This document shows, one piece after another, positions 1 through 64,000 of a stretch of 64,000 nucleotides of DNA. Origin of the DNA: Chromatiaceae bacterium. GTDB lineage: Bacteria; Pseudomonadota; Gammaproteobacteria; Chromatiales; Chromatiaceae. Within the stretch, counting starts at the first letter, position 1. Each line of letters starts with the position of its first letter. The stretch covers positions 1 through 64,000 of the forward strand of contig JAJDNF010000001.1 in the NCBI GenBank assembly GCA_022340805.1, given 5' to 3'. A program made the translations under genes and the position numbers. Under the pieces are notes generated by a model, which did no database searches, was not told the DNA's origin, and saw nothing but the letters and a program-made list of their open reading frames with translations.

Positions 1-91
1 GATGCGTTCTTCGGCCCTTGTATTCGACGTGACAGTCTGTCCTGTTCGGGCTCAGGCCGCGCTGGACTTTGCATTTGTGCCGATCCCCCTC

Positions 92-117
92 AAAGCATAG
101 CTTCGGCTATGCTTTTT
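92..117 (+). terminator. Rho-independent terminator of a gene upstream of the window
   Basis: Perfect 10-bp stem aaagcatagc/gctatgcttt with a TTCG tetraloop, running into a T tract. Confidence 0.75.
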
Positions 118-184
118 CGGCCGATCAGCCCAACTGCTTTGTCCATCACACCCTGATTCCCAAACCCTTCATGCAATTTGCAGG

Positions 185-1540
185 CTAGAGCAGCCTGGAA
201 AACAGCGTGGCAATGCCCAGGAAGCTGAAAAAGCCAGTCACGTCGGTCACGGTGGTCAGCACTATCGACGAGGACTGGGCCGGGTCCTGGCCGATCGCCG
301 TCAGCAATAACGGAATCGCGGCGCCGAAGATGCCGGCGATCACCATGGACAGCACCATCGATATTGCGATGATCCCCGCCAGCCCCTCCGAGCCGCTCCA
401 TAGCCACACGCCGAGCGCGGTGGTCGCCGCGATCGCGACGCCGTTCCAGAAGCCCGCCGACATCTCCTTGAACACCACCCGCGGCCAGTGACGTGTGCGG
501 ATCTCGCGCAGCGCCAGGCCACGCATCGTCACGGCGAGGGCCTGCGCCCCGGTGTTTCCGGACTGGCCGGCGACCACGGGCAGCAGCACGGCCAGTGCGG
601 TGTATTTTGCGATCGTGCTTTCGAACAGCCCGACTACTGCGGCGGCCAGGAACGCGGTGGCCAGGTTGATGTGCAGCCAGGGCAGCCGTTTGCGCACCGC
701 GAACGACACCTTGGACAGTGCGCGCTCGTCCTTGCTTACGCCGACCATCGTCTGCATCGCGACTGTGGCCTCGTCCTCGGCCGCGGCCATCAGGTTGCGA
801 TAACGGACCACCCCGATCAGGCGCTCCTCGGCATCGACAACCGGCAGGTCGGTCAGCCTGAACTGCTCGAGGATGTCGACGACCTCCTCGCGCGGCGCCA
901 GCGCGTTGATCACCGCGCGTACCGGCCGCTGGATCTCCTCGAGGCGGGTGGTCGCGGTGGCTGTCGCGATATCCTGGATATCCACCTGTCCCTCGAGACG
1001 ATTTTCCGCATCGACCACATACAGCCTACGGGTGCCGCGCCGGCGCAGCGCGCGAATGCGCGCCAGGGCCTCGCGGACCGTCGTGTCGGCACGCAGCAGC
1101 AATACCCGCGGGTCCATCAGGGCACCCGCGCTGTCGGCCGGGTAGGAGAGTATCGCGCGCAGATCCGCGGCCTCGGCCTCCGGGAGCAGACCCAGGTATC
1201 TTTCGCGCGCCTCGGGTTCGCGCATGGCCAGCATCGTGGCGGCGCGCGCCGGATCCATGCGGCGCAGGATTTCCAGCGCCTGGGTCTGCGACAGGGTCTC
1301 GATCGCCCGAATGCCGATATCCGGCGACAGGCGCTCCCAGACAAGCAGGCTGGCCGAGATCGGGTAGCGTGCGAGCATCTCCGCCACCTCTTTCGGGCTC
1401 TGGCGCTCCAGTAGCTGCACCGCGTCGTCGGGATGGTTCTCGATCAGGTCGCGTTGCAGGGCATGAACGGCATTGGCGAGGCCCGATTTCATTTCAATTG
1501 TCCCGTGGGTTGCGCTCAGAGGGGCTTCCGGTCCCGACAA
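185..1540 (-). CDS. mgtE: Magnesium transporter MgtE (MgtE_N, CBS pair, C-terminal TM transport domain)
   Basis: 451-aa ORF; MgtE_N repeats, CBS region, TM segments with GQSGNTGAQALAVTMRGLA motif. Confidence 0.93.
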   Translation of the reverse strand: MSGPEAPLSATHGTIEMKSGLANAVHALQRDLIENHPDDAVQLLERQSPKEVAEMLARYPISASLLVWERLSPDIGIRAIETLSQTQALEILRRMDPARAATMLAMREPEARERYLGLLPEAEAADLRAILSYPADSAGALMDPRVLLLRADTTVREALARIRALRRRGTRRLYVVDAENRLEGQVDIQDIATATATTRLEEIQRPVRAVINALAPREEVVDILEQFRLTDLPVVDAEERLIGVVRYRNLMAAAEDEATVAMQTMVGVSKDERALSKVSFAVRKRLPWLHINLATAFLAAAVVGLFESTIAKYTALAVLLPVVAGQSGNTGAQALAVTMRGLALREIRTRHWPRVVFKEMSAGFWNGVAIAATTALGVWLWSGSEGLAGIIAISMVLSMVIAGIFGAAIPLLLTAIGQDPAQSSSIVLTTVTDVTGFFSFLGIATLFSRLL

Positions 1541-2336
1541 ACAGTGCGCCCACCGCGAGCCAGAAGATGTCGGCCAGCGCGGCGCGCGTCGTGATGAGTT
1601 CGTTGCGGTCGGCGACCTCGGTCAGCAGGTTCTGGGCCTCATCCATGACCCGGGAGCGCCGCAGCACGCCCTGGAAGACGCCGTTGCGGTTGACCACCGG
1701 CAGGCTGTCGTGCGTCAGCCAGGCGGGATGATTGCTGACGGTCTGCAGCGTGGCCCGGGCATTCAGCACGGTGCGCGCCGGGTGCATCAGGTTCTGGATC
1801 AGGCGGCGGTCGGTGGCGCCGAGGAGTTCGCAAAGGTCCGCGACGCCGGCCAGGCGTCGGTCGTGATCGAGCACGGGTATCGTCTGTCCGGTGCGCTGAC
1901 CGCTGCGGCGGAAAAATCGCAGTGCATCGGCGACCCTGTGTTCCGGTGACAGGGTGAGCACGTCCTCGTCGACGTAGGCGCCGACCACCGACTCCGAGAA
2001 GCGCAGCCGCAGTCGCAGCCGCGCGGCGACCGGGCGGGGCATCAGCGACAGCAGCGCCTGCACCTGGGGCTGCTTCATCACGCGCAGGGCCGCGACCGCC
2101 GCGAGCAGCTGGGTGCGGGCGAGGATATCGCTCGCCGTGGCGGGCGGCAGCTGCAACAGGCAGCGGCTGGCCGAGCCGGGTGCCATGTGCTCCAGCACCC
2201 TGGCCGCGAGTTGACGCGGCATTGCGCTGAAGATGGCCTCTATATCATGGCCATCCAGGCGCGCCAGCGATCGTGCCGCCGCCGCAGGGTGGAGCGCCAG
2301 GTAGCCCTTGGTGACGGGGTCAAGAACGCTCGCCAT
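1494..2336 (-). CDS. Soluble MgtE_N/CBS-domain protein lacking the MgtE transport domain
   Basis: Start MASVLDPVTKGYLALHPAAAARSLARL inside the longer track ORF; MgtE_N-like repeats and CBS-like segment; overlaps the mgtE 5' end. Confidence 0.75.
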   Translation of the reverse strand: MASVLDPVTKGYLALHPAAAARSLARLDGHDIEAIFSAMPRQLAARVLEHMAPGSASRCLLQLPPATASDILARTQLLAAVAALRVMKQPQVQALLSLMPRPVAARLRLRLRFSESVVGAYVDEDVLTLSPEHRVADALRFFRRSGQRTGQTIPVLDHDRRLAGVADLCELLGATDRRLIQNLMHPARTVLNARATLQTVSNHPAWLTHDSLPVVNRNGVFQGVLRRSRVMDEAQNLLTEVADRNELITTRAALADIFWLAVGALFVGTGSPSERNPRDN

Positions 2337-3237
2337 CTTCGTCCTCGAGTATCGTTGCGACACTCTCGAGGAAGTGCCGTGCCGGGATCCAGGCCTCGCC
2401 CTCTTCGGTTGCGACAATCACCGCGACCTGTGTCAGTTCCAGGATTTCACCCTGCGCGCCATTGACGCGAACCCGCTGTCCGGGCTGGTAGGACCTGCGC
2501 ACGTAGTGCGAGGCCATCACATTGCGCACGGCGTCCGCTGCGCCAATCCCGAACGCCAGTGCCGCGCTGGCGAACAACGCCGCGGCAGCCAGCACGATGA
2601 TAGTGGCGAACAGTGTCACGTCGAGCCCCAGTTGTGCCAGGCCCAACAGCAGGGTGAAGGCGAGGATCAACCCCGCAGCGAGATGGCCCAGTGACAGGCC
2701 GTGCTGAAAACCGTTGGCCTCGGCGACCGCCAGGATGAGATTGCGCACGCCGCCGGCGACCAGATAGCCGATGAACAGAATGAACAGGCTGATCAGCAGT
2801 CCGGGCAGGTAACCGAGCAGACCGAGTATCCACTGGGCAAAGGTGTTCAGGCCAAGCTGCTCGGCCGCCGCGCTGACTGCGTAGGCCAGCGTAATCCAGA
2901 AGGCGATGTTGCCGACCAGGTTCGAGACCGACCAGCGCGTCTGCGACACCTCCTGGCCAAACCAGCGGTGCACCGCGGCCAGGATGGCATCCAGACCCTT
3001 GCCGAAGCGCAGGATCAGCCAACGTGCGACGAACGCCGCCAGCCATCCCAGCAGCAACAGGGCCAGCGCGCCGAGCAGATTGGGCAGAAAGGTCTTCAGG
3101 GCGAGCGTCAGTTCGCCCAGGGCCTCGTCCAGCCACAGCCCGGGGTTGTCGATCAGGTTTACGCCGATCTCCTGCAGCGCGGATGGTGGCGGCGTCTGTG
3201 GTGGAACAGCGGGCGAAATGAGGGGTGGCGCAGCCAT
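2320..3237 (-). CDS. MscS-like mechanosensitive channel family / TM-helix repeat membrane protein
   Basis: 305-aa polytopic protein with repeated TM helices and a MscS-like beta segment (YQPGQRVRVNGAQGEILEL). Confidence 0.75.
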   Translation of the reverse strand: MAAPPLISPAVPPQTPPPSALQEIGVNLIDNPGLWLDEALGELTLALKTFLPNLLGALALLLLGWLAAFVARWLILRFGKGLDAILAAVHRWFGQEVSQTRWSVSNLVGNIAFWITLAYAVSAAAEQLGLNTFAQWILGLLGYLPGLLISLFILFIGYLVAGGVRNLILAVAEANGFQHGLSLGHLAAGLILAFTLLLGLAQLGLDVTLFATIIVLAAAALFASAALAFGIGAADAVRNVMASHYVRRSYQPGQRVRVNGAQGEILELTQVAVIVATEEGEAWIPARHFLESVATILEDEDGERS

Positions 3238-3344
3238 GGTCCTCCTGGAGCCGCGAGGGCGTGCCTGTCACGCGGCAATATAGCGTCTTAACGGATGCGC
3301 TGACCACCAGAACACTGGCGCCTGCGCCCGACGCAGATGCCGGC

Positions 3345-3842
3345 TCATTCGGCGCGGCAGGGGTACCAGTAACGCAGGCTGTAATTGCGCCCGCCGTCGA
3401 CAGGCTCGAGCTGCTGGAAGCCAAGGCGTTCGAAAAAGCCGCGTGCGTCGCGCTGCGCCTTGACCAGCAGACCGTCGAGTCGCTGCTCGGTGCTTGCCGC
3501 GAGGGCGGACTGCACCAGGCGCCGCCCAAGTCCGCGGCGTGTCTGGCGCGGGTCCACGTACAGACCGTGCAGCAGCATGCCCGTCCGGCCGGGTGGGCAG
3601 TCATTGCGATCCGCGGGCTCCCAGGCAGCCACGCCGATGATCGTGTCATCGACGGGATCGCGGGCGAGGGCGAAACCGAACTGGCGGCGATCCGCGCCGC
3701 TGTAACGGTAGCTGGGCAGCGCCAGGCGCTTGACCCGCTCGGGCAGGTCCCAGGTCATCATCGCGGCCTCTACCACCGCGTTGATGGCCGGCAGGTCCGC
3801 TTCGCTGGGCGTGCCCTGGACGATGTGCATGGGCCTGTTCAT
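3345..3842 (-). CDS. GNAT family N-acetyltransferase
   Basis: Acetyl-CoA loop-like LYVDPRQTRRGLGRRLVQSAL and C-terminal ARGFFERLGFQ. Confidence 0.85.
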   Translation of the reverse strand: MNRPMHIVQGTPSEADLPAINAVVEAAMMTWDLPERVKRLALPSYRYSGADRRQFGFALARDPVDDTIIGVAAWEPADRNDCPPGRTGMLLHGLYVDPRQTRRGLGRRLVQSALAASTEQRLDGLLVKAQRDARGFFERLGFQQLEPVDGGRNYSLRYWYPCRAE

Positions 3843-3896
3843 GGGGCGTTATCGTATGCCGTCGGGGGCAGGCGTGCCGGCCTGCCCCTGCTCCGG

Positions 3897-5306
3897 TCAG
3901 CCCGCCTCCCGCCATTCGACCCCGCTGTCGATGCCGTGGTGTGGGTGCGGATCGGGCTCCGCCACCTTCATGGTCACCAGTTCCTCGGCGCTGATCGGGT
4001 GGATCGCGACGGTGTTGTCAAAGTCCGCCTTGGTTGCGCCCATCTTCACCGCCACCGCAAAGCCCTGCAGCATCTCGTCGACGTTGTCGCCGATCAGGTG
4101 GATGCCGACCACGCGTTGCTCTTCGCCGGCGCAGACCAGCTTCATCGCGGTGGTCGAGCCATGCCTCGACAGGGCGTGACGCATCGGCGTGAAGTCGGTC
4201 TTGTACACGGTGACCTGCGCGTGCCGCTCTCGCGCCTGCTGCTCGGTCAGGCCGACCGTGCCGACCGGCGGATGCGCAAACACCACGCTCGGGATGTTGT
4301 CGTAGTCCAACCTGCTGTGCGTCTGCGCGTCGAACAGACGGGCCGCCAGGCGCCGGCCGGCGGCGATCGCGACCGGGGTCAGCGGGGCCCGCCCGGTGAT
4401 GTCGCCGATCGCATAGATCCCTGGCACGTTGGTATTCTGGTAGCCGTCGGTCGGGACTATGCCGTTGGCTCGGGTCTCGACGCCGGCCCTGGCCAGATCC
4501 AGGTCGCGCGTGTTGGGTGCGCGGCCGACCGCCCAGATCACCGTGTCGAAGCCGTCCAGGCGCTTGCCGTCGCTTGCGTCGATGGCGATGCCGGAAGCGG
4601 TCTTCGCCAGTCCGGCCACCTGGAAGCTCATCTGCAGCTCGATGCCCTGGCCGTGCATCTCCGCCATGAGCACCTCGCCGATCATGCTATCGAAGGTCTC
4701 GAGCACGCGCGCCTCCAGCGCGACAACGGTTACCTGCGAGCCCAGTGCCTGCAGCACGCCGGCCAGCTCGACGCCGATGTATCCGGCGCCGATGATCGCA
4801 ACCTTGCGCGGCTGCTCGGGCAGTTCGAAGAATCCGTCGGAGGTGATGCCCAGTTCGGCGCCCGGGATCGGCGGCACGATCGGCCGGCCGCCGGTGGCGA
4901 TCACAATATGCTGCGCGCTGTAATGCCGGCCCTCGACCTCGAGCGTGTGCGCGTCGACGAAGTGGGCAGCCCCGTCGATGCGGGTGATGCCGCTGTCGGC
5001 CACGTACCCGTCCCAGTAACGGTTGATCCTGCTGATGTAGGCCTCGCGCCCCTCGACCAGCCTTTGCCAGTCGGTGGCGCCGCGCTGCGCCGGGATGCCG
5101 AAGCCGTTCGCGTCGTCGACCGCTTGCGCGAGGTTGGCCGCGTACCACATGATCTTCTTCGGCACACAGCCGTTGTTGACACAGGTGCCGCCCATCCTGC
5201 GGGCCTCGACCACGGCGACCCGCTTGCCGAGCTGGGCGGCCTTTTCGGCCACGGCCAGGCCGCCACTGCCGCCACCGATGGCGATCAGGTCGAAATGCGT
5301 ATTCAT
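3897..5306 (-). CDS. gorA: Glutathione-disulfide reductase
   Basis: [23 protein letters not shown] redox-active site, FAD/NAD domains, dimerisation domain with HPISAEE. Confidence 0.93.
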
Positions 5307-5374
5307 GTCGTTACTCCCGGTATCTGTCGGTCGCCGCGGGGGGTGTTCCTCCCGCGGTGACGCCTGTTGGTTGC

Positions 5375-6127
<753 letters not shown>

Positions 6128-6388
6128 CTGTTTGCTCCTATCTGCTGGTGGGTTGGGATTCGATGGGTGCAGTATCAGGGGGCGTGACCGATAGGTAAAA
6201 TCGTTTGTTTCAAACATGTAATTCGTAAAAAACTATTGATATTCGTCATCATCCGGCTGGATGGCTGGCGGGTTGTGATCGCGTCGCTATTTTCAGCGCC
6301 GAGGGAACCTTGTGCGGCGCGGGCGGTCTTCCTGGCGGGCGCGGTTTCCCGGTAGACTGCGAAATCACTTAATTCGACGATGGATTGC

Positions 6389-6898
6389 ATGATGCGAAAA
6401 ATTCTCCCCACTTTGCTCCTCGCGCTGGCCGGTTCGCTGGCGGTGCCATACGCGGTCGGTGCCGATGCGGCCAAGAACCCGACGTACGGCGATTGGGGGT
6501 ACAACTGCGAGAAGGGCCCGGAAGGGAAAGACGAGCTCTGTTACGTGTTCCAGAACGTGACCAAAAAAGAGGGCGGGCAGCTGGTCCTCGGTGCGCGGGT
6601 TGCGTATCGCCCCGACCAGAAGGACCCCCTGCTGGTGATCACGGTGCCGCTCGGCTCCCTGCTGCCGCCCGGCGCGGCGCTGATGATGGAAGGCGTCGAC
6701 CCGGTCAAGCTGATCTATTTCCTGTGTGCCAGCGAAGGCTGCACCACCGTTGCGACGCCGCTGCCGCCGGCAATGATCGCGGCGATGAAGAAGGGTGAGC
6801 AGGCGGTGATCCGTGTGGCCGCACCGAACAAGCAGGTGGTCGGCCTGCCGCTGTCACTGAACGGCTTCTCCAAGGCCCTCGGGGCGCTCAAGAAGTGA
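6389..6898 (+). CDS. Invasion-associated locus B (IalB) family secreted protein
   Basis: Signal peptide then YGDWGYNCEK...LCYVFQNVTKKEGGQLVLGARVAY typical of IalB. Confidence 0.82.
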   Translation: MMRKILPTLLLALAGSLAVPYAVGADAAKNPTYGDWGYNCEKGPEGKDELCYVFQNVTKKEGGQLVLGARVAYRPDQKDPLLVITVPLGSLLPPGAALMMEGVDPVKLIYFLCASEGCTTVATPLPPAMIAAMKKGEQAVIRVAAPNKQVVGLPLSLNGFSKALGALKK

Positions 6899-6937
6899 AC
6901 CCCGCCCGGGGCGAGACTGGGCCCGCCAGCCGGCGGC

Positions 6938-7351
6938 TCAGTCGCGCACAGTCACGATCACCCGACGTTCATGCTGGTGATGTCGGTGCTCATAAAGATA
7001 CACCCCCTGCCAGGTGCCCAGCGCACACTGCCCGTCACTGATCGGCAGTGTCAGATCCGTCGTGGTCAGGATCGAGCGCACGTGTGCCGGCATGTCATCC
7101 GGGCCCTCCAGCGTGTGCTGGTAGATCGGGTCGCCGTCCGGCACCAGCCTCGCGATGAAACGCTCCAGATCGGTGCGCACAGTCGGGTCGGCGTTCTCGC
7201 AGATGATCAGCGAGGCGCTGGTGTGCTGCAGGAACAGGTGGCACAGTCCGGTCTGGATGCCGGCGTTGCGCACCACTGCGCGCAGCCGATCGGTAATGTC
7301 GTAAGTGCCGCGGCCGTGGGTGCGCTGGCGGATGGTTTCCTGGTGGGTCAT
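6938..7351 (-). CDS. YjbQ / UPF0047 family (secondary thiamine-phosphate synthase-like)
   Basis: GLCHLFLQHTSASLIICENADPTVRTDLERF and GTWQGVYLYEHR motifs. Confidence 0.92.
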   Translation of the reverse strand: MTHQETIRQRTHGRGTYDITDRLRAVVRNAGIQTGLCHLFLQHTSASLIICENADPTVRTDLERFIARLVPDGDPIYQHTLEGPDDMPAHVRSILTTTDLTLPISDGQCALGTWQGVYLYEHRHHQHERRVIVTVRD

Positions 7352-7658
7352 CGGATTGCCTCTTCGTTCACACCGAGTCTAAGCGGTAGCTGCCGCAATG
7401 CAGTATGCCGCGGTGGTCCCGGACGGCAACCGGTCGGGCGGGTCGGCGCCTCCGGCCGCGCTGCTGCGGCGCCTGCCCGGGGCCCTGGCGGTAAGCGCCT
7501 TTGCAGGCGTCACCCGGGATGCCCGTTTCGCTATCGGGTCCGGTGTGTCCCGGTCCGACAGTCGGATAGCGAGTTCTTAGGCAGGATCGCGTCGGCCCTC
7601 CCGGCTTGTTGCGGTGCGCACCCTTCCGTATCCTGCCGCGGTGAGCCAATCGCCGACC

Positions 7659-9728
7659 ATGCTTGCCGACACGCCCGTGACCGCGCTCAAGGGGGTGGGC
7701 CCGAAGAATGCCGAGCGACTGCACAAGCTCGGCATCCACAGCGTGCAGGACCTGCTGTTCCACCTGCCGATTCGTTACCAGGATCGCACCCGCATCGTGC
7801 CGATAGGCAGTTTGCGTCCCGGCGACCAGGCGGTCATCCAGGGCGAAGTGGAGCTGGCCGATGTGCGTTTCGGCCGGCGGCGTTCACTGCTGGTGCGCCT
7901 GGCTGACGGTACTGGCAGCATCACGCTGCGCTTTTTCCATTTCAGCACCGCGCAGAAGGCCAATATGCTGCGCGGCAGTTGGCTGCGCTGTTTCGGCGAG
8001 GTGCGCAACGGTCCACAGAGTTACGAGCTGGTCCACCCCGAGGTGCAGCGCGTGGCCGAAGGCCAGGCGGCCGAGGTGGAACAGGCGCTGACCCCGATCT
8101 ATCCGACTACCGAGGGTATGCACCAGCTGAGCTGGCGCGAGCTTACCGGGCGCGCGCTCGACCTGCTGGGGGCCGGCGGCCTGCAGGAGCTCCTGCCCGA
8201 CCAGGTGTTGCGTGAGCAGGCGATGCCGCCACTCGCCGAGGCGGTGCGCCTGCTGCACCGACCTCCGCCGGACCAGTCGCAGCGTCTGCTGTCGGAGAAC
8301 GGCCACCCGGCGCAGCGCCGCCTGGCGTTCGAGGAGCTCCTGGCGCACCAGCTCAGCCTGCGCGTGCTGCGCCAGCGTCAGCGCCGGCGCGGCGCGCCAC
8401 CGCTGCGCGGCGACGGGCGGCTGCAGCAGGCCCTGCTCGACGCGCTGCCGTTTCGCCTGACCGGCGCCCAGCAGCGCGTGCTGCAGCAGTTGCGCGACGA
8501 CCTGGCGCGACCGCACCCGGCCCTGCGCCTGGTGCAGGGCGATGTCGGCTCGGGCAAGACCGTGGTCGCCGCGCTGGCTGCGCTGTGTTGCGTCGAGGCC
8601 GGCTACCAGGTCGCGCTGATGGCGCCGACCGAGCTGCTCGCCGAGCAGCATCTGCGCAACTTCGCCAACTGGATGGGTCCGCTTGGTGTCGAGCTCGGCT
8701 GGCTGAGCGGGCGGCACAAGGGCAAGCGGCGCGAGGCGACGCTGGCTGGGCTGGGCAGCGGCGCACTGCAGGTCGTGGTTGGCACCCATGCACTGTTCCA
8801 GCATGACGTATTGTTCGACCGCCTGGGTCTGGTGATCGTCGACGAGCAGCACCGCTTTGGCGTGCATCAGCGCCTCGCGCTGCGCGAGAAGGGCGCCGCC
8901 GGTCAGGCGCCGCACCAGCTGGTCATGACCGCGACGCCGATCCCGCGCACGCTGGCGATGACTGCCTATGCCGACCTGGACCTGTCGGTGATCGATGAGC
9001 TGCCGCCGGGGCGCACCCCGGTGTCGACCGTGGTGGTCAACGACAAGCGTCGCGACGAGGTGGTCGAGCGGGTCGCGGGCGCCTGCAGGGAGGGCCGCCA
9101 GGCCTACTGGGTATGCACCCTGATCGAGGAGTCCGAGGTGCTGCAATGCCAGGCCGCCGAGGATACCGCAGCGGCGTTGGCCGAGGCCCTGGAGGGGCTG
9201 CGCATCGGGCTGGTGCACGGACGTCTCAAGGCATCCGAAAAAGAGGCCGCGATGACGGCCTTCAAAGCGGGCGGGATTGACCTGCTGGTCGCGACGACCG
9301 TGATCGAGGTCGGCGTGGATGTGCCGAATGCGAGCCTGATGGTGATCGAGAATGCCGAACGCCTCGGACTGTCGCAGCTCCACCAGCTGCGCGGGCGGGT
9401 CGGGCGTGGCGCGCAGCAGAGCCACTGCGTTCTGATGTATCACCCGCCGCTCGGTGGCGTCGCGCAGGAACGCCTGGCCGTGATGCGCGAGACCACTGAC
9501 GGCTTCGAGATCGCGCGTCGTGATCTCGAGATCCGTGGCCCGGGCGAGGTGCTCGGCACGCGTCAGACCGGCGAGATGCAGTTTCGCATCGCCGACCTGC
9601 TGCGCGATCAGGACCTGGTGCCTGGCGTGCAGGCGCTGGCGGATCGACTGCTGGCGAGCCATCCGGAGTCGGTCGCGCCGCTGATCCACCGCTGGATCGG
9701 CTCGAAGGTGCAGTATGCGGGTGTGTGA
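7659..9728 (+). CDS. recG: ATP-dependent DNA helicase RecG
   Basis: Wedge domain, GDVGSGKTVVA Walker A, DEQHRFG, QLRGRVGRG; start MLADTPVTALKGVGPK (GTG at 7641 also possible). Confidence 0.96.
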   Translation: MLADTPVTALKGVGPKNAERLHKLGIHSVQDLLFHLPIRYQDRTRIVPIGSLRPGDQAVIQGEVELADVRFGRRRSLLVRLADGTGSITLRFFHFSTAQKANMLRGSWLRCFGEVRNGPQSYELVHPEVQRVAEGQAAEVEQALTPIYPTTEGMHQLSWRELTGRALDLLGAGGLQELLPDQVLREQAMPPLAEAVRLLHRPPPDQSQRLLSENGHPAQRRLAFEELLAHQLSLRVLRQRQRRRGAPPLRGDGRLQQALLDALPFRLTGAQQRVLQQLRDDLARPHPALRLVQGDVGSGKTVVAALAALCCVEAGYQVALMAPTELLAEQHLRNFANWMGPLGVELGWLSGRHKGKRREATLAGLGSGALQVVVGTHALFQHDVLFDRLGLVIVDEQHRFGVHQRLALREKGAAGQAPHQLVMTATPIPRTLAMTAYADLDLSVIDELPPGRTPVSTVVVNDKRRDEVVERVAGACREGRQAYWVCTLIEESEVLQCQAAEDTAAALAEALEGLRIGLVHGRLKASEKEAAMTAFKAGGIDLLVATTVIEVGVDVPNASLMVIENAERLGLSQLHQLRGRVGRGAQQSHCVLMYHPPLGGVAQERLAVMRETTDGFEIARRDLEIRGPGEVLGTRQTGEMQFRIADLLRDQDLVPGVQALADRLLASHPESVAPLIHRWIGSKVQYAGV

Positions 9729-9783
9729 GCCTGTAGGTTTGTTCGGCTTGGCTGCCTTTATTGCCGGTGCCCGGCGGTATGCC

Positions 9784-9815
9784 GGTGCGATTCGCACGGC
9801 GCATGGCACCCTACG
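9784..9815. repeat. Palindromic intergenic repeat (GTAGGGTGC...GCACC type, REP/MITE-like)
   Basis: ggtgcgattcgcacggcgcatggcaccctac in the recG 3' intergenic region. Confidence 0.5.
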
Positions 9816-9968
9816 CGCTGTGGCGGGCGGGGCGACCGCGATTGAGCAAGGCCCGTAGGTTGATGGGATAGTGTGGCGTTTTGCATCGACTGGCCGCCGC
9901 CGGAATGCCGGTTCGACCCGCACCGCTTGCGCGCTGATCGCAGCAGCCGTCCGAGAGAGATAGACCCA

Positions 9969-10331
9969 ATGCCCAGAGTCCTGCGCCGTTTCCTATTGCT
10001 GCTGCTGGCACTGCTGGTGCCCGTGTATGCGATATCGCTGACCGAACACCTCGAGATACCGGCGCAGTGGCGCGAGATCCGGGTGGGTGACAGCCACGAC
10101 CAGGTGCGCGCGCGCCTGCGCGAGAGCGGCATGGACGACGCCCAATGCGAATGGATCTCGGCCCTGAGCAGCGTGCGCTGCACCCTGATGGGTCGGCACC
10201 ATGCCTGCGGCGTCGCGATCCGCTTCGATGGCAGCGGTGCCGGGGCGCATGTCGTGCAGGTGCAGATCCGCGACCCGATCTATACCGGACCCTTTCATAT
10301 GCATGCGCGGCTGCGCAGCACGGCGCAATGA
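9969..10331 (+). CDS. Small exported hypothetical protein
   Basis: N-terminal signal/TM segment MPRVLRRFLLLLLALLVPVYA; two Cys in the mature part. Confidence 0.6.
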   Translation: MPRVLRRFLLLLLALLVPVYAISLTEHLEIPAQWREIRVGDSHDQVRARLRESGMDDAQCEWISALSSVRCTLMGRHHACGVAIRFDGSGAGAHVVQVQIRDPIYTGPFHMHARLRSTAQ

Positions 10332-10394
10332 GTCGGCACCGATTGTGATCATGGGCGTGCGATAATCCGGCCAACCATCCTATCTGCGATCACG

Positions 10395-10976
10395 ATGTTG
10401 CGACGCCGCAAGCCGAATAGCTGTGCCCTCCGCGAGCCGCGCTGGACCGCGCTGTCGATGCGCCGTCTGCCGGGCGTCTCGCCGCGGATACATGCCTGGC
10501 TGAGCGACAGCGGCTCTCTGACCCGTGCGGTGATCGCCAACTGTCGGGGTCGGTTCCGCGTCGACCTGATCGCTCAGGCATATGGCACGGCCCTGCCCGG
10601 AGAGGCGGCGTTGCTGTCAAGTGGGCCCGTACAGGCAAACCTGGTACGCGAGGTGCGTCTGTATTGCGGCCGCGACGCCTGGGTGTTTGCCCGCACATTG
10701 ATCCCGCTGCGCACCCTGCGCGGCCCGGCGCATGCGTTGACCGGCCTCGGCCGGCGCGCGCTCGGCGAGGTGCTGTTCTCCGATCCGACCACCCGCCGCC
10801 TGCGCGTCGAGGTGGCGCGCATCACGCCGCGCCACCGCCTGTTTGCGCGCGCCACGGCGCATCTTGGCCGCCACCCGCGGGTGATCTGGGGGCGGCGCAC
10901 CCTGTTCGAGTACCGCGGCGAACGTATCCTGGTGAACGAGTTGTTCCTGCCGGCGATCCCGGAGCTGCAGCGATGA
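10395..10976 (+). CDS. ubiC: Chorismate--pyruvate lyase
   Basis: [13 protein letters not shown] and LGEVLFSDP motifs; directly upstream of ubiA. Confidence 0.92.
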
Positions 10977-11872
10977 GCCTCGCGCGCCAGGACAGCGCGG
11001 CGATCGACTGGCGCACCCGGATCGGCCAATACTGGCGCCTGGTGCGTGCCGACCGGCCGATCGGCATCTACCTGTTGCTGTGGCCTGCACTGTGGGCGCT
11101 CTGGATCGCCGCCGCCGGCGTCCCGCCCTGGGGTGTGCTGCTGGTGTTCGTGCTTGGTACCGCGCTGATGCGATCGGCCGGCTGCGCGATCAACGACTAT
11201 GCCGACCGGGAACTCGACGGCCGCGTGGAGCGCACCGCGCAGCGGCCGCTGGCCACCGGCCGGATCAGCGCACGCGAGGCGGTCGCGGTGTTCATCGTGC
11301 TCAGCCTGCTGGCATTCGCGCTGGTGCTCACGCTGAATGCGAAGACCATCGCGCACTCGTTCGTCGCGGTCGCGTTGGCGGCGGTCTATCCGTTCACCAA
11401 GCGCTATACGCAGATGCCGCAGCTGGTGCTGGGCATGGCCTTCGGCTGGGCCGTGCCGATGGCCTTCACCGCGTTGCAGAACCAGATCCCGCCGGTCGCC
11501 TGGGTGCTGTTTGCGGCCACGGTGACCTGGGCCCTGGTCTACGACACCATGTATGCGATGGTCGACCGCGACGACGATCTGAAGGTCGGCATCAAGTCGA
11601 CCGCGATCCTGTTCGGCCGATACGATCGGCTCGCGATTGGCGTGCTGCAGCTGGTCATGCTGTGGCTGCTCTGGGAGGTCGGGCAGATGGCTGGACGCGG
11701 CGCTGTCTATCAGCTCGGGCTGTGCGGCGCGGCCGGGTTGTTCGTCTACCAGCAGTGGCTGATCCGCGGGCGCGAGCCTGGTCGCTGTTTCCGCGCCTTT
11801 CTCAACAATCACTACCTGGGCCTGGCGGTGTTCGTCGGCCTGTTCGCCGATTACCTGTTGAGCCGGCCATGA
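10973..11872 (+). CDS. ubiA: 4-hydroxybenzoate octaprenyltransferase
   Basis: [32 protein letters not shown] and [13 protein letters not shown] prenyltransferase motifs. Confidence 0.95.
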
Positions 11873-13371
11873 TGGTCGTATTGCGCTGGCTGGTCTGGAT
11901 GGTCGTGCTGTCGCCGGCCGCCTGGTGGGGGTGGCAGGCCCTGAATGCGCCGCCACCGGCGCTGGTACTGGACGACGGGGCGCGTCTCGAATGGGTCGAC
12001 TGCTGGTTCGACAAACCGTTCTGGCGGCCGATGCATTGCGGGCATTTCCACACCGCGCCGGAGCCCGCGGCCAGCCCGGCGCAGTTCACCCTGCCGGTGG
12101 TGTATCTGCCGCAGTATTTCTGGCGGCGCAGCGTTCCGCCGACCCTTTACATCGCCGGCGGTCCAGGCGGTTCTGCCTGGCTGGATCCCGGGCAGGTCGG
12201 TTTCTGGCAACACTGGGTAGACCAGGCCGATTGGCCAGGTGACCTGGTGGTCTATGACCAGCGTGGGGTCGGCGGGTCGCAACCGGCGATCGACTGTCCT
12301 GAGCTGCGCGAGCAGCGGCGCGAGCTGTTGCCGCTGCCGCTGCCGACCGAGGAGAGCTATCGCCGGATGCGCGATGCCACCCGTGCCTGTCACGACCGCC
12401 TCAAGTCCGAAGGGGTGGATCTGCATCGCTTCTCCACAGAATGGAATGCCGCCGATGCCACGGACCTGATGCGCGCGATGGGTCTGGCGCAGTGGAATGT
12501 CTATGGGGTGTCGTACGGCACCCGGGTGGCGCTGGAGATGATGCGCAGATCACCCGACTCGCTGCGTGCCGTGGTGCTCGACTCCACCTACCCGCCGGAG
12601 GCCAGTGCCGAGCTGAGCGACGCCTGGCTGCTGGAGCGCTCGTTCGGCTTGTTCGCGCGGATCTGTGACCTGGCTGACGAGTGTTCGGCCACGCCGGGTG
12701 AACTGACCCAGCGCCTGGAGGACGCGTTCGCGCACGTCGAGCGCGAATCGATCAAGGTCAGCATGCGCGACCCGGGCACCGGCAAGGACATCGCGGTGGT
12801 CTACGATCACGACGACCTGGCCTGGCTGCTGTTCGAGGCGTTGTACCAATGGGACCTTATTCCCAATCTGCCGGAGAGTGTGCGCGCATTGATCGGGGGG
12901 CGGCTGGACAGCCACATGCGCGGCTTGATCCAGGACAGTGTCGATACCCTGCTGGACGACTCGGTCAGCGACGCGGTGGCGAGTTCGGTCGATTGCCACG
13001 ATGGCGGTCCGATCGACCAGCGCGACGCCGAGCGGCAGCTGCAGCTGTATCCGCGCGCGGCCGAGATCAAGCGCTTCGATTGGCAGTATCACTCGTGTCG
13101 CTTCTGGGACTCGGGCGAGGCGCCGGCCGAGTTCCGCACGCCGGTCGTGTCGGATGTGCCGACCCTGCTGCTGGCCGGCGAATTCGACCCGGTGACACCG
13201 CCGGAGTGGGCCGAGCAGGCGGCCCGCCACCTCAGCAACGCGCAGCTGTTCGTGTTCCCGGCGGTTGGACATGGCGTGCTCGACAGTCATGTCTGCGCGG
13301 CTGATCTGGTGCGCAATTTTTTTGCCGACCCGGTGCGGCCGCAGGCCCCGAAATGCCTGGGGCGGCTGTAG
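11869..13371 (+). CDS. Alpha/beta hydrolase (tripeptidyl aminopeptidase/TAP-like)
   Basis: [28 protein letters not shown] nucleophile elbow, C-terminal [14 protein letters not shown] and GHGVLD. Confidence 0.85.
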
Positions 13372-13475
13372 TTTTTGACGGCGGGCGGGCGTATCGGGGA
13401 TACCTCGGGGTTGATTCTGGCGCCCGGGTAGGCTAAAAACCCGCGGCCCTAAGCAATCTTCGGAGTCGGATAAGC

Positions 13476-13895
13476 ATGACAGTGGAACTGCCGGAAGGTT
13501 ACGAGCCTACCCCGGACGAGGAGTACATGAATCCTCGGCAGCTCGAGTATTTTCGTCGCCAATTGATTCGCTGGCGTGAGGAGCTGATGACCGAGGCCCA
13601 GGAGACGCTCGACAACCTGCGCGACAAGTCCTACCAGGAGGTCGGCGACGAGGCGGACCGGGCGAGCCGTGAGAGCGAACACGGTCTGGAACTGCGCACC
13701 CGGGATCGTTACCGCAAGCTGCAACGCAAGATCGAGCAGGCCCTGGAGCGGATCGATGACGGCACCTACGGTTATTGCGAAGACACCGGTGAGGCGATTG
13801 GGGTGATGCGCCTGAAGGCGCGACCTATCGCCACCCTGACCATCGACGCCCAGGAGCGTCGTGAGATGAAGGAACGCGTCCTGGCCGACCGCTGA
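13476..13895 (+). CDS. dksA: DksA/TraR-family RNA polymerase-binding regulator with degenerate zinc finger
   Basis: DksA coiled coil and C-terminal YGYCEDTGEAIG...ARPIATLTIDAQERRE; only one of four zinc-ligand Cys retained. Confidence 0.9.
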   Translation: MTVELPEGYEPTPDEEYMNPRQLEYFRRQLIRWREELMTEAQETLDNLRDKSYQEVGDEADRASRESEHGLELRTRDRYRKLQRKIEQALERIDDGTYGYCEDTGEAIGVMRLKARPIATLTIDAQERREMKERVLADR

Positions 13896-13900
13896 GGCGG

Positions 13901-14593
13901 TTATTCGCGAGGCGTGCGTGCGATCGCCCACACCTCGACTTGCCCCACACCTGCGCGCTTGAGTATCCGGCTGGCTTCGTCGGCCGTCGCGCCGGTGGTC
14001 ATCACGTCATCGATCAGTGCCACGTGCCGTGGCAGCGCGCCACGGCAGGCGAACGCGCCACGCAGATTGCGCCGGCGCTGCGCGCGACCCAGTTCGTGCT
14101 GCGGCCCGGCGTCGCGCACGCGCAGCAGACGATTCCCCGCCCAGGCCAGGTCCAGCTGTCGCCCGAGGTGGCGTGCAATCTCGGCGGCCTGATTGAATCC
14201 GCGCCGGCGCAGGCGGCTGGCCGCGGCCGGGATCGGTAGCAGCAGTTCAGGCAGTGGCCCGCGCTCTCGCAGGGTAGCGGCGAGCGGCGCCGTCAGCATG
14301 CGGCCAAGCGGCAGCTGCAACTGGTATTTGAAACCGGCGATCAGGCGGTCGACCGGCGGCGCATACAGCAGCGGCGCCAGCGCGCGGTCGAACGCCGGTG
14401 GGTGGGCCTGACAGTCCGCGCACGGCAGGCCCTGCGGTGTTCCCTCGGGCAGCGGCAGGGCGCAGCTTGGGCAGGGATTGGCATTGCGCGGCAGCGTGGC
14501 ATCGCAGGGCGCGCAGATCTCGTCGCCCGGCGCCCCGCACAGCGGACAGGCAGTGCCGATGATTTGTGCAAAAAGTGACCAGATGTTAACCAT
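13901..14593 (-). CDS. ComF family protein (phosphoribosyltransferase-like)
   Basis: N-terminal CPLCGAPGDEICAPC zinc motif and PRPP loop VALIDDVMTTGAT. Confidence 0.92.
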   Translation of the reverse strand: MVNIWSLFAQIIGTACPLCGAPGDEICAPCDATLPRNANPCPSCALPLPEGTPQGLPCADCQAHPPAFDRALAPLLYAPPVDRLIAGFKYQLQLPLGRMLTAPLAATLRERGPLPELLLPIPAAASRLRRRGFNQAAEIARHLGRQLDLAWAGNRLLRVRDAGPQHELGRAQRRRNLRGAFACRGALPRHVALIDDVMTTGATADEASRILKRAGVGQVEVWAIARTPRE

Positions 14594-14668
14594 TGAATTC
14601 CTTTTCGGTTGACAGTGGCGCGACCCGACCTATCATTCCGGGTCCCCAGCAGACCAGGTCAATTGCCG

Positions 14669-15076
14669 ATGGATGACGACACGTCCCCGTCCAGCCGCAC
14701 CGTAAGCGGGCGCTCGTCGCGATTCGCGGCGATGCAGATGGACATCGGCAACCTGATCAGCATGCTGTTGCCGCCGCTGCCGCTGCTGTGGTTCGGCGGC
14801 TCGATGCTGATCTACGCGCTGCACCGCCATCACCCCAATCCGCGTGTCGGCTATTTTACCCAGCGCGCGGCCTATCGATTCTATGCGGTGATGGGGGCGA
14901 TCATTCCGATCGGCACCTTTTTCCCCGGTCGCGGCATCACGCCCTGGCTGCTCGCCTGGGGGATCGGCCTGGCGGTGATCGTGCCCTGGTCGCTGTGGTC
15001 GATTGCGCGGATCCGCCGCGAAGACTGGCCGGACATCAGCGTGCCGCCAGCGAACCTATCTGCCGAGGAGGCCTGA
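14669..15076 (+). CDS. Hypothetical membrane protein
   Basis: 135 aa with 2-3 predicted TM helices; directly upstream of bioB. Confidence 0.6.
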
Positions 15077-15077
15077 G

Positions 15078-16088
15078 ATGAGTGCTGCCCCGATCCATGA
15101 CGCGCCGCGCAACGACTGGACGCTGGACGAGATCGGCGCGCTGTTTGCGCTGCCGTTCAACGACCTGCTGTATCGCGCACAGGCTGTGCACCGGGCCAAT
15201 TTCGATCCGAACCGGGTCCAGGTCAGTACGTTGCTGTCGATCAAGACCGGGGCCTGCGCCGAGGACTGCGCCTATTGCTCGCAGAGCGCCAAATACGACA
15301 CCGGCCTGGAGCGCGAGCGCCTGCTGCCGCTCGACGAGGTGATCGAGGCGGCGCAGGCGGCCCGATCCAAGGGTTCGACCCGCTTCTGCATGGGCGCCGC
15401 GTGGCGCAACCCCACCGACAAGAACCTCGACAAGGTGATCGAGATGATCGAGGCGGTGCGCGGCCTCGGCATGCAGACCTGTGTGACCCTGGGCATGCTC
15501 ACCGAGCCACAGGCCAGGCGGCTGCGCGAGGCCGGCCTGGACTATTACAACCACAATCTGGATACCTCGCCCGAGTTCTACGGCAACGTGATCTCCACGC
15601 GCACCTTCCAGGACCGGCTGGATACGCTGCAGCACGTGCGCGAGGCAGGTATAAACGTCTGTTCCGGCGGCATATTGGGAATGGGCGAGACCGGCACCGA
15701 TCGTGCGCGCATGCTGCAGGAGCTGGCCAATCTGCCCCAGCATCCGCAATCCGTGCCGATCAACATGCTGGTGCAGATCGAGGGCACCCCGCTGTATGGC
15801 AGGGACAGGCTTGACACGCTGCAGTTCGTGCGCAGTATCGCGGTTGCGCGCATCCTGATGCCAAAAAGCTACGTGCGCCTGTCAGCCGGTCGGACCGAGA
15901 TGAGTGACGAGATGCAGGCGCTGTGCTTCCTCGCCGGCGCCAACTCGATCTTCTACGGCGAGCGCCTGCTGACCACCGATAACCCGGCGGCCGATCATGA
16001 CCGGGCACTGTTCGAGCGGCTCGGCATCAACATGGAAACCGGTGAGCTGCAGGCGGATCGCCAGGCATGCGGCGGTTCGGGGCATTAG
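15078..16088 (+). CDS. bioB: Biotin synthase
   Basis: [15 protein letters not shown] radical SAM motif and [13 protein letters not shown]. Confidence 0.97.
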
Positions 16089-16260
16089 CCGATGCACAGC
16101 GCCGCGACGCATCGGATGCCGGCATCGGCATCCAGGGGCTGGCCGGATCGCTGCGGGTGTCGCGACGCGGTCGTAGCGACTGCGCGGCGTCAGCCGGGCA
16201 CCTTGCGCGTGCCTGACGGCTGGTTGCGCCTGCTGTCCTGCTGACGGCGTTGTTACGGCA

Positions 16261-17421
16261 TTGAACGGCTTGCAAGAGCAGCTGGAACGGCGCCGGGTCG
16301 ATGGACTGTTGCGCAGTCGTCGCGTGATCGATGGCGCACAGGGTCCCGAGCTGACCGTGGACGGGCGGCGCATGCTGGCGTTTTGCTCCAACGATTACCT
16401 GGGCCTGGCCGCCGACCCGCGGCTGGCCGAGGCGGTTCAGCGTGGCGTCGGCCGCTACGGCGTCGGCGCCGGGGCCGCACACCTGGTCAGTGGCCACAGC
16501 CGCGCCCATCATGCGCTCGAGGAGGAACTCGCCGAGTTCACCGGCCGCTCACGGGCGCTGCTGTTCTCGACCGGCTACATGGCCAATCTGGGCGTGACCG
16601 GCGCGTTGCTCGGACGCCGCGACAGCGTCATTGAGGACCGTCTCAACCACGCCTCGCTGATCGACGGCGGTCTGCTGTCGCGTGCCGCCTTCCGCCGCTA
16701 CCGGCACGCCGACGCCGCGGCGCTCGGCGAGCAGCTCGACGGCGCACCGGGTCGCAGGCTGGTGGTCACTGACGGTGTGTTCAGCATGGATGGCGACGTG
16801 GCGCCGGTCACGGCGCTGGCAGAGGTCTGCGCCGGCCACGGTGCCTGGCTGATGGTCGACGATGCGCACGGCATCGGTGTGCTGGGACCGCAGGGCCGTG
16901 GCAGCGTGGCCGCGGCCGGGCTCGGGCAGGACCAGGTGCCGATCCTGATGGGCACCCTGGGCAAGGCGCTGGGCACCGCCGGCGCCTTCGTCGCGGGCCC
17001 GGAGGAACTGATAGAGAGCCTGATCCAGTTCGCCCGGCCGTACATCTACACCACCGCGATGCCGCCGGCGATCGCCGAGGCCACCCGGGTCGCGCTGCGC
17101 ATCGCCGCCGAAGAGGAGTGGCGGCGCGAACGCCTGCAGGGCCTGGTGCAGCGCCTCCGCCACGGTGTGCAACGCCTCGGCCTGCACCTGATGGATTCAC
17201 CAACCCCGATCCAGCCGATCCTGCTCGGCAGCAGCGAGCAGGCCAACCGCTGGAATGCGGCGCTGCAGCGCGAGGGCATCCTGGTTGGTGCGATCCGTCC
17301 GCCGACCGTGCCGGAGGGCACCGCGCGGTTGCGCATCACGCTGTCGGCCGCGCACACGGTCGCGCACGTCGAGACGCTGCTCGCGGTGCTGGCCGAGGTG
17401 GCCGCGGAGCAGTCGGCGTGA
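16261..17421 (+). CDS. bioF: 8-amino-7-oxononanoate synthase
   Basis: [18 protein letters not shown] lysine region [16 protein letters not shown] start. Confidence 0.95.
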
Positions 17422-18185
17422 GCCTCTATCGCCACCAGGTCGGGCGCGGTCCGCAGTTGGTGCTGTTGCATGGCTGGGGCATGAACGCGGCGGTATGGGA
17501 GCCGTTGCTGCCCGAGTTGTCGGCGCATTGCCGCCTGACCGTGATCGAGCTGCCCGGGCACGGCGCGAGTCCGGCCGCAGCCGCATCAGACCTTGCCGAA
17601 TGGGCGGCACACTGCCTCGCGGCCGCACCGGATCACGCCTATTGGCTCGGCTGGTCGCTGGGTGGCCAGGTCGCGCTGCGCGCGGCGCTCGACGCCCCGG
17701 CGCGGGTTGCCGGACTGTTCCTGGTCAGCGCCACCCCGCGGTTCGTGCAGGGACCTGACTGGCCCTGTGCGATGGCGGTCGCGAGCTTTCATCAGTTTGC
17801 AGATCAGCTGGCCGACGACCCGAGCGCCACGCTGCTGCGCTTCCTCGGCCTGCAGGTCAAGGGTGCCGAGCACGCACGCGAGACGCTGCGGCTGCTGCGC
17901 GCCGAACTGTTGCAGCGGCCGCCGGCCAGCCAGACGGGTCTGCGCCAGGGCCTGGACCTGCTGCTCGAAAACGATCTGCGCGCGGAGCTGGGCGGCCTGG
18001 AGTGCCCAACCCACTGGCTGTTCGGCGCGCGCGACACCCTGGTGCCGCGCGCGCTGCGCGGGCGTCTTGCCGGACTGCTCCCGGGCGCGCGCAGCGAGGA
18101 GATCGCGGGGGCAGGGCATGCCCCGTTCCTGTCGCATCCGCAGACCTGCCTCGATGCGCTGTTGCGCGCGGTCGCCGCGGTTTGA
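17418..18185 (+). CDS. bioH: Pimeloyl-ACP methyl ester carboxylesterase
   Basis: [29 protein letters not shown] start overlapping the bioF stop. Confidence 0.92.
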
Positions 18186-18190
18186 CGGCC

Positions 18191-19060
18191 GTGGACGAGT
18201 CGATGCCGCCGCCGTTTGACAAGGACAAGGCGCGCAAGAGCTTCGCGCGGGCCGCGGCGGTCTACGACGATGCCGCCGTGCTGCAGCACGAGATCGGTCG
18301 CCGCATGCTCGAGCGACTCGACTACGTCAGGCTCGAGCCAAGGCGGGTGCTGGATATCGGTTGCGGTACCGGGGTGGCGACCGAGGCGCTGTTGCGGCGC
18401 TATCCGAAGGCCGAGGTGATCGCACTGGATTTTGCCCTGCCGATGCTGGCGCAGGCGCGCAGGCGCGGCCGCTGGCTGCGCCGCCCGCGCTGCCTGTGCG
18501 CCGATCTTGACTTTCTGCCACTGGCCGCCGACAGCATCGACCTGATCTTCGCCAATGCCGCACTGCAATGGAGCGCGCAGCCGGCGCAGACGTTCGCCGA
18601 CATCGCGCGCGTCCTGCGACCGGGCGGGCTGTTCATGTTCAGCACCTTCGGTCCGGACACGCTGCACGAACTGCGCGCCGCCTGGGCGGCGGTCGACGGC
18701 CAGCCGCATGTACACGGATTCATCGATATGCACGATTACGGTGACATGCTGCTCGGCGCCGGCCTGGCCGATCCGGTGATGGACGTCGAGCGCATGACCC
18801 TGACCTATGGCGATGCGATGCAGTTGATGCGTGAGATCAAGATAATCGGCGCGGGCAACGCCAGCTCGGGCCGGCAGCGCGGGCTCGTTGGCCGTGAACG
18901 CATCGCGCGGGTGTGCGCGGCCTACGAGCGCTTTCGCGGCGCGGATGGCCGTCTGCCGGTCAGCTACGAAGTGGTGCACGGGCACGCCTGGGGGGCCACC
19001 CAGCGCCGCGTCGATGGCGAGACCCGGGTCTCGCTGGATGTATTGCGGTCGAAGAAATGA
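18191..19060 (+). CDS. bioC: Malonyl-ACP O-methyltransferase
   Basis: KARKSFARAAAVYDDAAVLQ...VLDIGCGTGVATEALL; embedded in bio operon. Confidence 0.93.
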   Translation: MDESMPPPFDKDKARKSFARAAAVYDDAAVLQHEIGRRMLERLDYVRLEPRRVLDIGCGTGVATEALLRRYPKAEVIALDFALPMLAQARRRGRWLRRPRCLCADLDFLPLAADSIDLIFANAALQWSAQPAQTFADIARVLRPGGLFMFSTFGPDTLHELRAAWAAVDGQPHVHGFIDMHDYGDMLLGAGLADPVMDVERMTLTYGDAMQLMREIKIIGAGNASSGRQRGLVGRERIARVCAAYERFRGADGRLPVSYEVVHGHAWGATQRRVDGETRVSLDVLRSKK

Positions 19061-19731
19061 GCCGCGGGATATTTGTCACCGGTACCGATACGGGCTGCGG
19101 CAAGACCCATGTCGCGCAGGCCCTGATCCGTGCGCTGCGCGCCCGCGGGCTGCGCGTGGCTGGCTTCAAACCCGTGGCGGCAGGCGCCGATTGGTGCGAC
19201 GGCGAACTGCGCAATGACGATGCCCTGGCGCTGAAGCGCGAGGCTGGCCACGCGGCGGCGTACGCCACGATCAATCCGTATTGCCTCGAGGCCGCCGTTG
19301 CCCCCCACCTGGCAGCGGCCGAGGCCGGGGTGGCGATCGAGCTCGGCGTGATCCTTGCCGCGTATGCGCAGCTGGCGGCGCGCAGCGATGTCGTGGTCGT
19401 CGAGGGTGCCGGCGGCTGGCTGGTGCCGCTCGGTCCCGGCCTGGACATGCAGGGTGTGGCCCTGGCGCTGGGCCTGCCGGTGCTGCTGGTGGTGGGATTG
19501 CGGCTCGGCTGCCTCAATCATGCCTTGCTCAGCGAGCGGGCCATCCTGGCCGGCGGCGGGCGTCTGCTCGGCTGGATCGGTTCGCAGGTGGATCCTGGTA
19601 TGGCCCGCCTGAACGGCAATGTCGCCACGTTGACCGAGCGCCTCGGCGCGCCCTGCCTCGGGGTCATTGCGCACCCGGCCTCGCGCGAGCGGCTGGACCC
19701 GCCCCGCCCGCTGACGCTGGAAGGTCTCTGA
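19057..19731 (+). CDS. bioD: Dethiobiotin synthetase
   Basis: FVTGTDTGCGKTHVAQALI P-loop; VVVEGAGGWLVPL. Confidence 0.95.
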   Translation: MSRGIFVTGTDTGCGKTHVAQALIRALRARGLRVAGFKPVAAGADWCDGELRNDDALALKREAGHAAAYATINPYCLEAAVAPHLAAAEAGVAIELGVILAAYAQLAARSDVVVVEGAGGWLVPLGPGLDMQGVALALGLPVLLVVGLRLGCLNHALLSERAILAGGGRLLGWIGSQVDPGMARLNGNVATLTERLGAPCLGVIAHPASRERLDPPRPLTLEGL

Positions 19732-19764
19732 ACGGACTCAAGCCGACCGGTACGCGACGTGTCT

Positions 19765-19778
19765 TTGATCATTGTCAA
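19765..19778. promoter_or_regulatory. FNR/Anr-like inverted repeat TTGATcattGTCAA
   Basis: One mismatch to TTGAT-N4-ATCAA, in an AT-rich intergenic stretch upstream of DUF2244-coxII. Confidence 0.35.
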
Positions 19779-19952
19779 AAAATTAGAATATTAGAGAACT
19801 CAAATACCATAAAAAGATTTTTAACTGATCCAGCTCAAATTTGGTTGGAATCCACCCGGAGGGCGCGCTACCCTCGCACGGCGAAAAAATGACCGGGTGT
19901 TGTTTTGTTCGGGTCGACGCTCGATGTGTGAAGCGCTGGGGATGTCTTGCTG

Positions 19953-20453
19953 ATGGTGATCTCCGACGACAGTCCCGACTCCAGGTTGCGTCGGGTCGTG
20001 ATCCGGCCAAACCGTTCGCTGAGCTGGCGCCAGTCGATGATATTCCTCGGCGCAATCGCAGTGCCGTTGCTGTTGTTCGGTGTCGTGCTCGCGTTCGAGG
20101 GATTCTGGCTGGTCTTGCCGTTTGCGGGGCTCGAGCTGGGCGCGCTGTTCGCCTGTTTATACCTGGTGTCGCATGCGTCGTTGCGCTGCGAGGTGGTGTC
20201 CATCGGGGATGCTGTGGTTACGGTCGAGAAGGGTCGCGATCGGGGCCGCTGCCCGGAAAAGGGCGGTCCTGAAGAGCGCGTCGAGTTCGCGCGCGGCTGG
20301 GTCCGGGTCGAGTTGTCGAACAGCCCCGGTCACTGGTATCCGCACCGCCTGTGGATCGGCGCTTCCGGAAGGCGCGTCGAGATCGGGGGATTCCTGGTCG
20401 ACGATGAGAAGGCTGAGCTTGCTGCAGAGTTGCACAGGCTGCTTTCCGCATGA
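19953..20453 (+). CDS. DUF2244 domain-containing membrane protein
   Basis: PNRSLSWRQSMIFLG..., two TM helices then soluble domain; directly upstream of oxidase subunit II. Confidence 0.8.
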   Translation: MVISDDSPDSRLRRVVIRPNRSLSWRQSMIFLGAIAVPLLLFGVVLAFEGFWLVLPFAGLELGALFACLYLVSHASLRCEVVSIGDAVVTVEKGRDRGRCPEKGGPEERVEFARGWVRVELSNSPGHWYPHRLWIGASGRRVEIGGFLVDDEKAELAAELHRLLSA

Positions 20454-20532
20454 AATTTTTGCGCACCGCCGGACGCGGGGCGCGCTGCAACATATAACGA
20501 TTGATCTCGGGGGGACCGAAGCTGTGAGACTA

Positions 20533-21666
20533 ATGCGTAAGCTGGCCGGCATTTCGACGGCATATCTGGGGGCGGCGTTCACGTCAGCGCATGCTGACTA
20601 CGCGCTCAATATGCGTCAGGGGGTCACGAGCACGAGCCAGAGCGTGTATGACCTGCACATGATTATCTTCTGGGTGTGCTGCGTGATTGGCGTCGTGGTG
20701 TTCGGCGCGATGATTTACTCCATCGTCAACCACCGCAAGTCCAAGGGTGCGGTAGCGGCGCAGTTTCATGAGAGCACGACGATGGAGATCCTGTGGACCG
20801 TCGTGCCTATCGTGATCCTGGTCAGTATGGCGATCCCCGCGACCAATACCCTGCTGGCCATGGAAGATACCGGCGATGCTGAAATGACCATCAAGGTCAC
20901 CGGTATCCAGTGGAAGTGGAAATACGACTACGTCGACGGCGATGCCGCCGGGGTGTCGTTCATCAGTTCGCTGCATCCGGATCACAACCAGGCGCGCCTG
21001 CTGGGCTCCGGCGCGGATGTGACCCAGTTCGGTGACAACTACCTGATGGAAGTTGATAACCCGGTGGTTATTCCGACCGGTAAGAAGGTGCGCTTCCTGT
21101 TGACCGCCGCGGATGTGATCCATTCCTGGTGGGTGCCCGATCTTGGCTGGAAGAAGGATGCGATCCCCGGTTTTGTGAACGAGGCCTGGACCAAGCTCGA
21201 CGAGCCCGGCACTTACCGCGGCAAGTGTGCCGAGTTGTGCGGCAAGGACCATGGCTTCATGCCGATCGTGGTGGTTGCCAAGTCTCCCGAAGATTACGCG
21301 CTGTGGGTCGCCGAGCAGAAGGGCGCAGCCGCGGCCGCCGCCGCGTCGGCAGATCGTGAATGGACCGCAGAGGAGCTGATCGCGAAGGGCGAGCAGGTCT
21401 ATACCGCGAACTGTGCCGCCTGTCATCTGGCCAATGGCCAGGGCGTGCCGCCGGCATTCCCGGCGCTTGCCGGCAGCGCGATTGCGACCGGTGATCTGGC
21501 TGCACACATAGACCGCGTGCTGAACGGCAAGGCGGGTACCGCGATGGCGGCATACCGCAGCATCCTCAATGATGCGGATCTTGCCGCGGTGATTTCCTAC
21601 GAGCGCAACGCCTGGGGCAACAGTGCCGGTGTCGTTCAGCCAGCTGCAATCAAGGCAGCACGTTAA
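20533..21666 (+). CDS. ctaC: Cytochrome c oxidase subunit II with C-terminal cytochrome c domain (caa3-like)
   Basis: CuA motif [14 protein letters not shown] and C-terminal haem motif CAACH. Confidence 0.95.
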
Positions 21667-21692
21667 GCATTAACTCTGGGAGAGTCTTCAAG

Positions 21693-23273
21693 ATGAGTAC
21701 CGCTACAGCAACTCACGACGAACATCATGACCACGGGCCGGCCAAGGGCCTGATGCGCTGGGTAACCACCACCAACCACAAAGACATCGGGACCCTGTAC
21801 CTGCTGTTCGCGCTGGTCATGTTCTTCATCGGCGGCGCCATGGCCATGGTGATCCGTGCGGAGCTGTTCCAGCCGGGTCTGCAACTCGTTGATCCGCAGT
21901 TCTTCAATTCGATGACCACGGTGCACGCGCTGGTGATGATCTTCGGTGCGGTCATGCCGGCTTTCACCGGCTTGGCCAACTGGCTGATCCCGATGATGAT
22001 CGGCGCACCGGACATGGCGCTACCGCGCATGAACAACTTCTCGTTCTGGATCCTGCCGTTTGCGTTCTCGCTGTTGTTGTCGACCTTCTTCATGAATGGC
22101 GGTGGCCCGGCTGGCGGCTGGACCCTGTACCCGCCGCTGTCGCTGCAGATGGGTGACGGCTTCCCGTTCCTGATCTTCGCGATCCACCTGGCCGGAATCT
22201 CGTCGATCATGGGCTCGATCAACATCGTCGTCACGATCCTGAACATGCGCGCACCGGGCATGACCCTGATGAAGATGCCGCTGTTCGTCTGGACCTGGCT
22301 GATCACTGCCTATCTGCTGATCGCGACGATGCCGGTGCTGGCCGGTGCGGTGACCATGCTGCTGACCGACAAGTTCGCCGGCACCAGCTTCTTCAGTGCG
22401 GCCGGCGGTGGCGATCCGGTGATGTTCCAGCATATCTTCTGGTTCTTCGGACACCCCGAGGTGTACATCCTGATCCTGCCGGCGTTCGGCATCGTCTCGG
22501 CGATCGTCCCGACCTTCGCGCGCAAACCGCTGTTCGGCTACAGCTCGATGGTGTACGCGACCGCCTCGATCGCGTTCCTGTCGTTCATCGTGTGGGCTCA
22601 CCACATGTTCACGGTGGGCATGCCGGTGGTCGGTGAGCTGTTCTTCATGTACGCCACGATGATGATCGCGGTGCCGACCGGGGTGAAGGTGTTCAACTGG
22701 GTGTCGACCATGTGGAAGGGCTCGATGACCTTCGAGACGCCCATGCTGTTCGCGGTCGGTTTCATCATCATGTTTACCATCGGTGGGTTCTCGGGCCTGA
22801 TGCTGGCCATCGCGCCGGCCGACTTCCAGTACCACGATACCTATTTCGTGGTTGCTCACTTCCACTACGTGCTGGTCACAGGTGCGGTCTACTCGATCAT
22901 GGCCGCCGCCTACTACTGGCTGCCGAAGTGGACCGGTAATATGTACGATGAAAAGCTGGGCAAGATGCATTTCTGGATCTCGACCGTCTCGGTCAACGTG
23001 CTGTTCTTCCCGCAGCACTTCCTCGGTCTGGCCGGCATGCCGCGCCGCATCCCGGACTATTCGGTGCAGTTCACCGACTGGAACGTGATCTCATCGATCG
23101 GCGGTTTCGTGTTCGGTGCGTCGCAGCTGATGTTTGCCTACGTGGTCATCAAGACCATTCGCGGCGGCGAGAAGGCCACCAGCCAGGTGTGGGAAGGCGC
23201 GCATGGTCTGGAATGGACTCTGCCGTCTCCGCCTCCTTACCACAGCTTCACCGAGGCGCCTGAGGTCAAGTAA
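21693..23273 (+). CDS. ctaD: Cytochrome c oxidase subunit I (aa3 type)
   Basis: [42 protein letters not shown]. Confidence 0.98.
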
Positions 23274-23283
23274 TGACCGGGCT

Positions 23284-23305
23284 GCCCCCGCCACGCGGCG
23301 GGGGC
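23284..23305 (+). other. Intra-operon RNA hairpin without U-tract
   Basis: Perfect 9-bp stem gcccccgcc/ggcgggggc with ACGC loop between ctaD and the small ORF. Confidence 0.55.
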
Positions 23306-23321
23306 GGTCGGCGAGATTGCA

Positions 23322-23438
23322 ATGCAGCAAGCAGAAGACAAATCCAAGTCCAATATCCGGCTGGCCGTCATCCTGGGTCTGGTGGCGCTCGGCTTCTTCC
23401 TGATGGGCCTGTACCTGGCAGCAGGCAAGGGGGGCTGA
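23322..23438 (+). CDS. 38-aa single-TM cytochrome oxidase-associated small protein
   Basis: Own translation MQQAEDKSKSNIRLAVILGLVALGFFLMGLYLAAGKGG; between ctaD and cox11; absent from ORF track. Confidence 0.8.
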   Translation: MQQAEDKSKSNIRLAVILGLVALGFFLMGLYLAAGKGG

Positions 23439-23442
23439 GGCA

Positions 23443-23994
23443 ATGACGGCAGCTGGCCACAAGCGCAATGGCCGTTCCTTTGCCCGTGTCGCGATGGTGG
23501 CGGTGGCGATGTTCGGCTTCGGTTACCTGTTGGTGCCGCTGTACGACGTGTTCTGCGAGATCACCGGCCTGAACGGAAAGACCGGTCGGATCGACGAGGC
23601 CGCAGTGGTGGCGCGCTATGAACCGGACGTGTCGCGCGTGATCACCGTTCAGTTTGTTGCCAACAACAACGTCGGGATGCCGTGGGAGTTCGGCCCGAGT
23701 GTCGCGAGCCTGGAGGTTCACCCGGGCCAGATCTATGCGACCTCGTTCACCGCGCGCAACCCGACTGGCCACAACATGGTGGCCCAGGCCGTGCCGAGCG
23801 TTGCGCCGAACAAGGCCAGTCGTTATTTCAACAAGACCGAGTGTTTCTGCTTCAACCAGCAGCCATTGGCTGCAGGCGAGAGCAAGGATATGCCGCTGCG
23901 TTTTATTGTCGATCCGAAGCTGCCCAGGGACGTCCGTACCCTGACCCTGGCATATACGATTTTCGATGTGACGCAGCAGGTAGCCGTAAATTAA
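23443..23994 (+). CDS. ctaG: Cytochrome c oxidase assembly protein (Cox11/CtaG family)
   Basis: PLYDVFCEITGLNGKTG; NKTECFCFNQQPLAAGE copper motif. Confidence 0.96.
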   Translation: MTAAGHKRNGRSFARVAMVAVAMFGFGYLLVPLYDVFCEITGLNGKTGRIDEAAVVARYEPDVSRVITVQFVANNNVGMPWEFGPSVASLEVHPGQIYATSFTARNPTGHNMVAQAVPSVAPNKASRYFNKTECFCFNQQPLAAGESKDMPLRFIVDPKLPRDVRTLTLAYTIFDVTQQVAVN

Positions 23995-24075
23995 TTAGCA
24001 TCGGCGTTGCTCGATGAGTCCGCCGGTCCGACTGTAACCACGTAAATCAAGACTCAAACATCCTGGGGGGGACAC

Positions 24076-24936
24076 ATGGTACACACAGGTGACCATTACT
24101 ACGTGCCACATGGCAGCCACTGGCCTATCGTTGCCAGCGTTGCGCTGTTCACTGGCGTGATCGGCGCGGCAAATTGGTTCAACGGCCATGCCTCCGGGCA
24201 GATGCTGTTGCTGCTGGGCCTCGCGCTGGTGGCGTTCATGATGTTCGGCTGGTTCGGCACGGTCATCAACGAGAGCCTGAAGGGCATGTACAACGAGCAG
24301 GTCGATCGCTCGTTCCGCCAGGGGATGATGTGGTTCATCTTCTCCGAGGTGATGTTCTTCGCCGCGTTCTTCGGCGCCCTGTTCTATGCGCGTGTGCTGT
24401 CAGTGCCGTGGCTGCTGGGTGGCGACTTCTCCACCCACGAATACCTGTGGAGCGGTTTCGGCGAGTCCTGGCCGACCAACGGCCCCGGCAACGTCGGCGG
24501 CGACTTCGTGAACATGGGGGCATGGGGTATTCCGGCGATCAACACGCTGCTGCTGTTGACCTCGGGCGTGACCATCACCCTCTCGCACTGGGCGCTCAAG
24601 GCGAATGACCAAGCCAAGACGGTGCTGTGGCTGGCTGCCACGGTGGCGCTCGGTGCGACATTCCTTGGCTTCCAGGCCTACGAATACATCCACGCCTACC
24701 ACGAGCTCAACCTGACGCTCGGCTCAGGCATCTATGGTTCGACCTTCTTTATGCTGACCGGGTTCCACGGCTTCCACGTCACCATGGGCACGATCATGCT
24801 GATCGTGATCACCTTGCGTGCCGCGAAGGGACATTTCTCGCCGGAGCACCATTTCGCCTTTGAAGGCGTGGCCTGGTACTGGCACTTCGTGGATGTGGTC
24901 TGGCTGGGCCTGTTTATCTTCGTCTACGTGCTGTAA
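24076..24936 (+). CDS. ctaE: Cytochrome c oxidase subunit III
   Basis: FIFSEVMFFAAFFGALFYAR, TGFHGFHVTMGTIML, WYWHFVDVVWLGLFIFVYVL. Confidence 0.97.
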   Translation: MVHTGDHYYVPHGSHWPIVASVALFTGVIGAANWFNGHASGQMLLLLGLALVAFMMFGWFGTVINESLKGMYNEQVDRSFRQGMMWFIFSEVMFFAAFFGALFYARVLSVPWLLGGDFSTHEYLWSGFGESWPTNGPGNVGGDFVNMGAWGIPAINTLLLLTSGVTITLSHWALKANDQAKTVLWLAATVALGATFLGFQAYEYIHAYHELNLTLGSGIYGSTFFMLTGFHGFHVTMGTIMLIVITLRAAKGHFSPEHHFAFEGVAWYWHFVDVVWLGLFIFVYVL

Positions 24937-24994
24937 GTCGACGCCCGGGCCCGGCCGATGCCGGGTCTGGGCGGGGGCGGCATTCGACGCAGTC

Positions 24995-25234
24995 CTAATT
25001 CCGCGGTGCGGTTTCTGCGGGACGCTCGGGATAGAGGCCATGGGGCTCGATTACGCCGAGGCCGATCAGGATCATCAGAAAGGCAAACAGTCCGATAGAC
25101 AGGCCGATACGCAGCGTGAGCGCACGCAGGGTGCGACGCGAATCGCCCTTGTCATTGACCAGGTAGTACAGGCCGGATCCGAGACTGGCGATGATGCCGA
25201 CGAACACGAGAACGATGATGACCTTGATCCACAC
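24995..25234 (-). CDS. DUF2909-like twin-TM small protein
   Basis: VWIKVIIVLVFVGIIASLGSGLYYLVNDKGDSRRTLRALTLRIGLSIGLFAFLMILIGLG; GTG start; antisense within the oxidase cluster. Confidence 0.75.
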   Translation of the reverse strand: MWIKVIIVLVFVGIIASLGSGLYYLVNDKGDSRRTLRALTLRIGLSIGLFAFLMILIGLGVIEPHGLYPERPAETAPRN

Positions 25235-25285
25235 GACGACAGATTCCTCTTTGCAGGCCGCGGCAGTATAGCAGCCCGCTATCGC

Positions 25286-26059
25286 ATGAAGATCCCGCCG
25301 CTGCATATCGGTCGTTACCGTTTCGCCCCGGCCTTGTGGCCAAGCGTGGCATTCGCCTGCGTGTTTCCCGTGCTGCTCAGCCTGGGCTACTGGCAGATGG
25401 GGCGTGCGACGGCCAAGCAGGCGATGCTCGAACAGCGCGCGGCGAGCGAGCTGGCGGCGCCGTTGCCGCTGGATCGGCGCACCCCGCTGAGCGTGGCCGA
25501 CCGCTATCGCCCTGCCCGGGTGCGTGGCCACTACGTCGACGAGCAGCAGTGGCTGCTCGACAATCGTGTTTACCAGGGGCAGCCGGGGTACCACGTGTTC
25601 ACCCCATTTCGCATCGAGGGTGAGGACGCGCCGAGCCTGCTGGTCAACCGCGGCTGGGTTTCGCTGGGTGCCTCGCGGGAGTTCCTGCCGGCGCTGCCGG
25701 TAAGCGATGATCTGGTGACGCTGAGCGGTCGGCTGGACTCTCCGGCATCGGTCGGGCTGGTGATCGGTGAGGTTCCGCTACGCAGCGTAGCGGACAGGGT
25801 CGTGGTTCAGTCGCTGGATATCCCGGCGCTGGCCGATGCGCGCAGCCTGCCGCTGCTGCGCTATGCGCTGGTGATCGACGACGGCCAGCCGGGCGGGTTG
25901 CAGTACGACTGGTCGCCGATTCCGGAGATGGGGCCCGAGAAACACCTCGGCTACGCGGTGCAGTGGTTCGGCCTCGCGGTCGCGCTCCTGATCATTTTCG
26001 TTGGGGTGAATACCCGGCTTGACGGTGACGACGGGGAGAAACATGTCGAGGCCGGATGA
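25286..26059 (+). CDS. SURF1 family oxidase assembly protein
   Basis: LLSLGYWQMGRATAKQ, LLVNRGWV, C-terminal YAVQWFGLAVALLIIF. Confidence 0.92.
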   Translation: MKIPPLHIGRYRFAPALWPSVAFACVFPVLLSLGYWQMGRATAKQAMLEQRAASELAAPLPLDRRTPLSVADRYRPARVRGHYVDEQQWLLDNRVYQGQPGYHVFTPFRIEGEDAPSLLVNRGWVSLGASREFLPALPVSDDLVTLSGRLDSPASVGLVIGEVPLRSVADRVVVQSLDIPALADARSLPLLRYALVIDDGQPGGLQYDWSPIPEMGPEKHLGYAVQWFGLAVALLIIFVGVNTRLDGDDGEKHVEAG

Positions 26060-26657
26060 GCGGCAGGTCCGCCGCAGTCGGATCCAGCTGATCCTGATAT
26101 TCGCGCTGTTCCTGCTGCCGCCGTTGTCGGCATGGGTGGCATGGAAGTACCTGGGCACCTCTGGCGTCGAGTCGACGACCAACGCGGGCACCCTGATCGT
26201 GCCTGCCAGGCCTTTGGATCTGGCCGGGCTGCGCAGGCCCGATGGTGCGCCGTTCGTGGATGCGGATCTGCACGGGCGCTGGACCTACGTGCTGTTTGTA
26301 CCGGGTGAATGTGATGAGCGCTGCGAGCAGCAACTGTACCTTACCCGCCAGGTGCGCCTGTCGGTGAGCAAGGACATCCCGCGTGTGCAGCGCCTGGCGG
26401 TGTTCGGGCAGGCGCCGGCCGCGGCCCTGGCGCAAGAACTCGCCAGTGACCACGCGGATCTGACCTGGGTGGTGCGCGATACGGCGGCTGGCAGGCTGCT
26501 CGACAGCTTTCGTGGCGATGGATTTGGAGCCGACGGTCAGCAGTATTTTCTGATCGATCCGCTGGGCAATCTGATGATGTACTACGACCTCTCGGTCCCG
26601 GCCAAGGGGATGATGAGGGATCTGCAGAAGTTGCTGAAGATCTCGCAGATCGGATAG
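26043..26657 (+). CDS. SCO/thioredoxin-fold-like membrane-anchored protein with CxxxC motif
   Basis: TM anchor then RWTYVLFVPGECDERCEQQ and YFLIDPLGNLMMYYDL; between surf1 and ctaA. Confidence 0.65.
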   Translation: MSRPDERQVRRSRIQLILIFALFLLPPLSAWVAWKYLGTSGVESTTNAGTLIVPARPLDLAGLRRPDGAPFVDADLHGRWTYVLFVPGECDERCEQQLYLTRQVRLSVSKDIPRVQRLAVFGQAPAAALAQELASDHADLTWVVRDTAAGRLLDSFRGDGFGADGQQYFLIDPLGNLMMYYDLSVPAKGMMRDLQKLLKISQIG

Positions 26658-26663
26658 AGAGAA

Positions 26664-27644
26664 ATGGCTTACCACCGCTTTGTTGTCTTTGCCTGCCTGC
26701 TTGCCTTTGCCGCGATCCTGCTGGGCGCCTATACCCGCCTCGGCGACGCAGGCCTGGGCTGCCCGGACTGGCCCGGCTGCTACGGTCACCTGACCGTCCC
26801 GGCCAGCGAGGAACACGTCGCGGACAAGAGTTATCTTGAGCAGCGTGCACTGGAGCCCGAAAAGGGCTGGAAGGAGATGGTGCACCGCTACTTCGCCGGC
26901 ACCCTCGGTCTGACCATCCTGGTGATCGCGGTCTGGTCGTGGCGGCGGCGTCGCCAGTACCCTGAACAGCCGGTCTGGCTGCCCACCTTCCTGCTCGGCC
27001 TGGTCGTGTTCCAGGCCGCGCTGGGCATGTGGACCGTGACCCTGCTGCTGAAGCCGATCGTCGTGATGGGGCACCTGTTGGGCGGCTTTGCCACGTTTAG
27101 CCTGCTGGTCTTGCTGGCATTGCGCTCCGCGCGACCCAGGCCTGCGGCGGGTGATGGCCGCTGGCGCATGGCTGGCGCAATCGGGCTGTTGGTCCTAGTC
27201 GGGCAGATTGCGCTCGGCGGCTGGACCAGTTCGAACTATGCCGCGCTGGCCTGTATCGATTTTCCGACCTGTCATGGCAGTTGGGCGCCGGAGATGGATT
27301 TCGACGAGGCGTTCGTGATGTGGCGGGGTCTCGGCGTGAACTACGAATACGGCGTACTGGACCACCCGGCGCGCACCGCGATCCATGTGACCCACCGGAT
27401 TGGCGCGCTGGTCACGTTCCTGTACCTTGGCTGGCTGGTACTGTCGATCGTGCGCGCCGGCGGCAGGCTGGTCGGGGCGGCCGCGCTGGTCGGCGTGCTG
27501 CTCGTGGTCCAGATCGGACTGGGTATCGGCAATGTGCTTCTGCATTTGCCACTGGGGGTGGCGACGGCTCACAATGGCGTCGCCGCGCTGCTACTGGCTT
27601 CACTCGTTTACCTGAATTACCGATTATGGCGACAACAGCACTGA
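26664..27644 (+). CDS. ctaA: Haem A synthase (COX15/CtaA)
   Basis: [21 protein letters not shown] and [21 protein letters not shown]. Confidence 0.95.
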
Positions 27645-28534
27645 AAACCACCCATGCCAGCTGGCGAGACTACCTCGAGCTGTGCAAGCCGACGGTCGTA
27701 GCGCTGATCGTGTTTACCGCGGTGGTCGGCATGCTGCTGGCCGCGCCGGGCATGGTGCCGCTGGATGCGTTGGTCTTCGGCACCCTGGGTATCGGGCTCG
27801 CCGCGGGATCAGCCGCTGCGATAAACCATGTGGTCGACCAGAAGATCGACGCGATCATGGGCCGCACGCGCGGCCGACCCCTGCCGCAGGGCGCAGTCAG
27901 CAGCCGCGATGCACTGGCGTTTGCGCTGCTGATCGGTACGGTCGCGATGCTGATGCTGTGGCTGCTGGTAAATCCCCTGACCGCGATGCTGACCTTCATG
28001 TCCCTGATCGGCTATGCGGTGATCTACACGATGTACCTGAAGCGCGCGACGCCACAGAACATCGTGATTGGCGGTGCGGCCGGCGCTGCGCCACCGGTAC
28101 TCGGCTGGACGGCGGTGACCGGCAGCGTCGACCCGGGCGCGCTGTTGCTGTTCCTGATCATCTTTACCTGGACGCCGCCGCACTTTTGGGCCCTGGCGAT
28201 CCACCGCGCAGAGGAATACCGCAAGGTCGATATGCCGATGCTGCCGGTGACCCACGGGACCGACTTCACCCGTCTGCAGATCCTGCTGTACACGGTGCTG
28301 CTGCTGGTGGTGACCCTGCTGCCATATGGTTACGGAATGAGCGGTGGGTTCTACCTGGGTGGGGCGATGGTGCTCGGCCTCGGCTTTCTGTTCTACGCGG
28401 TGCGCCTGTATCGCGATGATGACGATCGCATGCCGATGCGCACCTTCGGTTATTCCATCATCTACCTGATGGCCCTGTTCGCCCTGTTGCTGGTCGATCA
28501 CTACGTTCCACCGCTGATGTCGCTGCTTGACTGA
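27626..28534 (+). CDS. ctaB: Protohaem IX farnesyltransferase
   Basis: [37 protein letters not shown]. Confidence 0.97.
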
Positions 28535-28621
28535 TCCCCTGTATTGGGCATCGCAACGGAAAAGCGACATAATTTCCACTAAGCTTGCCGCGGTAGCGGG
28601 AACGCGCGCCATGCATAAGAA

Positions 28622-28651
28622 TTGACTAATATTCTTGGGTCGGGGTAGAAT
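28622..28651 (+). promoter_or_regulatory. Putative sigma70 promoter of the cbb3 operon
   Basis: TTGACT - 18 nt - TAGAAT, ~230 nt upstream of ccoN. Confidence 0.45.
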
Positions 28652-28881
28652 TCGGCAGCCTTGCCGGGTCCTTGGTGCTGGTTTTTCGTTGTGCGGGCAA
28701 TCCTGTCGTGGGCCCGGGCACGCGTCGTACCGCCTTGCGGGCCTGAGCGGTCTTTCGGAGCGAAACAACAATCCGCCCGAAATTCGCCTAGATATCGAGC
28801 GTATTCCGTTTGCCGTGCGGCTGTCGCGACCATGCGATGGCCAGGCGGTGTTTCGATCAACGGTCAGTCGGGGGACTTAAC

Positions 28882-30339
28882 ATGGCGCACCCAGCTGCTG
28901 CGACGACGCAGTACAACTACGACATCATTAAGAAGTTCGCCGTGATGGCTTTGGTCTGGGGGCTGCTGGGAATGTCCGCAGGCACCTATATCGCCGCTGA
29001 ACTGGCCTTCCCGTTTCTGAACTTCGACATCGCCGAGATCACCTTCGGGCGCTTGCGCCCGGTGCATACCACGCTGGTCATCTTCGGCTTTGGCGGCAGT
29101 GCATTGTTCGCGACCTCTTATTACGTGGTGCAGCGCACCAGCCAGGCACGCCTGGCCAGCGACATGATGGCCAACCTGACCTTCTGGGGCTGGCAGCTGT
29201 CAGTGCTGGTCGGCGTGATTGGCTACATGAACGGGATCAGCGAGGGCAAGGAATACGCCGAGTTCCCCTGGTACGTCGATCTGCTCATCACCGTGACCTG
29301 GGTGTTGTACTTCCTGGTGTTCGTGCTGACCCTGCGGCGTCGCTCGCAGCCGCATATTTATGTCGCCAACTGGTTTTACCTGGCGTTCATCCTGGCGACG
29401 GCGATCCTGCACATCTTCCGCAATCTGTCGGTGCCGGTCGGATTGTTCAATACCACCTCGTACAGCCTGTACTCGGGCGTGCAGGACGCGATGGTGCAGT
29501 GGTGGTACGGGCATAACGCGGTCGGTTTCTTCCTGACCGCGGCCTTTCTCGGCATGATGTATTACTTCGTGCCCAAGCAGGCGGGCCGCCCGATCTATTC
29601 GTACCGCCTGTCGATCATCCATTTCTGGGCGCTGGCCTTCATGTACATGTGGGTCGGTGGTCATCACCTGCACTGGACCGCGCTGCCGGACTGGACCTCG
29701 TCACTGGCCGCGGCCTTCTCGATCCTGCTGCTGCTGCCGTCCTGGGGCGGCATGATCAACGGCATCATGACCCTGTCGGGGGCCTGGGAGAAGCTGCGTA
29801 CCGACCCGATCATGCTGTTCCTGATCACCTCGCTGTCGTTCTACGGCATGTCGACCTTCGAGGGGCCGATGATGTCGCTGAAGAGCGTGAACGCGCTGTC
29901 GCACTACACCGACTGGACCATCGGCCATGTGCACTCGGGGGCGCTCGGCTGGGTCGCGATGATCTCGTTCGGCTCGTTCTATCACTTGATTCCGCGTCTG
30001 TGGGAGACCCGGCTGTACAGCGTCCGGCTGGTGTATGTGCACTTCTGGCTCGCGACCATCGGCATCGTGCTGTACATCGCCTCGATGTGGGTGTCGGGGA
30101 TCGGCCAGGGCCTGATGCTGCGGGCCTTCGATGACTACGGCAACCTGGCTTACACCTTCATCGAGTCGGTCGTGTTCATGCACTGGCCGCTGGTGGTGCG
30201 GATGATCGGCGGCATGTTCTTCGTGTCGGGTGTCGTGGTGATGGCGTTCAACGTGCTGATGACGGTCCGCATGGCGAAGATCGAGCAGGCGGCGCTCGAG
30301 GCGAAGATCGCCGCGAAGCTGGCCAAGGCCGGCGTGTGA
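28882..30339 (+). CDS. ccoN: cbb3-type cytochrome c oxidase subunit I
   Basis: [56 protein letters not shown]. Confidence 0.98.
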
Positions 30340-30352
30340 GGGGCATTTAGCA

Positions 30353-31093
30353 ATGAAACTGAGTCACGAAAGTATCGAAATCAATGCCGGACTGATGATA
30401 GTGCTGACGCTGATCGCCATCTCGATCGGCGGCCTGGTCGAGATCGTGCCGCTGTTCTACATCAAGGACACGATCGAAAAGGTCGACGGCGTGCGTCCGT
30501 ATACGCCGCTCGAGCAGCGTGGTCGCGACATCTTCATTCGCGAGGGGTGCTACACCTGTCACTCGCAGATGATCCGCCCGTTCCGCGACGAGGATATGCG
30601 CTACGGCCACTATTCACTGGCTGCCGAGTCGAAGTACGACCACCCGTTCCAGTGGGGCTCCAAGCGTACCGGACCCGATCTGGCGCGCGTGGGTCGCAAG
30701 TACTCCAACGCATGGCATACCCAGCACCTGAACAACCCGCGTGATGTGGTGCCCGAGTCGATCATGCCCAACTACCCCTGGCTGTTGCGCAACGAGCTGG
30801 ACTATGCGGATGTCGCCGATCGTATGCGCGCGCTGAAGTTGACCGGTGTGCCCTACTCGGAGAGCGAGGAGGAATACCAGGCCAATGTCGAGCAGTTCGG
30901 CAAGCCGATAGCGGATCAGCTGGACATCAACACGGCAGAAAAGAACCTGCTGGCCCAGGCCCAGGCGGAAGACTGGGACGGGGACCGTAGTCGCCTGACC
31001 GAGATGGATGCGTTGGTTGCCTATCTGCAGGTGCTTGGCACCATGGTCGATTTCAGCAAGTACGACGAAGGCTACTTCGCCGAATTCCGCTGA
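30353..31093 (+). CDS. ccoO: cbb3-type oxidase subunit II (monohaem)
   Basis: [34 protein letters not shown]. Confidence 0.97.
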
Positions 31094-31131
31094 CATTCGG
31101 CATGATGAGCTGAACGAAGGCAGGAGGCGAA

Positions 31132-31341
31132 ATGCTGGAATGGCTGTCGAAGATGGAGCACACCAAGCCGCTGGCGCTGGTGATCTTCGTGGTCGTGTTC
31201 GTCGGCATTTTGCTCTACGTGTTCACGGGTAAGAAGCGCTCCAAGCGCCTCGAGTCCTACAAGAACATTCCGTTCCTGGACGATGAGTCGGCAGGCGAGT
31301 CGGGCGGCGAACAGAAAGACAAGGGTTCACAAGATGGCTGA
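31132..31341 (+). CDS. ccoQ: cbb3-type oxidase subunit CcoQ
   Basis: 69-aa single-TM protein between ccoO and ccoP; GKKRSKRLESYKNIPFLDD. Confidence 0.85.
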   Translation: MLEWLSKMEHTKPLALVIFVVVFVGILLYVFTGKKRSKRLESYKNIPFLDDESAGESGGEQKDKGSQDG

Positions 31342-32248
31342 GCAACATCAAGGCAAGGCAGTGCAGACCACCGGGCATGCATGGGACGGCGATCTGCAGG
31401 AATTCAACAACCCGCTGCCGCGCTGGTGGCTGTGGTCCTTCTATGCGACCGTGCTATTCGCGGTGATCTACTGGATCTGGTACCCGGCGTGGCCGGTCGC
31501 CAAGTCGTTCACCAAGGGGATCGGCACCGTCACCTACCAGTCCGGCGGCAAACAGGTCACGACCCATTGGAACACCCGTGCTGAACTGATCGAGGAGATG
31601 CAGACCGGCAGCGAGACACTGAAGCAGCAGGCCTACCTCGAGAAGATCAGTGCGGCGTCGTATGACGACATTGTCAACGATCCCGACATGATGGCGTTCA
31701 CCCGCTCGATGGCCAAGGTATTGTTCGCCGACAATTGCGCCGCCTGTCACGGGGTCGGCGGCACGCCTGCGCAGATCGGCCAGTACCCGAACCTGCGCGA
31801 CGACGCCTGGCTGTGGGGTGGCGATATAAACCAGATCGAACAGACCATCTTGCAAGGGCGCAACGGTTATATGCCGGCATTCGGCGAGGTGCTGAGCGAT
31901 GCGCAGCTCGATGAGGTCGCCAACTACGTGCTCAGCCTGTCCGGTCATTCGGTCGATACCGCCATGGCCGATGCCGGGCGCGCGATCTTCCAGGGCAAAC
32001 AGGGCGGCTGCTACTACTGCCACACCGAATCGGGCAAGGGCATGGCCTCGCAGGGTTCTGCCAACCTGACCGACGCGGTCTGGACGGTCGCCGACGTGCC
32101 CGGCGCGGCCGATGATGCGGCCCGCGTCGAGGTGGTCAAGACGGTGATACGTAATGGCGTGCATCGCCAGATGCCGGCCTGGCGCGGGCGTCTCAGCAAT
32201 GCCCAGATCAAGCTGCTCACGGTATACCTGCAGAGCCTGGGCAGCTGA
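31334..32248 (+). CDS. ccoP: cbb3-type oxidase subunit III (dihaem)
   Basis: WDGDLQEFNNPLPRWWLWSFYATV; haem motifs CAACH and CYYCH. Confidence 0.97.
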   Translation: MAEQHQGKAVQTTGHAWDGDLQEFNNPLPRWWLWSFYATVLFAVIYWIWYPAWPVAKSFTKGIGTVTYQSGGKQVTTHWNTRAELIEEMQTGSETLKQQAYLEKISAASYDDIVNDPDMMAFTRSMAKVLFADNCAACHGVGGTPAQIGQYPNLRDDAWLWGGDINQIEQTILQGRNGYMPAFGEVLSDAQLDEVANYVLSLSGHSVDTAMADAGRAIFQGKQGGCYYCHTESGKGMASQGSANLTDAVWTVADVPGAADDAARVEVVKTVIRNGVHRQMPAWRGRLSNAQIKLLTVYLQSLGS

Positions 32249-32288
32249 GCGCGACCCCGGCGCGACGGGGGCTGACCTGGTAGGGGAA

Positions 32289-32447
32289 TTCACCGCGAAG
32301 GGTGCAAAGTCTGGGAAGGACGAATCGGGTTTTGGGGCGGGTCTCCGGCGAGTGCCAAACCCGCGGACCGGTGTCCCAACTGTGGGGCCAAGCCAGGCAC
32401 ATCGACGCAATGGAACGCTTCGCGACCTTCGCGCCACTTGCGGTTAA
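32289..32447. repeat. Imperfect inverted-repeat intergenic element (MITE-like)
   Basis: Left arm ttcaccgcgaagggtgcaaag; right arm is the imperfect reverse complement of ttaaccgcaagtggcgcgaag (15/21 matches), between ccoP and ccoG. Confidence 0.45.
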
Positions 32448-32455
32448 GGTTTGAA

Positions 32456-33877
32456 ATGAATCAGGTCACCCAGACTCCACTCTACGCCGCACATACCCAC
32501 ATCTACCCGCGTTCGGTAAGCGGTCGCTTCCGGCGCCTGAAGTGGGCCATTGTCGTTATTGCCTATGGTGTGTACTTCCTGCTGCCCTGGCTGCGCTGGG
32601 AACGCGGCGGGGATACCGGGCAGGCGGTGCTGTTCGATCTGGCCGGGCGCAAGTTCTTCCTGTTCGACCTGGTCGTGCACCCGCAGGACATCTTCTGGCT
32701 GGCCGGTCTGCTGATGATCGCCGCTTATCTGCTGTTCTTCGTCACCGGTCTGGCCGGACGCGTGTTCTGCGGCTACTTCTGCTTCCAGACTTTATGGACC
32801 GATGTCTACATCCTGATCGAGCGGCTGGTCCAGGGCGAGCGCCCGGCGCGTATCCGTCTGGCCAGGCAGGCTTGGAACGCCGAGAAGTTGTTGAAGACCG
32901 GCCTGACCCACCTGCTGTGGTTGCTTATGGCCTTCGTCACCGGGCTGACCTTCGTGTTGTACTGGGGCGACGCACCGCAATTGATCGGTGAGTTCTTCGC
33001 GGGCAAGGCACCCTTCGCCGCCTACGCGACCACGCTGTTTCTCACTGCGACCACCTACGTAATGGCCGGGATCGCGCGTGAGCAGGTGTGCACTTACATG
33101 TGCCCGTATGCGCGCTTCCAGGCGGTGATGTTCGACAAGGACACCCTGGTCGTCTCGTACGACGCGCGGCGCGGCGAGGGAGGCGCGGGACGCGCCAAGC
33201 TCGGCGGCCAGTTGAAAGCGCGCGCGCAGCGCCAGCAGGCGGGGGTGGGCGACTGCATCGACTGCGGCTATTGCGTGCAGGTTTGCCCGACCGGGATAGA
33301 CATACGCAACGGTCTGCAGATCCAGTGCATCTCCTGCGCGCTGTGCATCGACGCCTGCGACACCATCATGGATTCGCTCGGCTGGGATCGTGGACTGGTC
33401 GGCTATACCTCGGAGCGCAAGACTGATACCGGTCAGCAGGCCAGGCTGCTGCGTCCCAAGGTGATCGGCTACGCGGCGGTGCTGGTGCTGGCCATTGGAC
33501 TGCTGGCCTGGAGCGTGTCGCAGCAGGCGGCATTCGACCTGTCGGTTGCGCAGGTCCGCCAGCCGATCTTCGTGCAGTTGTCCGACGGCCGCATCCAGAA
33601 CAGCTACGAGATCAAGGTCAACAACAAGACCAACAAGACCCTCACGCTGCGCTTCTCGGTGCGCGGGCTGGCGCAGGGTGCCGAGCTCGACATGGGGCAT
33701 TTTTCCGAGGTCAGCATGCACCCTGAGCAGCGCCTGCGACTGGGCGCCAATATCCGCATGATGCCGGCGCAGTTCGATGGCCGCAGTCACCCGTTCGAGC
33801 TGGTTGCCGAGCCGCAGGGCGTGCCTGGACTGGTGGCGATCGTGCATCCAAGCGTGTTCTTCGTGCCGCAGCAATGA
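32456..33877 (+). CDS. ccoG: Cytochrome c oxidase accessory protein CcoG (FixG/RdxA)
   Basis: CGYFCFQTLWTDVY, CTYMCPYARFQ, two 4Fe-4S clusters CIDCGYCVQVCP. Confidence 0.96.
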   Translation: MNQVTQTPLYAAHTHIYPRSVSGRFRRLKWAIVVIAYGVYFLLPWLRWERGGDTGQAVLFDLAGRKFFLFDLVVHPQDIFWLAGLLMIAAYLLFFVTGLAGRVFCGYFCFQTLWTDVYILIERLVQGERPARIRLARQAWNAEKLLKTGLTHLLWLLMAFVTGLTFVLYWGDAPQLIGEFFAGKAPFAAYATTLFLTATTYVMAGIAREQVCTYMCPYARFQAVMFDKDTLVVSYDARRGEGGAGRAKLGGQLKARAQRQQAGVGDCIDCGYCVQVCPTGIDIRNGLQIQCISCALCIDACDTIMDSLGWDRGLVGYTSERKTDTGQQARLLRPKVIGYAAVLVLAIGLLAWSVSQQAAFDLSVAQVRQPIFVQLSDGRIQNSYEIKVNNKTNKTLTLRFSVRGLAQGAELDMGHFSEVSMHPEQRLRLGANIRMMPAQFDGRSHPFELVAEPQGVPGLVAIVHPSVFFVPQQ

Positions 33878-34686
33878 GCATGAACGCATCGATGTTGCTG
33901 ACCGGAATCGGCGGCGGCGTGCTCGCCGAGATTGCGCTGTTCGTGCTGTTGCGGCGCCTGTTTCGGCTGGACGGCAAAACGGCCGGCGTGGCGATCGGTC
34001 TGCTGGCGCTGCTGATCTACGTGCCCTGGGCGATCCTGACCTGGCCGGGCGCGGACATCTTCGCGATCCACCTGGCGATCTTCCTTACCGCCGCCTATGC
34101 GCTGGGCATGGTCGGCGGCCGGGTCGGGCGTGGCTGGCACTGGGCACCGGCGCTGATCGTCGCCTTCTTCGTGCTGGTGATCGTAACCAATGTGGTATTC
34201 CTGGGCGTGGCGGAGCAGGGCATCACCGGTCTGTTCGCGCACTTGCTGCCCAAGCCGCGTGGCGCCGAGGTGGCGGACTCGCGCTTCCCCGGCACCGTCT
34301 CGCACGACTTCCAGAAGAAGGAGGCCCTGTACAACGACTACCTGCGCCAGGTCGAGGCCCAGGAGCTGCGCGGCTGGCAGGTGCACAAGGGCTGGCTGTA
34401 CAAACCGTTTGTCGGCCAGCCGGCGACCTTCGTCGTCAAGGTCAACGACCGCGCCGGCGTACCACTCACCGGGGCCGAGGTCAGCGGACGTTTTCTGCGC
34501 ACATCGGACAGCCGCGACGACTTCGATTTCCGCATGTCCGAAGTGGCGCCAGGTGAATACCGTGCAACGCTCGAGATGCCGCTGCACGGCCTGTGGCAAC
34601 TGGTGCTGCAGATCCGGCGCGGTGACGAGTTGCACGAGATCCGTGCCGACACCTCGGTCAGCGGCGGCCAGGGCGAGCGTTCCTGA
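33874..34686 (+). CDS. FixH-like protein with extended polytopic N-terminus
   Basis: C-terminal half FixH-like ([16 protein letters not shown]...[43 protein letters not shown]); N-terminal ~120 aa with several TM helices; between ccoG and ccoI. Confidence 0.8.
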
Positions 34687-37097
34687 TGGCCGCCGGCGAG
34701 ACCTGTTATCACTGCGGCCTGCCGGTACCCGACGGCGCGGACTACCGGGTCGAGATCGACGGCCAGTCGCGCGCGATGTGTTGCCATGGCTGCCAGGCGG
34801 TGGCGCAGGCGATCGTGGACGGCGGTCTGACCTCGTTCTACCAGCATCGCGAGACACCATCGCGCCGCCCCGAGGACCTGGTGCCCGAGGCGCTGCGCCG
34901 CTTCGATCTGTATGACCAGCCGGCCCTCCAGCAGAGCTTCGTGCAGGCCGATGAGTCCTCGGCCAAGACGGCCTCGTTGATCCTCGAGGGTATCACCTGC
35001 GCGGCCTGCATCTGGCTCAACGAGCGGCACGTGAATGCGCTGCCCGGGGTGCTCGATTTCTCGGTCAACTACAGTACTCACCGTGCGCGGGTGCGTTGGG
35101 ACGACACTCAGATCCGCCTGTCCGATATCCTCAAGGCGATCAGCGAGATCGGTTATGTGGCGCACCCGTTCGATCCGGGTCGCCAGGAGGCGGTGCACAA
35201 GAAGGAGAAATCCAGGGCCTTGCGCCGCCTGGCCGTGGCCGGCCTGGGCGCGATGCAGGTCATGATGCTGGCGATCGCGATGTATGCGGGCGACTACAGC
35301 GGCATGGAACAGCATCTGCGCGTGTTCATGCGCTGGGTGAGCCTGGTCTTGACCCTGCCGGTGGTGCTGTACGCGGCGAGCAGCTTTTTCGTCACCGCCT
35401 GGCGTGATCTCAGGCGCCGCCATTTGAGCATGGAGGTGCCGGTCTCGCTGGCGATCGGCGGGGCATTCGGCGCCAGTATCTGGTCCACGCTGACCAACGG
35501 CAGTGAAGTCTATTTCGACTCGGTCTGCATGTTCGCGTTCTTTCTGTTGACCAGTCGCTACCTGGAGATGGGCGCCCGGCATCGCGCCGGCGAGGCCGCC
35601 GAGGAGTTGGTCAAGCTTCTGCCGGCTACCGCGACTCGCCTGAGCGACACCGGCGAGCAGGTCGTCGCGGTGTCCGAATTGCGGCCGGGTGACCGGGTCA
35701 TGGTGCGGCCCGGCGAGACCATCCCCGCCGACGGCGTGGTCGGCGAGGGGCGCAGCTCGGTCGATGAGTCGCTGCTGACCGGCGAGAGCCTGCCGCGGCC
35801 GCGCTCGGCCGGCGACGAACTGGTCGGGGGCAGTGTGAACGTCGAGAGCCCACTGGTGATGATCGTGGAGAAGGTCGGCGAGGAGACCCTGGTCTCGGCG
35901 ATCGTGCGCCTGCTCGACCGTGCCCAGGCGGAAAAGCCGCGCCTCGCGCGCCTCGCCGACCATGTCGCCGGATGGTTCGTCGGCGTGCTGCTGGTCGTCG
36001 CCAGCCTGGTCGCACTGTGGTGGCTGGTGCATGCGCCCGAGCACGCCTTTGCTATCACGCTGTCGGTACTGGTCGTGACCTGTCCCTGCGCGCTGTCGCT
36101 GGCCACGCCCACCGCGGTTACCGCGGCCTCGGGTGCGCTGACCAGGATGGGGCTGTTGACCACGCGCGGCCACGCGCTCGAGACGCTTGCTCAGGTCAGT
36201 TATGTGTTGTTCGACAAGACCGGCACGCTGACCCGCGGCATCCTGCAGCTGGTGGGCGTCGAGGTGCTGTCCGCCCGGGCGGATACGGAGCGTTGCCTGG
36301 CACTGGCCGCGGCACTGGAGAGCGGGTCCGAGCACCCGGTGGGCAAGGCCCTGATCGCGCGTGCCGGGTTGGCGCCCAGGGTCAGCGAGCTGAGCGCATT
36401 GCCGGGGCAGGGCATGCAGGGCGAGATCGAGGGCCGGCGTTACCGGGTCGGTAGCCCGCCCTACGCGGCCGACCTGAGTGGTGCGGCCGTGCCGGACACC
36501 AGCGCGAGCGACACCACCGAGGTGTTTCTCGGCGACCAGGATGGCCTGCTGGCGCGCTTCGCGCTGCGTGACGAGTTGCGTCCGGACGCGGACGTCGCAA
36601 TCGCCCGGCTGCGTGAGCTGGGCCTGACGGTTGAGATCCTCAGCGGCGACGCCCCCGGCGCGGTGAACCGGGTGGCCGCGGAATTGGGCATCGAGCATGC
36701 CCGCTCGGGCATGCGCCCGGACGACAAACTTGCGCGGGTCAGGGAGCTGCAGGCGGCCGGGCACCGTGTGGCGATGATTGGCGACGGCGTGAACGATGCC
36801 CCGGTGCTGGCCGGCGCGGACGTCTCGATCGCGATGGGGCAGGGGGCGCAGCTCGCCCACGCGAGTGCCGACATGGTGGTATTGTCCGAGCGCCTGGCGG
36901 TACTCCCGGCCGGCGTGCGCAAGGCGCGCGCGACCCGCACCGTGATAAAGCAGAATCTGTCCTGGGCCGTTTTGTATAATATCGCCGCCGTGCCGATGGC
37001 AGCGGCCGGGCTGGTGGCGCCGTGGATGGCGGCAATCGGGATGTCGGCGAGTTCGCTGGTCGTCGTGTTCAATGCACTCAGACTGAAGGCCGATTAG
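34686..37097 (+). CDS. ccoI: Copper-translocating P-type ATPase CcoI
   Basis: [50 protein letters not shown]. Confidence 0.96.
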
Positions 37098-37100
37098 ACC

Positions 37101-37364
37101 ATGTCGATTCTGTATCTGCTGATCCCGCTGGCCGTGGGCCTGATGGTGGTGGCACTGGCATTCTTCCTGTGGACCGTGCGCACCGGCCAATACGACGACC
37201 TCGAAGGTCCGGCGCACCGCATCCTGATGGACGACGATGACCCGATGATCCCGGCCAACGCGAGGCCGAAGAAAGCGGCGGAAAAGCCGAATCGGCCGGC
37301 GAGCGCAGGATCGCCGACAATAAACAGCGAGGGTGGAGGGGTGGATGCCAACACAACTGATTGA
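37101..37364 (+). CDS. ccoS: cbb3-type oxidase assembly protein CcoS
   Basis: MSILYLLIPLAVGLMVVALAFFLWTVRTGQYDDLEGPAHRILMDDD. Confidence 0.93.
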   Translation: MSILYLLIPLAVGLMVVALAFFLWTVRTGQYDDLEGPAHRILMDDDDPMIPANARPKKAAEKPNRPASAGSPTINSEGGGVDANTTD

Positions 37365-37375
37365 GGAGCGGCCCC

Positions 37376-37468
37376 ATGTTCAGCTTTGACAATTTCGCCA
37401 TGACCATCGTCATCACCCTTATCGCGATGGCCTGGCTCAGTTTTTTCTCGGTTATCCTGGCCGGTTGA
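37376..37468 (+). CDS. Putative 30-aa single-TM microprotein at the end of the cco operon
   Basis: Own translation MFSFDNFAMTIVITLIAMAWLSFFSVILAG; GAGGAG ribosome-binding site upstream; not in ORF track. Confidence 0.6.
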   Translation: MFSFDNFAMTIVITLIAMAWLSFFSVILAG

Positions 37469-37564
37469 GGTCCGCCGGTTAGGGGCAGGGCACGGGCACG
37501 CAAGGGCGATGGATCAGCCTTGGTGACCGCGGCTGCGGGACCGCCAGCACGGGCGGCGCCGGTG

Positions 37565-37601
37565 AAAAAACGAAGACGCCCGCACTGCTGCGGGCGTCTT
37601 C
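37565..37601 (-). terminator. Rho-independent terminator of rpoH
   Basis: Perfect 13-bp stem gaagacgcccgca/tgcgggcgtcttc, 4-nt loop, T6 on the minus strand. Confidence 0.9.
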
Positions 37602-37621
37602 CCGGTCCATGTTGTGGTTGC

Positions 37622-38473
<852 letters not shown>

Positions 38474-38712
38474 GAATCCTGTTTCCACATCCTTTTCCAG
38501 TTCAAATTTAACACCCGGGACCCCCGGATGCCAGCCGATATTAGCAGTCTTCGCGTCAGAGTGCTAAACGGGTGAAAAAGTTCCGTGATTGTTGCAGATG
38601 TCTGTTTATAAAGATAAAAAACTGTTTCCTTCACGGCATCCCGCGGTCGCCCTGCGGGCCCCGCTGACGGCCATCCCAGCCGACAGCGCGGCCCGCGCGG
38701 ATCTGTAACGGA

Positions 38713-39234
38713 TCAGACCCGGCAGTCTTTAGTTTCCCCATGTCCATCCGGATGCCTCCCATGTTGCATGCGTGCCCCAGCGCGCTGTGCCTGCGTGACC
38801 GCGGGCAAGACGGTGCCGACCCGGCCAACGGGCGCGTTCTCGCCCTCTATTCCCGTCGTTCGGAATTCGTGATCTGGTGTCTTCTGCGCCGGCCCTGGCG
38901 ACTTCATAAGGATAAGCTCGGGCCGCCGTTCGGCATCCAGCCAGCGGTGCAGGTCGCGCGCCGCCTGCCGCAGCAGGCGCAGGGCCTGCTCATGGGCGAT
39001 CCGCTGCACGCCGCGGGCGGGGTCTTCGTACTTGCCCGAGAAGGGTCCGGGGCGCTTCCAGAGTTCGCGTCCCGAGTCGTAGCTGCGCGACCAGCGCACC
39101 TCACCGGACCGGTCGAGCAGCGGCCCGCCAACACCAGGCGGGGGCGGGATGCGAGGCGGCGTGCCAGGTGGTGGGGTGATTGAGTCGATCGACTGCGGGG
39201 CCGGCGAGGTAAGCAATGTCTCGGAACTCGTAGC
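38713..39234 (-). CDS. Hypothetical protein (possible)
   Basis: Pro-rich N-terminus then LLDRSGEVRWSRSYDSGRELWKRPGPFSGKYEDPARGVQRIAHEQALRLLRQAARDLHRWLDAE; coding status uncertain. Confidence 0.4.
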   Translation of the reverse strand, partial: ATSSETLLTSPAPQSIDSITPPPGTPPRIPPPPGVGGPLLDRSGEVRWSRSYDSGRELWKRPGPFSGKYEDPARGVQRIAHEQALRLLRQAARDLHRWLDAERRPELILMKSPGPAQKTPDHEFRTTGIEGENAPVGRVGTVLPAVTQAQRAGARMQHGRHPDGHGETKDCRV

Positions 39235-39479
39235 CATCGGTGTCGGCACCGGTGCATCCTGCACGATCCTGGGTGTGGCCGAGGGTGACAAAGGGGGACA
39301 CGGCGTTACCAGAACATGGAGCCGCTGTTCAAACACGCGATGGAACCGGACTCCGTATGAGCACCGCCAATTCAAGAGTGCGCAAGAATATTGACATTAC
39401 CGCGCCTCGACACCAAGGGCCCGGAGTGAACGGTGCTTTCCGCTGCGCGAGCGCATCTGTCCGGCCGGGCCGATGTGTT

Positions 39480-40214
39480 CTATTTTCGAGCTATGAAAAC
39501 CATCTGGTGGCAATGGTATGGGTCGATACGTTCGAGGATGGGCTGAAGGAGATTTGGAAAGGGATACAAACCAAATCCATGACCCTTGACTTCCTTGAAG
39601 CCGAGCATCAGCAAATACGATCTGAGCACCCTATAACTGAAAACAACGAGATGACGATGAACAGCATCGTCTGATTCGGTGTCAGGTTGCAAACCCTCGC
39701 GGCTTACTTTGAAGAGTTCTTCTTCCTTCAGCAAGGCGTCAGAGTCCGGGTGAGGGCCGCTCGATGGCATCCTTCCTAGCAGAAGCAGTGCGACTGTAAA
39801 ATAAGTGCTTATGTTTGGAGTCAGGATTACCAGCGTTCCTCCCTGCTCCAGGCAGCGGTAACACTCTTTCAGGAAGTGGCAGGGATTGAAAAGATGTTCC
39901 AGTACCGATAGGCCGAAAATGCATCTGAACATATTGGTTGGGAACGCAAATTTTTTGCTTAGATCTCCTTGTACTACATTCAGGCCCTTTTCGCGGGCGG
40001 CGTGCACCAGCTCGGCATTCCACTCCACGCCGTGATACCGCTGCGGGTCTAATGCCACCATCTCCTGCAAAAGGCCAAATTTATGCCCTTTGCTTGCCCC
40101 GCAATCGAGGCACTCTCCGCCCTCGTTCAACGCATCTGATATCTCTTTGTGAGCCAGAGAATATGCCTCTTGCATGGTTCGTTGATAGAGGCTCTTGAAG
40201 TATTTTTCTAACAT
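39480..40214 (-). CDS. Class I SAM-dependent methyltransferase
   Basis: CLDCGASKGHKFGLL SAM-binding region, FGLSVLEHLFNP, LEQGGTLVILTPN; visibly lower GC than neighbours. Confidence 0.8.
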   Translation of the reverse strand: MLEKYFKSLYQRTMQEAYSLAHKEISDALNEGGECLDCGASKGHKFGLLQEMVALDPQRYHGVEWNAELVHAAREKGLNVVQGDLSKKFAFPTNMFRCIFGLSVLEHLFNPCHFLKECYRCLEQGGTLVILTPNISTYFTVALLLLGRMPSSGPHPDSDALLKEEELFKVSREGLQPDTESDDAVHRHLVVFSYRVLRSYLLMLGFKEVKGHGFGLYPFPNLLQPILERIDPYHCHQMVFIARK

Positions 40215-40613
40215 GCAATGTCTATCATCCGCAGTCTGCAAGCAAAACTCGATAGGTGCTTCGCCAAATGAATCGGGCGGAGTCCATCTACCTCCGTTTG
40301 ACCCCATTATGCATCGAAAAATGATTCAGGCTGCAGGCGCCTGGCAGCCTGCGCCGAACGGTCATTTGCGCGTCAGGTCCGCAGCCGCCGCCCAGTACGG
40401 CATTATTGCGGCGTGCTCGGTGATCCATCAGCCTATCCGTCATTACATGCCCGAGCAGTTCGAGCGTGTCATGTCCGGCGGAATGGACGCCGCTTGTGGA
40501 CTGAATGGCCTGCGATGACGACCCCATCGCTCGAGTTTGCCGTGCCGAAATTCGATAAGTGACGGTGTAGCGGCGCGCAGGTATGGGGGACCAGTGAACT
40601 GCCGCCTCTGTAG

Positions 40614-41573
40614 CTACTCGGGCTGGATCTGCGCCAGGTGCCGTCCGACCGCCAGCCAGGCGCCGGCCAGGCCGAGCAGCGGCCCGCCGAACACCAGGCC
40701 GAGCAGGCTGGCCGGGTCGATCACCGACAGTTCGAAGGCCGATTCGTACAGACCCGCGAGACGCCGCACCGGGCCATCCAGCATGTACAGCGAGGTCAGG
40801 ACCAGCGCCAGCCCTATCGCGGCGCCGAGCAGCCCGTACCAGAGACCTTCGTAGAGAAATGGTCGCCGGATGAAGGCATCGGTCCCGCCGACCAGCTTGA
40901 CGATCTCAATCTCGCTGTGACGATTCTGGATATCCAGGCGGATCGTGTTGCCGACGATCAGCAGCACAGCACCGGCCAGCAGCCCGGCGAGGATCAATAC
41001 CGCGCGCTCGATCGCGCCGGTGATCGCGTTCAGGCGCTCGACCCACTGCAGGTCCACCTGTGCGAGCTCGATCTCGCGGTAGTTCTGCAGGTCCTGCGCC
41101 ATGCGACCGACGGCCTCGGCTCCCTGGATGTCGCTCTGCGGGCGCACCAGCACGACCGCCGGCAGCGGGTTGTGCTCGAGCAGCTCCAGCGCCTCGCCGA
41201 ACCCGGACAGCTCGCGGAATTCCTGCAGCGCCCTGGCACGGCTGATCAGACGCGTCTCGGCGACGTCGGGGCGCAGCGCGATCTGTTTGCGCACCTGCTC
41301 GGCCTGCTCGTCGCTGACCGAATCGCTCAGAAACAGCGAGACACTCGCGCTGCCTTCCCAGGAACTGCTCAGCTCGCGCACGTTGTCAATCAGCAGGTGC
41401 AGGCCGCTGGGCAGCGCCAGCGCGATGCCGATCACCGTGGCGGTCATCAGCGTGCTGATTGGGCTGCGGGTCAGGCGGCCGAGCGAGGACAGTGACATCT
41501 GGGCGTGGCGCAGCAGCCAGGTCACCGGGCTGCGATTGCGCTGGAATCCGGGAGTCCTTTCGCGCCGCGCCAT
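40614..41573 (-). CDS. ftsX: Cell division protein FtsX
   Basis: ECD and four-TM architecture; adjacent to ftsE. Confidence 0.94.
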   Translation of the reverse strand: MARRERTPGFQRNRSPVTWLLRHAQMSLSSLGRLTRSPISTLMTATVIGIALALPSGLHLLIDNVRELSSSWEGSASVSLFLSDSVSDEQAEQVRKQIALRPDVAETRLISRARALQEFRELSGFGEALELLEHNPLPAVVLVRPQSDIQGAEAVGRMAQDLQNYREIELAQVDLQWVERLNAITGAIERAVLILAGLLAGAVLLIVGNTIRLDIQNRHSEIEIVKLVGGTDAFIRRPFLYEGLWYGLLGAAIGLALVLTSLYMLDGPVRRLAGLYESAFELSVIDPASLLGLVFGGPLLGLAGAWLAVGRHLAQIQPE

Positions 41574-42244
41574 CAGTCCCGGTCCCCGGTATCGCCCGCA
41601 ACGCGGCCGTTGCGCAGGTTGATGATGCGTTTGCCCAGGCGATTGACCAGGTCGACGTCGTGGGTCGCGATCAGCAGGGTCACGCCGACCTGGTTGAACT
41701 GCAGGAACAATTCCATGATCTCGCGTGACAGGTCGGGGTCGAGGTTGCCGGTCGGTTCGTCGGCCAGCAGCACGGGTGGTTTGCTGACCAGCGCGCGTGC
41801 GATGCCGACACGCTGCTGCTCGCCGCCGGACAGCGTGATCGGAAAGACCTTTTCCTTCTTCAGCAGGCCGACCTTGTCGAGCGCCGCGCGTACCCGGCGG
41901 TTGATCTCGGCATGTCCCATGCCGGCCACCACCAGCGGCAGCGCGATGTTGTCGAACACGGTGCGGTCATGCAGCAGGCGATGGTCCTGGAAGATCATCC
42001 CGACCTCGCGACGGTGGTAGGGGATGTCGCGCGCCTTGAGCTTGTTCAGGTTGCGGCCGTTGACCCAGACCTGTCCGCGCGTAGAGCGTTCCAGCAGCCC
42101 GACCAGCTTCAGCAGGGTGCTCTTGCCGGCACCGGAGTGGCCGGTGAGAAATGCCATCTCGCCCGCCTCGAGATGCAGATCGACACGCGACAGGCCCTCG
42201 TGGCCGGACGGGTAGCGTTTGGCGACGTTGTCGAAACGGATCAC
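41573..42244 (-). CDS. ftsE: Cell division ATP-binding protein FtsE
   Basis: GHSGAGKSTLLKLVGLLE Walker A, LSGGEQQRVGIARALV, LLADEPTGNLD. Confidence 0.97.
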   Translation of the reverse strand: MIRFDNVAKRYPSGHEGLSRVDLHLEAGEMAFLTGHSGAGKSTLLKLVGLLERSTRGQVWVNGRNLNKLKARDIPYHRREVGMIFQDHRLLHDRTVFDNIALPLVVAGMGHAEINRRVRAALDKVGLLKKEKVFPITLSGGEQQRVGIARALVSKPPVLLADEPTGNLDPDLSREIMELFLQFNQVGVTLLIATHDVDLVNRLGKRIINLRNGRVAGDTGDRD

Positions 42245-42262
42245 TCGAAGCGGACCTTGTCC

Positions 42263-43240
42263 CTACTCAAAAAGTGCCTTGACGAACTCGTCGGCATCGA
42301 ACGGGCGCAGGTCTTCGATGCCTTCACCGACGCCGATGTAACGGATCGGCACGCCGACCCGTTCGGCGATGGCGAAGATGATACCGCCCTTGGCGGTGCC
42401 ATCCAGCTTGGTCAGCGCGATCCCGGTCAGGCCGACCGCACTGTGGAACTCGACCGCCTGGTTGAGCGCGTTCTGCCCGGTCCCGGCATCCACCACCAGC
42501 AGCACCTCGTGCGGTGCACTCGGATCGATCTTCTTCATCACCCGGCTGATCTTGGCCAGTTCGTCCATCAGGTTGCTCTTGGTGTGCAGGCGCCCGGCGG
42601 TATCGGCGATCAGGATATCGACCCGGCGCGCGGTCGCCGCCTCGAGTCCGTCGTAGATCACCGAGGCGGCATCGGCACCCGTGGTCTGGGCGATCACCGG
42701 GACTGCGTTGCGCTCGCCCCAGGTCTGCAGCTGCTCGACTGCGGCCGCGCGAAAGGTATCGCCGGCGGCCAGCATCACGCTCATCCCCTGGTCCTTGAAG
42801 CGCCGCGCCAGCTTGCCGATCGTAGTGGTCTTGCCGGCACCGTTGATGCCGACCATCAGGATCACCAGCGGGCGTCCGGCGGGCCGCTCGACCTGCGGCG
42901 CCTCGACGGCGTGCAGGATGGCGGTAAGCTGGGCGCGCAGCGCGTCGCCAAGCGCCTGCGGGTCGGACAGTTCCTTGCGCCGCACGCGCGTGGTCAGGTC
43001 ATCGATGATGCGGCGGGTTGCATCGACGCCGACATCGGCGCTGAGAAGCAGGGTCTCGATTTCTTCCAGCAGATCCGCGTCGATCTGGCGGTTTCCGCTG
43101 AGCAGATCGCCGAGCGCGTCGCTCAGGCTGGCGCGGGTGCGCGCGAGGCCGGCCCGCAGACGCGCGAACATTCCCTGCGGCTTGGCCTCGTTCTGTGCAG
43201 CGGGTTTTTGTGGCTTTTTGTCCTTGCCGAATCCGAACAT
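42263..43240 (-). CDS. ftsY: Signal recognition particle receptor FtsY
   Basis: GINGAGKTTTIGKLA, DTFRAAAVEQL, DTAGRL; start MFGFGKDKKPQ. Confidence 0.97.
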   Translation of the reverse strand: MFGFGKDKKPQKPAAQNEAKPQGMFARLRAGLARTRASLSDALGDLLSGNRQIDADLLEEIETLLLSADVGVDATRRIIDDLTTRVRRKELSDPQALGDALRAQLTAILHAVEAPQVERPAGRPLVILMVGINGAGKTTTIGKLARRFKDQGMSVMLAAGDTFRAAAVEQLQTWGERNAVPVIAQTTGADAASVIYDGLEAATARRVDILIADTAGRLHTKSNLMDELAKISRVMKKIDPSAPHEVLLVVDAGTGQNALNQAVEFHSAVGLTGIALTKLDGTAKGGIIFAIAERVGVPIRYIGVGEGIEDLRPFDADEFVKALFE

Positions 43241-43418
43241 GTTGTTGACTGCGTTGGAACTCTTTGGCGAATCACGGGTCGATTGGCGCAGGACTGACGA
43301 GCTACCGGAGGTTGCCGTCGCCTGGCTGGCTTGCAAGAATCAGCTGCCGCCCGGTGCACTATAGCGATTGTTGCGGCGCATCGTACCACCGGCGCCGTTG
43401 GCGTCACATCTCGGAGCC

Positions 43419-44798
43419 ATGATGGTATCAGCAGTTCTGTTCAGATCTCCTCTAATCGGCCTGTTGCTGGTCTCGCTCCCGGCGGTCGCGCAGGTCAGCG
43501 AATTCAGGCTGGACAATGGCATGCAGGTGATCGTCAAGGAGGATCACCGTGCACCGGTAGCGGTCAGCCAGGTCTGGTACAAGGTTGGTTCGAGCTATGA
43601 GCCCGACGGTATCACCGGAATCTCTCATGCCCTCGAACACATGATGTTCAAAGGTACAGAGAAGGTCGGCGCGGGCGAGTTCTCACGCATCGTGTCGGCG
43701 CTGGGCGGCAGCGAGAATGCCTTTACCAGTCGCGACTACACTGCCTATTTCGAGACCCTGGCGGTCGAACACCTCGAGCGCGCGCTCGAACTCGAGGCCG
43801 ACCGCATGCGCAACCTGCTGCTCGACCCGGACGACTTCGCGAAGGAGATCGCCGTGGTCAAGGAGGAGCGGCGGCTGCGCACCGAGGATCGGCCGAGCGG
43901 CCAGGTCTCCGAGCAGTTCAACGCCGTTGCCTGGCGCGCCTCGCCTTACCGCAACCCGATCATCGGCTGGATGAACGATCTCGACCACATGACGGTCGAC
44001 GATCTGGCCGCCTGGTACCGCCGCTGGTATGCGCCGAACAACGCCACGCTGGTCGTGGTCGGCGACGTGCAGCCGGAGGCGGTGCGGGCGATGGCCGAGC
44101 GGCACTTCGGGCCTCTGCCCGCCAGCGAGCCTCTGCCCATCAAGCCAGCGTTCGAACCGCGCCAGTCGGGTGAGACGCGGGTCGAGGTGCGGGTGCCGGC
44201 GCGCCAGCCCTATCTGCTGATGGGGTACAAGGCACCGACCGTGGGCAAATCCGAACAGCCCTGGGAGCCCTATGCGCTGTTCGTGTTGGCCAACGTGCTG
44301 GACGGTGGCGACAGTGCGCGCCTGGCCCGTGACCTGGTGCGGGGCCGCGGCATCGCCGCGTCGGCCAGTGCCGAATACGGTATCTACAGCCGGCTGTCGG
44401 AGATGTTCCTGCTCGCCGGCACGCCGACCGATGGACACAGTGTGGCCGAATTGGAGCAGGCGCTGCGTGCCGAGGTCGCCCGTTTGCGCGAGGGCTTGAT
44501 CGACCAGGCGGAACTCAGGCGCGTGGTCACCCAGGCCGTGGCGAGCAAGGTGTTCCAGGCGGATTCGCTGTTCTACCAGGCGATGGAGATCGGCTCGTTG
44601 GAGACCATCGGGCTAGACTGGCACCTGATCGAGACCGAGATCGACGCGCTCAAGGCGGTCACCCCGGAGCAGGTGCGACAGGTCGCGCAACGCTATCTGG
44701 TGGACGACAACCTGACAGTGGCGACGCTGCACCCGCTGCCGATCGATGAAAAGGCACCGCGCAAACCCGCCGTGCAGGGAGTTCGTGATGACAGCTAG
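43419..44798 (+). CDS. M16 family zinc peptidase (catalytic partner)
   Basis: HxxEH motif GISHALEHMMFKGT; export-type N-terminus. Confidence 0.93.
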   Translation: MMVSAVLFRSPLIGLLLVSLPAVAQVSEFRLDNGMQVIVKEDHRAPVAVSQVWYKVGSSYEPDGITGISHALEHMMFKGTEKVGAGEFSRIVSALGGSENAFTSRDYTAYFETLAVEHLERALELEADRMRNLLLDPDDFAKEIAVVKEERRLRTEDRPSGQVSEQFNAVAWRASPYRNPIIGWMNDLDHMTVDDLAAWYRRWYAPNNATLVVVGDVQPEAVRAMAERHFGPLPASEPLPIKPAFEPRQSGETRVEVRVPARQPYLLMGYKAPTVGKSEQPWEPYALFVLANVLDGGDSARLARDLVRGRGIAASASAEYGIYSRLSEMFLLAGTPTDGHSVAELEQALRAEVARLREGLIDQAELRRVVTQAVASKVFQADSLFYQAMEIGSLETIGLDWHLIETEIDALKAVTPEQVRQVAQRYLVDDNLTVATLHPLPIDEKAPRKPAVQGVRDDS

Positions 44799-46086
44799 GT
44801 ATTGGGCCCCATTACTGCTGGCGCTGCTGGTCGGCGTCGCGCAGGCCGGCCCCAGGGTCGAGTCCTGGCAGACCAGCCGTGGCGCCAAGGTGATGTACGT
44901 GCAGGCACCCGATCTGCCGATGGTCGATGTGAGGGTGGTATTCGATGCCGGCAGCGCGCGCGACGGCGGGCTTGCGGGACTGGCCCGCTTCGTCAACAAC
45001 ACGCTCAACGAGGGGGCCGGCGACTGGGATGCGGACAATCTGGCGCTGCGCTTCGAGGACCATGGCATCGAGTTCGGTCACGGCTCCCTGCGTGACATGG
45101 CCTGGGTGAGCCTGCGCAGTCTCACTGATCCCGCCGTGCTGGAGGTGGCGTTGGACACCACCGCCGCGGTGCTGGCCGCGCCGCGCTTCGACAAGGAGGC
45201 GGTCGAGCGCGTGCGCCAGCAGATGCAGATCGGTCTGCGCAGCAGCCTGCAGTCGCCAGGCAGGATTGCCGAGCGGCGCTTCTACCGGGCCTTATATGGC
45301 GATCATCCCTACGCCCATGCCCCGGATGGCGACGATACCTCGCTGGCCGGGATCAGCCGCGACGACCTGGTGGGTTTTCACCAGCGCTACTACGTCGCGG
45401 CGAACGCGGTCGTGGCGATCGTCGGCGCGGTCGACCGCGCGCTGGCCGAGCAGATCGCCGAGCGCATCACCGGTGGCCTGCCGATCGGCCAGCATGCCGG
45501 CCCGCTGCCACCCCCGCCGGTGGTCAGCGGCGGCGAGCTGCGCGAGGACTTCCCTTCCTCGCAGACCCATATCTACCTTGGCCAGGCGGGCATGGCGCGC
45601 CACGATCCGGATTACTATGCGCTGTATGTCGGCAACCACGTGCTGGGTGGCGGCTCGCTGGTTTCTACCCTCGGCGAGGAGGTACGCAACAAGCGTGGCC
45701 TGTCGTACAGTGTGTCCAGCTTTTTCAGCCCGATGCAGGTCGAGGGGCCGTTCCTGATCGTTGCCCAGACCAAGAACGCCAAGGCCGACGAGACCCTGCG
45801 GGTGATGCGCGAGACCCTGGCGCGCTTTGTCAGCGACGGGCCGAGCGAGCAGGACCTCGAGGCCGCCAAGAGCAACCTGATCGGCGGCTTTCCGCTGCGT
45901 ATCTCGAGCAATGGCAAGATCATCGAGTACCTGGCGATGATGGGTTTCTACGACTACCCGCTCGACTATCTGGAAACCCTGACCGGGAAGCTTGCGGCGG
46001 TCAGCGTCGCGCAGGTGCGCGACGCGTTCAGCCGCCGCATCGGCGGCCCGGCCGGTATCGCGGTGGTCGTCGGCGGCAACGGCTGA
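44788..46086 (+). CDS. M16 family peptidase homolog lacking HxxEH (inactive partner)
   Basis: M16 fold homology; LARFVNNTLNEGAGDWDADNL replaces the zinc motif; overlaps upstream M16 gene. Confidence 0.9.
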   Translation: MTARYWAPLLLALLVGVAQAGPRVESWQTSRGAKVMYVQAPDLPMVDVRVVFDAGSARDGGLAGLARFVNNTLNEGAGDWDADNLALRFEDHGIEFGHGSLRDMAWVSLRSLTDPAVLEVALDTTAAVLAAPRFDKEAVERVRQQMQIGLRSSLQSPGRIAERRFYRALYGDHPYAHAPDGDDTSLAGISRDDLVGFHQRYYVAANAVVAIVGAVDRALAEQIAERITGGLPIGQHAGPLPPPPVVSGGELREDFPSSQTHIYLGQAGMARHDPDYYALYVGNHVLGGGSLVSTLGEEVRNKRGLSYSVSSFFSPMQVEGPFLIVAQTKNAKADETLRVMRETLARFVSDGPSEQDLEAAKSNLIGGFPLRISSNGKIIEYLAMMGFYDYPLDYLETLTGKLAAVSVAQVRDAFSRRIGGPAGIAVVVGGNG

Positions 46087-46088
46087 GC

Positions 46089-46658
46089 GTGACGGCCAAC
46101 CAGCTGCGCATCATCGGCGGTAACCACCGCGGCCGACGCCTGCGCTTCGTTCCGGGTCGCGGCCTGCGTCCGACCCCGGACCGGGTGCGCGAGACGCTGT
46201 TCAATTGGCTGCAGGCGGATATCCATGGCGCGCGCTGCCTCGACCTGTTTGCCGGCAGCGGGGCGCTTGGCCTCGAGGCGCTGTCGCGCGGCGCGGCCCA
46301 CCTGGTCGCGGTAGAGCACAATCGTGCCGCGGCCCAGCGTCTGCGTGACAACATCTCGCTGCTCAACGAACAGGCGGTCGCCGAGGTCGTGCATGGTGAT
46401 GCGCTGCGGCTTCTGAGGACGTCCCCCGATACGCCGTTCGACATCGTCTTCCTTGACCCGCCGTTCGCCGACGAACTGTTGCCGGAGGCGTGCCGCCGCC
46501 TCGAACAGAATCACTGGTTGAGCGACGCCGCGATCGTCTATCTTGAGCACGAGGCCAAGCAACCCTGGCCGGCCCTCCCGGAAACCTGGATCGTGTCCCG
46601 CGAGGGCGTTGCGGGCCAGTCTGCACAGCGTTTGTTGCGCCGCAGCATCCTGGGCTAA
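46089..46658 (+). CDS. rsmD: 16S rRNA (guanine(966)-N(2))-methyltransferase
   Basis: RIIGGNHRGRRLRF, LDLFAGSGALGLEALSRGA, FLDPPF. Confidence 0.95.
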   Translation: MTANQLRIIGGNHRGRRLRFVPGRGLRPTPDRVRETLFNWLQADIHGARCLDLFAGSGALGLEALSRGAAHLVAVEHNRAAAQRLRDNISLLNEQAVAEVVHGDALRLLRTSPDTPFDIVFLDPPFADELLPEACRRLEQNHWLSDAAIVYLEHEAKQPWPALPETWIVSREGVAGQSAQRLLRRSILG

Positions 46659-46727
46659 ACTATTGACTTTGCAGTACCCTTCGAAGGCGGGCGCGTGCCC
46701 GCCTGGGGTGCAGCCGCCAGGCGCTGA

Positions 46728-47503
<776 letters not shown>

Positions 47504-47510
47504 ACCGGCA

Positions 47511-49214
47511 TTGTCCGGTGGCGCGCAAAAGGCTCCGCTGCGGAGCCTTTTGATTTTTTGCCTGCTGTGCCTGCCGTTACCTGGCATGGCGCAGCAGGCG
47601 GCCGTGGTGTCGGCCCATCCACTGGCCACCGAGGCCGGGGTATTGGTTTTGCAGGCGGGAGGCAACGCCTTCGACGCCGCGGTGGCGGTGAGCGCCGCGC
47701 TGGCGGTGGTGGAGCCCTATTCGTCCGGGTTGGGTGGAGGCGGCTTCTGGCTGCTGCACCGTGCCCGCGACGGCTACCAGGTAATGATCGACGGGCGCGA
47801 GCGTGCGCCCCTGGCGGCCGGTGCGGACATGTACCTGGACGAGCATGGACAGGTGACGCCGGGCGCCTCGATCGACGGTCCGCTGGCCGCCGGTATCCCG
47901 GGCGAGCCGGCCGCACTGGCGCACATCGCGCGACACTACGGGCGGCTACCGCTGGAGGTCAGCCTGGCGCCGGCGATCATTCTGGCGCGCGATGGCTTCC
48001 CGGTCGATCCGGTGTATCGGCGCATGGCCAGGTTGCGCGAGGCGCCACTGCGCGCCGATCCGGCGGCGGCCGCCCAGTTCCTGCCGGGCGGGGAGATACC
48101 CGCTGAGGGCGATATCCTCACGCAGGCGGACCTGGCGGATACCCTGACAGCAATCGCGCAGCGCGGGGCCAGGGCCTTTTACCGGGGTGAGATTGCGGCG
48201 CGTCTGGTCGACGCTGTGCGCGCCAAGGGAGGGATCTGGAGCGAGCGCGATCTGCATGACTACGCCGTGGTGGAGCGCACGCCGATCGTCACCCACTTTC
48301 ACGGATATCGCGTGGTCGGTGCCGCCCTGCCGTCATCCGGTGGCATCCTGCTGGCGCAGATGTTAACCATGCTGGCTGACTGGCCGTTAGACGCTCTGGG
48401 CCCGGTCGACCGGGTGCATCTGCTGGTCGAGGTGATGCGCCGAGCCTATGCCGACCGCGCCCGCTATCTCGGCGACAGTGACCAGGTGCATGTGCCGCTG
48501 GCCCACCTGCTCAGCCCGGGCTACGCGATCCGGCTTGCGCGGCAGATCGATCTGCAGCATGCGACGCCGAGCGCAGGCAGCAGCGTGGCGGTGGGCGAGG
48601 GCCGGGACACCACGCACTTTTCGATCCTCGACCGCGAGGGCAACCGGGTCGCGGCCACGCTGAGTATCAACTACCCGTTCGGGTCGGGTTTCGTCGCTTC
48701 AGGTACCGGCGTGCTGCTGAACGACGAGATGGATGATTTCTCGCTCAAGCCGGGTGTCGCGAATGCCTATGGGCTGGTCGGCAGCGGCGCGAATGCGATC
48801 GCCCCGGGCAAGCGCATGCTCTCGAGCATGTCGCCGACCTTTGCTGAGCGCGCCGACCGCATCGTGATCCTTGGCACCCCCGGCGGTTCGAGGATCATCA
48901 GTATGGTGCTCCTCGGTCTGCTGGATGGGCTCGACGGTAGTCCGGCGGCCGAAATCGTCGCGCGCGGGCGCTTTCACCACCAGTACCTGCCCGACCGGAT
49001 AGAGGTCGAGCCCGGCGCGCTGTCGGAAGAGGTGTTGTCCGGGCTGCAGCGCCGGGGCCACACGATCCGCCGGCTGGAAGAACCCTACGGCAACATGCAA
49101 CTGATCGTCTGGGACCTTGGCGACGATCGTGTCACCACCGCCTCGGACCCGCGCGGTATCGGCAGTGGCCGGGTCTTCGGTGCGGCACGACCGGCCAAGC
49201 CCGCAAGCCCCTGA
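47511..49214 (+). CDS. Gamma-glutamyltransferase family protein (exported)
   Basis: LQAGGNAFDAAVAVSAALAVVEPYSSGLGGGGFWL; catalytic Thr region DTTHFSILDREGN; signal peptide from TTG start. Confidence 0.88.
   Translation: MSGGAQKAPLRSLLIFCLLCLPLPGMAQQAAVVSAHPLATEAGVLVLQAGGNAFDAAVAVSAALAVVEPYSSGLGGGGFWLLHRARDGYQVMIDGRERAPLAAGADMYLDEHGQVTPGASIDGPLAAGIPGEPAALAHIARHYGRLPLEVSLAPAIILARDGFPVDPVYRRMARLREAPLRADPAAAAQFLPGGEIPAEGDILTQADLADTLTAIAQRGARAFYRGEIAARLVDAVRAKGGIWSERDLHDYAVVERTPIVTHFHGYRVVGAALPSSGGILLAQMLTMLADWPLDALGPVDRVHLLVEVMRRAYADRARYLGDSDQVHVPLAHLLSPGYAIRLARQIDLQHATPSAGSSVAVGEGRDTTHFSILDREGNRVAATLSINYPFGSGFVASGTGVLLNDEMDDFSLKPGVANAYGLVGSGANAIAPGKRMLSSMSPTFAERADRIVILGTPGGSRIISMVLLGLLDGLDGSPAAEIVARGRFHHQYLPDRIEVEPGALSEEVLSGLQRRGHTIRRLEEPYGNMQLIVWDLGDDRVTTASDPRGIGSGRVFGAARPAKPASP
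47525..47557 (+). terminator. Rho-independent terminator after the ferredoxin gene
   Basis: Perfect 11-bp stem aaaaggctccg/cggagcctttt, loop ctg, then gaTTTTTT. Confidence 0.85.
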
Positions 49215-49343
49215 CCCGGCGGCCCGGGGGTTGCAATCGACCAGGCGGTCGCTGCGCTGAGCGTGCATGGTCCAGCGCATCGGTGCGCAGGGCTGGGCGT
49301 GTTGCGCAGGAGCCCGGGTACGCCACACTGCGCCTGCGGGCAC

Positions 49344-49368
49344 GAAAAACCCCGCGCGAAGGCGGGGT
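49344..49368 (-). terminator. Terminator of the minus-strand cytochrome c genes
   Basis: Stem accccgc/gcggggt with T-tract on minus strand (aaaaa on plus). Confidence 0.65.
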
Positions 49369-49398
49369 CTGTCTTGTCCGGGTCGCGGGACTGCCCGA

Positions 49399-49746
49399 TC
49401 AGTGTTTCCCGGGCCTCAGGCTACCCTCTTTCAGCGCCCCTTCGAGGCTCGAGAAATGCGCCGCCAGGTCTTCCATGTCCTGCTCGGACAGTGCCGCCAC
49501 CATGCCCTGCATGATCGCGTTCTGGCGGTCCCCCGATTTGTACGCCTGCAGCGAGTGCAACAGGTAGTTGGCATACTGGCCGCCGATGTTCGGGTAGATC
49601 GGCGCCACGCTGATGCCGGCCTCGCCGTGGCACGCTACACAGGCTGCGGCCTTGTCTTTGCCAGCCGCGGCATCGCCGCCGGCCTGGGCTGTTGATGCTG
49701 CCAGCACGATGCTGATGACGGTCGCTACTATTGTCCTGTTCATCAT
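49399..49746 (-). CDS. Monohaem class I cytochrome c, cytochrome c4-half-like
   Basis: Signal peptide, CVACHGEAG, PNIGGQYANYLLHSLQAYKSGDR. Confidence 0.9.
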   Translation of the reverse strand: MMNRTIVATVISIVLAASTAQAGGDAAAGKDKAAACVACHGEAGISVAPIYPNIGGQYANYLLHSLQAYKSGDRQNAIMQGMVAALSEQDMEDLAAHFSSLEGALKEGSLRPGKH

Positions 49747-49753
49747 GCCCACC

Positions 49754-50071
49754 TTATTTCTCCATGCCCTGCCAGAAGGCGCCGATGTCCGCCATGTCCT
49801 GCTCGCTCATGCTCATCGCCTGGACGTTCATGGTCGCGTGCTTGCGCTGACCGTCGCGATACGCTTTGAGCGCCGCGACGATATAGTCGGCGTGCTGGCC
49901 GCTCAGTTTCGGCACGTGGTAGGTCGGATAGGTGTTGTTGTAGCTGGGGATGCCGTGGCAGCCCAGGCAGGGCTCCGATTTGGCGCGGCCGGCAGTGGCG
50001 TCGCCCGCGGCCGGGACGGCCGAAGACGCAACCAGCAGCCCGCACGCGGCCGCTGCGAGAATGGATCTCAT
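49754..50071 (-). CDS. Monohaem class I cytochrome c, cytochrome c4-half-like
   Basis: Signal peptide, CLGCHGIPSYNN, PKLSGQHADYIVAALKAYRDGQR, ATMN. Confidence 0.9.
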   Translation of the reverse strand: MRSILAAAACGLLVASSAVPAAGDATAGRAKSEPCLGCHGIPSYNNTYPTYHVPKLSGQHADYIVAALKAYRDGQRKHATMNVQAMSMSEQDMADIGAFWQGMEK

Positions 50072-50241
50072 GCTTGGTTCTCCTCTTAATAACATTGCCA
50101 TGGTCACCCGCCGATGCCGGTCCGGGTGCCTGAATTCTTGTAGCGGCACATTCTAGAGGCCGGGCACCGCGCTGCATAGTCGCGTGGACCAAGGGTTTTT
50201 TTCTGCGGCTGCAAGGCGACCTTATGGCGCCCGACGGCGGC

Positions 50242-51051
50242 TCAGCGCTGGCATTTTGGGCAGAAAGCGCTGGCGCGCTGCCCAATCTGGCGGGTCAGGA
50301 TCGGTGTCCCACAGCGTTTGCACGGTTCGCCCGCGCGCCCGTATACGAACAACTCCTGGGCGAAATACCCCGGTTCGCCGGATTCGTTGAGGAAATCGCG
50401 CAGCGTCGTTCCCCCGCGTTCGATCGCCTGCCCGAGCACCGCCTTGACCTCCCCGGCGAGTCGGTCGAGACGCGCGCGCGACACCCTTGCGGCGGCGCGG
50501 TTCGGAAGGATGCCGGCGCGGAACAGCGCCTCGGTTGCGTAGATGTTGCCGACCCCCACGACCACCTTGCCGTCCATCAGTAGGCTCTTGATGGCGACCC
50601 GCCGACCGCGCGCCGCCTGGTGCAGGCAGGCGCCGTCGAATGTCGCCGACAGCGGTTCCGGGCCCAGGCCGCGCAGGCGCGGGTGGGCGAGCGGGTCGCC
50701 CTCGGCCCACAGCATCGCGCCGAAGCGGCGCGGATCGTGCAGGCGCAGGCAGTGCCGGCCGAACAGCAGGTCGACATGATCGTGCGGCCGTGGCGGGCTG
50801 TCCGCCGGCAGTATCCTGAGGCTCCCGGACATACCCAGATGGATGATCAATGTGCCGCGGGTGAAGCCGAGCAGCAGGTACTTGGCGCGGCGCTCGACTG
50901 TCTGCACCCGCTGCCCGCCGAGCAGACTCTGCAGGTCGGGGACCGGCCAACGCAGCCGCGGCTGGCGTACTATCGCGCCGCGGATCACCTGGCCAAGCAG
51001 GTGTGGTGCGATGCCGCGTCGGGTGGTCTCGACCTCGGGCAGCTCGGGCAT
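50242..51051 (-). CDS. mutM: Formamidopyrimidine-DNA glycosylase
   Basis: [15 protein letters not shown]-terminal zinc finger CKRCGTPI...FCPKCQR. Confidence 0.97.
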
Positions 51052-51053
51052 GT

Positions 51054-51536
51054 TCAGTCGCGGGCAAAATGCTGCGCCGGCAGCGTCAGCAGATTGAAAT
51101 ACACATCGTCGATCACCCGGATCTCGCCGCCGACCTGCACGTAGCGGAGTTCCTGCGCGGGGTCGCGGTCGCCGAACAACAGGCGCAGACCGTCCAGCTG
51201 CAACACCGCCTGCGGATGCTGCAGCCCGTATCTGGCCGGGTCCGGACCGGCGGGAAAGTGGTCGCGGACCGGGGCCTGCGCGATTGCCAGCAACTGCTGG
51301 ACGCGTCGATCCTCGGCCGCCGCGTCTTTCGGGTACCGCAGTTGCCAGCCTGCGTCGGAGCGCTGCAGTTCGATTGCCAGGCGGTCGCCGCGCTCGACGC
51401 GCAGCGTTGCAATGCGCTCGCCCGACAGATCGGTGAGTGCCATCCGCTCCGGCTGCTGCTCCGGCCAGAGTGTGGCCGCGAGCAACACCGCGACCACGCA
51501 GGCGAGCAGCATATTGACCCGACTCCAGGGATTCAT
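51054..51536 (-). CDS. DUF4340-like membrane-anchored protein
   Basis: N-terminal TM then [45 protein letters not shown]; linked to Gld-like ABC genes. Confidence 0.75.
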
Positions 51537-52822
51537 GCGCGCCGCCGCCGGTGTCTCAACCAGATGCCGGTGGCCAGATACAGAATCGGCAGCAGCCCCA
51601 TCAGACCGACCGCGAGCAGGCCGGCCAGCTGTGGCGACCAGTCGATGTCCATGTCGGTGGCGGTGGGCAGGTCGGCCAGGCCCTGATTGTCGGTCAGCCA
51701 GCGCAACAGGCCGGTTGCCAGCGTCTGGTTGGCGCCCTGGCCGATCTGCCCGTTGCCGATGAACTGGCGGCTGCCGACGAACACTGCCCGCGCCCGACCA
51801 TTGTCCTGCTGCAGGGCCAGGCCCACGGTGAGCGGGCCGGCCTGTTCGCCGATGTCGGGATCGCGCGCGATCTGCCCGCGCAGGTTGCCGGTCTCGTTCC
51901 AGCTGCGCGGGCTGCTGTGCAGGCGCGCCAGTACCTGCCACCCGCTGCCCTCGGTGACAGTCAGGGCCTGCGCCTGGTGCAGCATGCCGACACCGGCCTG
52001 CATCTGCGGTAACAGCTGCGCGGGGAAGTCACTGACGATCGCGTAATCGGGGCTGTCGAGCCGGTACTGCGCGGCCATCGCATCGACCACGATGCCCGGC
52101 AGCGGCGCCACGCCGAACTTTGTGCCGAGCATGCCTGGCTGGGCGCCGTCGAGCAGCCACAGCAGCGCACCCCCCGCATCGATGTACTTTTCGATCAGCT
52201 CCTCGGTGTGGGCCTCATAGGGCTCGCGCGGGCCGGCGATCAGCAGTAGCGCGGTGTTCTCCGGCAGGGCATCCAGTTGGCGCGGGTCAAGCGCGATCAC
52301 GCGGTAGCCAAGTTCCTCGATATGTCCGACGAAGGTACCGAGACCACCCGGTGCAGCGTCTATTGGGCTCTCGCCGTGTCCCTTAAGGCTGACGATCCAG
52401 TGCTCGCCGTGCAGTGCGAGACGGGTCAGGGCGCGGTCGATAGCCTGCGTGCCCGGCATGGCGATCACCTCGCGTCGCGGGCCGCTGTACAGATGGATCT
52501 CTCCATGCCGGCTGGCGCCCTGCGCACGGGCGATCTCGGGTTGCCGGACCGGGTCGACGAACTGCAACCGCACCTGCGGCGAATAGGCGATATAGGGGGC
52601 GAGCAACTGGCGCAGCTCTGCACGCTGCACGGCATAGTCCGGCACGAAGGCGGTGATTGCGAGCCCGTCCGGCAGCGCCTCGAGCGCCGTTTGGGCGGCT
52701 GTGCTCAGCGTATGCACCTGGCGCGCACTGAGATCGACCTGCAGGCTGTGGCGTTCGCCGACCTTGGCGGCCAGGATCAGGCCGCTCAGCAGCAGCGCGA
52801 AGAACAGCGTGCGCCGCAGCAT
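51533..52822 (-). CDS. GldG-like ABC-associated protein
   Basis: [48 protein letters not shown]-terminal TM. Confidence 0.82.
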
Positions 52823-53562
52823 CAGACCTCGCCCCGCCGACGTGCGACCGCGTAGGCGGCGAGCAGCAGTGCTGCCAGCCCGGTAGCGACGAAGAACGCC
52901 AGGTCCTGGCTGCGCCACAGCCCCTCCAGGGCCGGCTCGAGGTGCGGCAGCAGTGCCCACCAGTGCCAGGGTGCGGTCGGGCCACTGAGCGAATCGAGCA
53001 GCCACAGGAACAGCAGCACCCCGTAGCTGGCCGCCAGCGCCGCCGCGGGGTGATCAAACAGGGAGGACAGGAACAGGTTCACGCAGCCGAGCCACAGCAC
53101 GAACAGCAGTAACCAGACGGCGGCCAGCGCGAAGCGCGGCCCGTCGAGTTCGATGCCGAGGCCCAGCGCGGCCAGGGTGGCCAGGCTGCTCGCCAGCAGC
53201 GGCAGGCTGGCCAGTGCCAGGCCCAGGGCCTTGCCGAGCACGATCTGGCGTGCGCTGACCGGCGCCGACAGCCACAGCGCGATGCGCCCGCTGCGGATCT
53301 CGCCGGCCATGCTGCCCATCGCCAGCAACGGGCTGGCCAACAACAGCAGCAGCACCAGGCTGTTGAGGGTTGGCATCACGACCAGGTCCATCGCGCCGAG
53401 GCGGGACCCGCCGGCCTTGAGTTGCGGGGCGATCTCGGCGAAGGCCTGCAACTGGGCGAAGCTCAGCCAGGCGATGATCAACTGGGTAAACGCCAGCAGC
53501 ACCCAGAACATCATGCCGTTGTGCAGACGGCGCCACTCGTGTCGCACGATGGCCCAGATCAT
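52822..53562 (-). CDS. ABC transporter permease (GldF-like)
   Basis: Six-TM ABC-2-like permease; overlaps flanking genes. Confidence 0.85.
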   Translation of the reverse strand: MIWAIVRHEWRRLHNGMMFWVLLAFTQLIIAWLSFAQLQAFAEIAPQLKAGGSRLGAMDLVVMPTLNSLVLLLLLASPLLAMGSMAGEIRSGRIALWLSAPVSARQIVLGKALGLALASLPLLASSLATLAALGLGIELDGPRFALAAVWLLLFVLWLGCVNLFLSSLFDHPAAALAASYGVLLFLWLLDSLSGPTAPWHWWALLPHLEPALEGLWRSQDLAFFVATGLAALLLAAYAVARRRGEV

Positions 53563-54275
53563 GGCGTCGCCGCAGTCGCGGCGTGGGCGCGGAAGTGGGC
53601 CAGCAGATCGGTCTCGGGGGTCACCAGGTGTTCCGCCACCTTGCGCCCCCCGTCAAGCAGGATCACGCGATCGCACAGGCCTTGTACATCGTCCAGCAGA
53701 TGGGTGGCGAGCACCAGGCTGGCGTCTTCGGTGAGCTCGCCGAGCAGTTCGCGCATCTGCTCGGCCTGCAGCGGATCCAGGCCGGCCGTTGGTTCGTCGA
53801 GGATCAGGATCTGTGGCCGGTGCAGCACGGCCTGGGCAAGACCGAGACGCTGCGCCATCCCTGCAGACAGGCTGGCGGCCAGCCGCCCGGCGAAGGCGCC
53901 GAGCTGCACCTGCTGCAGGACCGTGTCGATGGCTTGCTGCAACGCCGGGCCGCGCAGGCCGCGCAGCTGTCCGGCCCAGACCAGGTTCTCGGTGACGCTC
54001 AGCTCCGGGTAAGCGGGCACGCGCTGCGGCAGGAAGCCGATCTGGCGGCGGATCGCAGGTGCGGCCTGGTCGAGCCGCTGACCGAGGATGCGCACCTCGC
54101 CGCTGCGGGCCGGCAAGACACCGGCCAGGACCTGCATCAACGTGGACTTGCCGGCCCCGTTGATGCCGAGCAGCGCAAGTCGGTCGCCGGCGTGCAGCTG
54201 CAGATCGACATCGCTCAGCCGTGGCCGCTGGGCCGGTCCATAGCTGATGTGTCGGGCGAGCAGGAGTGGTTTCAT
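53559..54275 (-). CDS. ABC transporter ATP-binding protein
   Basis: GINGAGKSTLMQVLAG Walker A, SLSAGMAQRLGLAQAV signature, ILDEPTAGLDP. Confidence 0.94.
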   Translation of the reverse strand: MKPLLLARHISYGPAQRPRLSDVDLQLHAGDRLALLGINGAGKSTLMQVLAGVLPARSGEVRILGQRLDQAAPAIRRQIGFLPQRVPAYPELSVTENLVWAGQLRGLRGPALQQAIDTVLQQVQLGAFAGRLAASLSAGMAQRLGLAQAVLHRPQILILDEPTAGLDPLQAEQMRELLGELTEDASLVLATHLLDDVQGLCDRVILLDGGRKVAEHLVTPETDLLAHFRAHAATAATP

Positions 54276-54356
54276 GTCGCGCCAGATTACCCTGCCGCAG
54301 CGCAATTGCGAACCCTGTCGAGCAGGCGGCGTCGAATCGTCTTTAGAATAGTCGCC

Positions 54357-56318
54357 ATGCTCAGACTCGGCGTTGATACCGGCGGTACCTTTACCGATTT
54401 CGTGCTCCTCGATGCCGACGGCACGCTGCGCGTGCACAAGGTATTGTCCACGCCGGACGCGCCGGAACGCGCGATCCTCGAGGGTGTTGCCGCGATGGGA
54501 CTGGATATCGGGAGTCTGCAGCTGATTCATGGCTCGACGGTGGCGACCAATGCCGTGCTCGAGGGCAAGGGGGTACGGACCCTGTACATTGGCAATCGCG
54601 GCTTTGCCGACCTGCTCAACATCGGGCGCCAGCAGCGTGCAGCGTTGTACGAGCTGCAACCCGAGGATCCGCCGCCGGTCGTGCCTGAAGGGCTGTGCCT
54701 GGAGACCGGCGGGCGCCTGGACGCCCGCGGCCACGAGATCGAGGCGCTGAGCGACACCGACCTGGCGGATCTGCTCGAGGATGTGCGCCGCCTCGCGCCC
54801 GAGGCGGTGGCCGTCAACCTGCTGTTCTCCTACCTGGAACCCGCGGCCGAGGAGCGCATCGGCGCGGCGCTGCCGCAGGGCATGTTCGTTTCGCTCTCGT
54901 CGCGGGTTTTGCCCGAGATCCGTGAGTACGAGCGCGGCGTGGCAACCTGGCTGAATGCCTGCGTCGGTCCGCGGATGGCGGGTTACCTGGCCCGACTGCG
55001 GCGCGGGCTCGAGGGCGTCCCGGTCTCGGTGATGCAGAGTTCGGGCGATACGGTGTCCGCAGAACAGGCCGCGGACCACACGGTGCGGATGCTGCTGTCG
55101 GGGCCGGCCGGTGGACTGATTGCCGCGCGCCATGTCGGCGCGCTGGCCGGATACGATGAGTTGCTGACCTTCGACATGGGTGGCACCTCGACCGACGTGG
55201 CGCTGGTCGAGGCGCAGCCGCGCCTGACCACCGAGGGCCGTATCGGGCGTTTTCCGGTCGCGGTGCCGATGGTCGATATGCACACCATTGGCGCCGGTGG
55301 CGGCTCTATCGCCTGGCTCGACGACGGCGGCATGCTGCAGGTCGGGCCGGAATCTGCCGGTGCTGCACCGGGACCGGCCTGTTATGCCAGGGGCGGGACC
55401 CTGCCGACCGTGACCGACGCCAACCTGGTGCTTGGCCGGCTGCAGGCGGACGCCTTTCTTGGTGGCGGCCTGCGTCTCGACGAGGCGGCCGCGCGGTCTG
55501 CGGTCGGCGCGCTCGCCGCGCGCATGGGCGTCGGGGCGGTTCAGGCCGCGCAGGATATCGTCGCAGTCGCGAACGAACACATGGCGCAGGCGCTGCGGGC
55601 GATTTCGATCAAGCGCGGCGCGGACCCGCGCGAGCACGTGCTGGTGTCGTTCGGCGGGGCCGGTGGCCTGCATGCATGCGCGCTCGCAGAACTGCTCGAT
55701 ATGCGCGAGGTGCTGGTACCGGTGCACGGCGGCGTACTATCCGCGCTGGGCATGCTGGCCGCGCGTCCGGGGCGGCAGCTGTCGCGTTCGCTGCCCGGCC
55801 TGCTCGAGGAGCTGTCGGCGACGCAGATCGACGCCGCCCTCGACGAGCTGCGCAGGCAGGGGGTCGATGCGCTGCAGGCCGAGGGCTTCGCCGCGCAGGC
55901 ATGCAGCGCGCAGGCGTCGCTCGACCTGCGCTATGCGGGGCAGTCATACACCCTGAACGTGCCCTGGCAAGGCATGGCGGCGAGCGCCGGGAGTTTTCAC
56001 CAACAGCACCAGGCGCGCTATGGACACCGTTTGGCGATGCCGGTCGAGCTGGTCAACCTGCGGCAGCGGGTCAGTGGTCCGGCAGCGCAACTTCGTCTGC
56101 CGGTGCTGCCGGACGCACCGGCGGCGCAGCCGATAGCGTATGTCCAGGTCTTGGGGGTGCGCGGGGAGGTCCCCTGCCTGCGGCGTGACCAGCTGGTCGC
56201 CGGGCAGTCATTGGACGGGCCGGCACTGGTCGTCGAGACGGTGGCGACTACCTGGGTGGCCCCGGGCTGGCACCTGCGCGTGGATTCACTCGGTAACCTG
56301 GGCCTCAGGCGTCTTTGA
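54357..56318 (+). CDS. Hydantoinase/oxoprolinase family protein (HyuA-like)
   Basis: LGVDTGGTFTDFVLLD; DMGGTSTDVALVE; GAGGGSIAWLD. Confidence 0.93.
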   Translation: MLRLGVDTGGTFTDFVLLDADGTLRVHKVLSTPDAPERAILEGVAAMGLDIGSLQLIHGSTVATNAVLEGKGVRTLYIGNRGFADLLNIGRQQRAALYELQPEDPPPVVPEGLCLETGGRLDARGHEIEALSDTDLADLLEDVRRLAPEAVAVNLLFSYLEPAAEERIGAALPQGMFVSLSSRVLPEIREYERGVATWLNACVGPRMAGYLARLRRGLEGVPVSVMQSSGDTVSAEQAADHTVRMLLSGPAGGLIAARHVGALAGYDELLTFDMGGTSTDVALVEAQPRLTTEGRIGRFPVAVPMVDMHTIGAGGGSIAWLDDGGMLQVGPESAGAAPGPACYARGGTLPTVTDANLVLGRLQADAFLGGGLRLDEAAARSAVGALAARMGVGAVQAAQDIVAVANEHMAQALRAISIKRGADPREHVLVSFGGAGGLHACALAELLDMREVLVPVHGGVLSALGMLAARPGRQLSRSLPGLLEELSATQIDAALDELRRQGVDALQAEGFAAQACSAQASLDLRYAGQSYTLNVPWQGMAASAGSFHQQHQARYGHRLAMPVELVNLRQRVSGPAAQLRLPVLPDAPAAQPIAYVQVLGVRGEVPCLRRDQLVAGQSLDGPALVVETVATTWVAPGWHLRVDSLGNLGLRRL

Positions 56319-57519
56319 ACAGTTCCACTGCGGCGAAGGCGGCGGCCGAGCTGGCCGCAAAGGCTTCGGACACCTGCGCCGGATCGAGGTCCCTGCAGAC
56401 GACCGCTGGCCATCGGTTGTGTTCGATCCGGATCACCTGGCCGAGCAATTCACCGTATACCCCCTGGCGCGACGCGATCGCCTGTTTGATCTCCTCCGGC
56501 AGCGGCAGGTCGCGCATCAGCTGGTCGATCGGGCGGCCGAGCATCGCATCGAGTATCGACAGCAGTCCAACGGTATAGGCGACATCCGCATCGCCGCGCT
56601 GGCACAGACGGGAGAGGTGCTCGCAAAGGTTCGCGCGCAGGATGCCCATGTTCAGGAGTTCCATCGGCCGCCCCTCGAGCCCGGATAGCGCGAACAGGCT
56701 GGCCCAGGCCCGAATGCGTTGCAGGCCCATCAGTACCACCGCGCGCTGGATAGACTCGACCTTGCTGCGTAGACCGACGGCTGCCGAATTGATGTAGCGC
56801 AGGATCTTGAAGCTCAGGCTGGGATCCTGGCTGACCAGGTAGACCACCTCGCTGATGGGCACGGCCGGGTCGTTGAGACGCGCCAGCAGGCGCAGGATCA
56901 TGGCCGAATTTTCATGTAGACGGTTCGACCGGATCAGTTTGGGCCGGGCAAAGAAGAAGCCCTGGAAATAGTCGAATCCCATCGCCTTGAGCCGTTCGAA
57001 CTGGTCGGCGGTCTCGACCTTTTCGGCGAGCAGCTTTGCGCCGGTGGCCTGGAGTTCCGGCATGCGGCGCGCCAGTTCGTCGAGCCGGTCGGGGATCACC
57101 TCGACCTTGATGTACTGGACCAGCGGCAGGATCGGGGCAAGCGCGGGCTGGAAGCTGTAGTCGTCCATCGCCAGCGCGAAGCCCAGACCGGTCATCTTGT
57201 TGATGCCCTGGAGTAGCGCCTCGTCGACCTCGACGTCCTCGAGCACCTCGAGCACCACCCGGTCGGGGGAGAAGGGGATCGGTGGCATATCGACAAAAAA
57301 ATGTCGGGTGAGATTGATAAACGCCTTGTGTGGCCCAATGATACGGTCCAGGCCGATCTCCATGAACGCGTTCAGCAGGGTCAGTGACGAGGCCTGGTCG
57401 CCGTCCGTGAAGGTATTGCGACCGCCCGCATCGCGGTATAGCAATTCGTAGGCGAACACCTCCAGGCGCCGGTCGAAAATCGCCTGGCGGCCGATCTGGA
57501 TGGTGTCTGTCGATACGGG
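56305..57519 (-). CDS. EAL-HDOD (YuxH-like) signalling protein
   Basis: IGRQAIFDRRLEVFAYELLYRD EAL-like N-terminus and HDOD domain (LVSQDPSLSFKILRYINSAAVGLRSKVESI). Confidence 0.9.
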   Translation of the reverse strand, partial: PVSTDTIQIGRQAIFDRRLEVFAYELLYRDAGGRNTFTDGDQASSLTLLNAFMEIGLDRIIGPHKAFINLTRHFFVDMPPIPFSPDRVVLEVLEDVEVDEALLQGINKMTGLGFALAMDDYSFQPALAPILPLVQYIKVEVIPDRLDELARRMPELQATGAKLLAEKVETADQFERLKAMGFDYFQGFFFARPKLIRSNRLHENSAMILRLLARLNDPAVPISEVVYLVSQDPSLSFKILRYINSAAVGLRSKVESIQRAVVLMGLQRIRAWASLFALSGLEGRPMELLNMGILRANLCEHLSRLCQRGDADVAYTVGLLSILDAMLGRPIDQLMRDLPLPEEIKQAIASRQGVYGELLGQVIRIEHNRWPAVVCRDLDPAQVSEAFAASSAAAFAAVELFKDA

Positions 57520-57733
57520 CATACTGGGATTCGGGGCTCGCATGGATCCTTCCGTATGGTCGAGCGCACGCGTTGTCTTCGATATCGTCCCCCGGGCCCT
57601 GAACTTGAGCCGGACCGCTGGGCGGACGTGCGGTGCGGCGAAGGGTTATGATGTTCGAACGTGAGGTGGATCCGCAGCCCGTTTGGGCTTTGATGGTCTG
57701 CATCCTCCTGTCTTTGTGTACCGAGGGAATCCG

Positions 57734-58909
57734 ATGACTGACGGCCTGCTCGATCTGTCCTGGTGGCAACTGATAATCGTTGTGCTGGGAATGACCCATG
57801 TGACTATCGTCGCAGTGACCGTCTATCTGCATCGCTGCCAGGCGCACCGTGCGCTCGATCTGCACCCGGTGATCGGACACTTCCTGCGCTTCTGGTTGTG
57901 GTTGACCACCGGCATGATTACGCGCGAGTGGGTTGGTATCCATCGGCGCCACCACGCGCGTTGTGAAACGCCGGAGGATCCGCACAGCCCACAGGTTCTG
58001 GGTCTCGGCAAGGTGCTATGGGAAGGCGCTGAACTGTATCGCGCGGCGTCGAAACAGCCGGACCTGGTCGAGCGCTATGCGCATGGCACCCCCAACGACT
58101 GGATCGAGCGCCACCTCTACCAGCGCTTCAATTTCGGCGGCGTGTCGCTGATGCTGGTGATCGATGCGCTGCTGTTCGGCATCCCGGGAATCGCGGTGTG
58201 GGCCGTGCAGATGATCTGGATCCCGTTTTTTGCCGCGGGCGTGATCAACGGCGTGGCGCACTATTGGGGCTATCGCAATTTTCAGTCGCCCGATGCCGCC
58301 ACCAACATCTCGCCGTTAGGCATCCTGATCGGCGGCGAAGAGCTGCACAACAATCACCATGCCTTCCCGAGTTCGGCCAAGCTGTCGTCGCGCTGGTGGG
58401 AATTCGATATCGGCTGGATGTATATACGCGTGCTGTCGCTGCTCGGCCTGGCCAGGGTGCGGCGTGTGGCGCGCGAGCCGGCGATGGACGTGGGCAAGAG
58501 TGCGATCGATATGGATACGGTCAGGGCGGTGGTCGTGCATCGCATGCACATCCTGGCCAACTATGCGCGCGAGGTCATCAGGCCGGTAGCCGACGCCGAG
58601 CTGTGCGCCTCAGAGCGAGATTGTCGGCGCCTGGCCCGGCAGGCGAAGCGGCTACTGTTGCGTGATGAGGCGCTGCTCGATTCAGCGAGTCGCCAGCGTC
58701 TGGAGAGCCTGTTGAGCCGCAGCCAGGTGCTCGCTACCGTGCACCGTTCACGGTTGCAGCTGCAGCAGGTCTGGGAACGTACCGCATCGAGCCAGGAGGT
58801 TCTGCTGTCGGCACTGCAGCAATGGTGCCGTGAGGCCGAGGGCAGTGGCATCAAGGCGCTGCAGGATTTTGCGCGCAGTCTGCGCGGTTATCATCCGGCC
58901 GTCAGTTGA
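57734..58909 (+). CDS. Delta-9-type fatty acid desaturase with C-terminal extension
   Basis: His boxes HRCQAHRA, HRRHHA, HNNHHAFP; ~150-aa charged C-terminal region. Confidence 0.92.
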   Translation: MTDGLLDLSWWQLIIVVLGMTHVTIVAVTVYLHRCQAHRALDLHPVIGHFLRFWLWLTTGMITREWVGIHRRHHARCETPEDPHSPQVLGLGKVLWEGAELYRAASKQPDLVERYAHGTPNDWIERHLYQRFNFGGVSLMLVIDALLFGIPGIAVWAVQMIWIPFFAAGVINGVAHYWGYRNFQSPDAATNISPLGILIGGEELHNNHHAFPSSAKLSSRWWEFDIGWMYIRVLSLLGLARVRRVAREPAMDVGKSAIDMDTVRAVVVHRMHILANYAREVIRPVADAELCASERDCRRLARQAKRLLLRDEALLDSASRQRLESLLSRSQVLATVHRSRLQLQQVWERTASSQEVLLSALQQWCREAEGSGIKALQDFARSLRGYHPAVS

Positions 58910-58923
58910 TTACGGCGGGATCC

Positions 58924-58961
58924 GGAACAAAAAAACCGCCGACCGGCGGTTTTTTTGTTCC
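58924..58961. terminator. Bidirectional Rho-independent terminator
   Basis: ggaacaaaaaaaccgcc/ggcggtttttttgttcc, 17-bp perfect stem between convergent genes. Confidence 0.92.
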
Positions 58962-58976
58962 AGGCAAGACCAGGGA

Positions 58977-59144
58977 TTACTTGATCTTACCTTCCTTGTA
59001 CATCACGTGCTTGCGCGCGACGGGATCGAACTTCTTGATCTCCATCTTGCCGGTCATCGTCTTTTTGTTTTTGGTCGTGGTGTAGAAGTGACCTGTGCCT
59101 GCACTGGAGTTCAGGCGGATCTTTTCACGTACGGCTTTGGCCAT
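58977..59144 (-). CDS. rpmG: 50S ribosomal protein L33
   Basis: Own translation [55 protein letters not shown]; absent from ORF track. Confidence 0.97.
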
Positions 59145-59157
59145 GGCTGTCGCTCCT

Positions 59158-59394
59158 TCAGACGTTCTCGCCGCGCGCGCGCAGCTCGTTCAGCACCGAG
59201 TCGATGCCCTTCTTGTCGATGATGCGCATGCCGGCAGCGGACACGCGCAGACGCACGAAGCGCTGCTCGCTCTCGACCCAGAAGCGATGGTAGTGCAGGT
59301 TTGGCAGGAACCGGCGCCGGGTCTTACGGTGCGAGTGGGACACGTTGTTCCCGGTAATCGGCCGCTTGCCGGTGACCTGGCAGACTCTGGACAT
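59158..59394 (-). CDS. rpmB: 50S ribosomal protein L28
   Basis: [39 protein letters not shown]. Confidence 0.97.
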
Positions 59395-59508
59395 GGTTAA
59401 AGCCTCGAAAATTCTCGTTAATTTCGTCGTGCCAGGCCCCTTGGGCTGGCGGAAAGGCGGCAATTTATACCCGAACCCAGGGTGCGGGTCAAGTCCGGCG
59501 CGGACCGA

Positions 59509-60183
59509 TCAGAGCAGCCCCCGCTGGGCGAGCGAACAACAGTCTCCATCGCCGACGATCAGATGATCCAGCACACGCACGTCGATCAACGCGAGCGCGT
59601 CGCGCAGGCGCATGGTGATGCGCTGATCCGCCTCGCTGGGCTCGGCCACCCCGGATGGATGGTTGTGGCTGAGGATCACCGCGGCGGCATTGTGCTGCAG
59701 GGCCCGGCGAACGACCTCTCGCGGGTGCACGCTGGCGCCGTCGATGGTGCCGCGGAACAGTTCCTCGAAGGCCAGGAGACGATGCCGATTGTCTAGGAAC
59801 AGCACCGCAAAGACCTCGTAGGGGTAGTCACGCAGGCGTGACTGCAGAAATTGCCCGGTATGTTGCGGACTGAGCAAGGGACTGCCGCGATCGAGCTGTT
59901 CGTGCAGGTGACGGCGTCCCATCTCCAGCACGGCCTGCAACTGCGCATACTTGGCACTGCCGAGCCCCGGAGCCTCGCAGAATGTCTGGCGCTGCGCCGC
60001 CAGCAGCGGGCGGAGTCCACCGAATCGCGCCAGCAGCTCCCGGGCCAGATCGACGGCGCTCTTGCCGCTGACCCCGGTGCGCAGAAAGATCGCCAACAGC
60101 TCGGCGTCACTGAGACTGCGCGCGCCATCGCTCAACAGTCGTTCACGCGGCCGCTCGCGTAGCGGCCAGTCCTTGATTGCCAT
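59509..60183 (-). CDS. radC: DNA repair protein RadC (JAB/MPN domain)
   Basis: [45 protein letters not shown]. Confidence 0.95.
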
Positions 60184-60304
60184 CGTTGCGCTTCCTCCAT
60201 GAAGTGATCGCAGGCTAACGCATGCGGCTTCGCGCAGCAAAGGCCGCTTTGCCTGGACGGTCGGGTCGGTTACTCTTGCCGGATATCTCGCGGCCATATA
60301 AGGA

Positions 60305-61528
60305 ATGCCCCTGTCTATGCGGCCATTGCACGGACACCGCGTGTTGCTCGGCATTACCGCCGGTATCGCCGCCTACAAGGCAGCCGAGCTGGCTCGACTG
60401 TTGGTCAAGGACGGGGCCGAGGTGCGCGTGGTGATGACGCGTTCGGCCGTGCAGTTCATCGGTCCGATGACGCTGCAGGCCATCACCGGGCAGCCGGTGC
60501 GCGACGCCTTGTTCGATCCCGTGCATGAATCGGCGATGGGGCACATCGAGCTGGCCCGGTGGGCGGAGGTGATCCTGGTCGCCCCGGCCACAGCGGATTT
60601 CATCGCGCAGACTGCTGCGGGTATGGCGCACGATCTTTTGAGCACCTTGTGCCTGGCGTCGGCCGCGCCGCTGCTGGTTGTCGCCCCGGCGATGAATCAG
60701 GCCATGTGGCGGCATCCGGCTACCCAGGCCAACGTCGCACTGCTGCGCTCACGCGAGGTGACCATCCTCGGGCCGGATCACGGCGAGCAGGCCTGTGGCG
60801 ACACCGGACCGGGCCGGATGGTCGAGCCGGCGTTGATTTTGGCGGCATTGCGTGATCGCTTTGCCGGCGGGCGGCGTCTCGCCGGCCGACGCGTGGTGCT
60901 GACCGCGGGGCCGACGCGCGAGGCGCTCGACCCGGTGCGCTTTCTCGGTAATCGCAGCTCGGGCAAGATGGGGTTTGCGCTGGCGTCCGCACTGGTGGCA
61001 CAAGGCGCCGAGGTAGTGCTGATCGCCGGGCCTGTGACGCTGGCGACGCCGGTGGCGGTCGAGCGTATCGATGTCGAGACTGCGTTGCAGATGCGTGATG
61101 CCGTCTTTACATCACTGCCCGGGGCTGCCATTTTTATCGCCTGTGCCGCCGTGGCGGATTTTCGGCCGGCGACGGTTGCCGAGCAGAAGATCAAAAAGGC
61201 GACCGAGACCCTTACTCTGGAATTGATTCGCAACCCGGATATCCTGAGCGAGGTCGCGGCGCTCGCCGACCGGCCATTCTGTGTGGGCTTCGCGGCCGAG
61301 ACGCACGACGTCGAGACCTATGCAGAGGCGAAGCTGATGGCTAAGGGCCTGGACATGATTGCCGCTAACCAGGTTGGTGTTTCGCAGGGATTCGAGGCTG
61401 ACGACAATGCCCTGCTGGTGATCTGGAACGGGGGCAGGCAGGCGCTCGCGAGGCAGTCCAAGCCGCAAATCGCCGCGCTACTGGTCAATCTGATCGCGGA
61501 CCAATTTGATGCACAGACTGCAACTTAA
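60305..61528 (+). CDS. coaBC: Bifunctional phosphopantothenoylcysteine decarboxylase/phosphopantothenate--cysteine ligase
   Basis: [53 protein letters not shown]. Confidence 0.96.
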
Positions 61529-61964
61529 GATTCTCGATAACCGCCTGGGCGACAGCTTCCCGCTGCCGCACTATGCGACCGACGGGTCGGCCGGGATGGA
61601 TCTGCGCGCGATGCTCGACGGCCCGTCCGAACTGGCACCTGGCCAGACGGAGCTGATCCCGACCGGTATTGCCATCCACATTGCCGACCCCTCGCTGGCG
61701 GCGGTGATCTTGCCGCGCTCGGGCCTCGGGCATAAGCACGGCATCGTGTTGGGCAACCTGGTCGGGCTGATCGATTCGGATTACCAGGGGCAGCTGTTTG
61801 TGTCTTGCTGGAATCGCGGCAATGAAACGTTTCGCATCGAGGTGGGCGAACGGATTGCCCAATTGGTGCTGATACCCGTTGTGCGCGCCGTGTTCGAGCA
61901 GGTCGAGGAATTCAGCGAGAGCGATCGTGGTGCTGGTGGATTCGGACACTCTGGACGGCATTAG
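61509..61964 (+). CDS. dut: dUTP diphosphatase
   Basis: [32 protein letters not shown]-terminal [12 protein letters not shown]. Confidence 0.97.
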
Positions 61965-61971
61965 GTAGCAA

Positions 61972-64000
61972 GTGCGACTCTTCAAGAAAAAATCCGAACA
62001 GGCCCCCACGCCGCGGCCCGCAGCCAGGGGCGGCCGATCGCTGATTGTCTATTTCCTGCCCACCTTCGTGGTCGCGGTCCTGTTGATGCTGCTGGTCGCG
62101 GTGCTGGCCCGGCAGGGCATCCGCAACGCGGCTACCGAGTTGGCGCGCAGCACCGCGGCAAGTGTGGCGGGGGCGCTGGCGACGCGCCTCGAGGGCGAGG
62201 TCGTTGCGCGGCGCAGTCTGATCAACCTTGCCCTCGCCGACGGGCGCGCGGCAGAGGCGCTGGCGAGTCGAGACGCAGAGGCTATCCGTGCCGCCGAGGC
62301 TGAACTGCAGAAGGGCATGCCGGGCTTGTTGCAGCTGCGCCTGTTGTTACCCGATGCGAACCAGCCGGATCCATCAGGCGTGGCGCCGCTCGGCTATGCG
62401 GGGCTGGATATGCTGCGCCAGACCCTCGGTTCCGGGCGGCCGGCCTCCGCCGAGATACACCAGATCAAGACCGGGACCCCGTATCTGGCACTGGCACTGC
62501 CGGTGCAGGCCGAGGGGCGCAATGCAGGGGTCCTGTTCGCCGCCTGGGACATGCGCCCGATTGCCAGTGTGGTGGCGAACTCGCCGACGTTCCCCGGACG
62601 TCTGCAGCTGTTGCAGGGCGGTGAAGCCGGTTACGTGCTGGCGGAGGGCCCGGGTCCAGCGGCGGCGGCGGCCAACCAGGGCGCCGTTGACGTACCCGAG
62701 ACGATCTGGACAGTGAGCTACGGCATCAGTCCGCAGAATACCGGCCTGGGCGATACCGCGATGCTGCTCGCAGTGGTCGGCGGCGGCGCGCTCGCGCTGC
62801 TGCTGACGCTGTTCCTACAGTGGCGGATTTTGGGCCGTGATCTGCGCGCCGACATGGGCACGCTGGTCGATCTCGGGGAATCCATCCTGCGCCGCGAGGG
62901 TGCCGCTGCGCGGCAGGCCTATCTGGCCAGTTCCGGCGATGCGATCGCGCTACTGGGTCAGTATGCACGCGACGCGCGCAACGGCGGCGGCGCGGCAGGC
63001 GCCCCGGTGGTGCCCAAAGCCAGCGCTGCGGCATCCACCACAGGAGACGTAAGGCCCATGGGGATCGGCGTGGAAGTCGAGGAGCTCGACGGTGATGCGG
63101 CGGGATTCCTGGACGGTGGCCGGACGCTGAGCAGAATAGATGTCCCCGAGGTCTTGTTTCGCGCCTATGACGTTCGTGGCCTGGTTGGCGAGAGTCTCAC
63201 CGCCGAGATTGCCCAGTTGCTCGGTCAGGCGATGGGCAGCCTGGTCCAGGAACAGGGGGGGCATCGCGTTGCGGTCGCCGGTGACGCGCGCCAGTCGAGT
63301 CCGGAACTCTCCGCTGCCTTGATCCGCGGCCTGCTGAATTCCGGCTGCGATGTGCTGGACATCGGCCAGGCGCCGACGCCGTTGCTGTACTTTGCGATGG
63401 CCACCCAGCCAGTACAGGCCGCGGTGATGGTGACCGGTAGCCACAATCCCAGCAACTACAATGGGTTCAAGATTGTCATCGGTGACAGGGTGCTGGACGG
63501 CGATGAGCTGCAGGCCTTGCGGCGGCGTATGATCGAAGGTGCATTCAGCCGCGGCAAGGGTGTGGTCGAACGCCAGGACCTGGTCGGTGCCTACGTGGAG
63601 GCCGTGCTGCAGGAGGTACAGTTGGCGCGGCCGCTGAAGGTGGTGGTGGATGCGGGCAACGGCGTCGCCGGCGACCTGGCGATTGCTACCTTCGAGGCGC
63701 TCGGTTGCGAGGTGATCCCGCTGTTCTGCGAGCCTGACGGCAGTTTCCCCAACCACCACCCTGACCCAAGTCAGCCGGACAACCTGGCCTCGCTGATGCT
63801 CGAGGTTCAGGCCCAGCAGGCGGATATCGGGTTTGCCTTCGACGGTGATGGCGATCGTCTCGGTGTGGTCGACGACAACGGTGGCGCGGTCTGGTCGGAC
63901 ACCGTGCTGATGCTGCTGGCCGCTGACGTGCTCGGGCGGCATCCGGGCGTTGATGTCCTTTACGACGTCAAGTCATCACGCCACCTGGCCAGTTTCATCC
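61972..64000 (+). CDS. algC: Phosphomannomutase/phosphoglucomutase (AlgC-type) with membrane/sensor-like N-terminus, truncated by window end
   Basis: N-terminal TM and extracytoplasmic region; mutase motifs FRAYDVRG, VTGSHNPSNYNGFKI, FDGDGDRLGVVDD; GTG start. Confidence 0.9.
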   Translation, partial: MRLFKKKSEQAPTPRPAARGGRSLIVYFLPTFVVAVLLMLLVAVLARQGIRNAATELARSTAASVAGALATRLEGEVVARRSLINLALADGRAAEALASRDAEAIRAAEAELQKGMPGLLQLRLLLPDANQPDPSGVAPLGYAGLDMLRQTLGSGRPASAEIHQIKTGTPYLALALPVQAEGRNAGVLFAAWDMRPIASVVANSPTFPGRLQLLQGGEAGYVLAEGPGPAAAAANQGAVDVPETIWTVSYGISPQNTGLGDTAMLLAVVGGGALALLLTLFLQWRILGRDLRADMGTLVDLGESILRREGAAARQAYLASSGDAIALLGQYARDARNGGGAAGAPVVPKASAAASTTGDVRPMGIGVEVEELDGDAAGFLDGGRTLSRIDVPEVLFRAYDVRGLVGESLTAEIAQLLGQAMGSLVQEQGGHRVAVAGDARQSSPELSAALIRGLLNSGCDVLDIGQAPTPLLYFAMATQPVQAAVMVTGSHNPSNYNGFKIVIGDRVLDGDELQALRRRMIEGAFSRGKGVVERQDLVGAYVEAVLQEVQLARPLKVVVDAGNGVAGDLAIATFEALGCEVIPLFCEPDGSFPNHHPDPSQPDNLASLMLEVQAQQADIGFAFDGDGDRLGVVDDNGGAVWSDTVLMLLAADVLGRHPGVDVLYDVKSSRHLASFI

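Follow-up and report, generated by a model that had tools for sequence, protein, structure and literature searches.

The cbb3-type oxidases support bacterial respiration at very low oxygen. Small single-helix parts of terminal oxidases, such as CcoM, CydX and YnhF, have repeatedly been overlooked, as genome annotation drops such short ORFs. CcoM is a tiny single-TM protein (36 aa) of the cbb3 oxidase of Pseudomonas stutzeri, the sequence of which was confirmed through chain N of PDB entry 5djq; in its case purified oxidase has been analysed by top-down MALDI-MS. CydX, also known as YbgT, is a single-TM protein of 30-40 aa that belongs to cytochrome bd and is encoded by the last gene of its oxidase operon. 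Its location downstream of cydAB is noted in PMC3899249. CcoQ (FixQ), also small and with a single TM helix, is encoded in the cbb3 operon itself, and the model NF038351 (cyt_ox_assem_30) describes a cytochrome oxidase small assembly protein of about 30 aa.

The gene described here encodes a 30-aa peptide and follows ccoS, the last of the cbb3 assembly genes. The peptide represents a new family, in that no family model searched matches it, and its kind is that of the known small terminal-oxidase accessory proteins: it is shorter than about 50 aa, has one TM helix and is linked to oxidase genes, lying after ccoS in 61 of 77 relatives. Both the peptide and CcoM start with MF and have an N-terminal Asn. 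The look-alike termini, MFSFDN in the peptide and MFVDN in CcoM, are a visual match only. An hhalign comparison of CcoM with a profile of 50 relatives returned a probability of 0.6% over one aligned column, and 5djq was not returned by PDB searches with the peptide or its profiles. CcoM differs in its basic C-terminus (RDAHKKS) and has no counterpart to the WLSFxSV core of the peptide. Among 369 genomes of the class a strong CcoM match was present in one (G370), which is without the peptide; its CcoM-like gene lies away from the cco genes, as do the stand-alone copies of the peptide gene. The description ‘CcoM/CcoH-like’ in the first-pass annotation of this DNA therefore holds as an analogy only, since no homology to CcoM was detected and the operon has separate genes for CcoH and CcoQ.

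The likeness to CydX is one of arrangement only, as cytochrome bd belongs to another oxidase superfamily. CcoQ is longer and is coded between ccoO and ccoP rather than after ccoS, and its model (PF05545) matched none of 50 members of the peptide family. The CcoS/FixS models PF03597 and TIGR00847 match the neighbouring gene and not the peptide, while NF038351 matched 0/50 members at E 0.1. No convincing match to the peptide or the 50 members was found in Pfam or NCBIfam, and no relative in the PDB; weak PDB matches to a mineralocorticoid receptor and a viral NS2 peptide (E 0.07-0.7) are attributed to chance. A literature search returned no description of a peptide at this position, and no paper naming ccoS together with rpoH and cbb3. 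In Shewanella and Vibrio, the corresponding position holds a dsbD-like gene (PMC3899249).

The peptide gene and its operon

The window, that is the whole stretch of 64 kb that was analysed, contains a complete cbb3 cluster upstream of the peptide gene, all on the plus strand. The cluster starts with ccoN, encoding the catalytic subunit (28810-30339), followed by ccoO (FixO; 30353-31093), ccoQ as a gene of its own (31132-31341) and ccoP (31283-32248). The last of these is listed from the first start codon after a stop, and its true start likely lies at about 31335. The assembly genes are ccoG (FixG; 32438-33877), ccoH (FixH, PF05751; 33874-34686), ccoI, encoding a FixI-type copper P-type ATPase (34686-37097), and ccoS (FixS; 37101-37364), directly 5′ of the peptide gene. 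Antisense to ccoI there is an open frame of 959 codons (34338-37217, minus strand) without a Pfam match, which probably results from the codon usage of high-G+C DNA. A second, higher-scoring ccoN is found elsewhere in the same genome (G000, contig C9:29626-31011), which brings the cbb3 catalytic subunits encoded by this genome to at least two.

The peptide gene occupies 37376-37468 of the plus strand. It runs from an ATG at 37376 through 30 codons, translated as MFSFDNFAMTIVITLIAMAWLSFFSVILAG, to a TGA ending at 37468, exactly as the first-pass annotation had it in both coordinates and translation. A GAGGAG Shine-Dalgarno (SD) site at 37363-37368 overlaps the ccoS stop codon (37362-37364) and leaves a spacer of 7 nt to the ATG, with 11 nt between that stop and the ATG; the distances of 9 and 12 nt given previously reflect a different counting convention. 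AlphaFold2 predicts one helix from the single sequence (residues 2-29, pLDDT 95). The charges of the peptide are almost confined to the N-terminus and are mixed in sign, and so do not fix its orientation in the membrane. It was the only ORF of 25-50 codons on either strand of the window to combine an SD-like site with a Kyte-Doolittle mean of at least 2.2 over 17 residues.

Downstream, a 13-pair stem-loop at 37572-37601, with its T run on the minus strand, likely marks a transcript end. It separates the peptide gene from the convergent rpoH gene (sigma-32; 37622-38488, minus strand), the RpoH box of which is visible in the translations of congeners.

Family membership and conservation

Relatives of the peptide amount to 77 distinct sequences, all in Gammaproteobacteria in the GTDB sense. 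In a whole-genome search, five further genomes of the genus proved to carry it, one of them as a degraded remnant, and matches extended to additional genera of the family and to other families within the class. The 369 class genomes yielded 51 carriers in a profile search at E of about 1e-4 or better; weak matches at E 0.002-0.08, several of them within long frames, were left out. Across 259 sampled genomes of the phylum, no convincing match fell outside Gammaproteobacteria, and the plasmid collection gave no match. When species genomes were scanned with a DNA pattern, 35 matches were obtained, including some near-duplicates (the peptides of L077 and L082 are identical). Among these matches are Thiothrix, Leucothrix, Thioalkalivibrio, Ectothiorhodospira and Solemya gill symbionts, along with Sulfuriferula, Sideroxydans and Methylovorus. 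The family spans many gammaproteobacterial genera, sulfur oxidisers among them, and the cultured carriers Thioalkalivibrio, Ectothiorhodospira (for example E. marina), Thiothrix and Leucothrix make its role testable.

The Ka/Ks-type comparison suggested in the first-pass annotation yielded a pN/pS of 0.23 over 196 pairs of relatives, the pairs having been picked at 75% amino-acid identity or more, which depresses pN somewhat. Differences among relatives numbered 831, 291 and 1768 at codon positions 1, 2 and 3, respectively, and the third position was the most variable in most congener pairs. Three congeners show 4 amino-acid among 14-20 nucleotide differences, an outcome seen in 0-3 of 20,000 sets of random mutations; for a fourth, more distant congener, 134 of 20,000 sets reach its amino-acid difference count. 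These comparisons point clearly to purifying selection on the peptide.

An SD-like motif precedes 63 of 75 relatives, compared with 12.6% in shuffled upstream sequence. The best conserved part is the C-terminal half, W20-L-S22-F23-x-S25-V26. L15 and V26 do not vary among 50 relatives, and F2, W20, S22, F23, S25 and G30 hardly do. The search of related genomes proposed at the outset found both the frame and the ribosome-binding site conserved downstream of ccoS, and it is this conservation in relatives that lifts the ORF well above chance. The ORF is very short and is lost in some congeners, as might be expected if it had arisen by chance or were a conserved RNA element located at the operon's 3′ end. 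Such a non-protein reading is nevertheless scarcely credible in view of the codon-position pattern, the conserved stops, the SD conservation and the residues that persist to approximately 45-50% identity; a chance ORF in particular is ruled out by the codon-position pattern, SD conservation and breadth. As judged from these alignments, the peptide is a genuine protein family, the frame of which is conserved beyond the congeners as far as other orders in the class.

Position among relatives and loss in congeners

The 61 relatives in which the gene lies directly 3′ of ccoS have it on the same strand, most of them within 50-300 nt; the figure includes the degraded remnant of G008. Convergent rpoH is also present in 34 of the 61, while 20 have no rpoH within 1.5 kb. 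A further 15 of the 77 adjoin rpoH with no ccoS found upstream, 10 of them with enough sequence to be sure. Stand-alone genes beside rpoH occur in Thiothrix, Leucothrix, G298, G107 and others, as a tandem pair in Thiothrix-type genomes and G298 and singly in Leucothrix. The Thiothrix-type tandem copies have diverged and lie far from cbb3 genes (L089 6655-6946, L091 3118-3417, L071 4639-5000, L080 4204-4558). G252, with ccoS and the peptide gene about 7.3 kb apart and other genes between them, represents an intermediate state.

That stand-alone copies remain beside rpoH could indicate a heat-shock or membrane-stress peptide tied to this sigma factor. This is very improbable, given that the two genes are convergent, and so are not co-transcribed, and that the 20 post-ccoS relatives noted above have no rpoH in range. 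A functional partnership with rpoH was ruled out, as many relatives have no rpoH nearby.

The association with the oxidase also appears in gene content. CcoN exceeded its cut-off in 51/51 robust carriers of the class sample vs 138/318 of the other genomes (Fisher p = 3e-17, phylogeny ignored), and exceeded the curated cut-off in all 14 tested stand-alone or weak carriers. No robust carrier without CcoN was found among the class sample and the tested stand-alone genomes.

Most members of the order that have ccoS lack the peptide, and direct inspection of six order members without it revealed nothing similar among the small ORFs that follow ccoS. The genus is represented by nine genomes, counting this one. 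Three (G001, G002 and G007) are without the peptide anywhere in the genome and pass from ccoS directly into the rpoH region, and a fourth, G008, retains a broken remnant (...CVLAWLGFFSTILAHG). The ccoS gene is intact in all four. The loss in some close relatives marks the peptide as accessory and dispensable. It is unlikely to be an obligatory cbb3 subunit, because it is missing or broken in four of nine congeners that keep ccoS and is free-standing beside rpoH in several genera. The first-pass annotation had inferred a cbb3 subunit or assembly factor; the cbb3 link is supported by the position after ccoS (61/77) and the CcoN count (51/51), and the losses and free-standing copies speak against an obligatory subunit. 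Through the congener losses, cbb3 enzymes that have the peptide and those that lack it form natural pairs.

Proposed role and FNR-like boxes

The peptide is probably a small membrane protein working with the cbb3-type cytochrome c oxidase, as an accessory, single-helix and most plausibly structural component. It would be translated as the last cistron of a ccoNOQP-GHIS transcript and inserted as a single TM helix with almost nothing outside the membrane. The W20-L-S22-F23-x-S25-V26 segment may then pack against the TM core of the oxidase, or against CcoH or CcoQ, and so lend stability to the finished complex or modulate how it is assembled, the role that CydX and CcoM have in their oxidases. 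The helix has no significant conservation moment (12% of shuffles attain the same value), so that no single interface face is shown. Conservation all round the helix would fit burial among partner helices better than one-sided exposure to lipid.

Most genomes place the gene with ccoGHIS and not with ccoNOQP, an arrangement that could reflect a transient helper in assembly or copper delivery, which acts with CcoS, CcoI and CcoH while CuB or heme is inserted and departs once the oxidase is complete. This role is rather unlikely, as the peptide contains no Cys, His or Met-rich metal motif and lies apart from ccoGHIS in the stand-alone genomes. Sequence does not distinguish a subunit from an assembly role. 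Overall, an accessory structural role was judged most likely and an assembly role next. A partner other than cbb3 is a lesser possibility, raised by the stand-alone copies and by G107, which retains the peptide despite divergent ccoG/H/I/S genes.

The ccoG/H/I/S genes of G107 (L173, L174) are of a divergent type, with a ccoI 40% identical to that of the window, and the peptide gene lies beside rpoH. In G105 (L058) it is likewise away from ccoS. The peptides of the two genomes have the unusual substitution S22G in common, together with Lys at position 5.

FNR is a type of regulator used for many cbb3 operons. A box of the form TTGAG-CCA(T/G)-(A/G)TCAA (TTGAGCCATATCAA) is common to four Thiothrix-type genomes, 81-85 nt before the first copy of the peptide gene and within an otherwise poorly conserved stretch. 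A conserved CAnACT follows about 22 nt past the box, arranged as in a class II FNR promoter. In G298, TTGATCGCGGTCAA is found 75 nt upstream of the second copy. A match of 9/10 occurs in 1.9% of random 250-nt stretches. The case for FNR control of the stand-alone copies is suggestive only, as the sites in the four Thiothrix-type genomes are related to one another, with one of them scoring 8.

These boxes, the single or tandem free-standing genes beside rpoH and the retention of the peptide in G107 would also suit a microaerobic membrane peptide with its own regulation and a partner other than cbb3, such as a respiratory complex or membrane regulator, which adjoins the cbb3 genes through a shared low-oxygen response only. 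Against this improbable reading stand the 61 of 77 relatives that directly adjoin ccoS and the lack of any robust carrier without CcoN in the genomes searched. Within the favoured association with cbb3, a more specific and tentative proposal is that this undescribed, Gammaproteobacteria-specific family of membrane peptides of about 30 aa may act as an FNR-controlled, dispensable modulator of the oxidase and not as a fixed subunit. If true, such a modulator would be free-standing and duplicated in Thiothrix-type sulfur oxidisers and lost repeatedly elsewhere, and cbb3 enzymes with and without it would coexist among close relatives.

No FNR box matching at least 8/10 positions was found 5′ of ccoN in the window. 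Elsewhere in the window, FNR-like boxes with 9/10 consensus bases are located at 15231 (TTGCTGTCGATCAA) and 19765 (TTGATCATTGTCAA).
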